From the NCBI GenBank assembly GCA_036227345.1, contig CP109468.1, forward strand, positions 2,294,001-2,358,000: DNA of 64,000 bases. The letters run 5' to 3'. Below, piece after piece: positions 1 through 64,000 of this stretch. This DNA comes from Streptomyces sp. NBC_01463 (GTDB taxonomy: Bacteria; Actinomycetota; Actinomycetes; Streptomycetales; Streptomycetaceae). Position numbers and translations under genes: made by a program. The notes under the pieces were generated by a model. That model saw only the letters and a program-made list of their open reading frames with translations, was not told the origin of the DNA and made no database searches. Positions within the stretch are counted from its first letter, which is position 1, and each line of letters opens with the position of its first letter.

Positions 1-177
1 CACCTCCAGATAGATCTCGGCCGCGCTGGGGCCGCGCCGGGACTCCGCGGGGCCGGGCGCGGCGGCGGGCGCGAAGCTGCCCGTGCCGTCGAGTTCCCCC
101 CATCCGGAGGCCAGCGCGTCGTACCACGGGTCTTCGAGTCGCGTCGCCGCGGCCTCGCGCCCTGCTTCCTTCTCCAC
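1..177 (-). CDS. DUF485 family membrane protein, N-terminal fragment
   Basis: The first 59 codons of a gene that runs off the left edge. It starts at GTG 177 with a GGGGAG ribosome site seven bases upstream. The soluble N-terminus contains EDPWYDALASGWGELDG and ends in SAAEIYLEV. From memory this resembles the cytosolic leader of Streptomyces DUF485 proteins, small two-helix membrane proteins usually encoded beside an acetate-type sodium symporter (ActP). The membrane part lies outside the window, so the family call rests on leader similarity and on the adjacent two-component system. It has the same orientation as that operon and starts about 100 bases after it. Confidence 0.55.
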   Translation of the reverse strand, partial: MEKEAGREAAATRLEDPWYDALASGWGELDGTGSFAPAAAPGPAESRRGPSAAEIYLEV

Positions 178-265
178 CGAACAACTCCCCTTGTCCACGG
201 ACCACTTCGGCCGCGTACCCAAGAATGGGCAGATCGGGAAGATCCCGGGCACTTCATTCCCCGGA

Positions 266-285
266 CTTCACCTCTTCAGGTGAAG
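266..285 (-). terminator. short hairpin at end of response regulator gene
   Basis: Arms of eight bases (266-273 and 278-285) around a CTTC loop. The hairpin overlaps the stop codon of the regulator at 276-278. It is short, so it may be a weak terminator or chance. Confidence 0.3.
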
Positions 286-953
286 GATGTGCCGGGCGGC
301 TGTGCGAGTCCTCGAACGTACGCGTAACGGACCGCCTGGGCCCGGTCGCGCAGTCCCGCCTTGGCGAAGAGGTTGTTGATGTGGCTCTTCACGGTGGCCT
401 GCGAGATGTGCAGACGCCGGGCGATCTCCGTGTTGGACATCCCTTCGGCGATCAGCACCAGCACCTCGGCCTCACGTGGCGTCATCCCGTCGGGGAGCTC
501 GGCCTCGGCGCCTCCCGCGGACGGCAGCGGCCCGGTGGTGACCTGCTCCAGCAGACGGCGCTGGATGGCGGGCGACAGACCCGCCTCGCCCGAGAGCACC
601 GCCTCGATGGCCCGCACGATCTCGTCGCCCCCGGCGTCCTTGGTGAGGTAGCCCCGGGCCCCCGCCCGGAGCGCGGGGAAGAGCGAATCGTCGTCGGCGA
701 ACGTCGTCAGCACCACGACCTGGGTGCCGGGATGGTCCCTGCGGATACGGCGCGTCGCCTCCACGCCGTCGCAGCGGGGCATTCTCAGGTCCATCAGGAC
801 GACGTCCGGGGCGAGTTCGGCCACCAGGGCGACGGCCTCCTCCCCGTCCCTGGCCGCGCCGACCACCTCGATCCCGGGCAGCAGGCCCAGCAGCATGACG
901 ATTCCCTCGCGCACCACCGACTGATCGTCGGCGACGATCACCCGCGCGCTCAC
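276..953 (-). CDS. NarL/FixJ-family response regulator
   Basis: A 225-residue transcription factor of a two-component system. An N-terminal receiver domain (about 1-120) carries the acidic pair ADD near residue 9 and the likely phosphoacceptor Asp55 in VLMDLRMP. A LuxR-type helix-turn-helix occupies about 155-215 (MTPREAEVL, then SQATVKSHINNLFAKAG). The start codon overlaps the end of the kinase gene by four bases (950-953), so the two are translationally coupled. It should act in the cytosol, binding DNA after phosphorylation by the kinase encoded just upstream. The stimulus is unknown. The nearby DUF485 gene suggests, as inference only, a link to acetate or other organic-acid transport. Confidence 0.92.
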   Translation of the reverse strand: MSARVIVADDQSVVREGIVMLLGLLPGIEVVGAARDGEEAVALVAELAPDVVLMDLRMPRCDGVEATRRIRRDHPGTQVVVLTTFADDDSLFPALRAGARGYLTKDAGGDEIVRAIEAVLSGEAGLSPAIQRRLLEQVTTGPLPSAGGAEAELPDGMTPREAEVLVLIAEGMSNTEIARRLHISQATVKSHINNLFAKAGLRDRAQAVRYAYVRGLAQPPGTSFT

Positions 954-2113
954 GCGGGCACCCGCAGACTCACCACGAACCCCTCCTCGCCGGGACCGGC
1001 CTCCAGCGTTCCGCCCAGCAGTTCGGCGCGCTCCCGCATCCCCAGCAGACCGTAGCCGGAGCCACTGACAGCCAGCTCGCCGCCGGCACCGGTTCCACCC
1101 GAATCGCTGACCTCCAGGGCGATCACGTCCGGCAGGTACTCCAGCCTGATCAGCACCCTGGCCCCCGGTGCGTGCTTGCGCACGTTGGTCAGCGCCTCCT
1201 GCGCCACCCGCCGCACCGCCTGCGACGCCTCGGCGGTCAGCGTCCGCTGCTCCCCCTCCACCCGGACCTCGGCCGGCTCCGCCGCCACCAGCTGCCGCAG
1301 GAACTCCTCCACCGGCGACACCTCGCCGCGCAGGGCCGACAGCGCCTGACGGGTCTCCGCGAGGCCCTCACGGGCCATGGAGCGGGCGGCGACCACCCGC
1401 TGCAGCACCTGGTCCCGGAACTCCCCCTCGGGCTCCCTCTCGATCAGCAGCCGCGCCGCCTCCAGGTGCACCAGCTGTGCGGAGAGGCTGTGCGCGAGCA
1501 CGTCATGGATCTCCCTGGCGATCCTGGAGCGCTCGTCCAGCGCCGCCGTCTCGGCCTCCGCCACCCTGGCCGCCCGCTCCTGGGCGAGCAGCCGCTGTGC
1601 GCTTCCACGGGCCTCGGCGTCCAGCCGCAGCACGTACCCCCCGAGACAGAGCCCGGCCGTGGTCAGGGCCGTGTTCAGCCAGCCGTCGGTGTTCACGGCG
1701 GCGTATGCCCCGAGCGCCGCCGCCGTGGCCGGAACGCCCGCCGAGAGCGGGAGCCGCTCCAGCGCGGTGACGGCGCAGCCGCACCAGATCACCGCGGCGG
1801 GCACGCCGGCTCCTGCCTGCTGCGCTCCGAAGGCCGCGAGCATCAGCAGGGCGAGCAGCCCGAGCGAGGGCCACAGCCGGTTCTCCAGGCTGGTCCGGAA
1901 GAAGGCCACGGCGGCCGCCGCGCATCCCGCCACCCCGGCCAGACCGACCACGGTCTCCCACGGGCCGAACAGCCCGCCGCTGAAGGTCCCCCAGAGCATC
2001 ACGGTGAGCAGCCCGGCCCGCACGGACCAGCCGATCACGGCGCGTGCGCGGGTGCGCCTCTCCCGTGCGAGGGCCTCCCTCGACGGCCAGCTGGTCCAGG
2101 CAGCGGGTGTCAC
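950..2113 (-). CDS. NarL-type sensor histidine kinase (HisKA_3)
   Basis: A 387-residue membrane histidine kinase. The N-terminal half (about 25-160) is a run of hydrophobic helices without a clear extracellular sensor domain, followed by a DHp helix with phosphoacceptor His203 in REIHDVLAHSL. The ATPase domain has an N box (AQEALTNVRKHA) and a G box (GSGYGLLGMRERAELLGG), typical of kinases paired with LuxR-type regulators. The open frame extends much further upstream, but GTG 2113 is chosen because AAAGGA lies seven bases before it, and because it overlaps the stop of the preceding membrane gene in the pattern GTGA (2110-2113). Tight overlaps on both sides show a three-gene operon. Confidence 0.9.
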   Translation of the reverse strand: MTPAAWTSWPSREALARERRTRARAVIGWSVRAGLLTVMLWGTFSGGLFGPWETVVGLAGVAGCAAAAVAFFRTSLENRLWPSLGLLALLMLAAFGAQQAGAGVPAAVIWCGCAVTALERLPLSAGVPATAAALGAYAAVNTDGWLNTALTTAGLCLGGYVLRLDAEARGSAQRLLAQERAARVAEAETAALDERSRIAREIHDVLAHSLSAQLVHLEAARLLIEREPEGEFRDQVLQRVVAARSMAREGLAETRQALSALRGEVSPVEEFLRQLVAAEPAEVRVEGEQRTLTAEASQAVRRVAQEALTNVRKHAPGARVLIRLEYLPDVIALEVSDSGGTGAGGELAVSGSGYGLLGMRERAELLGGTLEAGPGEEGFVVSLRVPA

Positions 2114-2658
2114 ACGCGGTCCTTTCCGGCCGGCCGGAACGGCACACGGCCGGCGGAACGGCGGCCGGCCGGTCCACCGTCGCCCGGGCCACGGTACGAC
2201 CGCGGTATCTCCCCGGCCCGCCGGGCCAGCACACCGCTGCGGACCAGCAGGGTGACCGCGAGAGCCATCATCAGGGCGGGGCCGCCCTGATGTATGCCCA
2301 GCGCCGCGGCGAGCCCGTACAGAGCCGCTCGCAGGATCAGGCCTCCGGTCCAGACGTACACGGTCGCCTTGGTGCCCTTGCTCCAGAGCGTCCCGTCCTC
2401 CGCGCGCCAGAGCCGGGCGGTCCACCCCCAGCCGGCCCCGGTGACCAGGCCCACGGCCAGCTCCGCACCCAGGACGATGACGGACAGCGCCTCGTGACGC
2501 GGATCCACCAGTCCGGGCTCACGCAGGGCCATCACGAGCAGGACACCCGGCAGGACCCACCAGCGCCGGTCTCCCGAGATCTGCTGCGCCGAGCACTGAC
2601 GGACCACGACGAAGCCGATGACCGCGACGATCACGAGCAGGTTGACGAGACCGGACAT
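2110..2658 (-). CDS. small multi-pass membrane protein in kinase operon
   Basis: A 182-residue membrane protein with about five hydrophobic segments, starting with a strong helix (SGLVNLLVIVAVIGFVVV) and ending in a charged Gly/Pro/Arg-rich cytosolic tail. It resembles DUF1453-type proteins that travel with actinobacterial two-component systems, but I cannot assign a domain firmly. ATG 2658 has a GGAGG-like site upstream. Its stop overlaps the kinase start by four bases, so it is the first gene of the operon and probably works with the kinase, perhaps in sensing or stability. Confidence 0.75.
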   Translation of the reverse strand: MSGLVNLLVIVAVIGFVVVRQCSAQQISGDRRWWVLPGVLLVMALREPGLVDPRHEALSVIVLGAELAVGLVTGAGWGWTARLWRAEDGTLWSKGTKATVYVWTGGLILRAALYGLAAALGIHQGGPALMMALAVTLLVRSGVLARRAGEIPRSYRGPGDGGPAGRRSAGRVPFRPAGKDRV

Positions 2659-2747
2659 GGGCGCCTCCGGGTTGCGGGAAGTTCTGTCACTTCGACGCTA
2701 CGGAAAGGGCCAGGTCAGGGGATCGGCTCAGGGGTGGATCACGGGTG

Positions 2748-2785
2748 GAGCCGTTGTCTCCACCCGTGGGTGGAGACAACGGCTC
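2748..2785 (-). terminator. terminator after parE
   Basis: A perfect inverted repeat with 18-base arms (2748-2765 and 2768-2785) around a two-base centre, 44 bases beyond the parE stop codon. This is typical of the U-tract-poor GC hairpins seen in this window. Confidence 0.8.
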
Positions 2786-2828
2786 GGTGGGACAGCGGGG
2801 TCCGGATCCCGGCCCCTGCGCCTCGGAC

Positions 2829-4949
2829 TCAGACGTCGATGCGCGAGCGGTCCAGCGTGGCCGCGGAGCTGGTGATGAACTCCTTGCGGGGGGCCACCTC
2901 GTTGCCCATCAGCAGGTCGAAGACCTTCTCGGACGACTCCAGGTCGCCGATGTTGATCCGCCGCAGCGTGCGGTGACGCGGATCCATCGTCGTCTCCGCG
3001 AGCTGGTCGGCGTCCATCTCGCCCAGACCCTTGTAGCGCTGGATCGAGTCCTTGTACCGGACGTTCTTCCGCTGGAGCTCCAGCAGCCGCTGGCGCAGCT
3101 CGTTGTCCGAGTACGTGTAGATGTACTTGTCCTGGCCCTTCTTCGGCTGGACCAGCTCGATCCGGTGCAGCGGGGGCACCGCGGCGAAGACCCGTCCCGC
3201 CTCGACCATGGGCCGCATGTAGCGCTGGAACAGCGTCAGCAGCAGGATGCGGATGTGGGCGCCGTCCACATCGGCGTCGACCAGGAGCACGATCTTGCCG
3301 TAGCGGGCGGCGTCGATGTCGAAGGTCCGCCCGGACCCGGCTCCTATGACCTGGATGATCGCACCGCACTCGGCGTTCTTCAGCATGTCGGAGACGGATG
3401 CCTTCTGAACGTTGAGGATCTTGCCCCGGATCGGCAGCAGTGCCTGGAACTCGCTGTTCCGGGCCAGCTTGGCGGTGCCGAGCGCGGAGTCGCCCTCCAC
3501 GATGAACAGCTCGCTGCGCTCGACGTCGTCGCTGCGGCAGTCGGCGAGCTTCGCGGGCAGGGAGGAGGACTCCAGAGCCGTCTTGCGGCGCTGCGCGTCC
3601 TTGTGCTGGCGGGCGGCGATCCGGGTCCTGGCGGCTGCCACCGCCTTCTCCAGGACCGCCCTGGCCTGCGCCTTGGCGTCCCGCTTGGTCGAGGTCAGGA
3701 ACGCCTTGAGCTCCTTGGCCACGACGTTGGCGACGATCCGGTTGGCCGCCGAGGTGCCGAGCACCTCCTTGGTCTGCCCCTCGAACTGCGGCTCCGCCAG
3801 CCGTACGGTCACCACCGCGGTGAGACCCTCCAGCGCATCGTCCTTGACGATGTCGTCCTCGGCGACGCGCAGGATCTTCGCGGAGCGGAGGACCTCGTTG
3901 ACCGTCTTGGTCACGGAGCGTTCGAATCCGGACACATGCGTACCACCCTTGGGGGTGGCGATGATGTTGACGAAGGACTTGAGATTGGTGTCGTAGCCGG
4001 TGCCCCAGCGCATCGCGATGTCGACGACCAGCTCCCGGGTGACCTCGGTCGCCGTCATGTGGCCGCGGTCGTCGAGTACGGGCACGGTCTCCTTGAACGT
4101 ACCCTGCCCCGTCAGGCGCAGGACGTCGCAGACGGCCTTGTCCTGGGCGAGGTACTCGCAGAACTCGCTGATGCCGCCGTCGAAGCGGAACGTCTCCTCC
4201 GTCTTGCCCTCGCCGTCCAGGCCGCGCTCGTCGCGGACGACGATGGTGAGGCCGGGGACGAGGAAGGCGGTCTGGCGGGCCCGCTGGTAGAGCGTCTCCA
4301 GATTGAGCTTGGCGTCTTTGAGGAAGATCTGCCGGTCGGCCCAGTAACGCACCCTCGTCCCGGTGCGCGCCTTCGGGACCCGCTTGCCCTTGAGCAGCCC
4401 GTTGGCCGGGTCGAAGGGGCTGTCCGGGCCCTGCTCGGTGAACATGCCCGGAACACCGCGCCGGAAGCTGATCATGTGGGTCGCGCTGTTGCGGTCGACC
4501 TCGACGTCCAGCCGGGCGGACAGGGCGTTCACCACGGAGGCGCCGACGCCGTGCAGGCCGCCGGACGCGGCGTAGGAGCCGCCGCCGAACTTGCCTCCGG
4601 CGTGCAGCTTGGTCATCACGACCTCGATGCCGGACAGGCCGGTCTTGGGCTCCACGTCGACGGGGATGCCGCGGCCGTTGTCACGGACCTCGACGGAGTT
4701 GTCGTCGTGGAGGATGACCTCGATGTGATCGCAGTACCCGCCGAGGGCCTCGTCGACGGAGTTGTCGATGATCTCCCAGAGGCAGTGCATGAGGCCGCGG
4801 CTGTCGGTGGACCCGATGTACATGCCGGGGCGCTTGCGAACCGCTTCGAGCCCCTCGAGTACGAGCAGGTGCCGCGCGGTGTAGTTGGAACCGTCTCGGT
4901 CTGCTCCGGTCAGCAGCGCAGTGGACGGCACGGACGTATCGGCGGTCAC
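2829..4949 (-). CDS. parE: DNA topoisomerase IV subunit B (type IIA ATPase subunit)
   Basis: A 706-residue ATPase subunit of a type II topoisomerase. The GHKL ATPase shows DNSVDEALGG, DNGRGIPVD and GGLHGVGASVVNALS, with the QTK-loop motif EGQTKEVLG. The Toprim domain has EGDSALGTAK and DADVDGAHI, and the tail has RYKGLGEMDADQL. It pairs with a ParC (GyrA-like) subunit, not present here, to decatenate chromosomes. Streptomyces carry this second GyrB-like gene next to hrdB and separate from oriC gyrB, which is why parE is preferred over gyrB. Sequence alone cannot fully exclude a gyrase. Start is GTG 4949 with GAGGAG upstream. A strong hairpin follows the stop. Confidence 0.9.
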   Translation of the reverse strand: MTADTSVPSTALLTGADRDGSNYTARHLLVLEGLEAVRKRPGMYIGSTDSRGLMHCLWEIIDNSVDEALGGYCDHIEVILHDDNSVEVRDNGRGIPVDVEPKTGLSGIEVVMTKLHAGGKFGGGSYAASGGLHGVGASVVNALSARLDVEVDRNSATHMISFRRGVPGMFTEQGPDSPFDPANGLLKGKRVPKARTGTRVRYWADRQIFLKDAKLNLETLYQRARQTAFLVPGLTIVVRDERGLDGEGKTEETFRFDGGISEFCEYLAQDKAVCDVLRLTGQGTFKETVPVLDDRGHMTATEVTRELVVDIAMRWGTGYDTNLKSFVNIIATPKGGTHVSGFERSVTKTVNEVLRSAKILRVAEDDIVKDDALEGLTAVVTVRLAEPQFEGQTKEVLGTSAANRIVANVVAKELKAFLTSTKRDAKAQARAVLEKAVAAARTRIAARQHKDAQRRKTALESSSLPAKLADCRSDDVERSELFIVEGDSALGTAKLARNSEFQALLPIRGKILNVQKASVSDMLKNAECGAIIQVIGAGSGRTFDIDAARYGKIVLLVDADVDGAHIRILLLTLFQRYMRPMVEAGRVFAAVPPLHRIELVQPKKGQDKYIYTYSDNELRQRLLELQRKNVRYKDSIQRYKGLGEMDADQLAETTMDPRHRTLRRINIGDLESSEKVFDLLMGNEVAPRKEFITSSAATLDRSRIDV

Positions 4950-5379
4950 GCGGTTCGCTCCTCGCTGAATTTCATTTGGGGCCCAGTGGGTAACGGGCTC
5001 GGCTTCGGTCGCCGCTGAGAGGGTACCGAGGCCTGGTAGAGCGGGTGTAACGCCACCCTCGGAGAACGCTCACACTAGTCCAGCCTCGCATACACGTTCG
5101 ATCCCTCCTTGGAGTGACGCGCACATCACGTTCCCTTCCAGGCATGAACCATTTAGGCTCCGGGCACGTCCTCATGAACAACCGGCAAGCCAGCCGGCGG
5201 GACCGACCGAGAGCAACGCGAAACCGTAGCGCCACGCAATACGGCACATTCGCCGCGAACCGGCAACAGACAGCCATCCTGAGAAGAAGTTTCGAAGAAA
5301 TGCCACGAGCGGGAACGTTTTCGGCCTGGTTGGATGTTGACCCTGGTACGACAGCTCGTCGAGCTAGAGAAGAGGCGAC
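4950..5379. other. intergenic region between divergent parE and DUF7455 gene
   Basis: About 430 bases without a supported gene. It must hold both divergent promoters, but I see no convincing -35/-10 pair. A 13-base palindrome (5353-5365, AGCTCG-T-CGAGCT) sits just upstream of the ribosome site of the plus-strand gene and could be an operator. A LexA-like half site at 5088-5101 was considered and rejected. Confidence 0.6.
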
Positions 5380-5613
5380 GTGACTACTGTTCTGACCCCC
5401 GCGAGCCCGCTGACCGCAGCAGACCGCTGTGACCGTTGCGGCGCCCAGGCATACCTGCGCGTCGTCCTGATCAGCGGCGGTGAACTGCTCTTCTGCGCCC
5501 ACCACGGTCGCAAGTTCGAGCCGGAACTCAAGAAGATCGCCGCGGAAATACAGGATGAGACGGACCGGCTGACAGCCGTGCAGGCCCAAGCCGCCGAAGA
5601 GGAACAACACTGA
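5380..5613 (+). CDS. small DUF7455-type zinc-binding protein
   Basis: A 77-residue protein starting at GTG 5380. It has a compact putative zinc site, C17-x2-C20 (RCDRCGAQA) with C39 and H41/H42 (FCAHHGRKF), then an acidic helical tail. Such small proteins are conserved next to hrdB in actinobacteria; function is unknown. The CxxC...CxHH pattern suggests a structural zinc ribbon that may contact protein or nucleic acid. It is monocistronic, divergent from parE and followed by a strong bidirectional hairpin. Confidence 0.8.
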   Translation: MTTVLTPASPLTAADRCDRCGAQAYLRVVLISGGELLFCAHHGRKFEPELKKIAAEIQDETDRLTAVQAQAAEEEQH

Positions 5614-5657
5614 CACCTCGCATCCACGACGAGCCAGGGGCCGGTCCCGACCGGCCG

Positions 5658-5689
5658 ACGGGCGGCTCCCCACAAGGGGAGCCGCCCGT
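5658..5689. terminator. bidirectional terminator
   Basis: Perfect 14-base arms (5658-5671, 5676-5689) around an ACAA loop, placed between the convergent DUF7455 and protease genes. It can end both transcripts. Confidence 0.8.
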
Positions 5690-5713
5690 TCTCGTACCCG
5701 CGGAAGCGTCCGG

Positions 5714-6544
5714 TCAGTCAGCGTCCTTCATCCACTCGATGGCCGCGGAGATCCGCGTGTAGACGCCAGGGCTGCCCGCGCGGCCGCACCCGCTCCCCCA
5801 GGACACGAGGCCGACGAGCCTCCCCTGGGCCACCAGGGGCCCTCCACTGTCTCCCTGGCAGGCGTCGTACCCTCCCTCGGGTTCGCCCGCGCAGAGCATC
5901 GCTGAGGCCTCGTACGTGCCGTTCCCGCCCCCCGGGTAGGCCTGCTCGCACGAGCTGTCCGGCAGCACGGTCACCTTCGCGGACCTGAGTGACGTCGCGT
6001 AGTCACCGTTGCCGGTCGTGTCACCCCAGCCGTAGACGACCGCCGCGGTCCCGGAGTCGTACGCGGAGTCACCGGCCGGCGCCATGGGGATCACGCTCTG
6101 TTCGGGCAGCGCCTCGGCGAGAGTGAGCACGGCGACGTCACCGCTGTTCGTGGTGGCGTCGAAACCGGGATTGACCCAGGTGCCGCTCACCGCGATCTCC
6201 TTGCCGTCGGTGCCGTTCAGCTCGTCGCGGCCGGAGATGATCCGCAGATCGCGGACCTGGCCGACATCGACACCCAGCGCCTCCCGGGTCAGACAGTGCG
6301 CGGCCGTGATCGCCTTCTTCGGCTCCACCACCACGGCGCCGCAGAACTGACCGGCCCGGGTACCTCCGAACCGGTCACGGCTGGAGAGGGCCACCACCCA
6401 GGGACTGTCCTTGACGTGCGCGGGCTGGCCTCCGATGACGATGCTGTCCGCGACTGCCGCGGCAGGGGATCCGAGCGGTATCACTGCCGCTGCGGCAGTG
6501 AGGGCGAGCGCCCCGGTCATGGCGCGGACGACGGTACGGGACAT
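5714..6544 (-). CDS. secreted trypsin-like serine protease (S1A)
   Basis: A 276-residue exported protease. A signal peptide (about 1-32) has a hydrophobic stretch ALALTAAAA and ends near AAAVADS. The catalytic triad is visible: His83 (TAAHC), Asp136 (SGDVAVLTL) and Ser233 (GDSGGPLV). Asp227, six residues before the serine, gives the S1 pocket of trypsin, predicting cleavage after Arg or Lys. The mature start near SIVIGGQ resembles the IVGG activation site, so a short propeptide is likely. It lies between hrdB and the small zinc-protein gene and is transcribed alone. Substrate is unknown; these enzymes generally act in extracellular protein turnover. Confidence 0.9.
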   Translation of the reverse strand: MSRTVVRAMTGALALTAAAAVIPLGSPAAAVADSIVIGGQPAHVKDSPWVVALSSRDRFGGTRAGQFCGAVVVEPKKAITAAHCLTREALGVDVGQVRDLRIISGRDELNGTDGKEIAVSGTWVNPGFDATTNSGDVAVLTLAEALPEQSVIPMAPAGDSAYDSGTAAVVYGWGDTTGNGDYATSLRSAKVTVLPDSSCEQAYPGGGNGTYEASAMLCAGEPEGGYDACQGDSGGPLVAQGRLVGLVSWGSGCGRAGSPGVYTRISAAIEWMKDAD

Positions 6545-6645
6545 GTGTGCTCCTGACTCTGTGATGGACCTTGCCTACCCAGAGTCATTCCGCTGTCACC
6601 AACCCGCACCCGCGCGAAATCGGCGGCGCCCGCCCGCACCGGAAA

Positions 6646-6689
6646 CGGCCGAGGGCCCGGATCCCCTGGGGGATCCGGGCCCTCGGCCG
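6646..6689 (-). terminator. terminator after hrdB
   Basis: A perfect inverted repeat with 21-base arms (6646-6666, 6669-6689) and a two-base centre, beginning 22 bases beyond the hrdB stop. It separates hrdB from the protease gene in the same direction. Confidence 0.85.
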
Positions 6690-6711
6690 ATGTGCCGGTC
6701 GGGACGGCGGC

Positions 6712-8259
6712 CTAGTCGAGGTAGTCGCGCAGCACCTGCGAACGCGACGGGTGGCGCAGCTTCGACATGGTCTTCGACTCGATCTGACGGATGCGCTCAC
6801 GCGTCACGCCGTAGACCTTGCCGATCTCGTCCAGCGTCTTCGGCTGTCCGTCGGTGAGGCCGAAGCGCATGGAGACCACGCCCGCCTCACGCTCGGACAG
6901 CGTGTCGAGCACCGAGTGCAGCTGCTCCTGCAGAAGCGTGAAGCTGACCGCGTCCGCCGGGACGACCGCCTCGGAGTCCTCGATCAGGTCACCGAACTCG
7001 CTGTCGCCGTCCTCACCCAGGGGGGTGTGGAGGGAGATCGGCTCGCGACCGTACTTCTGGACCTCGATGACCTTCTCGGGGGTCATGTCGAGTTCCTTGG
7101 CCAGCTCCTCCGGGGTGGGCTCACGGCCCAGGTCCTGGAGCATCTGACGCTGCACACGCGCGAGCTTGTTGATGACCTCGACCATGTGCACCGGGATACG
7201 GATGGTGCGGGCCTGGTCGGCCATGGCGCGGGTGATCGCCTGACGGATCCACCAGGTGGCGTACGTGGAGAACTTGTAGCCCTTGGTGTAGTCGAACTTC
7301 TCGACCGCGCGGATCAGACCGAGGTTGCCCTCCTGGATCAGGTCCAGGAAGAGCATGCCGCGGCCGGTGTAGCGCTTGGCCAGCGAGACCACGAGACGGA
7401 GGTTGGCCTCCAGCAGGTGGTTCTTGGCGCGGCGGCCGTCCTCGGCGATGATCTCCAGCTCACGCTTGAGCTTGGGAGCGAGCTTGTCGGCGTTCGCCAG
7501 CTTGTCCTCGGCGAACAGGCCCGCCTCGATGCGCTTGGCGAGCTCGACCTCCTGCTCGGCGTTGAGGAGCGGGACCTTGCCGATCTGCTTCAGGTAGTCC
7601 TTGACCGGGTCGGCCGTGGCGCCGGCGACGGCGACCTGCTGCGCAGGTGCGTCGTCCTCGTCGTCGTCGGAGAGGACGAAGCCCTTGTTCTCGCCCTCGC
7701 CCTCCTCTTCCTCACCCTTGCCGGACTTGACTTCCTCGGCCGCGTCGTCGCCGTCGAGGACCTCGTCGTCCTGCTTGCCGGCCTTCTTCGACGCGGTCTT
7801 CTTCGCCGCCGTCTTCTTCACGGCGGTCTTCTTGGCAGCCGTCTTCTTGGCTGCGGCCTTCTTGGCGGGCGCGGCCGCGGCGGCGTCATCGGCCACGGCG
7901 TCCACGGTCTCGGCCGATGGGGCGGCGGTGGCCGCGACGGTCCGCGTCACGGTCGTCTTGGCCGCGACGGTCTTGGTGGCGGTGCGCTTGACCGGGCTCT
8001 TCGCTGCGACGCTCTTGCGGGCGCGCTTCGACGGCTCCGCGGCACTGACCATCAGCGTCACACCCTCTTCCTCGAGGATCTGGTTGAGGCTGCGCAGAAC
8101 GTTCTTCCACTGGGTTGGCGGAATCTGGTCAGCCTCGAAGGCCCGACGCACGTCGTCGCCGGCGATCTGCCCATCAGCCTTTCCCCGCTCGATGAGCGCC
8201 ATGACAGATTCGGACTCGGCGATCTCCGGCGGGAGCGTACGGGATGTGCTGGCCGACAC
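6712..8259 (-). CDS. hrdB: principal sigma factor HrdB (RpoD family)
   Basis: A 515-residue group 1 sigma factor that directs RNA polymerase to housekeeping promoters. Visible parts: an N-terminal region ([21 protein letters not shown]), a lysine/alanine-rich low-complexity segment of [11 protein letters not shown] repeats, an acidic stretch, region 1.2 ([17 protein letters not shown]), region 2 ([19 protein letters not shown]), region 3, and region 4 ([21 protein letters not shown]) ending in VLRDYLD. GTG 8259 is chosen over the in-frame TTG two codons upstream because GAGAGG is well spaced before it and the resulting start, [11 protein letters not shown], matches HrdB as I recall it. It lies downstream of whiH, with a terminator and its own upstream region between. 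Confidence 0.96.
7771..7872 (-). repeat. Lys/Ala repeat segment within hrdB
   Basis: In-frame low-complexity DNA encoding several tandem AAKKTAxKK-type units. Similar tracts vary in length between HrdB orthologues. It probably forms a flexible basic linker, followed by a strongly acidic stretch. Confidence 0.7.
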
Positions 8260-8374
8260 GAACAACCTCTCGGAACGATGGAAACGGCTTCCGGCCCGGC
8301 CCTGAGAGGGCTGGAACCGACGACCGTCGGGCTGGGAATGTACCGACGGCGCGGGCTAGGCCTCAGAACTGCAC

Positions 8375-8400
8375 AGCGCACTGAATGGCTGCTGTATTCC
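8375..8400 (-). promoter_or_regulatory. possible SigR-type promoter for hrdB
   Basis: On the minus strand GGAAT (8400-8396) is followed after 18 bases by GCT (8377-8375), one base from the GGAAT-N18-GTT pattern of SigR promoters. hrdB of S. coelicolor is a known SigR target. The mismatch in the -10 keeps this tentative. Confidence 0.35.
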
Positions 8401-8526
8401 TTCCGCGGCGGTCACCTCTTAAGTCATCGCGCTGTTTCGAGGAGTGTTACGCCCAATCCGCGTGGCCCGAGTCACACCTCATTTGCGACGAACCAGATCA
8501 GTGGTGACATCTCTCCACAATTGTGC

Positions 8527-8549
8527 CGCCGGACCACGAGGGTCCGGCG
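8527..8549 (-). terminator. terminator after whiH
   Basis: Nine-base perfect arms (8527-8535, 8541-8549), about 34 bases beyond the whiH stop, with partial further pairing outside. It separates whiH from hrdB, which has the same direction. Confidence 0.65.
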
Positions 8550-8582
8550 ACACATGGCTCGTACACCCTGACCGCGCCGCGC

Positions 8583-9461
8583 TCAGTGCTCGCGCGGCGC
8601 CGGTACGACTCCGGGCTGGGCCACGAGCAGCTGACGCATGGCAGCCTCGGCGCCCGCGGAGTCGCCGGACGCCAGGGCCTCGACGATGCGCGCGTGGTGA
8701 CCGAGGGATGCCTCGTTGGGACGGTCACAACCGGTCACCGGGGCGCCCGAGACCTGGAGCGCGGCGGAGACGATGCCGGAGAGGTGCTCCAGCATGCGGT
8801 TGCCCGCGGCCTGGATGAGCAGGGAGTGGAACTCCGCGTCGGCCCGGGCGCAGGTGATCACGTCGCCCTGCCCGAGCGCGTGCCCCATGATCTCGACCAT
8901 GTCGCCGAGCCGCTGCTGAAGGTCCTCACGCCCGTGGCCCGCGGCCAGCCGGGCGGCCAGCGGCTCGATCGTCCAGCGCAGCTCACCGAGCTCGCGGCGC
9001 TGGTCGTCGCGCTGCGGGCCGAAGGCGCGCCATTCGATGATGTCGGGATCGAGCAGGTTCCAGTCACTGACCGGCCTGACCCGGGTACCCACATTGGGCC
9101 GGGCGCTGACCAGGCCCTTGGCCTCCAGGACACGCAACGACTCCCGGACGACGGTGCGGGAGACCTCGAATCGCTGACCGATCTCCTCCGGCACGAGGGG
9201 CCGGTCGGCACCGAGGTCACCGGAAACGATCATCTGACCGAGCTGCTGAACAAGTTGACCGTGCAGGCCGCGGCCCCGGCTGGCCGATCCCCGTCGGCCC
9301 ACCCGGCCGAGCTCGGTATCGGAACCGCCCCAGGACCGGGCGGCGGCACGCTCGCCGGCCGGCGCCTCCGCGTAGGTATATCGGTCGAGTTCGCCCGGGC
9401 CGGCGAGGCCGGAGTCGGCGGAGCGGGCGGCGGTCATCGTGGTGTGCGCAAGGGTACTCAC
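8583..9461 (-). CDS. whiH: sporulation regulator WhiH (GntR/FadR family)
   Basis: A 292-residue GntR-family transcription factor. A winged helix-turn-helix spans about 65-132 (LVPEEIGQRFEVSRTVVRESLRVLE split across two helices) and an FCD-type ligand-binding domain about 150-285, with the metal-type residues in ADAEFHSLL and LGHHARIVEAL. Sequence and position directly upstream of hrdB match WhiH, required for sporulation septation in Streptomyces aerial hyphae. GTG 9461 is chosen because AAAGGA precedes it; the frame stays open for 18 more codons. WhiH is known to be transcribed by the sporulation sigma factor WhiG, and a candidate promoter lies upstream. The ligand is unknown. Confidence 0.92.
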   Translation of the reverse strand: MSTLAHTTMTAARSADSGLAGPGELDRYTYAEAPAGERAAARSWGGSDTELGRVGRRGSASRGRGLHGQLVQQLGQMIVSGDLGADRPLVPEEIGQRFEVSRTVVRESLRVLEAKGLVSARPNVGTRVRPVSDWNLLDPDIIEWRAFGPQRDDQRRELGELRWTIEPLAARLAAGHGREDLQQRLGDMVEIMGHALGQGDVITCARADAEFHSLLIQAAGNRMLEHLSGIVSAALQVSGAPVTGCDRPNEASLGHHARIVEALASGDSAGAEAAMRQLLVAQPGVVPAPREH

Positions 9462-9524
9462 GCATCCTTTGTCGGCGCGGCTCAGCCACCCCTTGAGGTC
9501 TTTGGTGAAAAGCACACGAAAGGG

Positions 9525-9549
9525 TGATCGGCACCCGCCTCACAATTGA
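9525..9549 (-). promoter_or_regulatory. candidate WhiG-dependent promoter of whiH
   Basis: On the minus strand GCCGATCA (9532-9525) matches seven of eight bases of the motility-type -10 GCCGATAA. TCAA (9549-9546) lies 13 bases upstream, shorter than the usual 15, so the -35 is weak. It begins about 64 bases before the whiH start. Confidence 0.4.
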
Positions 9550-9621
9550 CGACTTACTGGTACAAAGCGGGCATTTTCAATGGAGTTGTGGATCTCTGCG
9601 TACTCAAGTTCCCTTCCGCGA

Positions 9622-11430
9622 TCACCAACGCACTCTGCCGCGAAGGGTCATGAACAGATACGCGCAGACAAGGACCGACAACGACAGCGTCAGCGCCGCG
9701 CCCACCGGGTGCGCCACGACCCGCACCGCGGCAGCCACCCACCGGTCCGCCTCGTGCGGCCACTGCAGCCAGGCCAGTTCCCTCAGCCGGCCCGGAAGTC
9801 CGCTCATCGAACGGGCGGTCGGCGCCTTCGGCATCGACTCGATGAGCGGGACCATCAGGACGGGAACGGCGAGTACGGCGGCGACACCCGCCGCCGTCAC
9901 ACGGAAGATCCCGGCGGCCAGCAGGCCGGCCCAGGCGCAGCCGACGGTCAGCCCCGACCAACTCACGGCCAGTGAAACCGCGTTCGAAGGGACCTTGACC
10001 AAGTCCCCGCCGTACACGAGGCGGAGGGACTCCGCCGACGCCAGCACGACCAGGAGCGCCAGCACCAGCGCGACGCCCGCCGAAACCGCCAGCTTGGCGA
10101 GGAGCAGCCCGAGCCGTCGGGGGACGGTGCCGCGCCCTGCGGCGAGCGCGGGGTAGCGGAACTCGTCACCGAAGGAGAGGGCACCGAGCAGTCCGGCGCC
10201 GAGCGCGGCGGGCGGCAGCGGCAGCAGCGAGGGCCAGGCGGCCAGTACGTTCGGCAACGGGGTGCCGCCGTTGCGGCCGAGCAGGACGGACAGCGCCGCC
10301 GAGGCGACGAGAGCCACGGCGATGATCAGCGTCGTGGTCCTGACACCGAAGAGGCGGCGCAGTTCGTAACGCACCGGGCGCAGCGGGCCACGGGCCGGAC
10401 GGCGCCGGATCCGCGGCGGCAGCTGCCCCTCGCCCTCGCCGGCCCCCGCCACCGGGAGCGGTTCGGAGAGGGGTGAGGGAGGCGGCGCGGCGGAGGATTC
10501 GAGGCGGGGGGCGGGGGCGGCGGCGTCGGGGCCGGGGCCGGGGCCCGCCTCGGGGGACGTGTCACCGATCTCGTCGGCGAGCTGATGCACGGGCAGCCCA
10601 TGGCGGAATGCCGTGTCCCCGATCTCCGCGCAGCTGCTGCCGTAGACGGAGAGCCGGCTGCTGCTCGCCTCGGTGACCACTTCGACGGAGCGCCGGTCGG
10701 CCCGCGCCTCACGGCTGACGATCGCGGCGAGGCGGGCGGCGTGCGGGGAGCGGACCGCGACGCGGGGCCGCAGGCGGGTGCGGGAGAAGTCGGCGACGCT
10801 CTGATCGGCGACCAGACGGCCGGCGTCGATGGTCACCACATGACCGGCCGACCGGGCCGCCCTCTTGGCGTCGTGCGTGGTGTACAGGACGGTGCCGCCC
10901 CGATCGGCATGGGACCCGAGCATGCCGTGCAGCCAGTCGGCCTCCCGCGAGGTGAGGCCCTCCGCGGGTTCGTCCAGGATCAGCGTGTGCGGATCGCCGA
11001 GCAGTGCGCAGGCGAGTGCCAGCCTGCGGTCCATGCCCAGGGAGAGCGTGCCGATGCGCTGGTCCCCCAGCCCGGAGAGACCGACGGCGTCGAGCAGTTC
11101 GTCGGCCCGGGACGCGGGCATTCCGGTCGCGGCGCAGAGCATGCGGAGCTGGCCGCGGGCGGTGCGGGCGGGGTGCCCCGGTACGTCCCCGAGCAGCACC
11201 CCCACCTCCCGGGCCGGATGCGCCACCCGGTGCAGGGGTCTGCCGCGGAAGTAGGTGACACCTCGCCCCGGTTCGAGTTCGAGCATGAGGCGCAGGGCCG
11301 CGGTCTTGCCGGAACCCGGCGGGCCCAGCAGGGCGGTGACGCAGCCGGATCCGGCTTCGAACGTGAGGTCGTCCACGGCGGGCGGAAGTCCGCGGTGGCG
11401 GGCGCTGGTGAGTCCGATGGCCTGGAGCAT
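9622..11430 (-). CDS. ABC transporter with fused ATPase and membrane domains
   Basis: A 602-residue protein joining an ABC ATPase to a membrane domain. The ATPase has Walker A GPPGSGKT (36-43), a degenerate signature TLSLGMDRR (128-136, where LSGGQ is usual) and Walker B LILDEPAEG (about 150-158), plus the switch His in TTHDAKRAARS. A Pro/Ala/Gly-rich linker (about 300-350) leads to six or so membrane helices (about 365-600). This resembles ABC-2 type exporters written as one polypeptide. ATG 11430 has GAGAG upstream. It is transcribed alone on the minus strand, upstream of whiH. The substrate cannot be told from the sequence. Confidence 0.85.
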   Translation of the reverse strand: MLQAIGLTSARHRGLPPAVDDLTFEAGSGCVTALLGPPGSGKTAALRLMLELEPGRGVTYFRGRPLHRVAHPAREVGVLLGDVPGHPARTARGQLRMLCAATGMPASRADELLDAVGLSGLGDQRIGTLSLGMDRRLALACALLGDPHTLILDEPAEGLTSREADWLHGMLGSHADRGGTVLYTTHDAKRAARSAGHVVTIDAGRLVADQSVADFSRTRLRPRVAVRSPHAARLAAIVSREARADRRSVEVVTEASSSRLSVYGSSCAEIGDTAFRHGLPVHQLADEIGDTSPEAGPGPGPDAAAPAPRLESSAAPPPSPLSEPLPVAGAGEGEGQLPPRIRRRPARGPLRPVRYELRRLFGVRTTTLIIAVALVASAALSVLLGRNGGTPLPNVLAAWPSLLPLPPAALGAGLLGALSFGDEFRYPALAAGRGTVPRRLGLLLAKLAVSAGVALVLALLVVLASAESLRLVYGGDLVKVPSNAVSLAVSWSGLTVGCAWAGLLAAGIFRVTAAGVAAVLAVPVLMVPLIESMPKAPTARSMSGLPGRLRELAWLQWPHEADRWVAAAVRVVAHPVGAALTLSLSVLVCAYLFMTLRGRVRW

Positions 11431-11601
11431 CGCTTCTCTCGCAGAAGGTGAGACCGCTCGGCGGCAGAAGGTACCGCAGCACGATAACCCGACATATCAG
11501 ACTTTTCGCGCAATGCCGAACCTACGGCGTTCCGGACATCTGTCAGAGCGTCAGGAGCACCGGGAGCGCCACCTCGGGTCCGGATCCCAGGCAGCACGGA
11601 T

Positions 11602-11752
11602 CTCGGGCTCGGACCTCAGCCCCCAGCATCAGCGGGCTCGGCCCCGGTGTGGGCGTCGACGACCGCCCTCAGCCGGCCGGCCGCTCCCGGGTGCCCAGAC
11701 CTCGGGCTCAGGCCTCGGGCTCGGACCTCGGGCTCAGACCTCGGGCCGCAGC
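11602..11752. repeat. 13-base tandem repeat
   Basis: Four head-to-tail copies of CTCGGGCTCAGAC-like units start at 11701, 11714, 11727 and 11740, exactly 13 bases apart; an extra copy lies at 11602-11614. The last copy runs into the stop codon of the NrtR-like gene (11734-11736). The 303-base gap 11431-11733 otherwise holds no gene I can support. Confidence 0.8.
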
Positions 11753-12498
11753 ATCGGCGGATTCAGCACCGTGGCCGAACCCGACCGGAACAGCTGGGCG
11801 GGGCGGCCGCCCTGACGGGTGGTCGTCCCCCCGGCAGGCACCAGGAAGCCGGGCGTGCCCGTCACCTTGCGATGGAAGTTCCTCGGGTCGAGCACCACGC
11901 CCCACACCGCCTCGTACACCCGGCGCAGCTCGCCGACCGTGAACGAGGGCGGGCAGAACGCGGTGGCCAGCGAGGAGTACTCGATCTTGGAACGGGCCCG
12001 CTCCACACCGTCGGCGAGGATCTGGGCGTGGTCGAAGGCCAGCGGGGCCTGCCGCTCGCCCTCGCGCCCGTAGCCCCCTTCCGGCCCGAGAAGGTCCTCG
12101 ACAGGCGCCCAGCGCGCACTGTTCGCGTCGCCGCCCGCACGCGGAGCCGGCAGATCGGGCGCCAGCGCGAGATGGGCGACGCTGACGACCCTCATCCGGG
12201 GATCGCGCTCGGGCGCTCCGTACGTGGCGAGCTGTTCGAGATGTGCGCCGTTGCCGACCGACGGGGTCGCCGGGTCGTGCGCGCACAGCCCGGTCTCCTC
12301 GACGAGTTCGCGCGCCGCCGCGGCGCCGAGGTCCTCATCGGCTTTGACGAAGCCGCCGGGCAGCGCCCACCTGCCCTGGAACGGCGTCTCACCTCGGCGT
12401 ACCACCAGCGCACAGAGCGCATGACGGCGCACCGTGAGCACAACCAGGTCGACGGTGACAGCGAAGGGCGGGAAGGTCGACGGGTCGTAGGGCGGCAT
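11734..12498 (-). CDS. NrtR-type Nudix regulator
   Basis: A 254-residue protein with an N-terminal Nudix domain and a C-terminal winged-helix-like part, the layout of NrtR regulators that sense ADP-ribose and control NAD metabolism. The Nudix box is complete at 49-71 (G-x5-E-x7-REL-x-EETGL), so hydrolase activity may be retained. The C-terminal part includes FTVGELRRVYEAVWG and RNFHRKVTG, typical of the NrtR DNA-binding domain. ATG 12498 has no strong ribosome site; the frame stays open upstream but that sequence lacks family character. An inverted repeat 14 bases upstream may be its own operator. Its targets are not evident here; an ordinary Nudix hydrolase is the alternative. Confidence 0.78.
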   Translation of the reverse strand: MPPYDPSTFPPFAVTVDLVVLTVRRHALCALVVRRGETPFQGRWALPGGFVKADEDLGAAAARELVEETGLCAHDPATPSVGNGAHLEQLATYGAPERDPRMRVVSVAHLALAPDLPAPRAGGDANSARWAPVEDLLGPEGGYGREGERQAPLAFDHAQILADGVERARSKIEYSSLATAFCPPSFTVGELRRVYEAVWGVVLDPRNFHRKVTGTPGFLVPAGGTTTRQGGRPAQLFRSGSATVLNPPMLRPEV

Positions 12499-12511
12499 GC
12501 CGTGATCATAG

Positions 12512-12526
12512 TCGTCTGCCTGACGA
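12512..12526. promoter_or_regulatory. possible NrtR-type operator
   Basis: The inverted repeat TCGTC-N5-GACGA, with looser pairing outside, lies just upstream of the Nudix/NrtR-like start codon. The position suits autoregulation; the assignment is inference. Confidence 0.35.
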
Positions 12527-12675
12527 TAAACACTCCCTTCGTGATGCCTCTTCACGGGTCCCGGCGCCTTCCGGACAGGCTTCCCCCGGGCCCGGACCGG
12601 TCGGCGACGGGGTGGCCACCGGCGACCCGTACCCCGGTCGCCGGCCACCTCCGGCTGTCCGGCGCCACGCCGCTC

Positions 12676-14031
12676 TCATCGGCCGGTCCGGGTCGCGCGG
12701 CGGCCCTGGTTCCGCGACTGCCCGGCCCGGCGGCGGCCGGCGGCGGCGCCCGACCGGACGGCCCGGGGCCGCGTCCGCCGCCGCCCGGCCGCCTGCGCCC
12801 GGGCGGAACGGGCCCCCGCGACCCGTCCCGCACCGTGGCCACGCCGTACCGTCCGGGTGTCGCGCCGCACGGCCCCCGTGTCCTGCGCCGTGTCGCGCGC
12901 CGCCGTCCGGGTGTCGCGCTCACCGCGCAGGCAGCGCCGCAGCGTCTCCGGATCGAGGCCCTGGTTGCAGGCCTCGTGCAGAAGCTGGGCGAAGGTGTAC
13001 CGGGGATCCAGCCGGAGCGCGAGGCCCAGCGCCACCCGCGCCCCCGGCTCGTCGCCCGTCGACCACGAGACCCACCCCGCCAGCGCGAGCGGCGCCGCCG
13101 CGTGCTCCTCGTACGGCGTGACGCAGCGCCGTGCCAGTGCCCGCCACAGCCGCAGCGCGGACTCCGCTTCGGGCCCTTCCATCCATTCCGCGGCCCTGTC
13201 CCGGGTCTCCCGGTCCTGGAGGCCGAGGATCACCGCGGCGGCCTCCTCGTGACTGATCAGCCGGTCGTCGTTGAGGTCGGCCAGTGAGGGTGTCGCCGCC
13301 GGTGCCCGGCCGAGGCGCCTCATGAGCCGTCCGGCCAGTTCCAGCGTGGTGCCGCCGACCTCCTTGCGGCTCTCCTCGTCGAGGAGCTTCGGCACCAGCG
13401 CCGACCCCGCCGCGTCCAGGGCCTGTTCCTGCTCCCGGCCCGCCGCGCCGGTGCGGGGTGCCAGCCGGGCCTCCATCTCCCGCAGCGATCCGCGCACCTG
13501 GATACCGGCATACGTCGCTGCCGCCGCCATCACCGAGGTGCCGGGCACGGCCATCGGGTTCCCCTCCGCCGGGCAGCAGCGGGCGTCGGGGCAGACGTAG
13601 GACCAGAACCTGTTGCCGGAGATGCAGAGCGCTTCGAGCACGGGGACGTCCAGAGCCCCGCAGGCGGTACGCAGCCCCTGGGCGAAGGGCCGCAGCCGCT
13701 CCATGGTCCGGCTGCCGGTCTCCCCTTCGGCGGGTTCCTGGCAGAGGAAGACGACGATCGCGTCGGGGCGCCCGCCGCGCCGCTCGCTCCCTTTGATCAG
13801 GCACTCGGCCAGCTGCTCGGCGACCGACGGCCATTCCTGCTCGGACTGCGGGATACCGAGCCTGAGACGCCCGCCGAAACGGCCCCGGCCGCCGTGCAGC
13901 GCGACCATGACCACGCTGTCGTTCGGATGGAACCCCATGAGATACGGGAGTGCGTCGGCCAGCTCGGCGGGGCCGCGCAAAGTGATCTGCTGCTCATCGG
14001 ACGGACCGGTGGATTCGTGGTGCTTGTTCAT
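12676..14031 (-). CDS. DUF4192 domain protein
   Basis: A 451-residue cytosolic protein of the DUF4192 family, widespread in actinobacteria and of unknown function. Family features are the N-terminal LRGPAELADALPYLMGFHP followed by DSVVMVALHG, and a Cys-rich motif YVCPDARCCPAEGNP near 170. The last 80 residues are a low-complexity Arg/Thr/Ala tail with repeated RDTRT units, probably disordered and able to bind nucleic acid or polyanions. It may also be a region where the frame has drifted. ATG 14031 is the only good start. It lies downstream of recQ in the same direction, separated by the DnaA-box hairpin. Confidence 0.85.
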   Translation of the reverse strand: MNKHHESTGPSDEQQITLRGPAELADALPYLMGFHPNDSVVMVALHGGRGRFGGRLRLGIPQSEQEWPSVAEQLAECLIKGSERRGGRPDAIVVFLCQEPAEGETGSRTMERLRPFAQGLRTACGALDVPVLEALCISGNRFWSYVCPDARCCPAEGNPMAVPGTSVMAAAATYAGIQVRGSLREMEARLAPRTGAAGREQEQALDAAGSALVPKLLDEESRKEVGGTTLELAGRLMRRLGRAPAATPSLADLNDDRLISHEEAAAVILGLQDRETRDRAAEWMEGPEAESALRLWRALARRCVTPYEEHAAAPLALAGWVSWSTGDEPGARVALGLALRLDPRYTFAQLLHEACNQGLDPETLRRCLRGERDTRTAARDTAQDTGAVRRDTRTVRRGHGAGRVAGARSARAQAAGRRRTRPRAVRSGAAAGRRRAGQSRNQGRRATRTGR

Positions 14032-14065
14032 GGGATGACCGTCCCGCGTCGGGACGGTTTCCGCG

Positions 14066-14096
14066 ACCCCCTGTGGATAACTTGTCCACAGGGGGT
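14066..14096. terminator. hairpin containing two inverted DnaA boxes
   Basis: Twelve-base arms (14066-14077, 14085-14096) form a hairpin 50 bases after the recQ stop, which could end recQ transcription. The same bases contain TGTGGATAA (14072-14080, the inverse of TTATCCACA) and TTGTCCACA (14082-14090), two good DnaA boxes facing each other with one base between. Confidence 0.75.
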
Positions 14097-14145
14097 GAGA
14101 CCGGTCCGGGGCCCCCGAGCCGGGAGCCGCGGTCGGCGCCGGTCC

Positions 14146-16305
14146 TCAGCCGGCCAGGGCCAGGACGAGCGGCAGCACCGGACCCGATCCGCTCTGGCTC
14201 AGGAGGCGCGCGCCCACGGCCAGGGTCCAGCCGGAGTCGGAGTAGTCGTCGACGAGCAGGACCGGGCCGGCGGCCCCGGCCAGGGCGGCGGCCAGTTCGT
14301 CTGGCACGGCGAAGGAGGCGGCCAGGGAACGCAGTCGCTGGGCGGAGTTGCTGCGGTGGGCCGCGAACTCGCCGGCTTCCGGGGTGTGGACCAGGCTGCC
14401 CAGCAGCGGGAGCCTGCCCACCCTGGCCACACCCTCGGCCAGGGAGCCGACCAGCTGGGGGCGGGTGCGGGACGGCATCGAGACGACCCCCACCGGCCGC
14501 GCCACCGCGTCGGGAGAGCCGCTCGCCCAGCCGCCCGGCGAACGGGCCCAGTCCGCCAGCACGGTCACGACGGCGTTCAGGACGTCGTCCGGCACCCGCC
14601 CGTCCGCCGCCTGCTCCGCCAGGAGCGGGCGCAGCCGGTTGCCCCAGCCGATGTCCGACAGCCTGCCCAGCGCCCGCCCGGTGACCGCCTGCTGGCCCGC
14701 GGGAATGCGGCCCTTGAGGTCCATGCCGACCGCGGCGAGCCCGGTCGGCCACATCTTGCGGGGCTCGACCTCGACTCCCGGCCGGTCCAGTTCGCCCGTC
14801 GCCGCCGCGAGAGCCGCCGAGGAGACCGCGGGATCGAGCCAGGGCCCGGCGCAGTTGTCGCAGCGGCCGCACGGGGTCGCCTTCTCGTCATCGAGCTGCC
14901 GCTGCAGGAACTCCATCCGGCACCCCGTGGTCGCCACGTAGTCCCGCATGGCCTGCTGCTCGGTCTCCCGCTGCTTGGCCACCCAGGCGTACCGCTGCGC
15001 GTCGTACGCCCACGGCTGCCCCGTCGCGGTCCAGCCCCCCTTCACCCGCTTGACCGCCCCGTCGACGTCGAGCACCTTCAGCATCGTCTCCAGGCGCGAG
15101 CGCCGGAGGTCCACCAGTGGTTCCAGCGCGGGCAGCGACAGCGGACGGCCCGCCTGTTCCAGTACGTCCAGGGTGCGGCGCACCTGCTCCTCGGGCGGGA
15201 AGCCGACCGACGCGAAATACGCCCAGATCGCCTCGTCCTCCTTGCCCGGGAGCAGCAGCACATCCGCGTGGTCCACGCCGCGCCCCGCGCGCCCCACCTG
15301 CTGGTAGTAGGCGATCGGGGACGAGGGCGAGCCCAGGTGCACGACGAACCCCAGGTCCGGCTTGTCGAAGCCCATGCCCAGCGCCGACGTCGCCACCAGC
15401 GCCTTCACCCGGTTCGCGAGCAGATCCTCCTCGGCCTGCAACCGGTCGGCGTTCTCCGTCTTCCCCGTGTAGGACGCCACCGGATAGCCGCGCTGACGCA
15501 GGAACGCCGCGACCTCCTCGGCCGCCGCCACCGTCAGCGTGTAGATGATCCCCGAACCCGGCAGATCCCCCAGCCGCTCCCCCAGCCACGCCAGCCGGTG
15601 CGCCGCGTTCGGCAGTTCCAGCACCCCCAGCCGCAGGCTCTTGCGGTCCAGCGGCCCGCGCAGGACCAGGGCGTCACCACTGCCCGTGCCCAGCTGCTCC
15701 GCGACGTCCGCGGTCACCCGCGCGTTCGCCGTGGCCGTGGTGGCCAGCACCGGGACGCCCGCCGGCAGCTCCGCGAGCATCGTGCGCAGCCGGCGGTAGT
15801 CGGGCCGGAAGTCGTGTCCCCAGTCGGAGATGCAGTGCGCCTCGTCGACCACCAGCAGACCGGTCGTGGCCGCGAGCTTCGGCAGCACCTGGTCCCGGAA
15901 GTCCACGGAGTTGAGGCGCTCCGGGCTGACGAGGAGGACGTCGGTCTCGCCGCGCTCCACCTCCCCGTAGATCGTTTCCCACTCCTCCGGGTTGGCCGAG
16001 TTGATCGTCCGCGCCCGGATGCCGGCCCGTGCCGCGGACTCGACCTGGTTGCGCATCAGGGCCAGCAGCGGGGAGATGATCACCGTGGGACCCGAGCCGC
16101 GCCGCCGCAGCAGAGCGGTGGCCACGAAGTAGACGGCCGACTTCCCCCAGCCGGTGCGCTGCACCACCAGGGCCCGCCGTCGCTCCTGGACCAGCGCGGA
16201 CACCGCCTGCCACTGGTCCTCCCGCAGCCGGGCAGGGCCTCCGGGATCACCGACGAGCTCGGCGAGGACGGCATCTGCTTCAGTGCGGAGTTCCAGGTTG
16301 TCCAT
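14146..16305 (-). CDS. RecQ-family DNA helicase with C-terminal PRTase-like domain
   Basis: A 719-residue ATP-dependent helicase. Motif I is TGWGKS (51-56), motif II DEAHCISDWGHDF, the conserved RecQ motif 0/I spacing is kept, and motif VI is QQVGRAGRG. A Cys4 zinc site follows (C in TTGCRMEFL, then CGRCDNC). The last 150 residues are not HRDC; they look like a phosphoribosyltransferase of the ComF type, with SMPSRTRPQL and the PRPP-type motif VLLVDDYSDSGWTL (682-695). The protein should unwind DNA during repair or recombination; the added domain may bind a nucleotide. ATG 16305 is favoured over ATG 16314, with only moderate certainty. Confidence 0.9.
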   Translation of the reverse strand: MDNLELRTEADAVLAELVGDPGGPARLREDQWQAVSALVQERRRALVVQRTGWGKSAVYFVATALLRRRGSGPTVIISPLLALMRNQVESAARAGIRARTINSANPEEWETIYGEVERGETDVLLVSPERLNSVDFRDQVLPKLAATTGLLVVDEAHCISDWGHDFRPDYRRLRTMLAELPAGVPVLATTATANARVTADVAEQLGTGSGDALVLRGPLDRKSLRLGVLELPNAAHRLAWLGERLGDLPGSGIIYTLTVAAAEEVAAFLRQRGYPVASYTGKTENADRLQAEEDLLANRVKALVATSALGMGFDKPDLGFVVHLGSPSSPIAYYQQVGRAGRGVDHADVLLLPGKEDEAIWAYFASVGFPPEEQVRRTLDVLEQAGRPLSLPALEPLVDLRRSRLETMLKVLDVDGAVKRVKGGWTATGQPWAYDAQRYAWVAKQRETEQQAMRDYVATTGCRMEFLQRQLDDEKATPCGRCDNCAGPWLDPAVSSAALAAATGELDRPGVEVEPRKMWPTGLAAVGMDLKGRIPAGQQAVTGRALGRLSDIGWGNRLRPLLAEQAADGRVPDDVLNAVVTVLADWARSPGGWASGSPDAVARPVGVVSMPSRTRPQLVGSLAEGVARVGRLPLLGSLVHTPEAGEFAAHRSNSAQRLRSLAASFAVPDELAAALAGAAGPVLLVDDYSDSGWTLAVGARLLSQSGSGPVLPLVLALAG

Positions 16306-16322
16306 GACCCCCATGCAACCCG

Positions 16323-16649
16323 ATGACACCGACAATCGACGACTTCACCCCGCGTGGGGACCCGCTCACCTGCGGGAGGGCCGGGACGGGCCAGGTGTTT
16401 TCGCTGGTCCTCGCCGTTCAGGCGGGACAGGTGGCGTCATCCGGTGCTGGACTGGGCAGGGATATCCGTGTCATTCCGGCTGATTACCGTCAGCTGCGCC
16501 AATTGCTCGTTGCCGCCCGCCGATACGCCAGGAAGAATTGGTCTCGCTCCCCGCACGGTCTCTTCGCGGGCCCGGAAGGGCTGTGCCGCGGCGCGCCCTC
16601 ACCCGACCCTGCCCGCATCGTGGGCGCGTATGCGAAGGGAGGACCGTGA
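16323..16649 (+). CDS. possible small ORF coupled to next gene
   Basis: A 108-codon open frame whose stop overlaps the start of the following gene in the pattern GTGA (16646-16649). Part of the product, YRQLRQLLVAARRYAR, looks like a normal helix. Against it: there is no clear ribosome site before ATG 16323 and third-position GC is visibly lower than in neighbouring genes. It may instead be promoter sequence that happens to be open. No family recognised. Confidence 0.3.
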   Translation: MTPTIDDFTPRGDPLTCGRAGTGQVFSLVLAVQAGQVASSGAGLGRDIRVIPADYRQLRQLLVAARRYARKNWSRSPHGLFAGPEGLCRGAPSPDPARIVGAYAKGGP

Positions 16650-17275
16650 CCTTCGGATTCGCTCCGTCCGCAGCCACTTCGATGTCGGCCACCGCCGACT
16701 CCGCCAACCGCCTTGCCAGAATGCTCGAACCGGCCGAGTGGGCGGCAGCGGGCATACCCCTGCTGCGCAGCCCGCGCGAGGTGGTGAGCGGGCTGCACGC
16801 CAGGCACCTGCCGACGCCCGAGACCGCCGTCGTCGCCGTGCTCGACCACGAGGAACGGCTGGCGGCCAGCGCTTCGTTCGCCCGCCGTTCGGTGACGGCG
16901 GACGGCTGGGAGTTCCGCAACGCGCTGCTCGCGCATCTGCGCCGGGTCATCCCGCACGATCTCCGCCGCCGCACTCCGGTCCGTACCGCGGTCCTGCTCT
17001 ACTGCCGCGAGGGGGACGAGCGTTGGACGGAGGAGGACGGGGCCTGGATGTGGGGCCTGCGGGACGCCTGCACGCTGCACGGGCTGCGGTGCGGCGCGTA
17101 CATCACGCTGACCCGGGGCGGCTGGCAGGTGCTCGGTGAGGGCCGGGGCGGCCGTCGCCCCAGTTCCACGTCACAGCCGACCGCCCTCGCCGACACCGCG
17201 CTGGACCAGGATCCGGCGCCGCTGCGCACCGGCGGCGGCGCCGTGCAGGCACTGCACCGCACCGCGGCCCGCTGA
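16646..17275 (+). CDS. conserved hypothetical protein
   Basis: A 209-residue soluble protein of no family I recognise. GTG 16646 has a strong site, GGGAGG, five bases upstream, so it is preferred to the longer frame. The middle holds EWAAAGIPLLRSPREVVSGL and a central alpha/beta-looking part (TAVVAVLDHEERLAASASF, RTAVLLYCREGDERWTEED), suggesting a small regulatory or binding fold. The tail is Ala/Pro/Thr-rich and probably disordered. It is divergent from recQ across about 340 bases and convergent with the next gene. I remember an orthologue in this position in other Streptomyces, which supports it being real. Confidence 0.7.
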   Translation: MTFGFAPSAATSMSATADSANRLARMLEPAEWAAAGIPLLRSPREVVSGLHARHLPTPETAVVAVLDHEERLAASASFARRSVTADGWEFRNALLAHLRRVIPHDLRRRTPVRTAVLLYCREGDERWTEEDGAWMWGLRDACTLHGLRCGAYITLTRGGWQVLGEGRGGRRPSSTSQPTALADTALDQDPAPLRTGGGAVQALHRTAAR

Positions 17276-17290
17276 CCCGGCCCCCGGGCG

Positions 17291-17316
17291 CCCGGCCACC
17301 CCTACGGGCGGCCGGG
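17291..17316. terminator. weak hairpin between convergent genes
   Basis: Seven-base arms CCCGGCC/GGCCGGG with a 12-base loop, in the only gap between two convergent hypothetical genes. Placement fits a terminator; strength is low. Confidence 0.35.
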
Positions 17317-17344
17317 TCGGCCATGGGCCGCCGCGTGCAGCGGC

Positions 17345-17965
17345 TCAGACACCGGCGCCGAGCACCGCGTTGATCCGCTGCGGGTCACCGCAGACGATCA
17401 GCAGGGTTCCGGCGCCGCGCTGCGCTGCCGACAGCGTGCGGGCGGCGGCGTCGTCGGCGGCACCGTTGACCGCGACGATCACCACCGGGCGGGACGTCAC
17501 CCGCTCCGCTGCCGCGGCACCGGCGAAGAACACGTCGTCGCCCGCTTCGTGCTGGGCCCAGTAGGCGGCCTCGCCGAAGGAGAGCTCGTGCGTGGCCCAC
17601 GGGTGCTGCTCACCGGTGGTGAGCACCAGGATGTCGCCGGGCGCGCGGCCCGAGTCGAGCAGCAGGTCCACCGCCTCGTCGGCGGCGTCGAGCGCACCGT
17701 CGGCCGAGGCGGGGATCAGCTGCAGCTGGGGTGCGGAACGATTCTCCGGCCGGGCCGCCTGGGGCCGGTCGGAGCTGGAGTGCGGGCGCGGCGCCGGGGG
17801 CGCGGGCCTCGCGGGGCCGGGACCCGGACGACCGGGGCGCGGCATGGCCGCGGAACGCGGACCGGGTACGGGACGAGGGGTCGACGCGGTGCGGCCGGTG
17901 GCCGGAGTGGCGCGGGGACCCTGGGCGCTCTCGTGAATCTGAGGCTCCTCGGGGATGAGAGGCAT
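17345..17965 (-). CDS. hypothetical protein with Pro-rich N-terminus
   Basis: A 206-residue protein. The first 80 residues are Pro/Arg/Ala-rich and should be disordered. The remaining part forms an alternating alpha/beta pattern (GDILVLTTGEQHPWATHE, VTSRPVVIVAVNGAADDA, GTLLIVCGDPQRINAVLG). This order of strands recalls the last RecA-like domain of UvrD-type helicases, but without helicase motifs, so it is at most a degenerate relative. It lies 60 bases downstream of rnhB in the same direction and could be co-transcribed with it. Confidence 0.65.
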   Translation of the reverse strand: MPLIPEEPQIHESAQGPRATPATGRTASTPRPVPGPRSAAMPRPGRPGPGPARPAPPAPRPHSSSDRPQAARPENRSAPQLQLIPASADGALDAADEAVDLLLDSGRAPGDILVLTTGEQHPWATHELSFGEAAYWAQHEAGDDVFFAGAAAAERVTSRPVVIVAVNGAADDAAARTLSAAQRGAGTLLIVCGDPQRINAVLGAGV

Positions 17966-18025
17966 GGGTGGTTGTCTATCAAACGCCGGCGCACGGGGCG
18001 TCGGCGGGTGGGTACATGTGCGCGA

Positions 18026-18736
18026 TCAGAAGTCGAAGCCGAGCTGGCCCCCGCTTTCCAGTGCGGCCGCCTCGGCGGAGAAGCGGACCTTCTTGAGGTG
18101 CTGCCACCTGGGCAGCGCGTCGAGGTAGGACCACGAGAGGCGGTGGTGGGCCGTGGGCCCCCGCTCCTCCAGCGCGGCCCGGTGCACGGGGGACGGGTAG
18201 CCGGCGTTGGCGTCGAAGGCGAAGTCCGCGTACTCGCCGGTCTCCGCGCCGAGTTCGGCCATCACGGTGTCCCTGCGGACCTTCGCGATCACGGAGGCCG
18301 CCGCGACCGCGACGCAGGACTGGTCGCCCTTGATGACGGTACGGACCTGCCAGGGGCTGCCCAGGTAGTCGTGCTTGCCGTCCAGGATCACCGCGTCGGG
18401 CCGCACCGGCAGCGCCTCCAGGGCCCGCACGGCGGCGAGCCGGAGCGCGGCGGTCATCCCGAGTTCGTCGATCTCCTGCGGGGAGGCGTCGCCGAGTCCG
18501 TAGGCCGTGACCCAGCGCTCCAGCAGCGGTGCGAGCTCCGCGCGGCGCTTGGGGCTGATCAGCTTGGAGTCGGTGAGTCCGGCGGGAGGCTTGCGGAGGC
18601 CGGTGACCGCGGCACACACGGTGACCGGTCCCGCCCACGCTCCGCGTCCGACCTCGTCGACACCGGCGACGGTCTTGGCACCGGTGGTGGCGCGCAGTGA
18701 GCGCTCGACGGTGTGCGTGGGTGGTTCGTACGGCAT
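18026..18736 (-). CDS. rnhB: ribonuclease HII
   Basis: A 236-residue RNase HII that removes ribonucleotides and RNA from RNA-DNA hybrids in genome maintenance. The acidic site is visible: Asp27-Glu28 in [14 protein letters not shown], Asp119 in [10 protein letters not shown] and Asp156 in [20 protein letters not shown] is also a family block. Length is usual for the family. ATG 18736 starts the gene; the following TetR gene lies upstream across a 140-base gap. The small gene at 17345 may be part of its transcript. Cytosolic and probably constitutive. Confidence 0.95.
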
Positions 18737-18808
18737 GGCGCCAGTCAGCGTACGCCGATGAGTCCGCCGAGAACACCCCGGGGCGCCCCTCGGCCGCCCC
18801 CCGGCCGG

Positions 18809-18833
18809 CCCCGGCTCATCGGACGGGCCGGGG
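18809..18833 (-). terminator. weak hairpin after tetR-type gene
   Basis: Seven-base arms CCCCGGC/GCCGGGG with an 11-base loop, about 45 bases beyond the TetR-family stop. Suggestive only. Confidence 0.3.
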
Positions 18834-18876
18834 CAGGGCCTCGTGCGGGGCCTCAGGGGCGGACGTTACGAAGTGC

Positions 18877-19515
18877 TCAGCGCCGGGGGCCGGCGGGGGC
18901 GGCGCGGAAGAACGGCACGGCGACCTGATCGATCAGGTCGGCGATGTCCCCGTCCGTCCATTCGCTGCCGCACACCTTGGTGCGATACATCATCATCGCG
19001 GGGATGACGTCGAAGGCCAGCCCGCGCAGGGCGTCGGGGCGCACCTCGCCGCGGTCGACACCCCTGCTCACCACTTCTCTTATGAGGCTGGTCGTCGGCC
19101 CGACGACACCACTGAGGATCATCGACTGGAACCGTTCGGCGGTGTCCGCATCGCACTCGTGAAGGACCGCGCGCAGCGCCGAGCCCGACTGGGAGAGCAT
19201 CGCGTCACGGAGCCGGCAGCACAGCTGATAGAGGTCGTCCCGGATGTTCCCGTGGTCCGGCGCCTCCCCGATCGCCGGGAGCGCGCTGCGCAGCGCGTCC
19301 GCGACCAGGTCCTCCTTGGAGGGCCACCTCCGGTAGATCGCGGCCTTGCCGGTCTGGGCTCCGGCGGCGACCCCCTCCATCGTGAGCCCGCTCCAGCCGA
19401 CCGTACTCAGCCGCTCCAGGGCGGCTTCGAGGATCGCGCGTTCCAGCACGGGCCCGCGGCGCCTGAGTGACACCACCGGCTGCCGGGCGGCGGCGGCCGA
19501 TCGCGAAGTAACCAT
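18877..19515 (-). CDS. TetR-family repressor of adjacent MFS gene
   Basis: A 212-residue repressor. The N-terminal helix-turn-helix spans about 25-70 (LERAILEAALERLSTVGW, then GAQTGKAAIYRRWPSKEDLV), followed by an all-helical ligand and dimer domain. ATG 19515 has GGAGAG upstream. It is divergent from an MFS drug exporter, with two near-identical palindromes between the genes, so it very likely represses both itself and the pump until a ligand binds. The ligand is probably a pump substrate (inference). Confidence 0.92.
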   Translation of the reverse strand: MVTSRSAAAARQPVVSLRRRGPVLERAILEAALERLSTVGWSGLTMEGVAAGAQTGKAAIYRRWPSKEDLVADALRSALPAIGEAPDHGNIRDDLYQLCCRLRDAMLSQSGSALRAVLHECDADTAERFQSMILSGVVGPTTSLIREVVSRGVDRGEVRPDALRGLAFDVIPAMMMYRTKVCGSEWTDGDIADLIDQVAVPFFRAAPAGPRR

Positions 19516-19626
19516 GAGCTTCTCTCCATCGGAACAGATCGGATCACAGCGGGGCGGTACGCCCGCGCCGGGCTGAGCAGGTCCCGGCCGGGACGGCGGA
19601 TCCGGACGCGGCGCGACAACGGCGAT

Positions 19627-19650
19627 TCAGTGAACGCTTGCGTTCACTGA
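19627..19650. promoter_or_regulatory. TetR-type operator 1
   Basis: Perfect palindrome with 11-base arms (19627-19637, 19640-19650) around TT, core AGTGAACGC-TT-GCGTTCACT. It is proximal to the repressor gene. Confidence 0.8.
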
Positions 19651-19676
19651 AGGGGACTCACTAACGTTGACGACGC

Positions 19677-19696
19677 AGTGAACGGTTCCGTTCACT
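19677..19696. promoter_or_regulatory. TetR-type operator 2
   Basis: Palindrome AGTGAACGG-TT-CCGTTCACT, nine-base arms, the same core as operator 1 and 48 bases from it centre to centre. It ends 20 bases before the MFS start codon. Confidence 0.8.
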
Positions 19697-19716
19697 AATT
19701 CACTTGTGGGGGACCC

Positions 19717-21273
19717 ATGGTGACAACCTCTCAGTTAAACGAACGAAGCGCACCGGGCGCGGCACGACGGCAGGGGCGCCCGGGGATCGCCCTGGCCGTC
19801 ATCGCCGCCTGTCAGTTGATGGTTGTGCTCGACTCCACGATCGTCAACATCGCCCTCCCGCACATCCAGGACGCGCTCAGCTTCTCGACCACCGATCTCT
19901 CCTGGGTCCTCAGCGCCTACACGCTCACCTTCGGCGGCCTCCTGCTGCTCGGCGGCAGGGCCGGGGACATCCTGGGCCGCCGGCGGGTCTTCATGACGGG
20001 CATCCTGGTCTTCACCCTGGCCTCGCTGCTCGGCGGATTCGCCCAGGAGCCCTGGCAGTTGCTGGCGGCGCGCGCTCTCCAGGGCATCGGTGGCGCCATC
20101 GCCTCACCGACCTCGCTGGCCCTGATCACCACCACGTTCCCGGAGGGCCCCGAGCGCAACCGCGCCTTCGGTGTCTTCGCCGCGGTCTCGGCGGGCGGCG
20201 GCGCGATCGGTCTGCTGGCGGGCGGACTGCTCACCGAATGGCTCGACTGGCGCTGGGTGTTCTTCGTCAACGTGCCGATCGGCGTGCTGATCGCCGTCCT
20301 GGCGCCGCTGTACATCAACGAGTCCGAGAAGCATCCCGGCCGCTTCGACATCTCGGGCGCGCTGACCTCGACGCTCGGCATGGCCTCGCTCGTGTACGGG
20401 TTCATCCGGGCCTCCGAGGAGGGCTGGCGGGACTCGCTCACCCTGGGTTCGTTCGGTGCCGCGGTGATCCTGCTCGCCTCGTTCGTCCTCATCGAGATGC
20501 GGGCCAGGGAACCGATCACTCCGCTGCGGATGTTCGCCGACCGCAACCGTTCGGGTACGTACGTGATCATGCTCAGCCTGGCCGCTGCCATGTTCGGCAT
20601 GTTCTTCTTCATCGTGCTGTTCGTGCAGAACGTACTGGCCTACAGCCCCATCGAGTCGGGCCTGGCGTTCCTGCCGGTGACCGTCGCGATCATCGTGGGA
20701 GCGGGGCTCTCGCAGCGGTTCCTGCCGGTGCTCGGACCCAAGCCGTTCATGGTCACGGGTTCGGCGTTCAGCGGCGTGGGTCTGATCTGGCTCACGTTCA
20801 TCTCGCCGGACAGCTCCTACCTGTCCGGAGTCCTGGGCCCGATGCTCGTCTTCGGCTTCGGCATGGGGCTGAACTTCGTCACGCTCACGCTGACGGCCGT
20901 CTCCGGAGTCGCCCAGCACGAGGCCGGAGCGGCCTCCAGCCTGCTCAACGCCAGCCAGCAGGTGGGCGGTTCGCTGGGACTCTCCATCCTGGTCACGGTC
21001 TTCGGCACGGCGAGCCGCAACGAGGCGGAGAAGCAGGTCCCACGGTTCCTCGCCCAGGCGTCGCCCGAGCAGAAGGCGGAGTTCGCCAAGACCCGGGAGC
21101 TGCCGGGAAGCTGGGGCCACGCGGTGCTCGCGCAGGGCATCTCCACCGCGTTCCTCGCGGCGGTGGCCATGGCGGGCCTCGCCCTGCTGACCGCGCTGCT
21201 GGTGATCCGGGTGCGCAAGAGCGATCTGGAGGCGCTGAGCGGAAAGGCGTCGGCCGGGGGGCCGGTCGCCTAG
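19717..21273 (+). CDS. MFS drug exporter, DHA2 (EmrB/QacA) type
   Basis: A 518-residue membrane transporter with about 14 hydrophobic helices, the size and layout of proton-driven DHA2 exporters. Motifs seen include LDSTIVNIALPHIQ in helix 1, the loop GGRAGDILGRRRVF (motif A) and RALQGIGGAIASPTSLAL (motif C/antiporter region). ATG 19717 has GGGGGA upstream. It should export a drug or metabolite across the membrane under control of the divergent TetR protein. No biosynthetic genes adjoin it, so self-resistance to a home-made product is not supported; general efflux is more likely. Confidence 0.92.
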   Translation: MVTTSQLNERSAPGAARRQGRPGIALAVIAACQLMVVLDSTIVNIALPHIQDALSFSTTDLSWVLSAYTLTFGGLLLLGGRAGDILGRRRVFMTGILVFTLASLLGGFAQEPWQLLAARALQGIGGAIASPTSLALITTTFPEGPERNRAFGVFAAVSAGGGAIGLLAGGLLTEWLDWRWVFFVNVPIGVLIAVLAPLYINESEKHPGRFDISGALTSTLGMASLVYGFIRASEEGWRDSLTLGSFGAAVILLASFVLIEMRAREPITPLRMFADRNRSGTYVIMLSLAAAMFGMFFFIVLFVQNVLAYSPIESGLAFLPVTVAIIVGAGLSQRFLPVLGPKPFMVTGSAFSGVGLIWLTFISPDSSYLSGVLGPMLVFGFGMGLNFVTLTLTAVSGVAQHEAGAASSLLNASQQVGGSLGLSILVTVFGTASRNEAEKQVPRFLAQASPEQKAEFAKTRELPGSWGHAVLAQGISTAFLAAVAMAGLALLTALLVIRVRKSDLEALSGKASAGGPVA

Positions 21274-21300
21274 CGGCCGCGCGCACGGAGCCGGAAGGCA

Positions 21301-21338
21301 CGGTTGCGGGCCGCCCCGAGTGGGGCGGCCCGCAACCG
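21301..21338. terminator. bidirectional terminator
   Basis: Perfect 17-base arms (21301-21317, 21322-21338) around GAGT, between the convergent MFS and DUF4173 genes. Confidence 0.85.
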
Positions 21339-21356
21339 GTCCAGTGCGTACGGGGA

Positions 21357-23084
21357 TCAGTACGGGTCGTAGGGGTCGTACTGGTCGTCCGAGCCGCCGC
21401 GCTCGCTCCCGTTGTCCCCGGACCCCAGGCCCCGGCAGTCACGGGTACGGGCGCCGGGATCCCAGTCCCCGAGAATGTCCCGGGCCCTCGACTCGCCCCA
21501 GCTCGTGGCGTACCACGGCTCGTCCGAACTCCGCAGGGTCCGCTGGATCTCCTCCAGCGCGCAGGAGCGCAACGGCTCCGGCAGGGTGTCCAGGGCCGGT
21601 ACGGCGTCGGCCGAGAGGCCCTGGAGGTACTCGATGTCGATGGAGTGGTCGCTGCGGTAGCGCTGCACGTTCTGCTCCGCGATCAGGCCGTCGGGCGACA
21701 GCAGTCCGAACGCCAGGACGCCGGCCGCCGCGCTCGCCGCGACGGCGCGCGGCAGCAGCCGCGCGCCGAAGACACCGGCCGCCATGATCAGCACGAGGAC
21801 GGCACCCAGCCACAGTTCGACCGCCGCCACCGAGATGCGCAGCCTGGTCAGGCCGTAGGCGTCGACGTAGAGGTCCATGCGCCGCAGCGCGGAGGCGACG
21901 ACGACGAGCGTCAGCAGGCAGAGCGTGCCGAGGACGCCGTGCACGAGCGTACGGTCGCGGGCTCCGCCGCGCGGGGCCCAGCGCAGGGCGAGCGCGATCA
22001 CCAGCAGGGTGAGCAGGGTGGCCCACAGCAGCTGCCAGAATCCCTCCCGGGCGTACTGGGAGTAGCTGAGGTCGGTCTCGGCCATCACCTTGTCGTACCC
22101 GCCGAGCAGCACCGTGAGCTGAATGGCGAGGAAGCCGGCGAAGAGCAGGTTCAGGACGATCAGCGGCAGCGCCCATTCCAGCCGTCCGCGCGCCTTGCCC
22201 GGGCGTACCGGCAGCTGGTCCCAGCGCACCGGAGCGGCGGCGGTGTACGCGGCGGCGAGCGCGCCGACGAGTCCGAGCACGGCGAGGAAGAGCCGCCACG
22301 GGCCGTCGCCGATCGACACATCGGGGATCAGGTCGCCGAGCACGTCGGCGAACGCGGCGTCGGCACTCGCGAAGAGCGCCCCGAACACGATGAGCAGGAC
22401 GATCGCCACGGCGCCGGAGCGCACGACGACACCCCAGCGGCCGCGGGAGCCCGCCATCCGGTCGCGCAGCCCCCGCACCGCCCAGCCGAGCGACTCGGCG
22501 ACGGACGTGAGCAGTCCCAGCGAACCGAGGAAGACCCCGAGCCAGCTGCGGCTGCCGTGCAGCGCGAGCGAGCCGAGCGCGAAGGCGGACACGATGGCCA
22601 GGAAGCTCGGCCAGCCGGCGTCCCGGAGTGCGGGGACGACGAGCAGGGCCAGTCCGCCGACCGCCCAGACCGCCGTCCACGGGCGCAGCCGGCGAGCGGC
22701 CGAGCGGGCGGCGAAGTACGCGGCGAGCGCCGCCGGGAGCGCCACGAGAAGCAGGTTCAGGCCGATGCCGTCACCGAGCAGCAGCGCGCTGAGCAGGCCG
22801 GTCGCGAGGACGGACCAGAGGGTGGCCACGGGTATGTCTCCCGGCCTGGCCGGGCGCAGCAGCGAGAGCTCTTTGGGGGCCGTCCGGCCCTGCCCCCACG
22901 GATCGGCCCGTGTCGGACGCGCCTGCTGCGCGTACGAGGGCACCTTCGGGGGCTCCGGCACCCCGGCCGGCATCGTCTGCTGTGCGGTGTCGCGGGGCGG
23001 CGGGACCTCGGCCGCCGCAGGCTCCGCCGTGGCCGGATCCGAGCCGTTCTCCGGCCGGGACGGTTCTGCTGTGTGATCTGACAC
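21357..23084 (-). CDS. DUF4173 multi-pass membrane protein
   Basis: A 575-residue protein with a Pro/Ala-rich cytosolic N-terminus (about 1-75), then some 12 hydrophobic helices and a cytosolic C-terminal part rich in acid and tyrosine, ending YDPYDPY. It matches the DUF4173 (DUF4153-like) family; function is unknown. GTG 23084 is chosen over GTG 23099 because GGGGAGGGG lies six bases before it. It is transcribed alone and convergent with the MFS gene. The charged tail could recruit a partner but nothing here shows which. Confidence 0.8.
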   Translation of the reverse strand: MSDHTAEPSRPENGSDPATAEPAAAEVPPPRDTAQQTMPAGVPEPPKVPSYAQQARPTRADPWGQGRTAPKELSLLRPARPGDIPVATLWSVLATGLLSALLLGDGIGLNLLLVALPAALAAYFAARSAARRLRPWTAVWAVGGLALLVVPALRDAGWPSFLAIVSAFALGSLALHGSRSWLGVFLGSLGLLTSVAESLGWAVRGLRDRMAGSRGRWGVVVRSGAVAIVLLIVFGALFASADAAFADVLGDLIPDVSIGDGPWRLFLAVLGLVGALAAAYTAAAPVRWDQLPVRPGKARGRLEWALPLIVLNLLFAGFLAIQLTVLLGGYDKVMAETDLSYSQYAREGFWQLLWATLLTLLVIALALRWAPRGGARDRTLVHGVLGTLCLLTLVVVASALRRMDLYVDAYGLTRLRISVAAVELWLGAVLVLIMAAGVFGARLLPRAVAASAAAGVLAFGLLSPDGLIAEQNVQRYRSDHSIDIEYLQGLSADAVPALDTLPEPLRSCALEEIQRTLRSSDEPWYATSWGESRARDILGDWDPGARTRDCRGLGSGDNGSERGGSDDQYDPYDPY

Positions 23085-23297
23085 GGGACCCCTCCCCACC
23101 GGGGTCCGCTCACGCGAGCCCTGGGCAGCGCGGCCCCCCGGCGTCTCATTCGGTGCACACCCGTCGTGATGATCACCGAGGGATGATCACCGGGGGCGGC
23201 GTGGCCGAAAGAGTAACCCCGGGTGACGGTCGTGAGCCGTACTGGGCGGCGCTGTGGCAGTACCGTGACAGTCGGGTGCCCGACGGCCCGGGGGTCG

Positions 23298-24194
23298 CTA
23301 CCCGGCCGTCCAGTCGGGCAGCGCTTCGGTCCGCTGCGTCCAGTCGGCCGGCGGCGCGCCCGCGGTGCCCGCGGCGACGACTCCGCCGACGATCGCGCAG
23401 GTCGTGTCGACGTCGCCGCCCGCCTGCGCGGTCACCCAGAAGGCGGTCTCGAAGTCACCGAGGCTGCGGGCCGCCGACCAGAGCGCGAAGGGCACGGTGT
23501 CGTGCGCGCTCGTGCGGCGCCCGTTGCCGAGGACCGCGGCGACCGTGCCCGCGTCCTCGTAGTCCAGCATGTCGCGGGCCCGGCGCAGCCCGGCTCCGAC
23601 CGCGCTGCGGGGTACGAGCGCGATCACGCCGTCCAGGAGTTCGGCCGGCTTCGGCGGCCCGCCGGGCGCGGCGGCGAGCGAGGCGGCCGCGGCGACGGCC
23701 ATCGCGCCGACGACGGCCTCCCGGTGCTGATGCGTGGTGTACGAGGAGATCTCGGCCTGGTGCGTGGCCTGCTCGGGGTCGTCCGCGTACCAGGCGCCGA
23801 GCGGTGCGATGCGCATCGAGGAGCCGTTGCCCCACGAGCCCTGGCCCTTGAACAGCGCGGAGGCCAGCTCCCGCCAGTCCCCGCCCTCCCGGACCAGCCT
23901 CAGCAGGCGGTTCACGGCGGGGCCGTATCCCCGGTCGAAGTCGTGGTGCACCGCGAAGGAGCGGGCGAGGGCGTCCTGGTCGATCCGGCCGTGCTGCCGG
24001 AGCACGGCCAGCACCGAGGCGGCCATCTCGGTGTCGTCGGTCCACTGCCAGGGGCCGGGCGGCAGGGCGCGGTCCTTCAGCAGCGGATAGTTCGCGGGCA
24101 CGAAGAACTGGGAGCCCAGGGCGTCTCCCACGGAGAGGCCGCGCAGGCTGCCAAGGGCGCGGTCGAAGCGCTGGTCGGAAGCGGATTCGGTCAT
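23298..24194 (-). CDS. ADP-ribosylglycohydrolase family protein
   Basis: A 298-residue enzyme of the DraG/ARH family that removes ADP-ribose from proteins or nucleotides. The two metal-site clusters are present: Thr52-Asp53-Asp54 in QWTDDTEMA, and Asp261/Asp263 in GGDVDTTCAIVGGV. GLSVGDALGS near the start is also a family motif. ATG 24194 begins 10 bases after the stop of the upstream phosphatase gene, so they form an operon. The partner ADP-ribosyltransferase is not in the window. Substrate (protein, DNA or small ADP-ribose compound) cannot be told. Confidence 0.9.
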   Translation of the reverse strand: MTESASDQRFDRALGSLRGLSVGDALGSQFFVPANYPLLKDRALPPGPWQWTDDTEMAASVLAVLRQHGRIDQDALARSFAVHHDFDRGYGPAVNRLLRLVREGGDWRELASALFKGQGSWGNGSSMRIAPLGAWYADDPEQATHQAEISSYTTHQHREAVVGAMAVAAAASLAAAPGGPPKPAELLDGVIALVPRSAVGAGLRRARDMLDYEDAGTVAAVLGNGRRTSAHDTVPFALWSAARSLGDFETAFWVTAQAGGDVDTTCAIVGGVVAAGTAGAPPADWTQRTEALPDWTAG

Positions 24195-24204
24195 CGCTTC
24201 CACT

Positions 24205-24864
24205 CTATCCGGTGATGCCGTACGGCTCAGGGGTCCGCCAGCGCTCGAACGGCCTGTCCAGCGTGTAGCGCCCGTCCTTCCCGAGCACCAGCGTCCGGGA
24301 CTCCCCGTTGCCGGGGTTGGAGAGCGACTCGAATTCGGCCACGGACCAGTGGAACCAGCGCATGCAGAAGAGCCGCATGGTCAGCCCGTGCGTGACCAGC
24401 AGGACGTTCTGCGGGTGGTCGGGGTCCTCGAAGCTCCGGTACAGGCTCTCCAGGAACGCGCCCACCCGGTCGTACACGTCCGCGCCCGACTCACCCTGCG
24501 CGAAGCGGTAGAAGAAGTGCCCGTACGCGTCCCGGTACGCCTTCTGGAGGCGTACGTCGTCCCGGTCCTGCCAGTTCCCCCAGTCCTGCTCGCGCAGCCG
24601 GGGCTCCTCGCGCACCCGGACCCGCCCGAGGTCCAGCCCGAGGGAGGTGAACGTCTGGTGCGTACGGCGGTAGGGCGAGACGTACACACTGACCCGCTCC
24701 CCGTCGAAGAGCTCGCGCAGCCGCACCCCGGCCTCGCGGGCCTGCCGCAGTCCGGCCGGGGTGAGCCTCAGCGCGTGGTCGGGCTCGCGCTCGTACACCG
24801 TGTCGTCGGCGTTGCCCTCGGACTCGCCGTGCCTGATGAGGACGATGCGTTGCGGTCTTGCCAT
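24205..24864 (-). CDS. histidine phosphatase family protein
   Basis: A 219-residue phosphoglycerate-mutase-like phosphatase. The catalytic motif RHGES is at 11-15, with the second-half His in VTHGLTM and the conserved Arg in VSPYRRTHQT. It probably hydrolyses a small phosphate ester rather than acting as a glycolytic mutase, since it lacks the longer mutase loops. It is the first gene of a two-gene operon with the ADP-ribosylglycohydrolase, which hints at a common nucleotide or ADP-ribose-phosphate substrate (inference). ATG 24864. Confidence 0.88.
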   Translation of the reverse strand: MARPQRIVLIRHGESEGNADDTVYEREPDHALRLTPAGLRQAREAGVRLRELFDGERVSVYVSPYRRTHQTFTSLGLDLGRVRVREEPRLREQDWGNWQDRDDVRLQKAYRDAYGHFFYRFAQGESGADVYDRVGAFLESLYRSFEDPDHPQNVLLVTHGLTMRLFCMRWFHWSVAEFESLSNPGNGESRTLVLGKDGRYTLDRPFERWRTPEPYGITG

Positions 24865-24947
24865 GTACCGACCCTAGATCGAGTCGCCGCCGTTCGAGCA
24901 GTTGTCCGGAACCCGACGCTCCATGTCGGCGGTGAATCCCCGGCGGG

Positions 24948-25553
24948 TCACACGGTCCACGAGGGTTCGAGCTGGACGACGTCGCCGGTGAGCGAGGCCA
25001 CGTCCTCCTCGGTCTGCGCCCGCTGCGAGAGCCGTTCCACGCTCCCCGGCCGGTACTTGCCGCGTTCGGCGCTCGACTGCCACATCGACAGGACCAGGAA
25101 CTCGTGCCCGGGGGCCTCTCCGAAGACACCGCGCAGCATGCCGGGCGATCCGGCCATCGCCGGGTTCCACACCCGCTGCTGCATCAGCGCGAAGTGCTCG
25201 ACGCGGTCCTCGTGCACCCTGCTGTGCGCCACCCTGACCACGTCCGCGTCGGTGAAGCGGGGCTCGAAGCCGGTCTTCACGTCGAAGCGGTACTCGAACA
25301 GCTTGACCTGGATGTCGTTGCACGTGCCGGTCTGCGCGGCGGCGAGGGCGTCGTGTCCACGCGCCATGAACGAGTCGTAGAAGACCCGGTTCTCCCAGAA
25401 CGCGAAGACATGGGCCACCTCCGGCCGGCCACGGCTCCAGCCGCCGCCCTGCCCCCTGAATCCCGGCTCACCCAGCAGCCCCGCCCACTTCCGCTGCCCC
25501 CGCTCGAATCCCCGACGGTCCACCACACTGCAGCGAATCCACTTGACCAGCAC
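24948..25553 (-). CDS. YdbC-like (DUF4937) protein
   Basis: A 201-residue cytosolic protein resembling the Bacillus YdbC/DUF4937 family, which has ferredoxin-like halves of the antibiotic-biosynthesis-monooxygenase type. Visible blocks are LVKWIRCSVVDRRGFERGQ at the start, VAHVFAFWENRVFYDSFM in the middle and HEFLVLSMWQSSAERGKY near the end. GTG 25553 is used. Function is unknown; no haem or flavin signature is evident. It is divergent from the DUF1152 gene across 80 bases. Confidence 0.72.
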   Translation of the reverse strand: MLVKWIRCSVVDRRGFERGQRKWAGLLGEPGFRGQGGGWSRGRPEVAHVFAFWENRVFYDSFMARGHDALAAAQTGTCNDIQVKLFEYRFDVKTGFEPRFTDADVVRVAHSRVHEDRVEHFALMQQRVWNPAMAGSPGMLRGVFGEAPGHEFLVLSMWQSSAERGKYRPGSVERLSQRAQTEEDVASLTGDVVQLEPSWTV

Positions 25554-25634
25554 TGCGCCATCGTACGGGTGACGGACGTGGCGTGGGTCACGCTCCGTCG
25601 GAGTGCGTCAGAACCGGTCACGGGTGATCACACA

Positions 25635-26600
25635 ATGATCGCCATGACCTCGCTGCACACCAACCAGCTGTTCGACCGTCTCGATTCGGCGGAGAGGATC
25701 CTCGTCGCCGGTGCCGGCGGAGGCTTCGACATCTACGCCGGGCTCCCCCTCGCGCTCTCCCTGATCCACCGGAACAAGCAGGTGCGGCTCGCCAATCTGT
25801 CCTTCAGCGCGCTCGAAGGGCTCCCCCTGGACTCCTGGCTCGCCCCCGACCTCGCGGTCATCACCCCCGAAACCTCCCTCCACCAGGTGTACTTCCCGGA
25901 GCGGACCCTCGCTCAGTGGCTCGCCCTGCACGGCTACCCGGACACCGTCCACGCCCTGTCCCGCACGGGTGTCCAGCCGCTGCGCGACGCCTACCGCGCG
26001 TTGATCGAGCGGTACGACATCGACGCGGTCGTCCTGGTCGACGGCGGTACGGACATCCTGATGCGGGGCGACGAATCCGGTCTGGGCACCCCGGAGGAGG
26101 ACATGACGAGCGTCGCGGCGCTCGCCGGGATCGACGGCCCGGAGTGCTTCGTCGTCTCCATCGGCTTCGGCGTCGACGCCTACCACGGGGTGAGCCACGG
26201 CCTCGTCCTGGAGAACATCGCCGCGCTCGAACGCGACGGCGCGTACCTGGGGGCGTTCTCCGTACCCCGTACGACGCGCGAGGGCGCGCTGTTCCTCGAC
26301 GCGGTGGCCCATGCCCAGGAACACACGCCCGATCATCCGAGCATCGTCAACGGATCGATCGCCGCGGCGGTGCGCGGAGAGTTCGGCGACGTACGGTTCA
26401 CCTCGCGCACCAGCGGCAGTGAGCTCTTCATCAACCCGCTGATGTCGCTGTACTTCGCCTTCGAGCTGGAGGGGATCGCCCGCAACTGCCTCTACCTCGA
26501 CCGCATCGAGGACACCCACCTCCTGCGTCAGGTCAGCAGCGCGATCGAGGCGTTCCGGGACGGGGTCCGGCAGCGTCCGCCGCGCCGGATACCGCACTGA
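25635..26600 (+). CDS. DUF1152 domain protein
   Basis: A 321-residue protein of the DUF1152 family, found in archaea and actinobacteria. The N-terminal glycine-rich loop VAGAGGGFDIYAGLPLAL resembles a nucleotide-binding turn, and VVLVDGGTDILMRGDESGLG is the second family block. Biochemical role is unknown. ATG 25635 is used; ATG 25644 is possible. It precedes the TerD and kinase genes in the same direction with gaps of 126 and 67 bases, so a common regulon is possible but an operon is not proven. Confidence 0.82.
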   Translation: MIAMTSLHTNQLFDRLDSAERILVAGAGGGFDIYAGLPLALSLIHRNKQVRLANLSFSALEGLPLDSWLAPDLAVITPETSLHQVYFPERTLAQWLALHGYPDTVHALSRTGVQPLRDAYRALIERYDIDAVVLVDGGTDILMRGDESGLGTPEEDMTSVAALAGIDGPECFVVSIGFGVDAYHGVSHGLVLENIAALERDGAYLGAFSVPRTTREGALFLDAVAHAQEHTPDHPSIVNGSIAAAVRGEFGDVRFTSRTSGSELFINPLMSLYFAFELEGIARNCLYLDRIEDTHLLRQVSSAIEAFRDGVRQRPPRRIPH

Positions 26601-26726
26601 CGGCACCGGGATCCGTGGTGGCTCGATTACGCCCCTCGTCCCAAGGCGGTTGGTTCCACGGACAGTTACGGACATCATCCGGTGATAGAACCGGTGCGAC
26701 GGCCCCGCGCGAAGGAGCGAACTCCG

Positions 26727-27263
26727 ATGAGCACTCCCAACAAGGACATCGAGAAGGTGGAGGTCAGGCTCAAGTGGGACCCCAGTCCCCAGGGCGAGCC
26801 CGGCCACGACCTCGACATCATCGCGGCGACCTATCCGGCCGACGATCCGTACGGCAGCCCCGGCTATCTCGTGCACTTCGACAGCCGCGCGCCCGACGGC
26901 ACGATCACGCTCAACCGCGACAGCAGGACCGGTCAGGGCCTGGGATACGACGAGGTCATGACGCTGGAGCTGGACCGGCTCTCGGAGACGTACTCCCGGG
27001 TGGTCGTCGGCGTCGCGATCCAGCAGCGCGACGGCCACAAGACGTTCGCCTCGATAGAGAACACCGGAGTCCAGATCCGCGAGGGGTACACCACCATGGC
27101 CGAGGACGACTTCTCGTCGGTCGGCGCGGCGACGGCGGCCGTGGTCGCCGAATTCGTGCGGGACTCCTCGGGTGTCTGGCAGTTCCACGGCACGGTGCGG
27201 GGGTTCGACGGGGACGCCGACTCGTTCGCCACGGCGATGGGAAACCGTCCGCCGGGAGCGTGA
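26727..27263 (+). CDS. TerD family protein
   Basis: A 178-residue TerD-domain protein. TerD folds bind calcium and occur in tellurite-resistance and stress-signalling clusters; Streptomyces carry many. Acidic loops are visible in GHDLDIIAATY and EDDFSSVGAATAAVV, but the classical TerD binding motif is less regular than in TerD itself. ATG 26727 follows GGAG. The neighbours, DUF1152 and a Ser/Thr kinase, suggest a signalling role rather than metal resistance (inference). No TerB, TerC or TerA gene is present. Confidence 0.85.
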   Translation: MSTPNKDIEKVEVRLKWDPSPQGEPGHDLDIIAATYPADDPYGSPGYLVHFDSRAPDGTITLNRDSRTGQGLGYDEVMTLELDRLSETYSRVVVGVAIQQRDGHKTFASIENTGVQIREGYTTMAEDDFSSVGAATAAVVAEFVRDSSGVWQFHGTVRGFDGDADSFATAMGNRPPGA

Positions 27264-27330
27264 CGGTGCGGGCGGACGGCTGAAGGGGCGGCCAGCTTGC
27301 CGGGTGTCCGGCCGCGGGACCAGGGGGAAG

Positions 27331-28836
27331 ATGTTGCGGGGCAGTGTGCTGGACGGACGCTACGAGCTCGGAGAACGACTGGGCCGAGGCGGCATGGGGC
27401 AGGTCTGGAGCGCGCGGGACTCCCGGATGGACCGCGATGTCGCGGTCAAGCTGGTCACATCGATCCCGCAGGTGGGTGAGCAGGAGACGTTCCTCCGGTT
27501 CCGCAGGGAGATACGGTCGGCCGCCGGTCTGCCGGGGCGGCACACGGTGTCCGCCTACGACTGCGGTGAGGCGCTGATCGACGGTGAGCGCGTGCTCTAC
27601 CTGGTGATGGAACGGCTGTCGGGCCGCACGCTGCGGCAGACCGTCGCGGACGAACGCCCCCACTGGACGGTCGCCACCCGGTGGGGGCGGCAGGTGGCAG
27701 TGGCGCTCGCTGCCGCGCACAGGCAGCGGATCGTGCACCGGGACATCAAACCGGAGAACGTCATGTTCGCCGCGGACGGCGACCTGAAGGTTCTTGACTT
27801 CGGAATCGCGAAGTTCCTCGGGGACACCGTACGGGTCAACGACCTGACCGGCACCGGTGTGGCGTTGGGGAGCCTTCTCTACATGTCGCCCGAGCAGTCA
27901 CGGGGCGAGGCCGGCATCGACCACCGGACGGACATCTACTCGCTCGGCTGTCTGCTGTACTTCATGCTCACCGGCCGTCCGCCGATCGTCGCGGACAACG
28001 TCCTGGCGTTGATCCATCTCCAGACCCACGAGCAGCCGGCGCCGCCGCACACCCTGGTCGACGGGATACCGGCCGAGGTCAGCGGACTCGTGATGCGTCT
28101 GCTCGCACATCGGCCGGACGACCGGCCGGGTTCGGCACGGGAAGTCCTCGCCGAACTGGACGCTCTGCGTGACAGGGTCCCTCGCGACGTGAGCACCGAA
28201 GCAGTGCGCCCTCGCGCCGGAGAAGAGGCCGGGGCCGAAGCGGCGGACCTCCTGGAGCAGGCGCGACGGCACGCTCACGCGAAGCGCGAAGAAGCGGACG
28301 CGCTCTTCGAGGAGACCCGGGCGAAGGCTGCCCAGGCCGCTGCCGCCTTCGAGACGAACCTCGCCAAGCGGCGTGAACAGTCCGAACGGGACCTGGCCGC
28401 TCGTCAGCAGATGGCGCTGACGCGCCTCGACGAAATAGAGAAGAGGGCCGAGCAGCTGCGTGCGGAAGCCGAGAGCTTGCGTGCGGATGCGGAGCGCCGT
28501 GCCCGGCGCACAGTCGAGGACGCGCGCCGGGAGGCTGATGCCATCCTCGCGCGGGCAGGCAGCCGAGCGAAGCGGCAAGCGGGCGAAGAATCATCCGGCG
28601 GCTGGCGGAGCGCAAGGGGTGGTGCCGGGCCGGCTGAGGACTTCACGCCGTTCTGGTTCGCGGTGCCGGTGCCCCGGCCGCTGTACGGAGTCGACGGTTC
28701 GCAGAGGCAGATCGCCGAACTGGCGACGGGTGTCTGGTACCTCGCGCTCGAACACCACGAACGGGGCCTCGTCGCCCAGACCGAGGACGGACGGCGCGGC
28801 GTGCTGCAGGACACGACCGGTATCCAGCGCGGCTGA
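27331..28836 (+). CDS. soluble Ser/Thr protein kinase with C-terminal coiled coil
   Basis: A 501-residue PknB-type kinase. The kinase domain (about 9-275) has the glycine loop LGRGGMGQVW, Lys40 in VAVKL, the catalytic HRDIKPENV (Asp138) and DFGIAK (156-161), followed by the SPEQ activation site. Unlike most bacterial kinases of this class it has no transmembrane helix. Residues about 300-415 form a long charged coiled coil (for example LAKRREQSERDLAARQQ), and the last 64 residues make a separate small module (FTPFWFAVPVPRPLYG, GVWYLALEHHERG). ATG 27331 follows AGGGGG. The coiled coil may drive oligomers or bind a filament protein; the substrate is unknown. Confidence 0.9.
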   Translation: MLRGSVLDGRYELGERLGRGGMGQVWSARDSRMDRDVAVKLVTSIPQVGEQETFLRFRREIRSAAGLPGRHTVSAYDCGEALIDGERVLYLVMERLSGRTLRQTVADERPHWTVATRWGRQVAVALAAAHRQRIVHRDIKPENVMFAADGDLKVLDFGIAKFLGDTVRVNDLTGTGVALGSLLYMSPEQSRGEAGIDHRTDIYSLGCLLYFMLTGRPPIVADNVLALIHLQTHEQPAPPHTLVDGIPAEVSGLVMRLLAHRPDDRPGSAREVLAELDALRDRVPRDVSTEAVRPRAGEEAGAEAADLLEQARRHAHAKREEADALFEETRAKAAQAAAAFETNLAKRREQSERDLAARQQMALTRLDEIEKRAEQLRAEAESLRADAERRARRTVEDARREADAILARAGSRAKRQAGEESSGGWRSARGGAGPAEDFTPFWFAVPVPRPLYGVDGSQRQIAELATGVWYLALEHHERGLVAQTEDGRRGVLQDTTGIQRG

Positions 28837-28928
28837 CGTTCCCGGTGCGGGTGCCGGTCACCACGGCTGAGCCCATATGACCGCCGGACCCGGGACCCGC
28901 GACGGAGAGCAATGGTGGCCGGAGAGCC

Positions 28929-28966
28929 GAGGAGGGGGTTCCGGAAAGTTCCGGAACCCCCTCCTC
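28929..28966. terminator. bidirectional terminator
   Basis: Perfect 17-base arms (28929-28945, 28950-28966) around AAGT, between the convergent kinase and nrdJ genes. Confidence 0.85.
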
Positions 28967-29032
28967 ACCAGGCACTACGGCGTCTCGCCGATCAGGCCGG
29001 TCGCCGCATCGGGTGCGGCCCGGCCCAGCGGA

Positions 29033-31939
29033 TCAGCTGCAGCCGCTGGTCGAGCCGCAGCCCTCGCAGATGTAGCAGGAGCCGGCGCGCTGCATCTTCG
29101 TACCGCAGGAGAAGCAGAGCGGGGCGTCCGCGCTGATGCCGAGCTGCATCTCGACCAGTTCGGCCGAGGTGTGCGCCGTCTTCGGGGCCGGCGTACCGGC
29201 CTCCTGCACCGGCGCCACGGCCTTCAGCGGCTCCGGCTGCCGCACGGGGGCGGACTGGGCCAGGTTCTCGGCCTCCAGCTGCTCCTCCTCGAACGTCGGC
29301 TCGTAGGAGCCGGTGTCGAGGTGGCGCTGACGCTCCTCGGCGGAGTGGATGCCGAGGGCCGAGCGGGTCTCGAAGGGCAGGAAGTCCAGCGCCAGGCGGC
29401 GGAAGATGTAGTCGACGATCGACTGCGCCATCCGCACGTCCGGGTCGTCCGTCATGCCGGCCGGCTCGAAGCGCATGTTGGTGAACTTCGAGACGTACGT
29501 CTCCAGCGGGACGCCGTACTGCAGACCCACCGAGACGGCGATGGAGAAGGCGTCCATCATGCCCGCGAGGGTCGAGCCCTGCTTGGACATCTTCAGGAAG
29601 ACCTCACCGAGACCGTCGTCCGGGTAGGAGTTGGCGGTCATGTAGCCCTCGGCGCCGCCCACCGTGAAGGAGGTGGTGATGCCGGGACGGCCCTTGGGCA
29701 GACGCTTGCGGACCGGGCGGTACTCGATGACCTTCTCGACCGCGGTACGGATCGTGTCCTCGGCCTTGGCCGTGACGGCCTCCTTCTCCTTCTCCTTGGT
29801 CTTCGCGGAGAGGGGCTGGCCGACCTTGCAGTTGTCGCGGTAGATCGCGAGCGCCTTGACGCCCATCTTCCACGCCTCGAAGTAGACCTCCTCGACGTCC
29901 TCGACGGTGGCCGTCTCCGGCAGGTTCACCGTCTTGGAGAGCGCGCCGGAGATCCACGGCTGGATGGCCGCCATCATGCGCACGTGGCCCATCGCGGAGA
30001 TGGAACGCTCGCCCATCGCGCAGTCGAAGACCTCGTAGTGCTCGGTCTTCAGACCGGGAGCGTCGATCACGTTGCCGTTCTCGGCGATGTGGTCGACGAT
30101 CGCCTCGATCTGCTCCTCCTGGTAGCCCAGGCGGCGCAGGGCCTGCGGGACGGTGCCGTTGACGATCTGCATCGAGCCGCCGCCGACCAGCTTCTTGAAC
30201 TTGACCAGGGCGAGGTCGGGCTCGAGGCCGGTGGTGTCGCAGGACATCGCGAGACCGATGGTTCCGGTGGGCGCGATGACCGAGGCCTGCGCGTTACGGA
30301 AACCGTTCTTCGCGCCGAGGCGGATCACGTCCTGCCAGGCCTCCGTCGCGGCGGCCCAGACCGGGTTGTCCAGGTCGTCGGCGTGCACGGCCACCGCGTT
30401 GGCGTCGGCGTGCTGCTTCATGACGCGCTGGTGCGGCTCGGCGTTGCGGGCGTAGCCGTCGTACGGGCCGACGACCGCGGCCAGCTCGGCGGAACGCTTG
30501 TACGAGGTGCCGGTCATCAGCGAGGTGATGGCGCCGGCGAGCGCGCGGCCGCCGTCGCTGTCGTACGCGTGGCCGGTCGCCATCAGCAGGGCGCCGAGGT
30601 TGGCGTAGCCGATGCCCAGCTGGCGGAAGGCGCGGGTGTTCTCACCGATCTTCTCGGTGGGGAAGTCCGCGAAGCAGATCGAGATGTCCATAGCGGTGAT
30701 GACCAGCTCGACGACCTTGGCGAAGCGCTCGGACTCGAAGGACTGGTTGCCCAGGCCGTCGTCCTTGAGGAACTTCATCAGGTTCAGCGAGGCGAGGTTG
30801 CACGAGGTGTTGTCCAGGTGCATGTACTCGCTGCACGGGTTCGAGCCGTTGATCCGGCCGGACTCCGGGCAGGTGTGCCAGGCGTTGATGGTGTCGTCGT
30901 ACTGGATGCCCGGGTCGGCGCAGGCCCAGGCCGCCTCGGCCATCTTGCGGAAGAGGGACTTGGCCTCGACCTCTTCGATGACGTCGCCGGTCATGCGGGC
31001 GCGCAGCCCGAACTTCCCGCCGGACTCGACGGCCTTCATGAACTCGTCGTTCACGCGGACCGAGTTGTTGGCGTTCTGGTACTGGACCGACGTGATGTCG
31101 TCGCCGCCCAGATCCATGTCGAAGCCCGCGTCGCGCAGGGCGCGGATCTTCTCCTCCTCCTTCACCTTGGTCTCGATGAAGTTCTCGATGTCGGGGTGGT
31201 CGACGTCGAGGATGACCATCTTGGCCGCACGGCGGGTGGCGCCACCGGACTTGATCGTTCCGGCGGACGCGTCGGCGCCGCGCATGAAGGAGACCGGACC
31301 GGAGGCGTTGCCGCCGGAGGAGAGGAGCTCCTTGGAGGAGCGGATACGGGAGAGGTTCAGGCCGGCACCGGAGCCGCCCTTGAAGATCATCCCCTCTTCC
31401 TTGTACCAGTCGAGGATCGACTCCATGGAGTCGTCGACGGCCAGGATGAAGCAGGCCGAGACCTGCTGCGGCTGGGGCGTGCCGACGTTGAACCAGACCG
31501 GGGAGTTGAAGCTGAAGATCTGGTGCAGGAGGGCGTACGCCAGCTCGTGCTCGAAGATCTCGGCATCCGCGGGAGAGGCGAAGTAGTTGTAGTCCTCGCC
31601 GGCCTTCCGGTACGTCTTCACGATCCGGTCGATCAGCTGTCGCAGACCGGTCTCGCGCTGGGGGGTGCCGACAGCCCCGCGGAAGTACTTGCTGGTGACG
31701 ATGTTGACCGCGTTCACCGACCAGAAGCCGGGGAACTCGACGCCACGCTGCTCGAAGTTGATCGAGCCGTCGCGCCAGTTGGTCATGACGACGTCACGGC
31801 GCTCCCACGCCACCTCGTCGTACGGATGCACGCCGGGGGTGGTGTGGATGCGCTCGATACGCAGGCCCTGCTTGGTCGCAGTCGACTTGGCTCCCTTGTT
31901 GCGGGAACCTCGTGCCGGGCCGCTCGCCGTCTCTGTCAT
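29033..31939 (-). CDS. nrdJ: adenosylcobalamin-dependent (class II) ribonucleotide reductase
   Basis: A 968-residue B12-dependent reductase that makes deoxynucleotides without oxygen. Visible family blocks: FNSPVWFNVGTPQPQQVSAC near the N-terminus, the radical-site region NGSNPCSEYMHLDNTSCNLA, and the C-terminal redox cysteines in CFSCGTKMQRAGSCYIC with a final GCGSTSGCS. The frame is open far upstream, but ATG 31939 has GGAGG at good spacing and gives the expected N-terminus. It lies downstream of nrdR across 158 bases in the same direction, so NrdR probably controls it. No cobalamin riboswitch is visible in that gap; in Streptomyces that switch belongs to the class I genes. Confidence 0.95.
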   Translation of the reverse strand: MTETASGPARGSRNKGAKSTATKQGLRIERIHTTPGVHPYDEVAWERRDVVMTNWRDGSINFEQRGVEFPGFWSVNAVNIVTSKYFRGAVGTPQRETGLRQLIDRIVKTYRKAGEDYNYFASPADAEIFEHELAYALLHQIFSFNSPVWFNVGTPQPQQVSACFILAVDDSMESILDWYKEEGMIFKGGSGAGLNLSRIRSSKELLSSGGNASGPVSFMRGADASAGTIKSGGATRRAAKMVILDVDHPDIENFIETKVKEEEKIRALRDAGFDMDLGGDDITSVQYQNANNSVRVNDEFMKAVESGGKFGLRARMTGDVIEEVEAKSLFRKMAEAAWACADPGIQYDDTINAWHTCPESGRINGSNPCSEYMHLDNTSCNLASLNLMKFLKDDGLGNQSFESERFAKVVELVITAMDISICFADFPTEKIGENTRAFRQLGIGYANLGALLMATGHAYDSDGGRALAGAITSLMTGTSYKRSAELAAVVGPYDGYARNAEPHQRVMKQHADANAVAVHADDLDNPVWAAATEAWQDVIRLGAKNGFRNAQASVIAPTGTIGLAMSCDTTGLEPDLALVKFKKLVGGGSMQIVNGTVPQALRRLGYQEEQIEAIVDHIAENGNVIDAPGLKTEHYEVFDCAMGERSISAMGHVRMMAAIQPWISGALSKTVNLPETATVEDVEEVYFEAWKMGVKALAIYRDNCKVGQPLSAKTKEKEKEAVTAKAEDTIRTAVEKVIEYRPVRKRLPKGRPGITTSFTVGGAEGYMTANSYPDDGLGEVFLKMSKQGSTLAGMMDAFSIAVSVGLQYGVPLETYVSKFTNMRFEPAGMTDDPDVRMAQSIVDYIFRRLALDFLPFETRSALGIHSAEERQRHLDTGSYEPTFEEEQLEAENLAQSAPVRQPEPLKAVAPVQEAGTPAPKTAHTSAELVEMQLGISADAPLCFSCGTKMQRAGSCYICEGCGSTSGCS

Positions 31940-32097
31940 GCCGCCTCCCATATGTGGGCAAAAACGCCCTGAAGTGCCGAGAACTTCCCCGGGCACAGTC
32001 TGTGTCTGATGCCTCGGGCGCCGCGCACGGCGTCCGGAGCAGGTCTGCGTGCCGCGCCGGTGCCGATCCTCGGATCGGTGCCGGCCGGCGGGTGCCG

Positions 32098-32610
32098 CTA
32101 GTCGGCGGCGACGGCGGGAACGGGGACCTCGGGGGTCTCGCCGGTCCCGCATCCTTGTACGGGAGGCCGTCGCTCGCGGAGTTCCACGATGGCGGCCTCG
32201 AAGTCCTCGAGGCTGTTGAAGGCCCGGTAGACGGACGCGAACCGCAGGTACGCGACGAGGTCGAGTTCCTGCAGGGGGCCGAGGATGGCCAGACCCACGT
32301 CGTGAGTGGTCAGCTCGGCGCTGCCGGTGGCGCGCACCGCCTCCTCGACCCGCTGGCCGAGCTTGGCGAGGGCGTCCTCGGTGACCGGCCGCCCCTGGCA
32401 CGCCTTGCGCACGCCTGAGATGACCTTGGTGCGGCTGAAGGGCTCGGTGACGCCGCTGCGCTTGACCACCATGAGCGAGCAGGTCTCCACCGTCGTGAAA
32501 CGGCGGGAGCAGTCGGGGCACTGGCGACGGCGGCGGATCGAGGTCCCGTCGTCGGTGGTGCGACTGTCGACGACCCGGCTGTCGGGGTGCCTGCAGAAGG
32601 GGCAGTGCAT
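32098..32610 (-). CDS. nrdR: ribonucleotide reductase repressor NrdR
   Basis: A 170-residue repressor of reductase genes. The zinc ribbon has C3, C6, C31 and C34 ([10 protein letters not shown] and [10 protein letters not shown]), followed by an ATP-cone (about 49-139) that senses ATP and dATP. The C-terminus is a short acidic/Pro extension. ATG 32610 matches the usual NrdR start; the upstream open frame is discarded. It precedes nrdJ, forming nrdRJ, and two NrdR-box-like sites 31 bases apart lie upstream, so autoregulation is likely. Confidence 0.95.
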
Positions 32611-32720
32611 GGCTCCCAACCCTCCTTCACAGCACGACTGAATAGCCTCTTCAGGCCCGGTTACGGGCCCTCGAAGCAGTCTCAAGCATAGGCGATGACC
32701 ACACCCCCGATGGACGGGGA

Positions 32721-32736
32721 CCACAACTTCTGGGCG
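32721..32736. promoter_or_regulatory. NrdR box, weaker copy
   Basis: CCACAACTTCTGGGCG resembles the NrdR box only in part. It starts exactly 31 bases before the better copy, three helical turns, the spacing known for paired NrdR boxes. Confidence 0.55.
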
Positions 32737-32751
32737 GTCGTGACAATCCAA

Positions 32752-32767
32752 CCACTAGATCTTGGGT
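32752..32767. promoter_or_regulatory. NrdR box, stronger copy
   Basis: CCACTAGATCTTGGGT matches most positions of the palindromic NrdR consensus (acaCwAtATaTwGtgt). It lies about 140 bases upstream of the nrdR start codon. Confidence 0.7.
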
Positions 32768-33088
32768 TTGGCCGCGCATTCGGCCCTAGCGCGTGTCGCG
32801 CGTTCCGGGCGGCCGGAAGGCAGCGTACGGCCGACCACGAGGGTACGGGAAGCGAGCGGCGCCGCCGATTGCGGGGCGGCCGTCGGCGGACCGCCCGAAC
32901 GGGCGGACACGCGCACCCGGGACCACCCCGCGCGCCGGCGCCGCGGGCGCGGCCGCTACCGTAATAGTCCGAATTGCCGGTGGACCCGCGCGCGAGGCGC
33001 GGGGTCCGGGCCGGTGGCGAAACAGCCCTCCCGGCTTCGCTCATACACCTGCCATTGAACAGCCGACAGCCTTTTATTCGTTTTTCAC

Positions 33089-33104
33089 TCGAACGTGTGT
33101 TTGG
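33089..33104 (+). promoter_or_regulatory. LexA (SOS) box of lexA
   Basis: TCGAACGTGTGTTTGG matches the actinobacterial box GAAC-N4-GTTC with one change in the right half. It lies about 60-75 bases before the lexA start and next to a possible -35 (TTGGCG), placing it for autorepression. Confidence 0.75.
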
Positions 33105-33165
33105 CGCAACCTTTCGAAAGCTACTACCGTTGTCCAGCTAGGGAGACCATTCGAGAGGGGCCGAC

Positions 33166-33960
33166 GTGACCACCACCGCAGACAGTGCCATCATCACTGC
33201 CCAGGACCGCTCCCAGAGCCGACTCGAGCCGGTGCATGCCATGAATGACTCAGTCACGAACACGGAGGGGCCGGAGCCCGCGCGCCCAGCGCGCTCGCTG
33301 CCCGGACGACCTCCTGGAATCCGGGCGGACAGCTCGGGGCTCACGGACCGGCAGCGGCGAGTGATCGAGGTCATCCGGGACTCCGTACAACGCCGGGGAT
33401 ACCCCCCGTCGATGCGGGAGATCGGTCAGGCGGTGGGCCTTTCCAGCACGTCCTCCGTCGCACATCAGCTGATGGCCCTGGAGCGCAAGGGCTTCCTGCG
33501 CCGCGACCCCCATCGCCCCCGGGCGTACGAGGTGCGCGGTTCGGACCAGCCCAGCACGCAGCCCACGGACACGACCGGCAAGCCCGCGGCGTCGTACGTG
33601 CCGCTGGTCGGCCGGATCGCGGCCGGTGGTCCGATCCTCGCCGAGGAGTCCGTCGAGGACGTCTTCCCGCTCCCCCGCCAGCTGGTCGGGGACGGCGAGC
33701 TCTTCGTGCTGAAGGTCGTCGGCGACTCGATGATCGAAGCGGCGATCTGTGACGGGGACTGGGTCACCGTGCGCCGCCAGCCCGTGGCGGAGAACGGCGA
33801 CATCGTGGCCGCGATGCTGGACGGCGAGGCCACGGTCAAGCGCTTCAAGCGGGAGGACGGCCATGTGTGGCTGCTCCCCCACAACTCCGCGTACCAGCCG
33901 ATTCCCGGCGACGAGGCGACGATCCTCGGCAAGGTCGTGGCGGTGCTGCGTCGGGTGTGA
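33166..33960 (+). CDS. lexA: SOS repressor LexA
   Basis: A 264-residue repressor of DNA-damage genes. The winged helix-turn-helix occupies about 58-125 ([17 protein letters not shown]). The peptidase half has the self-cleavage bond Ala153-Gly154 in GRIAAGGPI, nucleophile Ser188 (VVGDSMIEA) and Lys225 (ATVKRFKRE). Cleavage is triggered by RecA filaments. The N-terminus is some 50 residues longer than in E. coli; GTG 33166 with GAGAGGGG is used, and an internal ATG at codon 26 is an alternative start. A LexA box upstream indicates autoregulation. It is convergent with the DinG-type gene. Confidence 0.95.
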
Positions 33961-33978
33961 AGCCCCGCGTCATCCCGA

Positions 33979-34016
33979 CAGGGCCCCGGAACCGCCACGG
34001 CGGTTCCGGGGCCCTG
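33979..34016. terminator. bidirectional terminator
   Basis: Perfect 18-base arms (33979-33996, 33999-34016) with a two-base centre, between lexA and the convergent helicase gene. Confidence 0.85.
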
Positions 34017-34064
34017 CCGCTGTCTGCGGGCCGTCGGTGTCCACGGGCCGCCCGTGGCGCCCGT

Positions 34065-36035
34065 CTACTTGTCGTCGGCCTTGGCGGCGGCGTCGATCGC
34101 GGCGAGCGAGCGGCGTGCCTGGTTGGGGTCGGTCGTGTACCAGAAGTCGGGGAGCGAGGCGCGCAGATAGCTGCCGTACCGGGCGTTGGCCAGACGCGGG
34201 TCGAGCACCGCGACGACACCCTTGTCCCCCGTGGCGCGGACGAGACGGCCGGCGCCCTGAGCCATCAGCAGCGCGGCATGCGTGGCGGCCACGGCCATGA
34301 AGCCGTTGCCCCCCGCGTCCTCGACCGCCTTCTGCCGCGCGCTCATCAGCGGATCGTCGGGACGCGGGAACGGGATCCGGTCCATGATCACCAACTGGCA
34401 GCTCGCACCGGGCACGTCGACGCCCTGCCAGAGCGAGAGCGTGCCGAAGAGACAGGTCTCCGGATCGGCCGCGAAGTTCTTGATCAGCTCGCCCAGGGTC
34501 TCCTCGCCCTGGAGCAGGATCGGCTTCTCCAGCCGGCCCCGGAGCTCCTCGGCGGCGGCCTGGGCCGCCCGCATCGAGGAGAACAGTCCGAGCGTGCGGC
34601 CGCCTGCCGCCTCCACCAGCTCGGCGAGCTCCTCCAGCATGTCGGTGCGGGCGCTGTCCCGGCCGGGGGTGGCCAGATGCCGCGCGACGTACAGGATTCC
34701 CTGCTTCGGATAGTCGAAGGGCGAGCCGACGTCGAGCCCCTTCCACTGCGGCACGTCATCGCCCGCGGTGCCTTCCGGGGAGAGGCCGAGCGAGGCCCCC
34801 ACCCCGTTGAAGTCCCCGCCCAGCTTGAGCGTGGCCGAGGTGAGGACGACGGAGCGGTCGGCGAACAGCTTCTCGCGCAGCAGCCCGGAGACGGAGAGGG
34901 GTGCGACCCGCACCGAGGCGCCGAACCGGTCGTGGCGTTCGAACCAGACCACGTCGTACTCGGAGCCCTGGGTGATGCGCTCGGCCACGCCGTGGATCGT
35001 CTCGACCGAGGCCAGTGCCTGCTTGCGGACCGCGTCCTCGTCCTGGACGGACTTGTCGCGGGTGGAGCCCAGTGCGGTGATCACCGTGCGCGCGGCGTCG
35101 CGCAGCGCCATCAGCGCGTAGCCGAGGTCCTCCGGGACCTCCTCCAGGCGGCCGGGCAGCGCCAGCTCCATCACCCGCTCGAACCCCTCCGACGCGGTCT
35201 GCAGGGCGTCGGCGGCCTTCTCGTTGACCAGCTTCGCGGCGCGGCGGACCGCGCGGTTGACCTGGCCGGGGGTGAGCTCGCCCGTGGCGACCCCGGTGAC
35301 CCGGGAGACCAGCTCATGGGCCTCGTCGACGATCAGCACCTCGTGGCTCGGGAGCACCGGGGCGCCCTCGATGGCGTCGATGGCGAGCAGCGCGTGGTTC
35401 GTCACCACCACGTCGGCGAGCTTGGCGCGCTCCCTGGCCTGCTCGGCGAAGCACTCGGCGCCGTACGCGCACTTGGTGGCGCCCAGACACTCCCGGGAGG
35501 AGACGGAGATCTGCGCCCAGGCCCGGTCCGAGACGCCGGGGGTGAGGTTGTCCCGGTCGCCCGTCTCGGTCTCGTCGGCCCAGTCCCGCATGCGCAGCAG
35601 GTCCTGGCCGAGCTTGCTCGACGGGGCCGCCGCCTCGAACTGGTCGAAGAGCCCCTCTTCCTCCTCCTGCGGCACGCCCTCGTGCAGGCGGTGCAGGCAG
35701 AGGTAGTTCGACCGGCCCTTCAGCATGGCGAACTGCGGGCGGCGGCGCAGCAACGGGTGCAGGGCGTCGACCGTACGCGGAAGGTCGCGCTCCACGAGCT
35801 GCCGCTGCAGGGCCAGGGTGGCCGTGGCCACCACGACGCGCTCGCCGTGTGCCAGGGCGGGCACCAGGTAGCCGAGCGATTTGCCCGTACCGGTGCCCGC
35901 CTGCACGAGCAGATGGGAGTGGTCGTCTACGGCCTCGGCGACCGCACCGGCCATGGCGGCCTGGCCGGGCCGCTCCGTACCGCCGACGGCGGTCACGGCG
36001 GCCTGCAGGAGCTCGGGGAGGGATGGCTTCGTCAT
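34065..36035 (-). CDS. DinG/XPD-type iron-sulfur DNA helicase
   Basis: A 656-residue superfamily 2 helicase. Walker A is AGTGTGKS (46-53), Walker B VDEAHEL, and motif VI MAQGAGRLVR. Between motifs I and II cysteines in NYLCLHR, SRECLGATKC and AECFAEQ form the 4Fe-4S site of XPD-like helicases. It should unwind branched or R-loop DNA during repair and replication. ATG 36035. It adjoins lexA, but no LexA box is seen in its short upstream gap. It is called DinG-like; YoaA-like is an equal possibility. Confidence 0.92.
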   Translation of the reverse strand: MTKPSLPELLQAAVTAVGGTERPGQAAMAGAVAEAVDDHSHLLVQAGTGTGKSLGYLVPALAHGERVVVATATLALQRQLVERDLPRTVDALHPLLRRRPQFAMLKGRSNYLCLHRLHEGVPQEEEEGLFDQFEAAAPSSKLGQDLLRMRDWADETETGDRDNLTPGVSDRAWAQISVSSRECLGATKCAYGAECFAEQARERAKLADVVVTNHALLAIDAIEGAPVLPSHEVLIVDEAHELVSRVTGVATGELTPGQVNRAVRRAAKLVNEKAADALQTASEGFERVMELALPGRLEEVPEDLGYALMALRDAARTVITALGSTRDKSVQDEDAVRKQALASVETIHGVAERITQGSEYDVVWFERHDRFGASVRVAPLSVSGLLREKLFADRSVVLTSATLKLGGDFNGVGASLGLSPEGTAGDDVPQWKGLDVGSPFDYPKQGILYVARHLATPGRDSARTDMLEELAELVEAAGGRTLGLFSSMRAAQAAAEELRGRLEKPILLQGEETLGELIKNFAADPETCLFGTLSLWQGVDVPGASCQLVIMDRIPFPRPDDPLMSARQKAVEDAGGNGFMAVAATHAALLMAQGAGRLVRATGDKGVVAVLDPRLANARYGSYLRASLPDFWYTTDPNQARRSLAAIDAAAKADDK

Positions 36036-36085
36036 AGCCGGACCAGCCTACGGGGCGCCACTGACAACGGCGGTCACTCCCGGAC

Positions 36086-37963
36086 TCACACGGAGGGGTG
36101 GAGCGGGTTGGGTACCGTGCCGTGGACCGCCGCGTGCGGTCGCTCGGGCCGGTCGCGGTAGCCGTCCAGATGCAGGCGGTTGCGGTTCAGACAGAGGCGC
36201 TCGATGCGGGGCGTCAGCATGTCGAACATCTCGAACCTGTCCTTCAGCTCGGGGAAGCGGGCGTGGTGGCGCAGGATCTCCGCCCGGACGAGTGACCAGA
36301 ATTCGCTCTCCGGGACGCCCAGCTGTTCCTCGCAGAGCGGGGACAGGAATCGGAAGACTCCGGTGAAGAGGCCGGAGTGGATGAACTGGGTGAGGAAGGC
36401 CGGTTCCTCGGTGAGCAGGATGCGGCGCACGTCCGCCGGCATCGTGTCGTGCTCGGGCAGCGGCCGGGCGCTGACGTTCACGTCGTCGACGAAGTCCTTG
36501 ATCGCCAGCCGCACGGGGACGTCCCGCTCGTCGAAGACGACGATGGCGTTCTCGCCGTGCGGGGAGAAGACCGTGCCGTAGCGGTAGAGGAAGTGCAGCA
36601 GCGGCGGGAGCAGGGCGGCGAAGAGCCGGGTCAGCCAGACCGAGGGCGCCAGGCCGGAGCGCTCGACCAGCTCGGCGGTGAAGGCGCGGCCCTGCGGGTC
36701 GGTGTGCAGTAGGGAGGCGAGGGTGCGGGCCCGCTCACCGGGTGCGAGGCGCGGGAGGAGGGGTTCGCGCCAGATCGCGCCGAGGATCTCCTTGAACTGG
36801 TACGGCGTCTCGGGGAGGTGGTCGTAGAGCGGGTGCTCGACCGTGACCGAGGCGACCTCGCCGAGGAGGATGACACCGCAGGTGTCGCGCAGGAACGGAT
36901 CGTTGTCGCGCAGCCCCTGCACCCAGCCGGTGACGGCGGGCGCGGCGAGGGTGCGTTCGGTCGGCAGGCCGCGCCAGACCAGCGTGTTGAGGATGGACAG
37001 CGGGAGCTTGACCGTGTGCCGGTCGGGCCGGTCCAGGTTGGCGAAGGTGCGGATGGACTGCTGCGGGAGCCGCAGGTCCGGATCGGCGTGCAGGGGCACG
37101 ATGTCGCCGGCGGCGATGGCCGGGGCGAACAGCGGCACGATCCACTCGTCCCACTGCCAGGGGTGGACGGGCAGGAAGAGGTAGTCCTCCGGGTCGAGGG
37201 CGTTGCTGTGCAGGGCGGCGGCGAAGGACGCGCGGACCTCGGGGTCGAGCTCCTGGTCGTAGAGCCGGCCGGGGCGGGCGAGCGCGTTCACGCCCCGGTA
37301 GGCGGCGAGCCGGGAGGAGACGGCGATCCAGGGCAGTGTGACCGGGGTGCGGGCCTCGGGGGTGAAGCGGGCCGCGTCGGTGGCGGAGAAGCCGAGCCGT
37401 CCCTTGTTGGCGACGATCCAGGGGTGGCCCGTCTGGTGGCCCTCGAGTTCGGCGTAGTCGAGTTCGGCGAGTTCGGCGGCGGTGAGCGCGCCGTGGTCGA
37501 GGCGGGCGTCGGCGGTGAGGGTGGTGGTGAGCTCGCGGACGAGATGGCCGAGCGTGGCACCGTCCAGTTCGAGGAGGCGGCGGGCCCGGGCGAGGAAGAG
37601 CAGCGGGTCGCGGAAGGGGACGCTGCCGGCGACCTGGTCCCCGGCCGGTGCCCCGGTGGCCGCGTCGGCCTCCGTCGCCGCGCTGCTCGCCGCCCGGATC
37701 GAGTCGGGGGCGACCCGCCAGCTGCCGTACACCCCGCGCCGGGCGGTGAAGCTCAGGCTTCCGCCGTCGTCGAGGAGCAGGGTGTACGCGGTGCCCCCGG
37801 CGGCGCGCGGAACGGGCTGGATGACTTCCTCGTAGGCGAATTCGCCGAGCATCTTGGCGAGCAGCCGGGCGGCGGCTCGGTCCCAGACCGCCCGGTTCAG
37901 TTCCGGGGTGCTGAGCAGCGCGGGCGACGGGGCTGCATCACGGCTCGCGGGATATTTCGGCAC
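36086..37963 (-). CDS. NRPS-independent siderophore synthetase, IucA/IucC family (second)
   Basis: A 625-residue ATP-dependent amide synthetase that couples a carboxylic acid (citrate, succinyl or alpha-ketoglutarate type) to an amine or alcohol. Family blocks visible: GHQTGHPWIVANKGRLGFS, FLPVHPWQWDEW, SIRTFANLDRPDRHTVKLPLS split by the fingers region, and SPHGENAIVVFDERDVPVRLAIKDF. The C-terminal FhuF-like part ends with LCLNRNRLHLDGY. GTG 37963 with GAGGAG upstream. It is the last gene of the operon. Which of the IucA/IucC subtypes it is (A, B or C) cannot be settled by reading. Confidence 0.92.
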   Translation of the reverse strand: MPKYPASRDAAPSPALLSTPELNRAVWDRAAARLLAKMLGEFAYEEVIQPVPRAAGGTAYTLLLDDGGSLSFTARRGVYGSWRVAPDSIRAASSAATEADAATGAPAGDQVAGSVPFRDPLLFLARARRLLELDGATLGHLVRELTTTLTADARLDHGALTAAELAELDYAELEGHQTGHPWIVANKGRLGFSATDAARFTPEARTPVTLPWIAVSSRLAAYRGVNALARPGRLYDQELDPEVRASFAAALHSNALDPEDYLFLPVHPWQWDEWIVPLFAPAIAAGDIVPLHADPDLRLPQQSIRTFANLDRPDRHTVKLPLSILNTLVWRGLPTERTLAAPAVTGWVQGLRDNDPFLRDTCGVILLGEVASVTVEHPLYDHLPETPYQFKEILGAIWREPLLPRLAPGERARTLASLLHTDPQGRAFTAELVERSGLAPSVWLTRLFAALLPPLLHFLYRYGTVFSPHGENAIVVFDERDVPVRLAIKDFVDDVNVSARPLPEHDTMPADVRRILLTEEPAFLTQFIHSGLFTGVFRFLSPLCEEQLGVPESEFWSLVRAEILRHHARFPELKDRFEMFDMLTPRIERLCLNRNRLHLDGYRDRPERPHAAVHGTVPNPLHPSV

Positions 37964-38023
37964 GGAGACTCCTCGGGAGGGAACCGACGGGGTTCGAGCG
38001 GTGGGGAGGGGGCAGCGGATCGT

Positions 38024-38725
38024 TCACAGCCGGGCACGGTGGGCTCGGTCGCGGATCATCAGCGCGGCCCGCTTGTCCGGGAGTTCGACCTCCGCGGAGT
38101 AGCGGAATCCGGCGCTCAGGAACGCGGAGACGGACGGGGTGTTGCGGACATCGGGCTCGGCGACGACCCGGGTGCACCGGGGCCGGTTGTCGAGGACGAG
38201 GTCGGAGACCGCCCGGAGCAGGGTGGTGCCGGTCCCGCGGCCGCGGTGGTCCACGTCCCCGATGAGGAGGTGGATCCCGGTGTCGTGCGGGCGGACCGGG
38301 CAGTGCCGGGCGAGCGGGTCGAGGTCGGCCCGGTAGATCTCCCAGTAGCTCATCGGGACGCCCGAGAGCACGCCCAGGCAGGGCACGCTGCGTCCGTCGC
38401 CGTCGAGCTGGGGCATCAGGTGCCCGGCGGTGACGGTCTCGGCTCCGGCGAGCTCCCAGAAGGCCGCGACGGCGGGGTCGTTCATCCAGCGGCTGATCAG
38501 CGCGAGATCGCGCTCCAGCCGCACGGGGACGAGCTGGAACACGCCGGCCGGGGTCGTGACCGGCTTCCACTCCGCCGGCCGGTCGAGCAGCCCCGGGTCC
38601 TCGTGCCGCGGGCGCGGTGCGGGGGTCTCCTCCCCCAGCAGCGCCAGGAGTTCGGCGGTGAGCCGAAGGTCCAGCGTGTCGTCGGCGCCGGTTCCGGGGA
38701 CGGTGTGCGCATCGGCGGGAGGCAC
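38024..38725 (-). CDS. siderophore GNAT acyltransferase (Acetyltransf_8 type)
   Basis: A 233-residue acetyltransferase of the IucB/RhbD kind, which acylates an amine or hydroxylamine during siderophore assembly. Family marks are LISRWMNDPAVAAFWE, GVPMSYWEIYRAD and HLLIGDVDHRGRGTGTTLLR, the last being the acyl-CoA pyrophosphate loop. GTG 38725 is used (GAGGAG ten bases upstream). It sits between the two synthetase genes with gaps near 60 bases. In the well-studied systems such enzymes act after an N-hydroxylase, which is absent here, so its acceptor may be unusual or the hydroxylase is elsewhere. Confidence 0.85.
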   Translation of the reverse strand: MPPADAHTVPGTGADDTLDLRLTAELLALLGEETPAPRPRHEDPGLLDRPAEWKPVTTPAGVFQLVPVRLERDLALISRWMNDPAVAAFWELAGAETVTAGHLMPQLDGDGRSVPCLGVLSGVPMSYWEIYRADLDPLARHCPVRPHDTGIHLLIGDVDHRGRGTGTTLLRAVSDLVLDNRPRCTRVVAEPDVRNTPSVSAFLSAGFRYSAEVELPDKRAALMIRDRAHRARL

Positions 38726-38781
38726 GGTGACGCTCTCCTCTTCTGAGCGGTTCGGACGGATCCCGGCTCGGCGGAGTTCCT

Positions 38782-40692
38782 TCAGCCGTGGAGGGGGTTG
38801 GCGATGGTGACGTAGACGGACTGGGTGTCCACGGGTCCGACGAGTTCGTCGAGGCCGTGCAGACGCGTCAGCATGTTGGCCTTGCAGCGCAGCCGGGGTG
38901 TTTCCAGCAGGTGGGCGGGGAGCGGTGAGCCCAGTGCGGTGACCGATCCCAGGAACCGCCGGAAGGCGGCGAGGAGCACGTCCTCGTCGGCGAGCCGCTG
39001 GGCGCCGAACGCCCCGATCAGTCCGAACACGTTGTTGATGCCGAGGTAGTACGCGAAGCGTTCGTCGGTGACGGCGTCGGAGACGAAGGTGTCGCTGACG
39101 GATCCGATGCCGGGGAGCCTGCGGTCGAGGGCGGCGCGGTGGGACTCGCGGAAGTAGTAGCCCTGATTGTCCCGGTAGCGGCCGCCGGACGGCCAGCCCT
39201 CGGCGTCGAGCAGGACCAGGGTGTTCTGCTGGTGGGCTTCGAGGGCGACTCCGGCGTGGGCGTCGAGCCAGAGCACCGGCCGCACCACGCGGTCCAGGTA
39301 GCGCAGGAACCACTCGGTGGCGACGGCGGTCGTGGTCCGCCCGGTGGCGGCGGCGAGGCGGCGGACGATGTCGGCGAGGCGGGAGCGCATCTCCGGCCGG
39401 TCCGGCCAGGGGCGCGGGGCGGTGAGCCCGGCGATGCAGACGGCGTCGTCGTGCCGGCCGAACGGGTTGTGGCGCAGCATGACGTCGAGTCCGGGGACGG
39501 GTTCGCCCCCGGGGGTGTCGACCGCCAGCCACGCGGGGTCCCGGACGATGTCGAAGCCGGGGTGGGCGGAGTGCCACTGCCGGGCGAGTCCGGTGCGCAG
39601 CAGCCGGTGGACCTCCACGCCGCGGTGGAGTTCCTTGCGGAGGTTCTCCCGGCGGGAGTTGGTGATGCGTACGCCGAGGGAGAGCTTCAGCATGAGGTCG
39701 GCGCCGGGCTGCTGGACGGTGCGCACCGAGGAGGTGGGGTGCCAGCGCTCGCCGTACGGTCCGAGGTCGTGCAGGAGTCCGGAGTCGAACAGGGCCGCGA
39801 CCTCGGGCCGGTTGGCCAGGTCGCGGGCCTGCCAGGGGTGCAGCGGAATCGCCACGGTGTGCCCGGGGATCCGCAGGCCCTCGGCGTGGCGGGCGACGAG
39901 TTCGGCGGCACCGACCGGGCGGCCCTGTTCGGTCCACGCGGAGTCGGTGGCGAGGACGGACCGGTGGGCGGCCATCCAGTGCAGCGGGAAGGAGCCGTGC
40001 GCCTCGGGTGAGTAGAGGCGGGTCTCGGAGTCGGAGAGGCCTTCCCTGCTCTTGGGCGAGGGGTGCAGCGGATGACCGAGGAGGAGCGACTGTTCCGCGG
40101 TGAGGAAGAGGTCCGCCCCGGCGGGTGCGGTGGGCCGGTGCCGTTGTCCTTCGATGAATCCGGCGGTCCGCCGCACCGAGTCGGCCACCCGGCCCACCAT
40201 GTCGGCGCTCTCGTGGTGGCCGGCCTCCCGGCCGAGGAGGGCGGCGACGGTGACGGCGTCGACGGCGGGGGCGTTGTCGGGGGCCGTTTCCAGGAGCGGC
40301 GGGCCGAAGCGGTGCCAGCCCGTGGCGGACCAGTGGCGGACGGGGACGAGGAGGGCGGTGCCGCTCGCGGGGAGCGGGATGCGGAGGGTCTCCCCCTCCG
40401 GGCGGGACAGGTCGCCCTCGCGGACCCAGCAGCGCAGCAGGTTCTCGACGCCCGCCGTGTCGGCGGCGCACAGCGGGTCCGGGTGGTCCAGCGGGTCCGG
40501 ACCGTCCGGCGGATCGGCGGCCGGTGCCGGACCGGCGGCCGTGGGCCTGGGGGCGGGCCACTGACCGTGCGGCACCTCTTTCTGGCGCGGCACGGTCGAC
40601 GGTTCGACGGCGAGGTGGCCGAGTGTTGCGGCCTCTCCCCCGTGGTGGCTGGAGGGAGGGCCGTCGGCCTCGGGCGCGGGGGTGGGGTTCAC
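38782..40692 (-). CDS. NRPS-independent siderophore synthetase, IucA/IucC family (first)
   Basis: A 636-residue relative of the downstream synthetase. Blocks visible: GHPLHPSPKSREGLS, the central IPLHPWQARDLAN, TSSVRTVQQPGADLMLKLSL and ALEAHQQNTLVLLDAEGWP. The first 80 residues are Pro/Ala-rich and look disordered. GTG 40692. Sequence differs enough from the second synthetase to suggest two successive condensations on the same acid backbone. Lies 29 bases after the aminotransferase gene, so co-transcription is likely. Confidence 0.92.
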   Translation of the reverse strand: MNPTPAPEADGPPSSHHGGEAATLGHLAVEPSTVPRQKEVPHGQWPAPRPTAAGPAPAADPPDGPDPLDHPDPLCAADTAGVENLLRCWVREGDLSRPEGETLRIPLPASGTALLVPVRHWSATGWHRFGPPLLETAPDNAPAVDAVTVAALLGREAGHHESADMVGRVADSVRRTAGFIEGQRHRPTAPAGADLFLTAEQSLLLGHPLHPSPKSREGLSDSETRLYSPEAHGSFPLHWMAAHRSVLATDSAWTEQGRPVGAAELVARHAEGLRIPGHTVAIPLHPWQARDLANRPEVAALFDSGLLHDLGPYGERWHPTSSVRTVQQPGADLMLKLSLGVRITNSRRENLRKELHRGVEVHRLLRTGLARQWHSAHPGFDIVRDPAWLAVDTPGGEPVPGLDVMLRHNPFGRHDDAVCIAGLTAPRPWPDRPEMRSRLADIVRRLAAATGRTTTAVATEWFLRYLDRVVRPVLWLDAHAGVALEAHQQNTLVLLDAEGWPSGGRYRDNQGYYFRESHRAALDRRLPGIGSVSDTFVSDAVTDERFAYYLGINNVFGLIGAFGAQRLADEDVLLAAFRRFLGSVTALGSPLPAHLLETPRLRCKANMLTRLHGLDELVGPVDTQSVYVTIANPLHG

Positions 40693-40721
40693 GGCGGTCT
40701 TTCCTGTGATGGTTTCCGGGG

Positions 40722-42101
40722 TCAGCGGATCGACCCGGTCGCGGTCCGTCGGTGCGGGGAGCGCTCAGCGGCTGCCAGGGCGTCGGCGAGGCGGTCGACG
40801 ACCGCTGTCGCCTGTTCGTCGGTGAGCGTGAGGGGTGGGAGCAGGCGGACGACCGTGGAGTGGCGGCCGCCGAGTTCGACGATGAGGCCGCGGCGCAGGC
40901 ACTCCTGCTGGACGGCGGTGGCGAGGACCGGGTCGGGCGGCGCCTCGCCGCCCACGCCCACCGGGGCGGCTTCCGGGTCGACGAGTTCCACGCCGATCAT
41001 CAGGCCCCGGCCACGGACGTCACCGATGCTCGGGTGGCTTGCCGCCAGGCTCCGCAGCCGCGCGAGCATCCGGGCGCCGAGTACGCCGGCGCGCTCGGCG
41101 AGGCGGTTCTCCCGTACGTACGCGAGGGTGGCCGTGCCGGCCGCCATCGCGAGCTGGTTGCCGCGGAAGGTGCCGGCGTGGGCTCCCGGCTGCCAGGTGT
41201 CGAGCCCGGAGCGGTAGACGATGACGGCGAGCGGCAGGGATCCGCCGATGGCCTTGGACAGCACCATCACGTCGGGCACGACGCCGCTGTGCTCGACGGC
41301 CCAGAAGGCGCCGGTGCGGCCGACGCCGGTCTGGACCTCGTCGGCGATCAGGGGGATGGACCGGGCCGCCGTGATCTCCCGCATCCGGCGCATCCAGCCG
41401 TCGGGCGCGGGGTTGACGCCGCCTTCGCCCTGCACCGGTTCGAGGATCATTCCGGCGGGAGCGGGGGTGCCGCTCTTCGGGTCGTCCAGCACGCTCTCGG
41501 TCCAGCGCGCGGCGAGTTCCGCGCCGCGCTCGCCGCCCGTCCCGAACGGGCAGCGGTAGTCCTGCGGGAAGGGGAGCCGGGTCACCCGTACGTCCTCGGC
41601 GCCGCCGGACGCGGCGAGGGCGCCCGCCGTCATGCCGTGGTAGGCGCCGGTGAAGGCGAGCAGACCGCTGCGGCCGGTCGCGGCGCGCACCAGGGTGAAC
41701 GCCGCCTCGACCGCGTCGGTGCCCGCCGGACCGCAGAACTGGATCCGGGCGTCGTCGGCGAACTCCCGCGGCAGCGTGGCGAACAGCTCCGTGGTGAAGG
41801 CGTCCTTGACCGGTGTGGCCAGATCGAGCACGTGCAGGGGCGCACCCGAGTCGATGACCTTCTTGATCGCCTCCAGGACCACCGGGTGGTTGTGCCCGAG
41901 GGCCAGCGTCCCGGCTCCGGACAGACAGTCGAGATAGCGCCGCCCGTCGGCTCCCTCGATGGTCAGCCCGCGCGCCCGTACCGGCACGATCGGCAGCGAG
42001 CGCGCGTAGGTACGGGCCGCCGACTCACGCAGTGACTGGCGGCGCAGGATGCCTTCGTGTGCCGCCAGGGGTGGTGCCGGAGCTGGTTCGGTCACGGCCA
42101 C
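40722..42101 (-). CDS. diaminobutyrate--2-oxoglutarate aminotransferase (class III)
   Basis: A 459-residue PLP aminotransferase. Lys283 (VLSKAIGGSLP) is the likely PLP lysine and Asp254 lies in ADEVQTGVGRTG; GAYHGMTAGALAASG and EPVQGEGGVN are also class III motifs. It is similar to the enzymes that make 2,4-diaminobutyrate for siderophores such as rhizobactin (RhbA) and for ectoine (EctB). No ectoine gene adjoins, so the siderophore role is preferred. GTG 42101 with GGAGG upstream; the longer frame is discarded. It is the first gene of the operon. No clear iron-box (TTAGGTTAGGCTAACCTAA-like) is visible upstream. Confidence 0.88.
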   Translation of the reverse strand: MAVTEPAPAPPLAAHEGILRRQSLRESAARTYARSLPIVPVRARGLTIEGADGRRYLDCLSGAGTLALGHNHPVVLEAIKKVIDSGAPLHVLDLATPVKDAFTTELFATLPREFADDARIQFCGPAGTDAVEAAFTLVRAATGRSGLLAFTGAYHGMTAGALAASGGAEDVRVTRLPFPQDYRCPFGTGGERGAELAARWTESVLDDPKSGTPAPAGMILEPVQGEGGVNPAPDGWMRRMREITAARSIPLIADEVQTGVGRTGAFWAVEHSGVVPDVMVLSKAIGGSLPLAVIVYRSGLDTWQPGAHAGTFRGNQLAMAAGTATLAYVRENRLAERAGVLGARMLARLRSLAASHPSIGDVRGRGLMIGVELVDPEAAPVGVGGEAPPDPVLATAVQQECLRRGLIVELGGRHSTVVRLLPPLTLTDEQATAVVDRLADALAAAERSPHRRTATGSIR

Positions 42102-42460
42102 GGCTGTTGATCCTCCCGCTGTAACAGTTGCGTTGCACGTCAGCACGATTCCGCAAGGACGGACTGCGGGGGTGAACGCTGTCTCCGTGTCCCCCGTACG
42201 TACCAACGACGCCGGGCGCCGAGGATCACGGGTAAATCCGAAGATCCTCGCGGAACGGAACCATGGCCCTGCCGCACACCGTCCACAGCGGCACCGGCAT
42301 AGTGGGGGACCGCGCCGGGGCTCCGGGACAACCTCCCGGCCGCCACGGCATACGCGCGAGGCACCGGACCGCCGTCCGCGGTGCCGGTCCGTGTGCCGTG
42401 CCGAAGTCCAGAAGTGCAGTACGGAAGCGTTGAGTTACGAAGTCCCAGGGGGATCACCAG
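42102..42460. other. intergenic region upstream of siderophore operon and peptidase
   Basis: About 360 bases carrying divergent promoters. An inverted repeat CGAGGATC...GATCCTCG (42220-42227, 42243-42250, 15-base spacer) could be an operator for either side. No iron box recognised. Confidence 0.5.
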
Positions 42461-43690
42461 ATGCGACTCATTCGACCGGGTTCCACCGCACGCCGCAGGG
42501 GAAGCGCCCGCCGCACCCCCGCGACCGTGCTCGCCACGGCGGCGTTCACCGCCGTTCTCGCCGTCACCGCGACCGCCTGCGGGCCGGGCGAGGACGACGC
42601 GAGCACCGAGCCGAGCAGCAGTTCCGCGGGCCAGACGTCGGACAACAAGATCACCATTCCGGATGATCTGAAGGGCCGGCTCAAGGAGCACGGGATCGAC
42701 CTCGACCAGTGGAAGGACGGCGAGTGGAAGAACTGGGACAGGGACAAGTGGCTGCGTGAGGCCAAGGACTACATCAACCCGATCATCGAGGGCCTCTGGG
42801 ACCCGGACCGGATGCGGGACGCCGACAAGGCGCCCGAGCAGCCGGTCGACAACGACATCTCCGGCGACAAGGGCGTGACGGACCGGACCCCCGTCCCGGT
42901 CAGGGCCGTCGGCGCGCAGACGCCGTACCACGACAGCGCCCCGGAGTCCGGGAAGCTGTTCTTCGACGGGCCCGAGGGCTCGATGGTCTGCTCGGCGACC
43001 GTGGTGAAGGACCCGGCGCACCCCGGCAAGTCCAACATGGTGTGGACCGCGGGCCACTGCGTGCACGCGGGCAAGAAGGGCGGCTGGTACCGCAACATCG
43101 CCTTCGTGCCCTCGTACAACGACAGCGGTCTGTCGACCGACGAGCTCCGGAACAACCCGCCCAAGGAGAAGGTCGCCCCGTACGGCGTGTGGTGGGGCTC
43201 GTGGGCGCAGACCTCCGAGCAGTGGATCGACCAGGGTGCCTCGGTCGGCGGGCTGGGCGCTCCGTACGACTTCGCCGTGCTGCACGTGACGCCGGAGAAG
43301 GGTTCGACCGGCAAGTCCCTGGAGGAGACGGTCGGTTCGGCGCTGCCGGTCGAGTTCAACGCCCCGGCGGTTCCCAAGATCGCGGACATGACGGCGACCG
43401 GCTTCCCTGCCGCTCCGCCGTACGACGGCCAGAAGCTCTTCCAGTGCAAGGACAAGCCGGGCCGGCTCTCGCTCACCAGCGACGACCCGACGATGTACCG
43501 CATCGGCTGCACCATGACCGGCGGTTCCTCCGGCGGCGGCTGGGTCGCGGCGGGCCAGGACGGCAAGCCCGCCCTCGTCTCCAACACCTCCATCGGCCCG
43601 GTGCCGGCGGGCTGGCTGGCCGGGCCCCGGCTCGGCAAGGAGGCCAAGGGCGTCTACGACTCGGTCAGCAAGAAGTACGCGGGCCAGTGA
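42461..43690 (+). CDS. trypsin-like serine peptidase lipoprotein (paralogue 1)
   Basis: A 409-residue exported peptidase with a signal peptide ending in TATAC; Cys40 is the likely lipidated residue. A conserved N-terminal module (about 65-125) holds the WKDGEWKNWDRDKWLREAKD segment. The peptidase domain has His199 (WTAGHC), Asp270 (PYDFAVL) and Ser357 (TGGSSGGGW). The fold resembles V8/Glu-type trypsin-like peptidases, although specificity cannot be read. ATG 42461 with GGGGG upstream. The next gene encodes a close paralogue. Role unknown; probably outside the membrane. Confidence 0.85.
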   Translation: MRLIRPGSTARRRGSARRTPATVLATAAFTAVLAVTATACGPGEDDASTEPSSSSAGQTSDNKITIPDDLKGRLKEHGIDLDQWKDGEWKNWDRDKWLREAKDYINPIIEGLWDPDRMRDADKAPEQPVDNDISGDKGVTDRTPVPVRAVGAQTPYHDSAPESGKLFFDGPEGSMVCSATVVKDPAHPGKSNMVWTAGHCVHAGKKGGWYRNIAFVPSYNDSGLSTDELRNNPPKEKVAPYGVWWGSWAQTSEQWIDQGASVGGLGAPYDFAVLHVTPEKGSTGKSLEETVGSALPVEFNAPAVPKIADMTATGFPAAPPYDGQKLFQCKDKPGRLSLTSDDPTMYRIGCTMTGGSSGGGWVAAGQDGKPALVSNTSIGPVPAGWLAGPRLGKEAKGVYDSVSKKYAGQ

Positions 43691-43732
43691 CGGCGGATCG
43701 TCGTCCGCCCGGATGCGGATGACGTTCCCTCA

Positions 43733-43768
43733 GGGGCCTTCGGCCGGGCGTTCGTCGCCGAAGGCCCC
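43733..43768 (+). terminator. terminator between tandem peptidase genes
   Basis: Twelve-base arms (43733-43744, 43757-43768) with a 12-base loop, 43 bases beyond the first peptidase stop. Suggests separate transcripts for the paralogues; the remaining part of the 329-base gap should hold the second promoter but none is obvious. Confidence 0.65.
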
Positions 43769-44019
43769 CGATCCGCACGGACGTTGATCCGGGCGGGCCG
43801 CGCCCGTCGCGGGCCCGCCCCGCCGTCCGTCCGCCGGCCGGTGGCAACGGTCACCGCCCGGCCCGTCATAGGGTGGTCCCGCACCGAAGCCGACAGCCGG
43901 TCACCCCGGCGTACGGCATGACACGCTCATGCCATTTTGAGCACATTCGGCTTCGCCGATCCAGGTTCGACGTTCCAGGTACAACGATCTGTTCTGAAGA
44001 TTCAGGGGGAATCTTTTCC

Positions 44020-45189
44020 ATGCGATCCATACGTCCGCTGCTCGCCGCGACCGGTCTCGTCGCCGCACTCGCGCTGACGGCCACGGCCTGCGGTCCGAGC
44101 GAGGACCAGGCGGCCGACAAGCCCGCCACCACCGAATCCACCGGCTCCGACTCCAGCGGCGGCATGCCCTCCGGTCTGGCCGACACCCTGAAGAAGCACG
44201 GGGTCGACCCGGAGAAGTGGAAGGGCGGTGAATGGAAGAACTGGGACAAGGACAAGTGGCTGCGTGAGGCCAAGGACTTCGTCAACCCGGTCATCGAGGG
44301 GCTCTGGAAGCCCGACCGGATGAAGTCCGCGAAGGACCCGGCCAAGACCATGTCCACCGGGGACCTCTCCGGCGACCAGGGCGTCAGCGACCCGGAGCCG
44401 AGGCCGGTCACGGCCGAGCGCGAGAAGACGCCGTACCACAACTACGCGGCCCCGGTCGGGAAGGTCTTCTTCGACTCCCCCGAGGGCTCCATGGTCTGCT
44501 CGGGCACCGTCGTGAAGGACCCGAAGAACCCGGGCAGGTCCAACCTGGTGTGGACGGCCGGCCACTGCGTCCACGCCGGTGCGAAGGGAGGCTGGTACCG
44601 CAACATCGTCTTCGTGCCCGCCTACAACGACAAGGGCAAGTCCGCTGCGGCGCTGAAGAACGCGCAGCAGCAGGAGATCACCCCGTACGGCGCCTACTGG
44701 GCCGACTGGGCCTCCACCTCCGGCGAGTGGCTCGCCGACGGCGGCCCCACCGGCGGCGAGGGCGCCCCGTACGACTACGCGATCCTGCACGTGAAGCCGG
44801 AGCACGGCACCAAGTCCCTGGAGGAGACCGTGGGCAACGCCCTGCCGGTCGACTTCGACGCCCCCGAGGTCGCGCAGATCAGCGCGATGGGCGCGTGGGG
44901 CTACCCGGCCGCTCCGCCGTACGACGGTCTGATCATGCACAAGTGCGTCGACCGTCCCGGCCGGCTGTCGATCAGCCCCGCCACCCCCACGATGTACCGC
45001 ATCGGCTGCACGATGACCGGCGGTTCGTCCGGTGGCGGCTGGTTCAGGAACGTCGGCGACGGCAAGCTGGCGCTGGTCTCCAACACCTCCATCGGCCCGG
45101 TGACGGCCGGCTGGCTCGCCGGACCCCACCTGGGCGAGGGCGCCCAGCAGATCTTCACGATGATGAGCGACAAGTTCGGCGCCAAGTAG
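44020..45189 (+). CDS. trypsin-like serine peptidase lipoprotein (paralogue 2)
   Basis: A 389-residue paralogue of the preceding peptidase. It has a short lipoprotein signal (LALTATACG) and the same N-terminal module (WKGGEWKNWDKDKWLREAKD). The triad is kept: His in WTAGHC, Asp in PYDYAIL, Ser in TGGSSGGGW. The frame extends upstream but ATG 44020 with AGGGGGA gives a proper signal peptide. Its position, length and sequence show a tandem duplication that has since diverged. A perfect palindrome follows the stop. Confidence 0.87.
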   Translation: MRSIRPLLAATGLVAALALTATACGPSEDQAADKPATTESTGSDSSGGMPSGLADTLKKHGVDPEKWKGGEWKNWDKDKWLREAKDFVNPVIEGLWKPDRMKSAKDPAKTMSTGDLSGDQGVSDPEPRPVTAEREKTPYHNYAAPVGKVFFDSPEGSMVCSGTVVKDPKNPGRSNLVWTAGHCVHAGAKGGWYRNIVFVPAYNDKGKSAAALKNAQQQEITPYGAYWADWASTSGEWLADGGPTGGEGAPYDYAILHVKPEHGTKSLEETVGNALPVDFDAPEVAQISAMGAWGYPAAPPYDGLIMHKCVDRPGRLSISPATPTMYRIGCTMTGGSSGGGWFRNVGDGKLALVSNTSIGPVTAGWLAGPHLGEGAQQIFTMMSDKFGAK

Positions 45190-45198
45190 CCCCGGACG

Positions 45199-45246
45199 AC
45201 AGCCGGAAGGCCCGCTCCCTCGCGAGGGAGCGGGCCTTCCGGCTGT
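45199..45246. terminator. bidirectional terminator, 48-base perfect palindrome
   Basis: Arms of 24 bases (45199-45222, 45223-45246) with no formal loop, between the convergent peptidase 2 and hflX. The longest perfect palindrome in the window. Confidence 0.9.
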
Positions 45247-45255
45247 GTGCTGCGG

Positions 45256-46776
45256 TCAGTGCACCGCGGGGACGAACGCCGCGAGGTCCGAGGCGAGCTC
45301 CTCGTGCACCCGTGCCTTGAGCAGCGTGCCCTCCGAGGTGTGCTCCTCGGAGATCACCTCGCCCTCGGCGTGCACCCGCGAGACGAGTCCGCCCTCGGTG
45401 TACGGCAGGAGCGCCTCGATCCCGACCGACGGCCTCGGCAGCTCGCTGTCGATGAGCGCGAGGAGCTCGTCGATACCGGCGCCGGTCCGGGCCGACACGG
45501 CGATCGCGTGCTTCTCGTTGCGCAGGAGCCGCTGGAGGACCAGCGGGTCGGCCGCGTCCGCCTTGTTGACCACCACGATCTCGGGCACGTCCAGCGCACC
45601 CACCTCGCGGATGACCTCGCGCACCGCGGCGAGCTGCTCCTCCGGCACCGGGTGCGAGCCGTCCACCACGTGCAGGATGAGATCGGACTCGCCGACCTCC
45701 TCCATCGTGGAGCGGAACGCCTCGACCAGGTGGTGCGGCAGGTGCCGGACGAACCCGACCGTGTCGGCGAGCGTGTAGATCCGTCCGCTCGGCGTCTCGG
45801 CCCGGCGCACGGTCGGGTCGAGGGTGGCGAACAGGGCGTTCTCCACCAGCACACCTGCGCCGGTCAGCCGGTTGAGCAGCGAGGACTTGCCCGCGTTGGT
45901 GTAGCCCGCGATGGCGACCGAAGGCACCTTGTTGCGCTTGCGCTCCTGGCGCTTGATGTCGCGGCCGGTCTTCATCTCCGCGATCTCCCGGCGCATCTTC
46001 GCCATCTTCTCGCGGATCCGGCGCCGGTCCGTCTCGATCTTGGTCTCACCGGGACCGCGGGTGGCCATGCCGCCACCGCCGCTGGAACCGCCGCCGCCCA
46101 TCTGACGGGACAGCGACTGACCCCAGCCGCGCAGCCGCGGCAGCATGTACTGCATCTGTGCCAGCGAGACCTGCGCCTTGCCCTCACGGGACTTGGCGTG
46201 CTGGGCGAAGATGTCGAGGATCAGGGCGGTCCGGTCGACCACCTTCACCTTGACGACGTCTTCCAGGTGGATCAGCTGGCCGGGGCTGAGCTCACCGTCG
46301 CACACGACGGTGTCCGCCCCTGATTCGAGAACGATGTCACGCAGTTCGAGCGCCTTGCCGGAGCCGATGTACGTGGCCGGGTCGGGCTTGTCGCGGCGCT
46401 GGAAGACGGCGTCGAGCACCTGGGCTCCGGCCGTCTCCGCGAGCGCCGCCAGCTCGGCGAGCGAGTGCTCCGCGTCCTGCACCGTGCCCGAGGTCCAGAC
46501 ACCGACGAGCACCACGCGCTCAAGGCGCAGCTGCCGGTACTCGACCTCGGTGACGTCCTCGAGCTCGGTGGAGAGTCCCGCCACGCGCCGCAGGGCGGCG
46601 CGCTCGGAGCGGTCCAGCTGATCGCCGTCCCGCGCTCCGTCGATCTCGTGGCTCCAGGCGACGTCCTCTTCCATCAGGGCGTCCGCCCGAAGGCTTTCGG
46701 TGAGGCTCTCGGTGACGTTCTCCGTGGCACTCTGCGCGTCCTGCGCGTCCTGGGGAAGGGAAGAAGAGGAGGTCAT
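45256..46776 (-). CDS. hflX: GTPase HflX
   Basis: A 506-residue ribosome-associated GTPase. An N-terminal HflX domain is followed by a glycine-rich stretch (QMGGGGSSGGGGMATRGPGE) and a coiled segment (KMRREIAEMKTGRDIKRQ), then the G domain with GYTNAGKSSLL (G1), ATLDPT (G2), DTVGFVRHLPH (G3) and NKAD (G4). HflX splits stalled 100S or stress-arrested ribosomes. ATG 46776 with AAGGAT gives the usual start; an acidic N-terminal extension of about 50 residues is seen. Its stop lies 10 bases from the big palindrome. Confidence 0.94.
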   Translation of the reverse strand: MTSSSSLPQDAQDAQSATENVTESLTESLRADALMEEDVAWSHEIDGARDGDQLDRSERAALRRVAGLSTELEDVTEVEYRQLRLERVVLVGVWTSGTVQDAEHSLAELAALAETAGAQVLDAVFQRRDKPDPATYIGSGKALELRDIVLESGADTVVCDGELSPGQLIHLEDVVKVKVVDRTALILDIFAQHAKSREGKAQVSLAQMQYMLPRLRGWGQSLSRQMGGGGSSGGGGMATRGPGETKIETDRRRIREKMAKMRREIAEMKTGRDIKRQERKRNKVPSVAIAGYTNAGKSSLLNRLTGAGVLVENALFATLDPTVRRAETPSGRIYTLADTVGFVRHLPHHLVEAFRSTMEEVGESDLILHVVDGSHPVPEEQLAAVREVIREVGALDVPEIVVVNKADAADPLVLQRLLRNEKHAIAVSARTGAGIDELLALIDSELPRPSVGIEALLPYTEGGLVSRVHAEGEVISEEHTSEGTLLKARVHEELASDLAAFVPAVH

Positions 46777-46919
46777 TGGATCCTTACGTCGGTAGAAGTC
46801 GGTTACATCAGTCACAACGCGTGACCTCCCGGGATGATTCCCACGGGGGGAATTCTCCGGTCCGGCCGACGCGGCGACTCGTCGATAGTGGCACGGCGGC
46901 CACGGCCCGTCACGCGGGT

Positions 46920-48374
46920 TTACCGCTGTGCCGCCGGTGTCGTGCTGCGCCAGTCCGGGTGGCCCGGCATCGGCGGTGTCCTCTTCGCGTACAGCCAGCC
47001 GTCGAAGAACGCGGTCAGGTCGCGTCCGGCCACCCGGGACGCCAGGGCGGTGAAGTCGGCGGTGGCGGCGTTGGAGTCGCGGTGCTTCCTCACCCAGAGC
47101 CGCTCCAGCCGGCCGAAGGCGTCGTGGCCGATCTCCTGGCGGAGCGCGTACAGGACCAGTGCGCTGCCGTCGTAGACCACCGGCCGGAAGAGGCTGATCT
47201 TCTCGCCGGGCGCGGGCGCGGCGGGGCGGGCGGGCGGTCCGCCCTCGGCGCGCCACCCGTCCGAGTCGGCGTACGCCTCGCGCATCCGGCGCTCCAGCGG
47301 CTTGTCGGCGTGCTCCTCGGCGTAGCGCGCCTCGTACCAGCTGGCGTGTCCCTCGTTGAGCCAGAGGTCGGACCAGGTCCGCGGGGAGACGCTGTCACCG
47401 AACCACTGGTGGGCGAGCTCGTGGACCATGACCGCGTCGACGTACCACTCGGGGAAGCCGCCGTCGGTGAACAGGCGGCGCTCGAAGAGGGAGAGGGTCT
47501 GGGTCTCCAGCTCGAAGCCGGTCTCGGTGTCGGCGACGAGCACGCCGTAGTTCTCGAAGGGGTAGCGGCCGACCTGCCGTTCCATCCATTCCAGCTGGCC
47601 GGGGGTCTTCTTCAGCCAGGGCTCCAGCTTCTTCCGGTCGGCCGCCGGCACGACGTCGCGCACGGGCAGCCCGTGCGGTCCGGTCCGCCGCACGACGGCG
47701 GAGCGGCCGATGCTGACCTGGGCCAGTTCGGTGGCCATGGGGTGTTCGGTGCGGTAGGTCCAGGTGGTGCGGCCGCCGTGGCTGCTCCTTCCGGTGCGCA
47801 GCCCGTTGGCCACCACCGTCAGGTCCTCGGGTGCGGTGATCCGGAAGGTGAAGTAGGCCTTGTCGGCGGGGTGGTCGTTGCCGGGGAAGACGCGGTGCCC
47901 GGCGTCGGCCTGGTTGGCCATGGCGAGCCCGTCGGCGGTCCGCACCCAGCCGCCGCTGTCCCGCTCCCCGGACGGGTCGCTGGTGTGGTGGACGGTGATC
48001 CGCAGGGGCACTCCGGCCGGGAGGCTGCCGGGCGGTTCGATGATCAGGTCCTCGTCCTCGGCCGAGAAGCCGGCGCGCAGTCCGTTCACGTCGACGGAGC
48101 GCACGGTGCCGCGGGTGAAGTCGAGGTTGATCCGCTCCAGCGGCTCGGTGGTCCGCGCGTCGATCGTGGTGACGGCGTCCAGGGGTTCGCTGTTGCGGCC
48201 TTCGTAACTGAGCCCGATGTCGTAGGCGAGTACGTCGTATCCGGGGTTGCCGAGGTGCGGGAAGAGCGGGTCCCCGATACCGAGGGGCCCCGGTGCGGGC
48301 AGGGTAGCGGCGACGAGGGTGGCCGATGCGGTGGCCAGCAGGGCGGCCCGCAGACGGCGGGAGAGGAACGGCAT
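46920..48374 (-). CDS. secreted M1-family metallopeptidase
   Basis: A 484-residue gluzincin. A signal peptide (about 1-26) is followed by the N-terminal beta domain and the catalytic part with HELAH at 318-322 and zinc ligand Glu341 (LWLNEGHASW). The GxMEN aminopeptidase loop of classic family members appears as TGFELETQT. It lacks the large C-terminal helical domain of long M1 enzymes, as in compact actinobacterial members. ATG 48374. Probably an exported aminopeptidase; substrate unknown. It is separated from hflX by 143 bases and from rshA by 92. Confidence 0.9.
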   Translation of the reverse strand: MPFLSRRLRAALLATASATLVAATLPAPGPLGIGDPLFPHLGNPGYDVLAYDIGLSYEGRNSEPLDAVTTIDARTTEPLERINLDFTRGTVRSVDVNGLRAGFSAEDEDLIIEPPGSLPAGVPLRITVHHTSDPSGERDSGGWVRTADGLAMANQADAGHRVFPGNDHPADKAYFTFRITAPEDLTVVANGLRTGRSSHGGRTTWTYRTEHPMATELAQVSIGRSAVVRRTGPHGLPVRDVVPAADRKKLEPWLKKTPGQLEWMERQVGRYPFENYGVLVADTETGFELETQTLSLFERRLFTDGGFPEWYVDAVMVHELAHQWFGDSVSPRTWSDLWLNEGHASWYEARYAEEHADKPLERRMREAYADSDGWRAEGGPPARPAAPAPGEKISLFRPVVYDGSALVLYALRQEIGHDAFGRLERLWVRKHRDSNAATADFTALASRVAGRDLTAFFDGWLYAKRTPPMPGHPDWRSTTPAAQR

Positions 48375-48466
48375 GGACTACGGCTACCAGCGCCGCCCGG
48401 CCGGGACGGGACGGCGCGCGCCGCGCCACCCGAACGAGATCCGCGGCGGGTGGTGCGTGCGCCGGG

Positions 48467-50578
48467 TCAGACCGCGGCGGCCGGGTGCTGGGCGCGGCTC
48501 ACGTCGTACACCCCCGGTACGTCGCGCATGGCGCGCATCAGTGCGGGCAGTCCGGCGGCGTCGGGGAGTTCCAGGGTGTAGGTGTGCCGCACGCGCTGTT
48601 CGGTGGGGGGTTCGACGGTGGCGGAGACGACCGCCGCGTCCGCGCCGGCGATCGCTTCGGTGAGGTCGGCGAGCAGCCGGGGCCGGCCGAAGGACTCCGC
48701 GACCAGGGTCACCCGGCAGGCGGCGACATCGCCCCAGCTCACCGTGACCGGATCCCGGCCGACGGCCTCCATCCTGGCCACGGCCGGACACTCCAGCCGG
48801 TGCACGGTGACGGCGCCGCCGCGCACCGTGAACCCGGTGACGTCGTCGGGGGGTACGGGGGTGCAGCAGCCGGCCAGCCGCACGGTGGCGTCGGGCTGCT
48901 CGACCAGCGCACTCGCGGTGCGGGCCGATCCGGGCTGTGCGGACCTGTCGGGCTGCGGGCCGGGCCTGCGGCCGGCGCTCGGCCCTCCCCCGGCGGTCTC
49001 GGGGTCCTGCGGATGGGCGTCGAGCCAGCCGGTGATGGCGATCCGGGCGGCGGGCGTGCGGGCGTGGTCGAGCCAGTCGGGCGAGGGCCCGGACGCGGCG
49101 TCCTCGGCGAGGAGCGGCTGGACGGTGTCGCCGTCGCCGAGGACGGTGCTCAGCGTGGCCAGCCGACCGTTCACCCGGGCCCCGATACAGCTGTGGGCGG
49201 CGTCCCCGTACTGCGCGTAGGCGGCGTCCACGCAACTCGCGCCGGCGGGGAGACCGAGCGTGCCGCCGTCGGTGCGGAAGACGGTGATCTCCCGGTCCTG
49301 GGCGAGGTCGGCGCGCAGGGTGGTCCAGAAGGTGTCGGGGTCCGGGGCGGACTGCTGCCACTGGAGGAGCCGGGAGAGCCAGCCGGGGCGGGTCGGGTCG
49401 GCCCGTTCGCCGTCGGCTGGTTCGGCGCTCTGGGCCGTGCCGTCGGCGGCGTAGGGATTGCCGAGCGCGATGACGCCGGCCTCGGCGACGTTGTGCATAC
49501 GGTGGGTGCGGATGAGGACTTCGGCGACCTCGCCGTCCGGTCCCACCACCGCGGTGTGCAGCGACTGGTACAGGTTGAACTTCGGGGAGGCGATGAAGTC
49601 CTTGAACTCGGAGATCACCGGGGTGAAGCAGGTGTGGAGTTCACCGAGGACGGCATAGCAGTCGGCGTCCTCGCCCACGAGCACCAGCAGCCGGCCGAAG
49701 TCGCTGCCGCGCAGTTCGCCGCGTTTGATCCGGACGCGGTGCACGGAGACGAAGTGGCGTGGTCTGACGGCCACTTCGGCGGGAATGCCGGCTTCGCGGA
49801 GCACCGAGCCGACCTGGCCGGCGATGGCGGTGAGGGGGTCCCCGGCGGCGGTGGCGGCGGAGATCACCGCGTGGGTGTGGGCGTACTCCTCGGGATGGAG
49901 GATGGCGAAGACCAGGTCCTCCAGCTCGGTCTTGAGCGCCTGGACGCCGAGCCGTTCGGCCAGGGGGATCAGCACGTCACGGGTGACCTTGGCGATCCTG
50001 GCCTGTTTCTCGGGCCGCATCACACCGAGGGTGCGCATGTTGTGCAGCCGGTCGGCGAGCTTGATCGACATCACCCGGACGTCGTCCCCGGTGGCGACGA
50101 GCATCTTGCGGAAGGTCTCGGGCTCGGCCGCCGCCCCGTAGTCGACCTTCTCCAGCTTGGTCACGCCGTCGACGAGGTAGCAGACCTCCTCGCCGAACTC
50201 CTCCCGTACCTGGTCGAGGGTCACCTCGGTGTCCTCGACCGTGTCGTGGAGGAGGGACGCGGTCAGGGTGGTGGTCTCGGCACCGAGCTCGGCGAGGATG
50301 AGGGTGACGGCGAGCGGGTGGGTGATGTAGGGCTCGCCGCTCTTGCGCATCTGCCCGCGGTGCGAGCTCTCCGCGAGGACGTAGGCCCGGCGCAGCACGG
50401 CGAGGTCGGCGTCGGGATGGTGGGCCCGGTGCGCCTCGGCGACGTGGCCGATGGCGTCGGGCAGCCGGTCACGGGAGACCGGGCCGAGCAGGGCGACCCG
50501 GCCGAGCCTGCGGAGATCGATCCGGGGACGGCCCCGCCTGCGGATGGGAGCACCTGGGTTGGTGGCCTCTGCGCTCAT
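48467..50578 (-). CDS. rshA: RelA/SpoT homologue (RshA-type)
   Basis: A 703-residue long RSH protein controlling (p)ppGpp. The HD hydrolase is intact: His73, His87, HDTVED (111-116). The synthetase has YQSLHTAVVG and EVLIRTHRMH, but the segment that usually reads YDLVGIRV is SDFGRLLVLV, keeping Asp and losing the Gly-x-Arg. A TGS domain (ITVFRTDGGTLGLPAG) and C-terminal ACT follow. ATG 50578 has GGAGG upstream. From memory this matches RshA of S. coelicolor, the second RSH beside RelA. Whether synthesis is efficient is open. Confidence 0.88.
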   Translation of the reverse strand: MSAEATNPGAPIRRRGRPRIDLRRLGRVALLGPVSRDRLPDAIGHVAEAHRAHHPDADLAVLRRAYVLAESSHRGQMRKSGEPYITHPLAVTLILAELGAETTTLTASLLHDTVEDTEVTLDQVREEFGEEVCYLVDGVTKLEKVDYGAAAEPETFRKMLVATGDDVRVMSIKLADRLHNMRTLGVMRPEKQARIAKVTRDVLIPLAERLGVQALKTELEDLVFAILHPEEYAHTHAVISAATAAGDPLTAIAGQVGSVLREAGIPAEVAVRPRHFVSVHRVRIKRGELRGSDFGRLLVLVGEDADCYAVLGELHTCFTPVISEFKDFIASPKFNLYQSLHTAVVGPDGEVAEVLIRTHRMHNVAEAGVIALGNPYAADGTAQSAEPADGERADPTRPGWLSRLLQWQQSAPDPDTFWTTLRADLAQDREITVFRTDGGTLGLPAGASCVDAAYAQYGDAAHSCIGARVNGRLATLSTVLGDGDTVQPLLAEDAASGPSPDWLDHARTPAARIAITGWLDAHPQDPETAGGGPSAGRRPGPQPDRSAQPGSARTASALVEQPDATVRLAGCCTPVPPDDVTGFTVRGGAVTVHRLECPAVARMEAVGRDPVTVSWGDVAACRVTLVAESFGRPRLLADLTEAIAGADAAVVSATVEPPTEQRVRHTYTLELPDAAGLPALMRAMRDVPGVYDVSRAQHPAAAV

Positions 50579-50793
50579 GGGGCACCTCCGGCAACGTCGA
50601 CCGGCGGTGGGAAGGTGCGGTCGCGCCTCCGGGCCGGTGCTTGATGCTACCGACCCCACCACGTGGCGGAGTCCCGCTCTCGCCCAGCGTGAAACGGATC
50701 ACCCATTCGAGCGAAGCGCTGCCCGTTCAGCGTTTCGATCTCTGTCCGCGCGGGCGCTTCGCTCCCGGTCCGTGCGGCGCCGTCCGTGCCGCG

Positions 50794-51666
50794 CTATCCG
50801 TTCCGCGCTTCGAGCCAGGCCGGATCGATCACGCCCTCGGCGACGATGACGGCCGCTCCGGTCATCTCGATCTCGCCGTCCGGGTGCTCGGTGATCACCA
50901 GGGTGCCGCCCGGCAGATCGACGGTGTACGTGACGGGGGCACCGGTCACCGCCGGGTCCGCCGCGTCCCGGCGGGCCGCCGCGACCGCGACCGCGCAGGC
51001 GCCGGTTCCGCAGGAGCGGGTCTCGCCCGAGCCGCGTTCGTGGACCCGCATGGCGACGTGCCGGGGACCGCGGTCCACGACGAATTCGATGTTGACCCCG
51101 TCGGGGTAGACCGCGGCCGGGCCGTACGCGGGCTCGGCGAAGAGGTCCCCGGCCTGCGCCAGGTCGTCGACGAACGCGACCGCGTGCGGGTTGCCCATGT
51201 TCACGTTGCGGGCGTCCCAGCTGCGGTCGCCGACAGTGACGGTGACGCCGTCGGCGGGCAGCAGGGCGCGGCCCATCGAGACGGTGATGTCGCCGTTCTT
51301 CGCGAGGTGCACCTTCTTCACACCGCCGCGGGTGGCGACCGCGAGGTCGCCCTCCTCCACCGCTCCGGCGCGCTGCAGGTAGCGGGCGAACACGCGCACT
51401 CCGTTGCCGCACATCTCGGCGATCGAGCCGTCGGCGTTGCGGTAGTCCATGAACCACTCGGCCTCGCCGGCCATGGCCTTCGCCTCGGGGTGCGCGGCGG
51501 ACCGCACGACGTGCAGCAGCCCGTCACCGCCGATCCCGGCACGCCGGTCGCACAGCCTGGCGACGACGGACGCGGGCAGGTCGAGCGCGTTGTCCGGGTC
51601 GGGAACGATCACGAAGTCGTTCTCGGTCCCGTGGCCCTTGAGGAAGGCGGTCTGCGAGATGGTCAC
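50794..51666 (-). CDS. dapF: diaminopimelate epimerase
   Basis: A 290-residue PLP-independent epimerase that converts LL- to meso-diaminopimelate for lysine and, in organisms using meso-DAP, peptidoglycan. Streptomyces peptidoglycan uses LL-DAP, so here the enzyme mainly serves lysine synthesis. The two catalytic cysteines are Cys86 (EMCGNGVR) and Cys219 (RSCGTGACA). GTG 51666 starts the gene, just after ATG-free sequence. It lies in a run of minus-strand genes from miaA to hflX. Confidence 0.95.
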   Translation of the reverse strand: MTISQTAFLKGHGTENDFVIVPDPDNALDLPASVVARLCDRRAGIGGDGLLHVVRSAAHPEAKAMAGEAEWFMDYRNADGSIAEMCGNGVRVFARYLQRAGAVEEGDLAVATRGGVKKVHLAKNGDITVSMGRALLPADGVTVTVGDRSWDARNVNMGNPHAVAFVDDLAQAGDLFAEPAYGPAAVYPDGVNIEFVVDRGPRHVAMRVHERGSGETRSCGTGACAVAVAAARRDAADPAVTGAPVTYTVDLPGGTLVITEHPDGEIEMTGAAVIVAEGVIDPAWLEARNG

Positions 51667-51754
51667 GTCACAACTGTACGAGGCCGCGCCGGCAGTCCGG
51701 AAAACCGGTCACGGCAATCGTCCCCTGCCCGGTGCGGGAGGTACGGCCGGTCCG

Positions 51755-52195
51755 TCAGCCCCGCAGGCGCGCCACGCGCCAGATGGCCAGGGCGACCAGG
51801 GCGCCGCACACCGCCACGTACAGCGCGATCACACGCCAGTCGGCGCGCTCCCCGGAGCCCCGGGACGGCAGACCGGGCCAGGTGTGACCGACGCGGCGGG
51901 CGGCCATCATGCCCCAGCCCGCGGCGCAGCAGCTGATCAGCAGTCCGAGCATCGCGACGACGGGTCCGCCGTCGCCCACCTCGAAGGCGAGCGGGAAGGC
52001 GAACATCAGCGATCCCATCGCGGCGAGCATGACGATGGGGGCGAGCTGCCAGATGCGCATCCGCCGGGCGGGACGCAGCTCGACCTCGACCTCGGGGGTC
52101 ACGACGAGCTCATCGGGCCCGTCGGGGCTCAAGCGTCCTGCCTCGTGCTGCGTGTCCGGTGCGTCTTGTTCCGTGTCGCGAGGGCCGGCCTCCAT
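51755..52195 (-). CDS. small membrane protein
   Basis: A 146-residue protein with an acidic cytosolic N-terminus, two hydrophobic helices in the middle (APIVMLAAMGSLMFAFPLA and AMLGLLISCCAAGWGMMAA) and one near the C-terminus (IALYVAVCGALVALAIW). No family recognised. ATG 52195 has GGGAGG about ten bases upstream; GTG 52201 and GTG 52252 are other possible starts. It is between dapF and miaA and may share their transcript. Confidence 0.65.
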   Translation of the reverse strand: MEAGPRDTEQDAPDTQHEAGRLSPDGPDELVVTPEVEVELRPARRMRIWQLAPIVMLAAMGSLMFAFPLAFEVGDGGPVVAMLGLLISCCAAGWGMMAARRVGHTWPGLPSRGSGERADWRVIALYVAVCGALVALAIWRVARLRG

Positions 52196-52302
52196 CGCCA
52201 CGCGCCCTCCCAACTCGGACTCCACTGGTCGATCGATGCTCGATGATGGCACGTCGCGGGTCGCCGAATTGACGGGCAGGGCGTCCCGATGCCATCACGT
52301 GA

Positions 52303-53241
52303 TCAGGCTGTAACCGCTCGTTCGACCAACGCCAGCGCCAGGCCCGGGAGTTCCCCGCGGTGGTCCGCGCCGCCGTCCAGCCACTGGACGCGCGGGTCGC
52401 GGCGGAACCAGGAGTCCTGGCGGCGCGCGAAGCGTTTGGTGGCGCGCACGGTCTCGGTCCGCGCGGCGTCCTCGGTGCACTCCCCGGCCAGGGCGGCGAG
52501 CACCTGCTGGTAGCCCAGTGCCCGGGCGGCCGTCCGGCCCTCCCGCAGGCCCTGCCGCTCCAGGCCGCGCACCTCGTCCACGAGCCCGGCCTCCCACATC
52601 CGGTCGACGCGCCGGGCGATGCGTTCGTCGAGCTCGGGGCGGGCCACGTCGACGCCGATCTGCACGGCGTCGTAGACCGCATCGTTACCCGGCAGGTTGG
52701 CGGTGAAGGGCTTTCCGGTGATCTCGATGACCTCCAGGGCCCGGACGATCCGCCGGCCGTTGCTCGGCAGGATGGCCCGGCCCGCCTCCGGGTCGGCCGC
52801 GGCGAGCCGCTCGTGCAGGGCTCCGGAGCCGTGCTCGGCGAGCTCCGCCTCCAGCGCGGCCCGGACGCCGGGGTCCGTACCGGGGAACTCCAGGGCGTCG
52901 ATGGCGCCCTTCACGTAGAGACCGGAGCCGCCCACCAGGACGGGGGTGCGGCCCTGGGCGAGCAGCCGGTCGATCTCGACGCGCGCCAGGCGCTGGTACT
53001 CCGCGACGCTGGCGGTCTCCGTGACGTCCCAGATGTCCAGCAGGTGGTGGGGGACGGCTCCGCGCTCGCCGACCGTCAGTTTGGCGGTGCCGATGTCCAT
53101 CCCCCGGTAGAGCTGCATGGAGTCGGCATTGACCACTTCACCCCCGAGCTGCTGGGCGAGGAACACCCCCAGGTCGGACTTTCCGGCTGCGGTGGGACCG
53201 ACGACGGCGATGACCCGCGGTGCGGGAGCTGGACTTCTCAC
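52303..53241 (-). CDS. miaA: tRNA dimethylallyltransferase
   Basis: A 312-residue enzyme that adds a dimethylallyl group to A37 of tRNAs reading UNN codons, the substrate of MiaB. Walker A is GPTAAGKS (15-22), NADSMQLYRGMDIGTAK is the family block, and LVGGSGLYVKG follows. GTG 53241. It begins the long minus-strand group running to hflX and is divergent from the antitoxin gene. Confidence 0.96.
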   Translation of the reverse strand: MRSPAPAPRVIAVVGPTAAGKSDLGVFLAQQLGGEVVNADSMQLYRGMDIGTAKLTVGERGAVPHHLLDIWDVTETASVAEYQRLARVEIDRLLAQGRTPVLVGGSGLYVKGAIDALEFPGTDPGVRAALEAELAEHGSGALHERLAAADPEAGRAILPSNGRRIVRALEVIEITGKPFTANLPGNDAVYDAVQIGVDVARPELDERIARRVDRMWEAGLVDEVRGLERQGLREGRTAARALGYQQVLAALAGECTEDAARTETVRATKRFARRQDSWFRRDPRVQWLDGGADHRGELPGLALALVERAVTA

Positions 53242-53521
53242 TGCGACAGTCTCGCAAACCTCGGGGCCCTTCCCGAACGGCCGGCTCCCGGGCCGTGCGG
53301 CGGGTGGCCTGTCATGAGGCGTCGGGGGCGAGGCGGGTGGCGTCGAAGGAAATCAGGTAAAGCCGAGTAAAATAGCACGCACATATGAGTGTTTTCTCAT
53401 GGTTCTGCCTTTTGTCGTTCTTCGGTGCCGATGTCGCGGCCGGGAGAGTAGGCGACAGCGCGGTGGGTACCTGGATCTTGAGAGAGCACGCGCACGCAGC
53501 CCCCAGCAGAGAAGGTGTCCG
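53242..53521. other. AT-richer divergent region between miaA and antitoxin gene
   Basis: About 280 bases; the stretch near 53345-53405 is visibly AT-richer than the neighbourhood and includes a small inverted repeat ATGAG...CTCAT (53385-53389, 53396-53400). It should contain the promoters of miaA and the antitoxin gene. No gene supported. Confidence 0.5.
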
Positions 53522-53791
53522 ATGGGCTTCATGGACAATTTGAAGGCGAAGCTGAGCCCTGCGAAGGACAAGGTGAGCGACCTCGCGCAGCAGCACGGGG
53601 ACAAGATCGACCAGGGGCTCGACAAGGCCGCGCGGACGGTGGACGCGAAGACCAAGGGCAAGTACAGCGACAAGATCGTGTCCGGCACGCAGAAGGCCAA
53701 GGGAGCCGTGGACCGGCTGGCCGCCCAGAAGGACGTGGGCACCCCGCCGCCGCCCCCTCCGGGCAGCACACCGCCGCCGCCCGCTTCCTGA
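53522..53791 (+). CDS. MT0933-type antitoxin protein
   Basis: An 89-residue basic, helical protein resembling the Rv0909/MT0933 antitoxin family: short helix, then KVSDLAQQHGDKIDQGLDKA, VDAKTKGKYSDKIVSGTQKA and a short Ala/Lys helix. In mycobacteria the partner is a START-like (SRPBCC) toxin encoded next to it; no such gene adjoins here. The tail is a polyproline stretch (PPPPPPGSTPPPPAS), unlike the mycobacterial protein. ATG 53522 with AGAAGG. It may be an orphan with a different role. Confidence 0.8.
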   Translation: MGFMDNLKAKLSPAKDKVSDLAQQHGDKIDQGLDKAARTVDAKTKGKYSDKIVSGTQKAKGAVDRLAAQKDVGTPPPPPPGSTPPPPAS

Positions 53792-53810
53792 GCCCGGGCG
53801 ACGCGACAGG

Positions 53811-53858
53811 ACAGCACGACGGCCGTGGAGCGCTGTTGCTCCACGGCCGTCGTGCTGT
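53811..53858. terminator. bidirectional terminator
   Basis: Perfect 21-base arms (53811-53831, 53838-53858) with a six-base loop, between the convergent antitoxin and dioxygenase-like genes. Confidence 0.85.
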
Positions 53859-53880
53859 GCGCGAACGCCTCCCCCGGCCG

Positions 53881-54594
53881 TCAGGACCAGGCGGCGACCA
53901 TGTACCCCACGCCGTACGGCGCGTCGTCGTAGAGCAGCCGGCCGTCCAGCCCGGCCCCCTCCGCCGCCCCCGCGAGCACCTGCCAGGGTGCGCGGCCCGC
54001 GGCCTTCAGTTCGTACGCCAGTGCCGCGTCCAGCGCGATGAGCGCGGCGGTGTCCGCGGCACCCAGCGCGCGCGAGGCGGCCGCGTCGAAGCCGGCGGCC
54101 CGCTCGTCGAGGTATCCGGGGGCCTTCAGGGTCCGGCAGGCGCTGCCGTCGCCCATCACCAGCAGCGCGACGCGGTCCGCCCTGGCGGCCAGCGCACGGC
54201 CCGTCTCCGTGCAGCGCGCGGTCTCCAGCGGCTCCCCCACACCGAGCGCCTCGACGGGCGTGCCCGCCCATCCGGTGCGCGCCAGCAGCCATGCACCGAC
54301 CGCGAGCGAGGGCGCGATCGGACGGTCGGCCGCCCGGCCGAGGTCCCGGCCGAGCCGTACGTCGAGGTCGACACCGAACTCCTGGAATCCGCCGACGGCG
54401 CCCTCGGGGTGCGGCCCGCGGCCCGCGAGGTCCGCCGGGCCGATCACGAGCAGCAGATCGGGCCGGGAGGCCGCGAGCACGCCCAGCGCGTCGGTGCACG
54501 CGGTCCGCGCGGCATCGAGTTCGGGCGCGGCACCGGCGGCGACGTCGGGGACCAGCAGCGGCGGGCAGGGGCAGACAGCGGCGGCGACAAGCAT
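53881..54594 (-). CDS. class III extradiol dioxygenase-like protein
   Basis: A 237-residue protein related to the LigB-type (class III) extradiol dioxygenase/AMMECR fold. Blocks are VCPCPPLLVPDVA at the start and LLVIGPADLAGRG, SLAVGAWLL and LLVMGDGSACRT. The His ligands expected for the iron site are not evident, so it may not be an active dioxygenase. ATG 54594 lies about 50 bases beyond the miaB stop, in the same direction. Function unknown; it is widely conserved beside miaB in Streptomyces, as I recall. Confidence 0.72.
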   Translation of the reverse strand: MLVAAAVCPCPPLLVPDVAAGAAPELDAARTACTDALGVLAASRPDLLLVIGPADLAGRGPHPEGAVGGFQEFGVDLDVRLGRDLGRAADRPIAPSLAVGAWLLARTGWAGTPVEALGVGEPLETARCTETGRALAARADRVALLVMGDGSACRTLKAPGYLDERAAGFDAAASRALGAADTAALIALDAALAYELKAAGRAPWQVLAGAAEGAGLDGRLLYDDAPYGVGYMVAAWS

Positions 54595-54644
54595 GGTGGG
54601 CAGCGTACTGGCCGTCCGCCGCCGTCCGGGGAGCGGTCCGGCCG

Positions 54645-56165
54645 TCAGTCGCAGCCGCAGCCGGGCGCCGCGGCGGCGGGCAGCGGGGCCGGGGCACCGA
54701 TGCCGGGCAGGCCGAGCATGACGCCGGCGGGCTTGGCGGCCGCGACGGCGTTGCGCTTCTCCCAGGCGTCGCCCGAGCGGGTCCGCCGCACGCCGAGGGG
54801 CGCGCCCTCGGCGAGCAGGTGGTGCGGGGCGGCGTAGCTGATCTGGACGGTCACCACGTCGCCCGGCCGCACGTCCTCGTCCGGCTTGGTGAAGTGCACC
54901 AGGCGGTTGTCGGGGGCGCGGCCGGACAGCCGGTGGGTGGCGCCGTCCTTGCGGCCCTCGCCCTCCGCGACCATGACGTCCAGCGTGCGGCCGACCTGCT
55001 TCTTGTTCTCCGACCAGGAGATCTCCTCCTGGAGGGCGGACAGGCGCATGTACCGCTCCTGGACGACCTCCTTGGGGATCTGCCCGTCCATGTCGGCGGC
55101 CGGGGTCCCGGGCCGCTTGGAGTACTGGAAGGTGAAGGCGTTGGCGAAGCGCGCCTCGCGGACCGCGTGCATGGTCTGCTCGAAGTCCTCCTCGGTCTCG
55201 CCGGGGAAGCCGACGATGATGTCGGTGGAGATCGCGGCGTCGGGCATCGCCGCCCGGACCTTGTCGATGATGCCGAGGAAGCGTTCCTGCCGGTACGAGC
55301 GCCGCATCGCCTTCAGGATCGTGTCCGAGCCGGACTGCATCGGCATGTGCAGCTGCGGCATCACGTTCGGCGTCTCGGCCATGGCGGCGATCACGTCGTC
55401 GGTGAAGTCGCGCGGGTGCGGCGAGGTGAAGCGGACCCGCTCCAGGCCCTCGATCCGCCCGCAGGCGCGCAGCAGCTTGGAGAAGGCCTCGCGGTCGCCG
55501 ATGTCGGAGCCGTACGCGTTCACGTTCTGGCCGAGCAGGGTGATCTCGGAGACGCCCTCGGCGACCAGGGCCTCGATCTCGGCCAGGATGTCGCCGGTCC
55601 GGCGGTCCTTCTCCTTGCCGCGCAGGGCCGGGACGATGCAGAAGGTGCAGGTGTTGTTGCAGCCGACGGAGATCGAGACCCAGGCGGCGTACGCGGACTC
55701 GCGGCGGGTCGGCAGCGTCGAGGGGAACGCCTCCAGGGACTCGGCGATCTCGATCTGCGCCTCCTCCTGGATCCGGGCGCGCTCCAGCAGCACGGGCAGC
55801 TTGCCGATGTTGTGCGTACCGAAGACGACGTCCACCCAGGGGGCCCGCCGGACGATGGTGTCGCGGTCCTTCTGGGCGAGACAGCCGCCGACCGCGATCT
55901 GCATCCCGGGGCGCTTCGTCTTCATCGGGGCGAGCCGGCCGAGGTTGCCGTAGAGCTTGTTGTCGGCGTTCTCCCGCACCGCGCAGGTGTTGAAGACGAC
56001 GACATCGGCGTCACCGTCGGAGCCCTCGGGCGCCCGTACGTAACCGGCGTCCTCCAGCAGACCCGACAGCCGCTCGGAGTCGTGGACGTTCATCTGGCAC
56101 CCGTAGGTGCGCACCTCATAGCTTTTTCTGACGTCCACTGCTTCGCTCCGGTTGCCGCTGCTCAT
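54645..56165 (-). CDS. miaB: tRNA methylthiotransferase MiaB
   Basis: A 506-residue radical SAM enzyme that adds a methylthio group to C2 of i6A37 in tRNA. The N-terminal UPF0004 cluster has Cys23 (YGCQMN), Cys61 (NTCAVRE) and Cys95 (GGCLAQ). The radical SAM cluster is CNNTCTFC with Cys169, Cys173 and Cys176. A TRAM domain follows ([13 protein letters not shown]), and a short non-conserved tail ends GCGCD. ATG 56165 matches the family start; the open frame extends upstream. Works with MiaA, encoded nearby. Confidence 0.95.
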
Positions 56166-56299
56166 GCCACAAGGGTAGGTGCTGCCCGGACACCTCCCGC
56201 CGCGGGCGGTGTCCGGACGGTGTTCCCGGCCGCCGGGCGGACGTGAGATCGGCGGGCGCCCCTGGCCAGGGGCGGGAACCACCTGGCAGGATCGCCGCC

Positions 56300-57298
56300 A
56301 TGCTCCCGGCTCTGTCCCGAATCGGCCGGCGTCGCTCGCTGCGGGCGGGCGCCGCCCTCGTCGTCGTGCTCGGACTGCTGCTGTGGTGGCTGCTCCCCCT
56401 CGGGGAACCGGCGCCGAACGGGACGCTGCGGTTCAGCACCGGGGTGCGCAGCGGCGTCTACGAGCGCTACGGGGAGCGGCTCAGGGGCGCGCTCGCCAAG
56501 GACCTGCCCGAGGTGTCGATAGAGCTGCAGACCAGCGAGGGCTCGCAGCAGAACATCGCCCGGGTCGCGACCGGCAAGGCCGACTTCACCATCGCCACCA
56601 CCGACGCCCTCGCCACCTACCTCCGGGACGGCAAGCCGGGCGCCGACCGGCTGCGGGGCTGCGTCCGGCTGTACGACGACTACATCCAGCTCGTCGTGAA
56701 GCGGGGCTCGGACATCAACGAAGTGGCGGATCTGCGGGGCAAGACGGTCGCGGTCGGACAGCCGGGGTCGGGGGTGCGGCTGGTCGCGGACCGGCTGATG
56801 AGGGCCGCGGGGCTGGACCCCGTCGGCGATGTGACGGCGGTGCCGGCCGGGATCGACACGATGCCGAAGCTGCTGGAGGACGGCCGGCTCGACGCGTTCT
56901 TCTGGTCCGGCGGGCTGCCGACCACCGCGGTGGCGGACCTCTCGGACCGGTTCTCGATCCGGCTGGTCCCGCTGGAGGATCCGCTCATCAAGCAGCTCCA
57001 GGCGGCCGGCGGGTCCACCCGCTTCTACCGCTCGGCCGTGATGCCGGCCGACGCCTACCTGAACGCGCAGCAGGGGCAGGCCGTGCCCACCGTGGCCGTC
57101 GCCAACGTGCTGGTGACGACGGACCGCACCGACCCGGCCATGACGGAGGCGTTCACCCGCACGGTGATCGACAGCAGGGACCGGATCGGGCGCGAGGTGC
57201 ACGCCGCGCAGCTGGTGGACCTGCGGACGGCGATCTACACGGATCCGCTGCCGCTGCACGAAGGGGCCAAGCGCTACTACCGCTCGGTCAAGCCCTGA
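56300..57298 (+). CDS. TAXI-type TRAP solute-binding protein
   Basis: A 332-residue binding protein with one N-terminal membrane anchor or signal ([13 protein letters not shown] near 22-34), then a TAXI (TRAP-associated extracytoplasmic) domain: [30 protein letters not shown] and [16 protein letters not shown]. Such proteins usually bind organic acids or amino acids for TRAP transporters. No DctQ/DctM membrane genes adjoin, so it may work as a sensor or with a remote permease. ATG 56300. Divergent from miaB and convergent with gluK. Confidence 0.85.
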
Positions 57299-57318
57299 GA
57301 AGCGCCTCGCGGCGTCTC
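57297..57318. terminator. imperfect hairpin between convergent genes
   Basis: Eight base pairs with a two-base bulge around a TCGC loop, spanning the stop of the TAXI gene and the gap to gluK. Possible bidirectional terminator. Confidence 0.4.
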
Positions 57319-57323
57319 ACCTC

Positions 57324-58718
57324 TCAGCTCCGCGGGTCGTCGCGCGGAACCGAGACGGTCACGCACAGCCCGTGCGGCTCGTTGCGCGCGCAGGACAGCG
57401 CACCGTCGCCCGCGGCGAGGAGCGCCTTGGAGATGGAGAGGCCCAGACCCGACCCCCGTACGTTCTGATGCTGGGAGCTGCGCCAGAACCGGTCGCCGAC
57501 GCGTTCCATCTCCTGCTCGCTGAGACCGGGCCCGTGGTCCGCGACGACGACCGTGACGCGCTCGCTGCCGGAGGCGACCGTGACCCGGACCTCCTCGTCG
57601 GCGGGCGTGAACTTGAGCGCGTTGTCGATGATCGCGTCGAGCGCGCTGGACAGGGCGATGGGATCCGCCCACGCGGTGACCGCGGGAATGCCGTCCGCCC
57701 GGAGCCGTACGCCCTTCTCCTCGGCCACCGGCCGCCAGGACGCGACCCGTTCGGAGGTGAGGGCGCCGATGTCCGTGAGCTGCAGATCGACGTCGGCGTG
57801 CTCGGCGAGGGCCAGGTCGAGCAGGTCGTCGAGCACCTGCCCCAGGCGCTTGCCCTCCGTGCGCACCGAGGCGATCTCCTCGTTGCCCTCGGGGAGTTCG
57901 AGGGCGAGCAGCTCGATCCGCAGCAGCAGCGCGGCCAGTGGGTTGCGCAACTGGTGCGAGGCGTCCGCGACGAAGGCGCGCTGCTGCTCCAGCACGTCCT
58001 CCACGTTGTCGGCCATCTCGTTGAACGAGCGGGCCAGCCGCCGCAGTTCCGGAGGACCGCCGGAGGCCGCCACCCGGGACCGCATCCGGCCGCTGGCGAT
58101 GTCGTGGGCCGCGGCGTCCAGCGTCCTTACGGGAAGCAGCACCCAGCCCGTGAGCCGGTTCGCGGCGCCAAGGGCCACCAGCATCGCGACCACCTCCCCC
58201 GCGGCGATCAGCAGCCAGCCGCGGAGCGTTTCCGAGCGCATCTGGGCGGTCGGAGAGTCGATGACGACGACGGCGATCACGTCGCCGTCCCGCACGACGG
58301 GCGAGGCGACGACGACGCGGCCGTCCTGCCAGGGCCAGACCTGCGGCGGATCGTGGCTGCGGCGGCCGAGGAGCGCCTCCTTGAACGCCTCCCGGCCCTC
58401 GCCCTCGACCGGCAGCCGCCAGCTCGACGGGGCCTTCGCCATGGCGGTGTCGTCGCGGTAGAAGACGCCGGCCCGGATGCCGTACACGGAGTCGTACGTC
58501 TCCAGCTCGGTCTGGAGCGTGCGGCGCCGTTCGTCGTAGCCGCTGGTGCGTTCGGTGATGAACTGGGCGAGTGCGGCGAAGCGTGCCGTGTCGTCGATGC
58601 GGTCGATCACCACGCGCTGCTGCTCGGCGGCGGCCCCGCTGACGGCCAGCGGGAAGCCGAGCGCGAGCAGGACGCTCGCCATGAGGACGATGAGCAGCGG
58701 AAGCAGCCGGGTACGCAA
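57324..58718 (-). CDS. gluK: sensor histidine kinase GluK
   Basis: A 464-residue membrane kinase. Two helices (about 5-28 and 167-190) enclose an extracellular sensor domain, followed by HAMP, the DHp with His255 (ADASHQLRNPL) and an ATPase (DAIIDNALKF, ADHGPGLSEQEM, GSGLGLSISKA). Its position, immediately after an OmpR-type regulator and divergent from gluABCD, matches GluK of S. coelicolor, which senses extracellular glutamate. The only available start in frame is TTG 58718, with a weak site 12 bases upstream, 16 bases after the gluR stop. Confidence 0.88.
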   Translation of the reverse strand: MRTRLLPLLIVLMASVLLALGFPLAVSGAAAEQQRVVIDRIDDTARFAALAQFITERTSGYDERRRTLQTELETYDSVYGIRAGVFYRDDTAMAKAPSSWRLPVEGEGREAFKEALLGRRSHDPPQVWPWQDGRVVVASPVVRDGDVIAVVVIDSPTAQMRSETLRGWLLIAAGEVVAMLVALGAANRLTGWVLLPVRTLDAAAHDIASGRMRSRVAASGGPPELRRLARSFNEMADNVEDVLEQQRAFVADASHQLRNPLAALLLRIELLALELPEGNEEIASVRTEGKRLGQVLDDLLDLALAEHADVDLQLTDIGALTSERVASWRPVAEEKGVRLRADGIPAVTAWADPIALSSALDAIIDNALKFTPADEEVRVTVASGSERVTVVVADHGPGLSEQEMERVGDRFWRSSQHQNVRGSGLGLSISKALLAAGDGALSCARNEPHGLCVTVSVPRDDPRS

Positions 58719-58734
58719 CGGGAGCGTGCGCCTT

Positions 58735-59427
58735 CTACGCGGACGGGGCGACGAGTCGGTAGCCGACCCCGCGCACGGTCTCGATCAGGGCGGGCAGCCG
58801 CAGCTTGGAGCGCAGGGATGCGACATGCACCTCCAGCGTGCGTCCCGTCCCCTCCCAGCTCGTCCGCCACACCTCGCTGATGATCTGCTCCCGGCGGAAG
58901 ACCACACCGGGCCGCTGGGCGAGCAGCGCGAGGAGGTCGAACTCCTTCCGGGTGAGCTGCACTTCGCTTCCGTCGACGCTGACCCGGCGGGTCGGGAGCT
59001 CGATGTGCACATGCCCCAGACGCAGCGCGGCGACGGGCGTGGGCGCGGTGTCCTCGTTGACCGGCTTGCGCCGGCTGACGGCGTGGATACGGGCGAGGAG
59101 CTCGCCGGTGTCGTACGGCTTGGTCACGTAGTCGTCGGCGCCGAGGTTGAGTCCGTGGATCCGCGAGCGGACGTCGGCCCGCGCGGTCACCATGATCACG
59201 GGTACGGAGCTGCGCTTGCGGATCTTCCCGCACACCTCGTAGCCGTCCTGGTCGGGCAGACCGAGGTCGAGGAGCACGACGCCGAAGGGTTCGGTCTCGG
59301 TCGGCAGGAGCGCCTGGAGGGCCTCCTCGCCGCTGCGGGCGTGCACCACCTGGAAGCCGTGCCGCGCGAGGATCGCGGACAGGGCGGCGGCGACGTGGTT
59401 GTCGTCCTCGACGAGCAGCAGTCTCAT
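58735..59427 (-). CDS. gluR: OmpR-family response regulator GluR
   Basis: A 230-residue regulator. The receiver has acidic residues EDD (7-9), Asp54 (VVLLDLGLPD) and Lys in YVTKPYD. The winged-helix domain has LTRKEFDLLALLAQRPG and RTLEVHVASLRSKLR. Together with gluK and gluABCD it matches the GluR-GluK glutamate system. ATG 59427 has GAGAGGGG upstream. It should bind the gluR/gluA intergenic region. Confidence 0.9.
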   Translation of the reverse strand: MRLLLVEDDNHVAAALSAILARHGFQVVHARSGEEALQALLPTETEPFGVVLLDLGLPDQDGYEVCGKIRKRSSVPVIMVTARADVRSRIHGLNLGADDYVTKPYDTGELLARIHAVSRRKPVNEDTAPTPVAALRLGHVHIELPTRRVSVDGSEVQLTRKEFDLLALLAQRPGVVFRREQIISEVWRTSWEGTGRTLEVHVASLRSKLRLPALIETVRGVGYRLVAPSA

Positions 59428-59696
59428 GGCCCCCCTCTCCGAAGGTGTTGAGCGGTCGGTGCGGTGATCGGTACGGTCGCGCACACCCCCGGTTACTTCC
59501 CCGTACCGGGGCGTTTCACGTCAGGGTGTATTAGGGCATCCACTCCGATGACGGGTGGGCCAGTCAAGGCCCCTTCCGTTGCATCGAGGTTTCCGTTATG
59601 CACCCGGTACGCCCCGGGGGTCCGGGAGTGCGTCCTGTTCACACGGAGTGTCCGGTTGCAGCCGGATCGTTATGCTCAATTTCCGCTCAGATGTAA

Positions 59697-59718
59697 TGAC
59701 GCTGGTCGCACTGCGTCA
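59697..59718. promoter_or_regulatory. inverted repeat upstream of gluA
   Basis: TGACGC-N10-GCGTCA, about 40-60 bases before the gluA start, a candidate binding site for GluR or part of the leader. The remaining 332-base gap (59428-59759) holds no gene; a second small repeat TCCGG...CCGGA lies at 59651-59666. Confidence 0.4.
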
Positions 59719-59759
59719 CTAAGGTCCTTGCCAACCGAGGAGGACGGAGCAAGAAGCCG

Positions 59760-60545
59760 ATGAGCGGAGTTTCAGTGACCAAGGGCGTCGAGGACGCTGC
59801 ACCCGCGGCCGGCGACCTGGTTGTGCTGAGCAACGTCAACAAGCACTTCGGCGCGCTGCATGTGCTCCAGGACATCGACCTGACGATCGCCCGTGGCGAG
59901 GTCGTGGTCGTCATCGGGCCCTCCGGGTCCGGGAAGTCCACGCTGTGCCGCACGATCAACCGCTTGGAGACGATCGACTCGGGCGCGATCTCGATCGACG
60001 GAAAGCCTCTTCCCGAGGAGGGCAAGGAGCTGGCGAGGCTGCGCGCCGATGTCGGCATGGTCTTCCAGTCGTTCAATCTCTTCGCGCACAAGACGGTGCT
60101 GGAGAACGTGACGCTCGGCCAGCTCAAGGTCCGCAAAACGGACAAGAAGGCTGCCGAGGACAAGGCGCGTTCACTGCTCGACCGGGTGGGCGTCGCGACC
60201 CAGGCCGACAAGTACCCCTCCCAGCTTTCCGGCGGTCAGCAGCAACGTGTGGCGATCGCACGGGCGTTGGCGATGGACCCGAAGGTCATGCTCTTCGACG
60301 AGCCGACCTCCGCGCTCGACCCGGAGATGATCAACGAGGTGCTGGAGGTCATGCAGCAGCTCGCCCGCGACGGCATGACCATGGTCGTCGTCACCCACGA
60401 GATGGGCTTCGCCCGTTCCGCGGCGAACCGGGTCGTCTTCATGGCGGACGGGAAGATCGTCGAAGAGGCCGTGCCCGACCAGTTCTTCAGCAACCCGCGC
60501 AGTGACCGGGCCAAGGACTTCCTGTCGAAGATCCTTCACCACTGA
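59760..60545 (+). CDS. gluA: glutamate ABC transporter ATPase
   Basis: A 261-residue polar amino acid ATPase. Walker [10 protein letters not shown] (53-61), Q-loop VFQSFNLF, signature [10 protein letters not shown] and Walker [15 protein letters not shown] are all intact, with the switch His in [10 protein letters not shown]. It energises glutamate uptake with GluB, GluC and GluD. ATG 59760 with GAGGAGG just upstream. First gene of gluABCD. Confidence 0.94.
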
Positions 60546-60614
60546 TGGAGCTTTCAGCGCCGGTCCCCGGACCGGCCGATCACTCACATCGCGTCAACTC
60601 TAGGGAATTTCACC

Positions 60615-61457
60615 ATGCAGCTTCGTAAGGTCACCGCCGCCTCGGCCGCCGTGCTCGCCCTCGCCCTGACCGCCACCGCCTGTGGTTCCGACGACAAGGA
60701 CGACGCGTCCGGTTCGGGCGGCGGCAAGAAGATCACGATCGGCATCAAGATCGACCAGCCGGGTATCGGCCTGAAGACCCCGGACGGCAAGTTCACCGGC
60801 TTCGACGTCGATGTCGCCACGTACGTGGCCAAGGAGCTCGGCTACGACGCCAAGGACATCGAGTTCAAGGAGACCAAGAGCGCCGACCGTGAGACGTCGA
60901 TCGAGCGCGGTGACGTCAAGTTCATCGCCGCCTCGTACTCGATCAACGACGAGCGGCTGAAGAAGGTCGACTTCGCCGGTCCGTACCTCCTCGCCCACCA
61001 GGACATCCTGGTCCGCGCGGACGACACCTCCATCAAGGCGCCCGAGGACCTGAACAACAAGAACCTCTGCTCGGTCACCGGCTCGACCTCGGCGCAGAAC
61101 GTCCACGACAAGCTCGCCCCGAAGGCGGAGCTGCAGGAGTACGGCGGCTACTCGGAGTGCCTGACCGGCCTGGAGAACAAGGTCGTCGACGCGCTGACCA
61201 CGGACGACAGCATCCTGGCCGGCTACGCCTCGCAGGACGCCAACAAGGGCAAGTTCAAGCTGGCCGGCTTCAAGATGACCAACGAGAACTACGGCATCGG
61301 CCTGAAGAAGGGCGACGCCGACCTCAAGAAGAAGATCAACGACGCTCTGACCAAGATGGTCTCGGACGGTTCGTGGGACAAGGCCGTGAAGGCCAACTTC
61401 GGCCCGGCGAACTACAAGAACGAGCCCGCCCCGAAGATCGGCAACGTCGTCAAGTGA
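60615..61457 (+). CDS. gluB: glutamate-binding lipoprotein
   Basis: A 280-residue family 3 solute-binding protein anchored by Cys23 (LTATACG). Mature part reads KITIGIKIDQPGIGLKTPDG, GFDVDVATYVAKELGY and DRETSIERGDVKFIAASYS. It delivers glutamate to the GluC-GluD permease. ATG 60615. A hairpin after its stop may raise its level over the permease genes. Confidence 0.94.
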   Translation: MQLRKVTAASAAVLALALTATACGSDDKDDASGSGGGKKITIGIKIDQPGIGLKTPDGKFTGFDVDVATYVAKELGYDAKDIEFKETKSADRETSIERGDVKFIAASYSINDERLKKVDFAGPYLLAHQDILVRADDTSIKAPEDLNNKNLCSVTGSTSAQNVHDKLAPKAELQEYGGYSECLTGLENKVVDALTTDDSILAGYASQDANKGKFKLAGFKMTNENYGIGLKKGDADLKKKINDALTKMVSDGSWDKAVKANFGPANYKNEPAPKIGNVVK

Positions 61458-61471
61458 AGCAGGGCTGACCG

Positions 61472-61499
61472 GGCGCGCCGCCACTGAGGGCGGCGCGCC
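61472..61499 (+). terminator. intercistronic hairpin after gluB
   Basis: Eleven-base arms (61472-61482, 61489-61499) with a six-base loop, between gluB and gluC. Probably partial termination or 3' protection of gluAB message. Confidence 0.7.
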
Positions 61500-61531
61500 G
61501 TGCCCTCCTACACGCGGAAGCGCGGGAGATC

Positions 61532-62197
61532 GTGTTCGACTTTCTTGAAGGTTACGACCTGCTGGGGGCCTTCTGGGTGACGGTGCAACTCACCGTCTAC
61601 TCCGCCCTCGGCTCCCTCATATGGGGAACGCTGCTGGCCGGCATGAAGGTCAGCCCGGTCCCCCTGATGCGCGGTTTCGCGACCGGTTACGTCAACGTGG
61701 TCAGGAACATCCCCCTGACCGTGATCATTATGTTCTCCTCGCTGGGTCTGTACTCGACGCTGGCCGTCCGTCTCGGCGCAACGGACATCACGGGCATCAA
61801 CTTCCGGCTCGCCGTCCTGTCGTTGAGCGCCTACACCGCCGCGTTCGTGTGCGAGGCGGTGCGGTCCGGCATCAACACGGTGCCGGTCGGTCAGGCCGAG
61901 GCGGCACGCGCCCTCGGGCTGAGCTTCACCCAGGTACTGCGGCTGATCGTTCTCCCGCAGGCCTTCCGCTCGGTCGTCAACCCGCTCTCGAACGTGCTGA
62001 TCGCGCTGACGAAGAACACCACCGTCGCTTCCGCGATCGGGGTGGCGGAGGCCTCCTACCTGATGAAGAAGATGATCGAGAACGAAGCGCAGCTGCTTCT
62101 GATCTCGGCCGTCTTCGCGTTCGGGTTCATCGTTCTGACCCTCCCGACCGGCCTCATCCTCGGCTGGGTGAGCAAGAAGGTGGCGGTGAAGCGATGA
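61532..62197 (+). CDS. gluC: glutamate ABC permease GluC
   Basis: A 221-residue membrane permease of the polar amino acid (HisMQ) type with about five helices. The EAA loop reads GQAEAARALGLSFTQVLRLIVLPQA. GTG 61532 with GGGAG upstream. Its stop overlaps the gluD start (ATGA, 62194-62197). Confidence 0.93.
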   Translation: MFDFLEGYDLLGAFWVTVQLTVYSALGSLIWGTLLAGMKVSPVPLMRGFATGYVNVVRNIPLTVIIMFSSLGLYSTLAVRLGATDITGINFRLAVLSLSAYTAAFVCEAVRSGINTVPVGQAEAARALGLSFTQVLRLIVLPQAFRSVVNPLSNVLIALTKNTTVASAIGVAEASYLMKKMIENEAQLLLISAVFAFGFIVLTLPTGLILGWVSKKVAVKR

Positions 62198-63105
62198 CCT
62201 CGGTCCTCTACGACGCCCAGGGGCCGCGCGCCAAGCGCCGGAACGTCCTCTACACCGTCCTGTTCGTGCTGGGCGCGGCAGCCGTGGTGTGGTGGGTGTA
62301 CGACGGTCTCGCCTCGAAGCACCAGCTCGACTGGATCAAGTGGAAGCCCTTCTTCACCAGCTCCCAGCCGTGGGAGACGTACATCTGGCCCGGGCTCCAG
62401 AACACCCTCAAGGCGGCGTTCTTCGCGCTGATCATCGCGCTTCCGCTGGGCGCGCTGTTCGGGATCGGCAGGCTCTCGGACCACCGGTGGATGCGGGCAC
62501 CGTCCGGTGTGGTGGTGGAGTTCTTCCGGGCCATTCCGGTCCTGATCCTGATGCTCATCGCGAACCAGGCGTACTTCGAGTACACCGAACTCTCCCCGGA
62601 CACCCGCCTGCTGTACGCCGTGATCACGGGCCTGGTGCTCTACAACGCCTCGGTGCTCGCCGAGATCGTGCGGGCCGGCATCCTGACGCTTCCCTCGGGG
62701 CAGACGGACGCGGCCAAGGCGATCGGCATGCGCAAGGGCCAGACCATGGTCTTCGTGCTGCTGCCGCAGGCGGTGACCGCCATGCTGCCCGCGATCGTCA
62801 GCCAGGTCGTGGTGATCGTGAAGGACACCGCCCTCGGGGGCGCGGTGCTCAGCTTCCCGGAGCTGCTGGCCTCGGTCCGGCCGATGGCCGCGAACTACGG
62901 CGCGAACACCATCGCGTGCTTCACGATCGTCGCCGTGATCTACCTGGCGCTGAACTACGCCCTCACCTCGTTCGCGAGCTGGCTGGAGCAGCGGCTCCGG
63001 CGCGCGAAGAAGAGCACAGGAGCCGTCGTGGGCACCGGTCCCGGGGGCGACCTGGAGACGATCGATGCGCCGTCGCTCAAAATCGATGGCGGACGCGCCG
63101 TCTGA
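62194..63105 (+). CDS. gluD: glutamate ABC permease GluD
   Basis: A 303-residue partner permease. The EAA loop is GQTDAAKAIGMRKGQTMVFVLLPQA. An N-terminal helix and a charged C-terminal tail (LEQRLRRAKKSTG) make it longer than GluC. ATG 62194 overlaps the end of gluC, showing tight coupling. Last gene of the operon, followed by a strong terminator. Confidence 0.93.
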   Translation: MTSVLYDAQGPRAKRRNVLYTVLFVLGAAAVVWWVYDGLASKHQLDWIKWKPFFTSSQPWETYIWPGLQNTLKAAFFALIIALPLGALFGIGRLSDHRWMRAPSGVVVEFFRAIPVLILMLIANQAYFEYTELSPDTRLLYAVITGLVLYNASVLAEIVRAGILTLPSGQTDAAKAIGMRKGQTMVFVLLPQAVTAMLPAIVSQVVVIVKDTALGGAVLSFPELLASVRPMAANYGANTIACFTIVAVIYLALNYALTSFASWLEQRLRRAKKSTGAVVGTGPGGDLETIDAPSLKIDGGRAV

Positions 63106-63125
63106 CGGCCCGTCGACAGACACCC

Positions 63126-63161
63126 GCGAGGGGCGGTGGCGCATGCGCCACCGCCCCTCGC
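63126..63161 (+). terminator. terminator after gluD
   Basis: Perfect 36-base palindrome, 18-base arms without formal loop, 20 bases beyond the gluD stop. Confidence 0.85.
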
Positions 63162-63344
63162 CGCGTTCCGGTGTCACTTGACGCACGCACCGGCAGTAGG
63201 TTGCATACGTTCTGTGATCGCGCCCCGAGCCTCCGCCGCCGCATCTCCTTCGACGCCGCCCTCCGCCCCAGGGGCCGGCCCGGACTCATCGCTCCTCCCG
63301 TGCGCCTTCCCGCGTCCGACCACAGGTGTTGCGGAGGCCGCGCC

Positions 63345-64000
63345 GTGGACCCGGTGATCGTCGTCGGTGCCGGGCCGGTCGGCCTGGTGCTGTCGCTCGC
63401 CCTCGCGGCGCAGGGGGTGCCGTCCGTGCTCCTCGACGAGGACCCGGGCAGGGACGAGACGCGCCCGGCCCGCACGGTCGTGCTGCGCGAGGACACCGCC
63501 GCCCTGGTGGAACGGCTCGGCTGCAAGACGCTGCAGGACGAGGGGCTGCGCTGGTCCGGCTGGCGTTCCATGCGGCGCAGGCAGCTGGTGCGCGAGCTTC
63601 CGCTCGGCGAGGGTTCGCCCGACGGCGATCCGCCGGCCGCCCCCGTTCACGTACCGCAGCACGCCCTGGTGCGGGGGCTGCGGGACGCGGTGGCGTCGCA
63701 CGAGCTCGTGCAGACGGCGCGGCTGAGCCGGATCGACACGCTGGAGCAGGACCCGGACGGGGTGACCGTGCACACCCGGGAGCCCGGTTCCACCTGGTGG
63801 CGCGGGAGTTATCTGGTCGGCTGCGACGGGGCGCGGTCCACCGTGCGCAAGCTCCTGGACATCCGCTTCCCCGGGCGTACGGCGGTGGAGCGGCACGCCG
63901 TCGCCGCACTGCGCACCGAGCTGCCCTGGCCCGGCGAAGCCGTGCTGCACCGGCTGCCGCCCTGGCGCACCGGCGGCGCCGAGGTCACCGCGCGGCCGCT
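63345..64000 (+). CDS. FAD-dependent aromatic monooxygenase, N-terminal part
   Basis: The first 218 residues of a group A flavin monooxygenase (UbiH/PheA/TfdB type) cut by the right edge. The FAD-binding loop GAGPVG (8-13) starts the Rossmann fold, and YLVGCDGARSTVRK is the second dinucleotide motif. GTG 63345 has GGAGG eight bases upstream. Such enzymes hydroxylate aromatic rings, often on polyketides or phenols; what it acts on cannot be judged without the rest. Confidence 0.85.
   Translation, partial: MDPVIVVGAGPVGLVLSLALAAQGVPSVLLDEDPGRDETRPARTVVLREDTAALVERLGCKTLQDEGLRWSGWRSMRRRQLVRELPLGEGSPDGDPPAAPVHVPQHALVRGLRDAVASHELVQTARLSRIDTLEQDPDGVTVHTREPGSTWWRGSYLVGCDGARSTVRKLLDIRFPGRTAVERHAVAALRTELPWPGEAVLHRLPPWRTGGAEVTARP

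What the first reader, a model, noticed from the sequence alone, without database searches (positions are those of the whole stretch)
36086..42101. NIS siderophore operon lacking hydroxylase, decarboxylase and transporter
Four minus-strand genes with gaps of 29, 56 and 60 bases: class III (diaminobutyrate-type) aminotransferase, IucA/IucC synthetase, Acetyltransf_8-type GNAT, second IucA/IucC synthetase. The layout recalls rhizobactin 1021 (RhbA, RhbC, RhbD, RhbF) but lacks the decarboxylase RhbB and the N-hydroxylase RhbE. Without hydroxylation the product should be a carboxylate-type chelator built on diaminobutyrate, or the hydroxylase must act from elsewhere. No iron box or uptake gene adjoins. 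The compound may be undescribed.
Basis: partly seen in the sequence, partly recalled or inferred. Interest (0 to 1): 0.72.

Follow-up and report, generated by a model that had tools for sequence, protein, structure and literature searches.

The report
Siderophore operon with distant missing genes
A Streptomyces gene set for an iron-binding compound seemed to lack two key enzymes, but genes for both lie together about 4.4 million bases away, so the pathway is probably split between two places and its unknown product can now be predicted and tested.

Summary
In detail: four minus-strand genes, gaps 29, 56 and 60 bases, no iron box, no uptake gene. The cluster itself is published: it is csb (csbABCD; PMC9600172), product unknown, CsbC preferring succinyl-CoA in vitro. 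The "missing" enzymes are probably in trans. The same genome holds an overlapping pair, an RhbB-like decarboxylase and a diamine-type N-hydroxylase, at C1:6,724,012-6,726,872; it has no other IucA/IucC synthetase. Of 159 Streptomyces genomes, 149 have csbB and 148 at least a piece of this hydroxylase. In other actinomycetes homologues of all six genes form one rhbABCDEF-order operon (7 of 16 loci fetched outside the genus; hydroxylase in cis in 16 of 16), and the distant decarboxylase nests among decarboxylases of complete operons. Best reading: a schizokinen/rhizobactin-type citrate-hydroxamate pathway split over two loci, both without the iron box that many one-piece relatives carry; the acyl group may be succinyl. 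A non-hydroxylated carboxylate chelator is the weaker reading. Not shown: product, enzyme substrates, or any coupling of the loci. Against: no hydroxamate was seen by LC-MS in PMC9600172; nine genomes with the hydroxylase show only weak decarboxylase hits; co-loss is not significant after phylogenetic correction.

The parts
40722..42101 (-). csbA: class-III aminotransferase, L-2,4-diaminobutyrate:2-oxoglutarate transaminase type (RhbA-like)
   Evidence: TIGR00709 480 bits, over its 401.6 cut-off; PRK06938 644 bits, just under its 671 cut-off; 54% to RhbA; 115 of 117 near-invariant columns kept, K283 in SKAIGG among them
38782..40692 (-). csbB: type A NIS synthetase (IucA/RhbC-like), expected to use citrate
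   Evidence: PF04183 + PF06276; best solved relative IucA 5jm7 E 5e-50, then AcsD; 39% to RhbC; 63 of 63 near-invariant columns kept
38024..38725 (-). csbC: Acetyltransf_8 GNAT (RhbD/IucB/MbtK-like) N-acyltransferase; the domain starts near residue 70
   Evidence: PF13523 E 9.7e-47; best solved relative MbtK; 36% to RhbD; CsbC of PMC9600172 succinylates amines in vitro
36086..37963 (-). csbD: type C NIS synthetase (RhbF/IucC/AlcC/DesD group)
   Evidence: PF04183 + PF06276; AlcC 320, DesD 312, IucC 297 bits among solved structures; 40% to RhbF (433 bits) against 34-36% to three DesD rows (285-312 bits)
42189..42211 (-). Conserved 23-base block about 110 bases upstream of csbA; promoter or operator candidate, factor unknown
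   Evidence: within 3 mismatches upstream of csbA in 20 of 21 csb loci and upstream of the decarboxylase in 0 of 21 pair loci; one match in the whole own genome with up to 3 mismatches

Best explanation
The window operon is csbABCD, one half of a schizokinen/rhizobactin-1021-type NIS pathway. The other half, a decarboxylase and an N-hydroxylase whose genes overlap by 4 bases, lies at G000:C1:6,724,012-6,726,872, about 4.4 Mb away. Inferred steps: CsbA makes L-2,4-diaminobutyrate; the distant decarboxylase gives 1,3-diaminopropane; the distant flavin hydroxylase gives N-hydroxy-1,3-diaminopropane; CsbC acylates the hydroxylamine (probably succinyl, possibly acetyl); CsbB joins one unit to citrate; CsbD joins a second. 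Predicted product: a citrate bis-hydroxamate, schizokinen (C16H28N4O9) if acetyl, or a bis-succinyl analogue C20H32N4O13 (monoisotopic about 536.20) if succinyl; succinyl ends might be closed further by CsbD, as DesD/AlcC-type enzymes use such ends (recalled). Shown by sequence: gene content, the split, its conservation, family membership, no recognisable iron box. Inferred: substrates, order, product, and that the two loci work together.
For: Own genome: two IucA/IucC genes, both here, so no DesD; of four decarboxylase (PF00282) and six hydroxylase (PF13434) hits one of each are neighbours. Hydroxylase: best solved relatives are a monooxygenase (6xbb; DesB, recalled), a desferrioxamine-pathway monooxygenase and a putrescine hydroxylase. 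Decarboxylase: best solved relative is named a diaminobutyrate transaminase/decarboxylase; 244 bits to RhbB, 213-222 to three DesA rows. Genus: csbB in 149 of 159; hydroxylase E 1e-170 or better in 143, pieces in 5 more. In own plus 20 further genomes (mostly the nearest in the hydroxylase listing) 21 of 21 csb loci are ABCD without dec or hyd, 21 of 21 pair loci dec-hyd without csb genes. Outside the genus, 16 of 30 csbB-bearing genomes were fetched: hydroxylase in cis 16 of 16, decarboxylase 14 of 16, full csbA-dec-csbB-csbC-hyd-csbD order 7 of 16, the order annotated in S. meliloti. The distant decarboxylase lies in a 100/100 clade with those of NIS operons L059, L060, L061, L142. Of five csbB+ genomes without the pair, three have lost csbD, two of them csbA too.
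Against: No product is known; PMC9600172 searched LC-MS data for hydroxamate or succinyl fragments and found none. No shared control is visible: the csbA block is absent before the pair and neither locus has an iron box. Decarboxylase: best NCBIfam RhbB at 294 bits against a 900 cut-off; hydroxylase: best NCBIfam 'putative histamine N-monooxygenase' at 401 against 700, so neither substrate is fixed. Decarboxylase E 1e-80 or better in 138 of 159 genomes, but in at least three of these (G035, G043, G114) the best listed row is a one-piece-operon copy; nine genomes with a strong hydroxylase (G014, G028, G032, G044, G051, G097, G131, G139, G152) have only weaker decarboxylase hits (not followed up; in G032 and G097 the hydroxylase lies at a contig start). 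Hydroxylase identity does not separate RhbE (41%) from DesB (40%). csb by pair: Fisher p 4e-6 uncorrected, not significant on a tree of 31 genomes (p 0.25-1). Exceptions: G008 (740 contigs) has csb, no pair seen; G032 has lost csb and keeps the hydroxylase. csbD and hydroxylase trees do not give the same sister group.
Confidence: 0.72

Rival explanations
1. csbABCD alone makes a carboxylate-type chelator from diaminobutyrate and citrate, N-acylated (succinylated) but not hydroxylated; the distant pair serves something else.
For: The four genes are a conserved block (21 of 21 loci); CsbC succinylates plain amines such as putrescine and ornithine (PMC9600172 section 9), so hydroxylation is not needed for acylation; no hydroxamate fragments were seen by LC-MS there; the two loci share no promoter block; nine genomes have the hydroxylase with only weak decarboxylase hits.
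Against: Relatives of the operon carry the hydroxylase in cis in 16 of 16 and the decarboxylase in 14 of 16 loci fetched outside the genus and both in 13 of 13 chosen loci inside it; the pair has no csb-type gene beside it (0 of 21 loci; other gene kinds were not searched there) and its hydroxylase is in most of the genus.
Confidence: 0.16
2. csb borrows hydroxylated cadaverine from the desferrioxamine enzymes DesA and DesB.
For: Six fetched loci of the genus, chosen for it, carry a decarboxylase-hydroxylase-GNAT-synthetase run of the des kind.
Against: The window's own genome has no third IucA/IucC gene; its one decarboxylase-hydroxylase neighbour pair lies outside the clades of those des loci; CsbA would have no role.
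Confidence: 0.04
3. csb is mainly an N-succinylation or detoxification unit and the synthetases are vestigial.
For: CsbC inactivates several antibiotics in vitro (PMC9600172); in two genomes only csbB and csbC remain at the site.
Against: Near-invariant columns of the synthetases are kept (63 of 63 and 63 of 66) and all four genes persist in 21 of 21 loci; the two reduced genomes carry a one-piece operon that could supply the lost genes.
Confidence: 0.05

Closest known systems
csb cluster of Streptomyces sp. YIM 121038 (PMC9600172)
   Same: Same four gene kinds in the same order, followed by dinG, lexA and nrdR (nrdR here by eye).
   Different: Protein lengths differ (e.g. csbB 818 aa there, 636 here). 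Its upstream 443-aa orf1 was not compared with the window's 409-aa neighbour. The paper notes that an iucD-like gene is absent; the passages and sections I read name no hydroxylase elsewhere.
rhizobactin 1021-type operon rhbABCDEF (S. meliloti M162, L245)
   Same: Each csb and pair protein has an Rhb counterpart (36-54% identity); 7 of 16 outside-genus loci keep the full rhb order.
   Different: Decarboxylase and hydroxylase sit as an overlapping pair about 4.4 Mb away; no iron box found; no adjoining transporter; acyl donor probably succinyl-CoA (inferred from PMC9600172).
Haloferax volcanii HVO_B0041-B0046, proposed schizokinen pathway (PMC7407949, passages read)
   Same: The same six functions, from aspartate to a citrate bis-hydroxamate, as proposed there.
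   Different: One hexacistronic operon there, two loci here.
desferrioxamine desABCD
   Same: Decarboxylase, hydroxylase, GNAT and a type C synthetase of the same superfamilies.
   Different: One synthetase and no transaminase; csb also has a type A synthetase, and the own genome has no third IucA/IucC gene.

Membership tests
csb cluster (PMC9600172) | csbA-csbB-csbC-csbD in this order, followed by dinG, lexA, nrdR | tested here: met
   against the Table 1 text; nrdR by eye; orf1 not compared
rhizobactin 1021 / schizokinen-type NIS pathway | diaminobutyrate transaminase | tested here: met
   TIGR00709 over cut-off, 54% to RhbA
rhizobactin 1021 / schizokinen-type NIS pathway | type A plus type C synthetase | tested here: met
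rhizobactin 1021 / schizokinen-type NIS pathway | GNAT acyltransferase of the RhbD/IucB kind | tested here: met
   PF13523, 36% to RhbD
rhizobactin 1021 / schizokinen-type NIS pathway | diaminobutyrate decarboxylase in the genome | tested here: inconclusive
   RhbB-like enzyme present (40%) but 294 bits against a 900-bit equivalog cut-off; substrate not testable here
rhizobactin 1021 / schizokinen-type NIS pathway | diamine N-hydroxylase in the genome | tested here: inconclusive
   A hydroxylase nearest diamine-type enzymes is present, 41% to RhbE and 40% to DesB, best NCBIfam below cut-off; substrate inferred
rhizobactin 1021 / schizokinen-type NIS pathway | all six genes in one operon | tested here: not met
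   split over two loci in the own genome and in 20 of 20 further genomes fetched
rhizobactin 1021 / schizokinen-type NIS pathway | iron-regulated promoter | tested here: not met
   no box matching 14 or more of 19 positions upstream of csbA or of the pair in 21 and 21 loci (consensus recalled); other kinds of iron control are not excluded
rhizobactin 1021 / schizokinen-type NIS pathway | citrate bis-hydroxamate product | not testable with these tools
   needs metabolomics
desferrioxamine | DesD as the single NIS synthetase with DesA, DesB, DesC beside it | tested here: not met

The most novel reading that the evidence does not exclude
Nearly the whole genus Streptomyces carries a second, desferrioxamine-independent metallophore pathway split over two chromosomal loci, freed from the usual iron-box control and re-tooled from acetyl to succinyl hydroxamates; its product is an undescribed succinyl analogue of schizokinen, or a macrocycle closed through the succinyl ends.
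Probability: 0.33. Interest if true: 0.72.

Novelty: new variant of a known kind. Interest (0 to 1): 0.55.

Why it matters
The csb cluster looks like an incomplete siderophore cluster, and prediction from its neighbourhood alone would give the wrong chemistry. Naming candidates for the two missing genes gives a testable structure and mass and offers a case of a pathway taken apart yet kept across a genus, apparently with changed control. It would also give CsbC, known so far as an antibiotic-succinylating enzyme, a likely natural substrate.

Tried and rejected
Set lower: a carboxylate-only product (candidate pair in trans, cis relatives). Rejected for this strain: DesA/DesB as donors (no DesD, pair outside the des clades). 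Not supported: control by a DmdR iron box (one site of 16/19 lies about 2.9 kb upstream of the pair in L032 only) or a Zur-like palindrome (best 8 of 14; consensus recalled). Led nowhere: co-loss statistics (Fisher p 4e-6 uncorrected, with G028 still scored csb-minus; not significant on a tree). Correction: G028 holds the csbC end and csbD; G050, G130 and G139 end in contig breaks at the site; so G014, G027, G032, G092, G132 and G142 are the checked losses (G092 keeps a 55% csbA-like piece). Guessed locus names SCO2016/SCO2017 for the pair in S. coelicolor gave one unrelated paper and are not used. Paper searches (open-licence PMC only) showed no report of the pair, judged from titles and abstract starts; I opened only PMC7324645, PMC6414726, PMC3224560 and PMC7407949 (passages) and PMC9600172 (abstract, passages, sections 9 and 11). 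No structure prediction was run. Confidence was lowered from 0.74 to 0.72, and the first rival raised from 0.14 to 0.16, after counting the nine genomes with weak decarboxylase hits.
Full report
WHAT IS THERE. The window holds four same-strand genes at 36086-42101 with gaps of 29, 56 and 60 bases: a diaminobutyrate-type transaminase (csbA), a type A IucA/IucC synthetase (csbB), an Acetyltransf_8 GNAT (csbC) and a type C synthetase (csbD). No uptake gene or iron box adjoins. Gene order and the downstream flank match the csb cluster of Streptomyces sp. YIM 121038 in PMC9600172 (abstract, passages, sections 9 and 11 read). That paper notes the absent iucD-like gene, found no product, failed to disrupt csbC, and shows CsbC to prefer succinyl-CoA, with weak acetyl transfer to some substrates. 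S. coelicolor SCO5799-5801, called a putative siderophore locus in PMC7324645 (passage), is probably the same cluster (recalled, not tested).

THE MISSING GENES. The whole genome (9.07 Mb) has two IucA/IucC genes, both in this operon. Of four PF00282 decarboxylase hits and six PF13434 hydroxylase hits, one of each are neighbours: decarboxylase 479 aa and hydroxylase 474 aa, overlapping by 4 bases, at C1:6,724,012-6,726,872. By eye they lie between an aminopeptidase-N-like and a 5'-nucleotidase-like gene. The other two strong hydroxylases lie elsewhere (L014, L015). Among solved structures the hydroxylase is closest to desferrioxamine-type and putrescine hydroxylases, the decarboxylase to a diaminobutyrate enzyme. 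In NCBIfam both score well below the curated cut-offs of their best families (RhbB 294 of 900; histamine N-monooxygenase 401 of 700).

CONSERVATION. In 159 Streptomyces-genus genomes csbB is present in 149 (12 piecewise hits resolved). The hydroxylase is present at E 1e-170 or better in 143 and as pieces in five more (G010, G012, G041, G081, G099). The decarboxylase is at E 1e-80 or better in 138, some of these being one-piece-operon copies; nine genomes with a strong hydroxylase have only weaker decarboxylase hits. In own plus 20 further genomes both loci were fetched: 21 of 21 csb loci hold csbA-D and neither dec nor hyd, 21 of 21 pair loci hold dec-hyd and no csb gene. They lie far apart, for example 6.80 and 2.14 Mb in G019, 5.75 and 1.51 Mb in G005. 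Named contigs found with the hydroxylase: the 80 best of 152 were kept, all 80 Streptomyces.

ONE-PIECE RELATIVES. Inside the genus 13 fetched loci hold homologues of decarboxylase, csbB, hydroxylase and csbD together; seven were chosen because decarboxylase and csbB-like hits were adjacent, six by a csbB-paralogue hit. Outside the genus 30 of the 394 genomes searched carry a csbB homologue at E 1e-60 (38 more are in-genus, own included). I fetched 16 of the 30: hydroxylase in cis in 16, decarboxylase in 14, csbC in 8, the full csbA-dec-csbB-csbC-hyd-csbD order in 7. That is rhbABCDEF, as annotated in S. meliloti. A Rhodococcus plasmid also has decarboxylase, synthetase, GNAT and hydroxylase in a row. 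Identities to Rhb proteins are 36-54%. The trans decarboxylase sits in a 100/100 clade with decarboxylases of NIS operons L059, L060, L061, L142, away from DesA. The trans hydroxylase forms a supported clade with a second, iron-boxed pair, away from DesB. In a quick tree, csbD of the split loci is one clade with L123, an outside-genus one-piece operon, as sister (98; long-branch warning). The hydroxylase tree does not show that sister, so descent of both halves from one operon is plausible, not shown.

CONTROL. A DmdR-type box (16 of 19 or better; consensus recalled) lies in 8 of 9 in-genus loci L059-L067, 2 of 4 in L139-L142 and 9 of 16 outside loci, and 6 of 6 des loci. Upstream of csbA it is absent (0 of 21, best 13 of 19), as upstream of the pair (0 of 21, best 12). 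A 23-base block about 110 bases before csbA is conserved in 20 of 21 loci, absent before the pair (0 of 21), and unique in the own genome.

LOSSES. Fisher's test on csb by pair gives p 4e-6, but four of the six genomes scored as lacking both (G027, G092, G132, G142) are one clade, and the corrected test is not significant. Site checks show no csb between dinG and the flanking peptidase gene in G027, G032, G132 and G142; loss of csb and the peptidase genes in G014; a csbA-like remnant in G092; csbC end and csbD present in G028; contig breaks in G050, G130, G139. Of five csbB+ genomes without the pair, G043, G079 (78% complete) and G121 have lost csbD (G043 and G121 also csbA), while G114 and G008 run into contig ends within csbD. 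G043, G114 and G121 carry a one-piece operon. This fits dependence, but the events are few.

MECHANISM AND PRODUCT. The inferred chain is aspartate semialdehyde, diaminobutyrate, 1,3-diaminopropane, N-hydroxy-diaminopropane, N-acyl hydroxamate, then mono- and bis-amide of citrate, as proposed for H. volcanii schizokinen (PMC7407949 passages). Near-invariant columns kept: 115/117, 63/63, 13/15, 63/66, 56/58, 70/74 for csbA, csbB, csbC, csbD, dec, hyd. CsbC has Arg112 in 21 of 21 split-locus proteins where RhbD, six DesC rows and the eight outside rows have His; three in-genus one-piece GNATs (L065, L139, L140) have neither. A link to succinyl preference is speculation.

VERDICT. The cluster is known, its product is not; the new point is the conserved distant pair that probably completes it. 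A new variant of a known kind.

Noticed in passing
L068, L069, L150 (G005, G066, G115); L070, L149: A second decarboxylase-hydroxylase pair (56-58% and 64-66% identity) with an iron box upstream and no csb-type synthetase beside it in L068, L069 and L150; in L070 the hydroxylase is followed by another kind of IucA/IucC synthetase and preceded by a FhuF-C protein; L149 shows the hydroxylase and a box only.
   Followed up: partly
L060 (tested), L059, L063, L064 (by eye): One-piece Streptomyces operons carry extra genes: in L060 an Orn/DAP-type decarboxylase, a glutamine-synthetase-like enzyme and a weak GNAT. Ten of 13 in-genus one-piece loci show no csbC homologue.
   Followed up: partly
L158, L160: In G121 and G043 the csb site is reduced to csbB-csbC, while a one-piece operon without a csbC hit lies elsewhere: the two loci look complementary.
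   Followed up: partly
window:42189-42211: Unique conserved block upstream of csbA; no known regulator assigned.
   Followed up: partly
window:42461-43690 and 43873-45189: Two tandem, similar secreted proteins (the second a weak trypsin-like match) divergent from csbA; at least one is kept beside the site in 5 of 6 checked csb-loss genomes.
   Followed up: no
L163 and L164 (G012): Two parts of the pair hydroxylase lie about 4.6 Mb apart in one contig (rearrangement or misassembly).
   Followed up: no
L014 (own genome 8.12-8.14 Mb): Hydroxylase, formyltransferase-like and ABC-type genes with several iron boxes, resembling a coelichelin-type locus (by eye).
   Followed up: no
H1, NZ_CP081497.1:1570173-1571948: A csbB homologue (67.5%) on a 2.8-Mb plasmid record of Streptomyces sp. 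BHT-5-2.
   Followed up: no
G014, G028, G032, G044, G051, G097, G131, G139, G152: Strong pair hydroxylase but only weak decarboxylase hits; loss, relocation or assembly gap not resolved.
   Followed up: no
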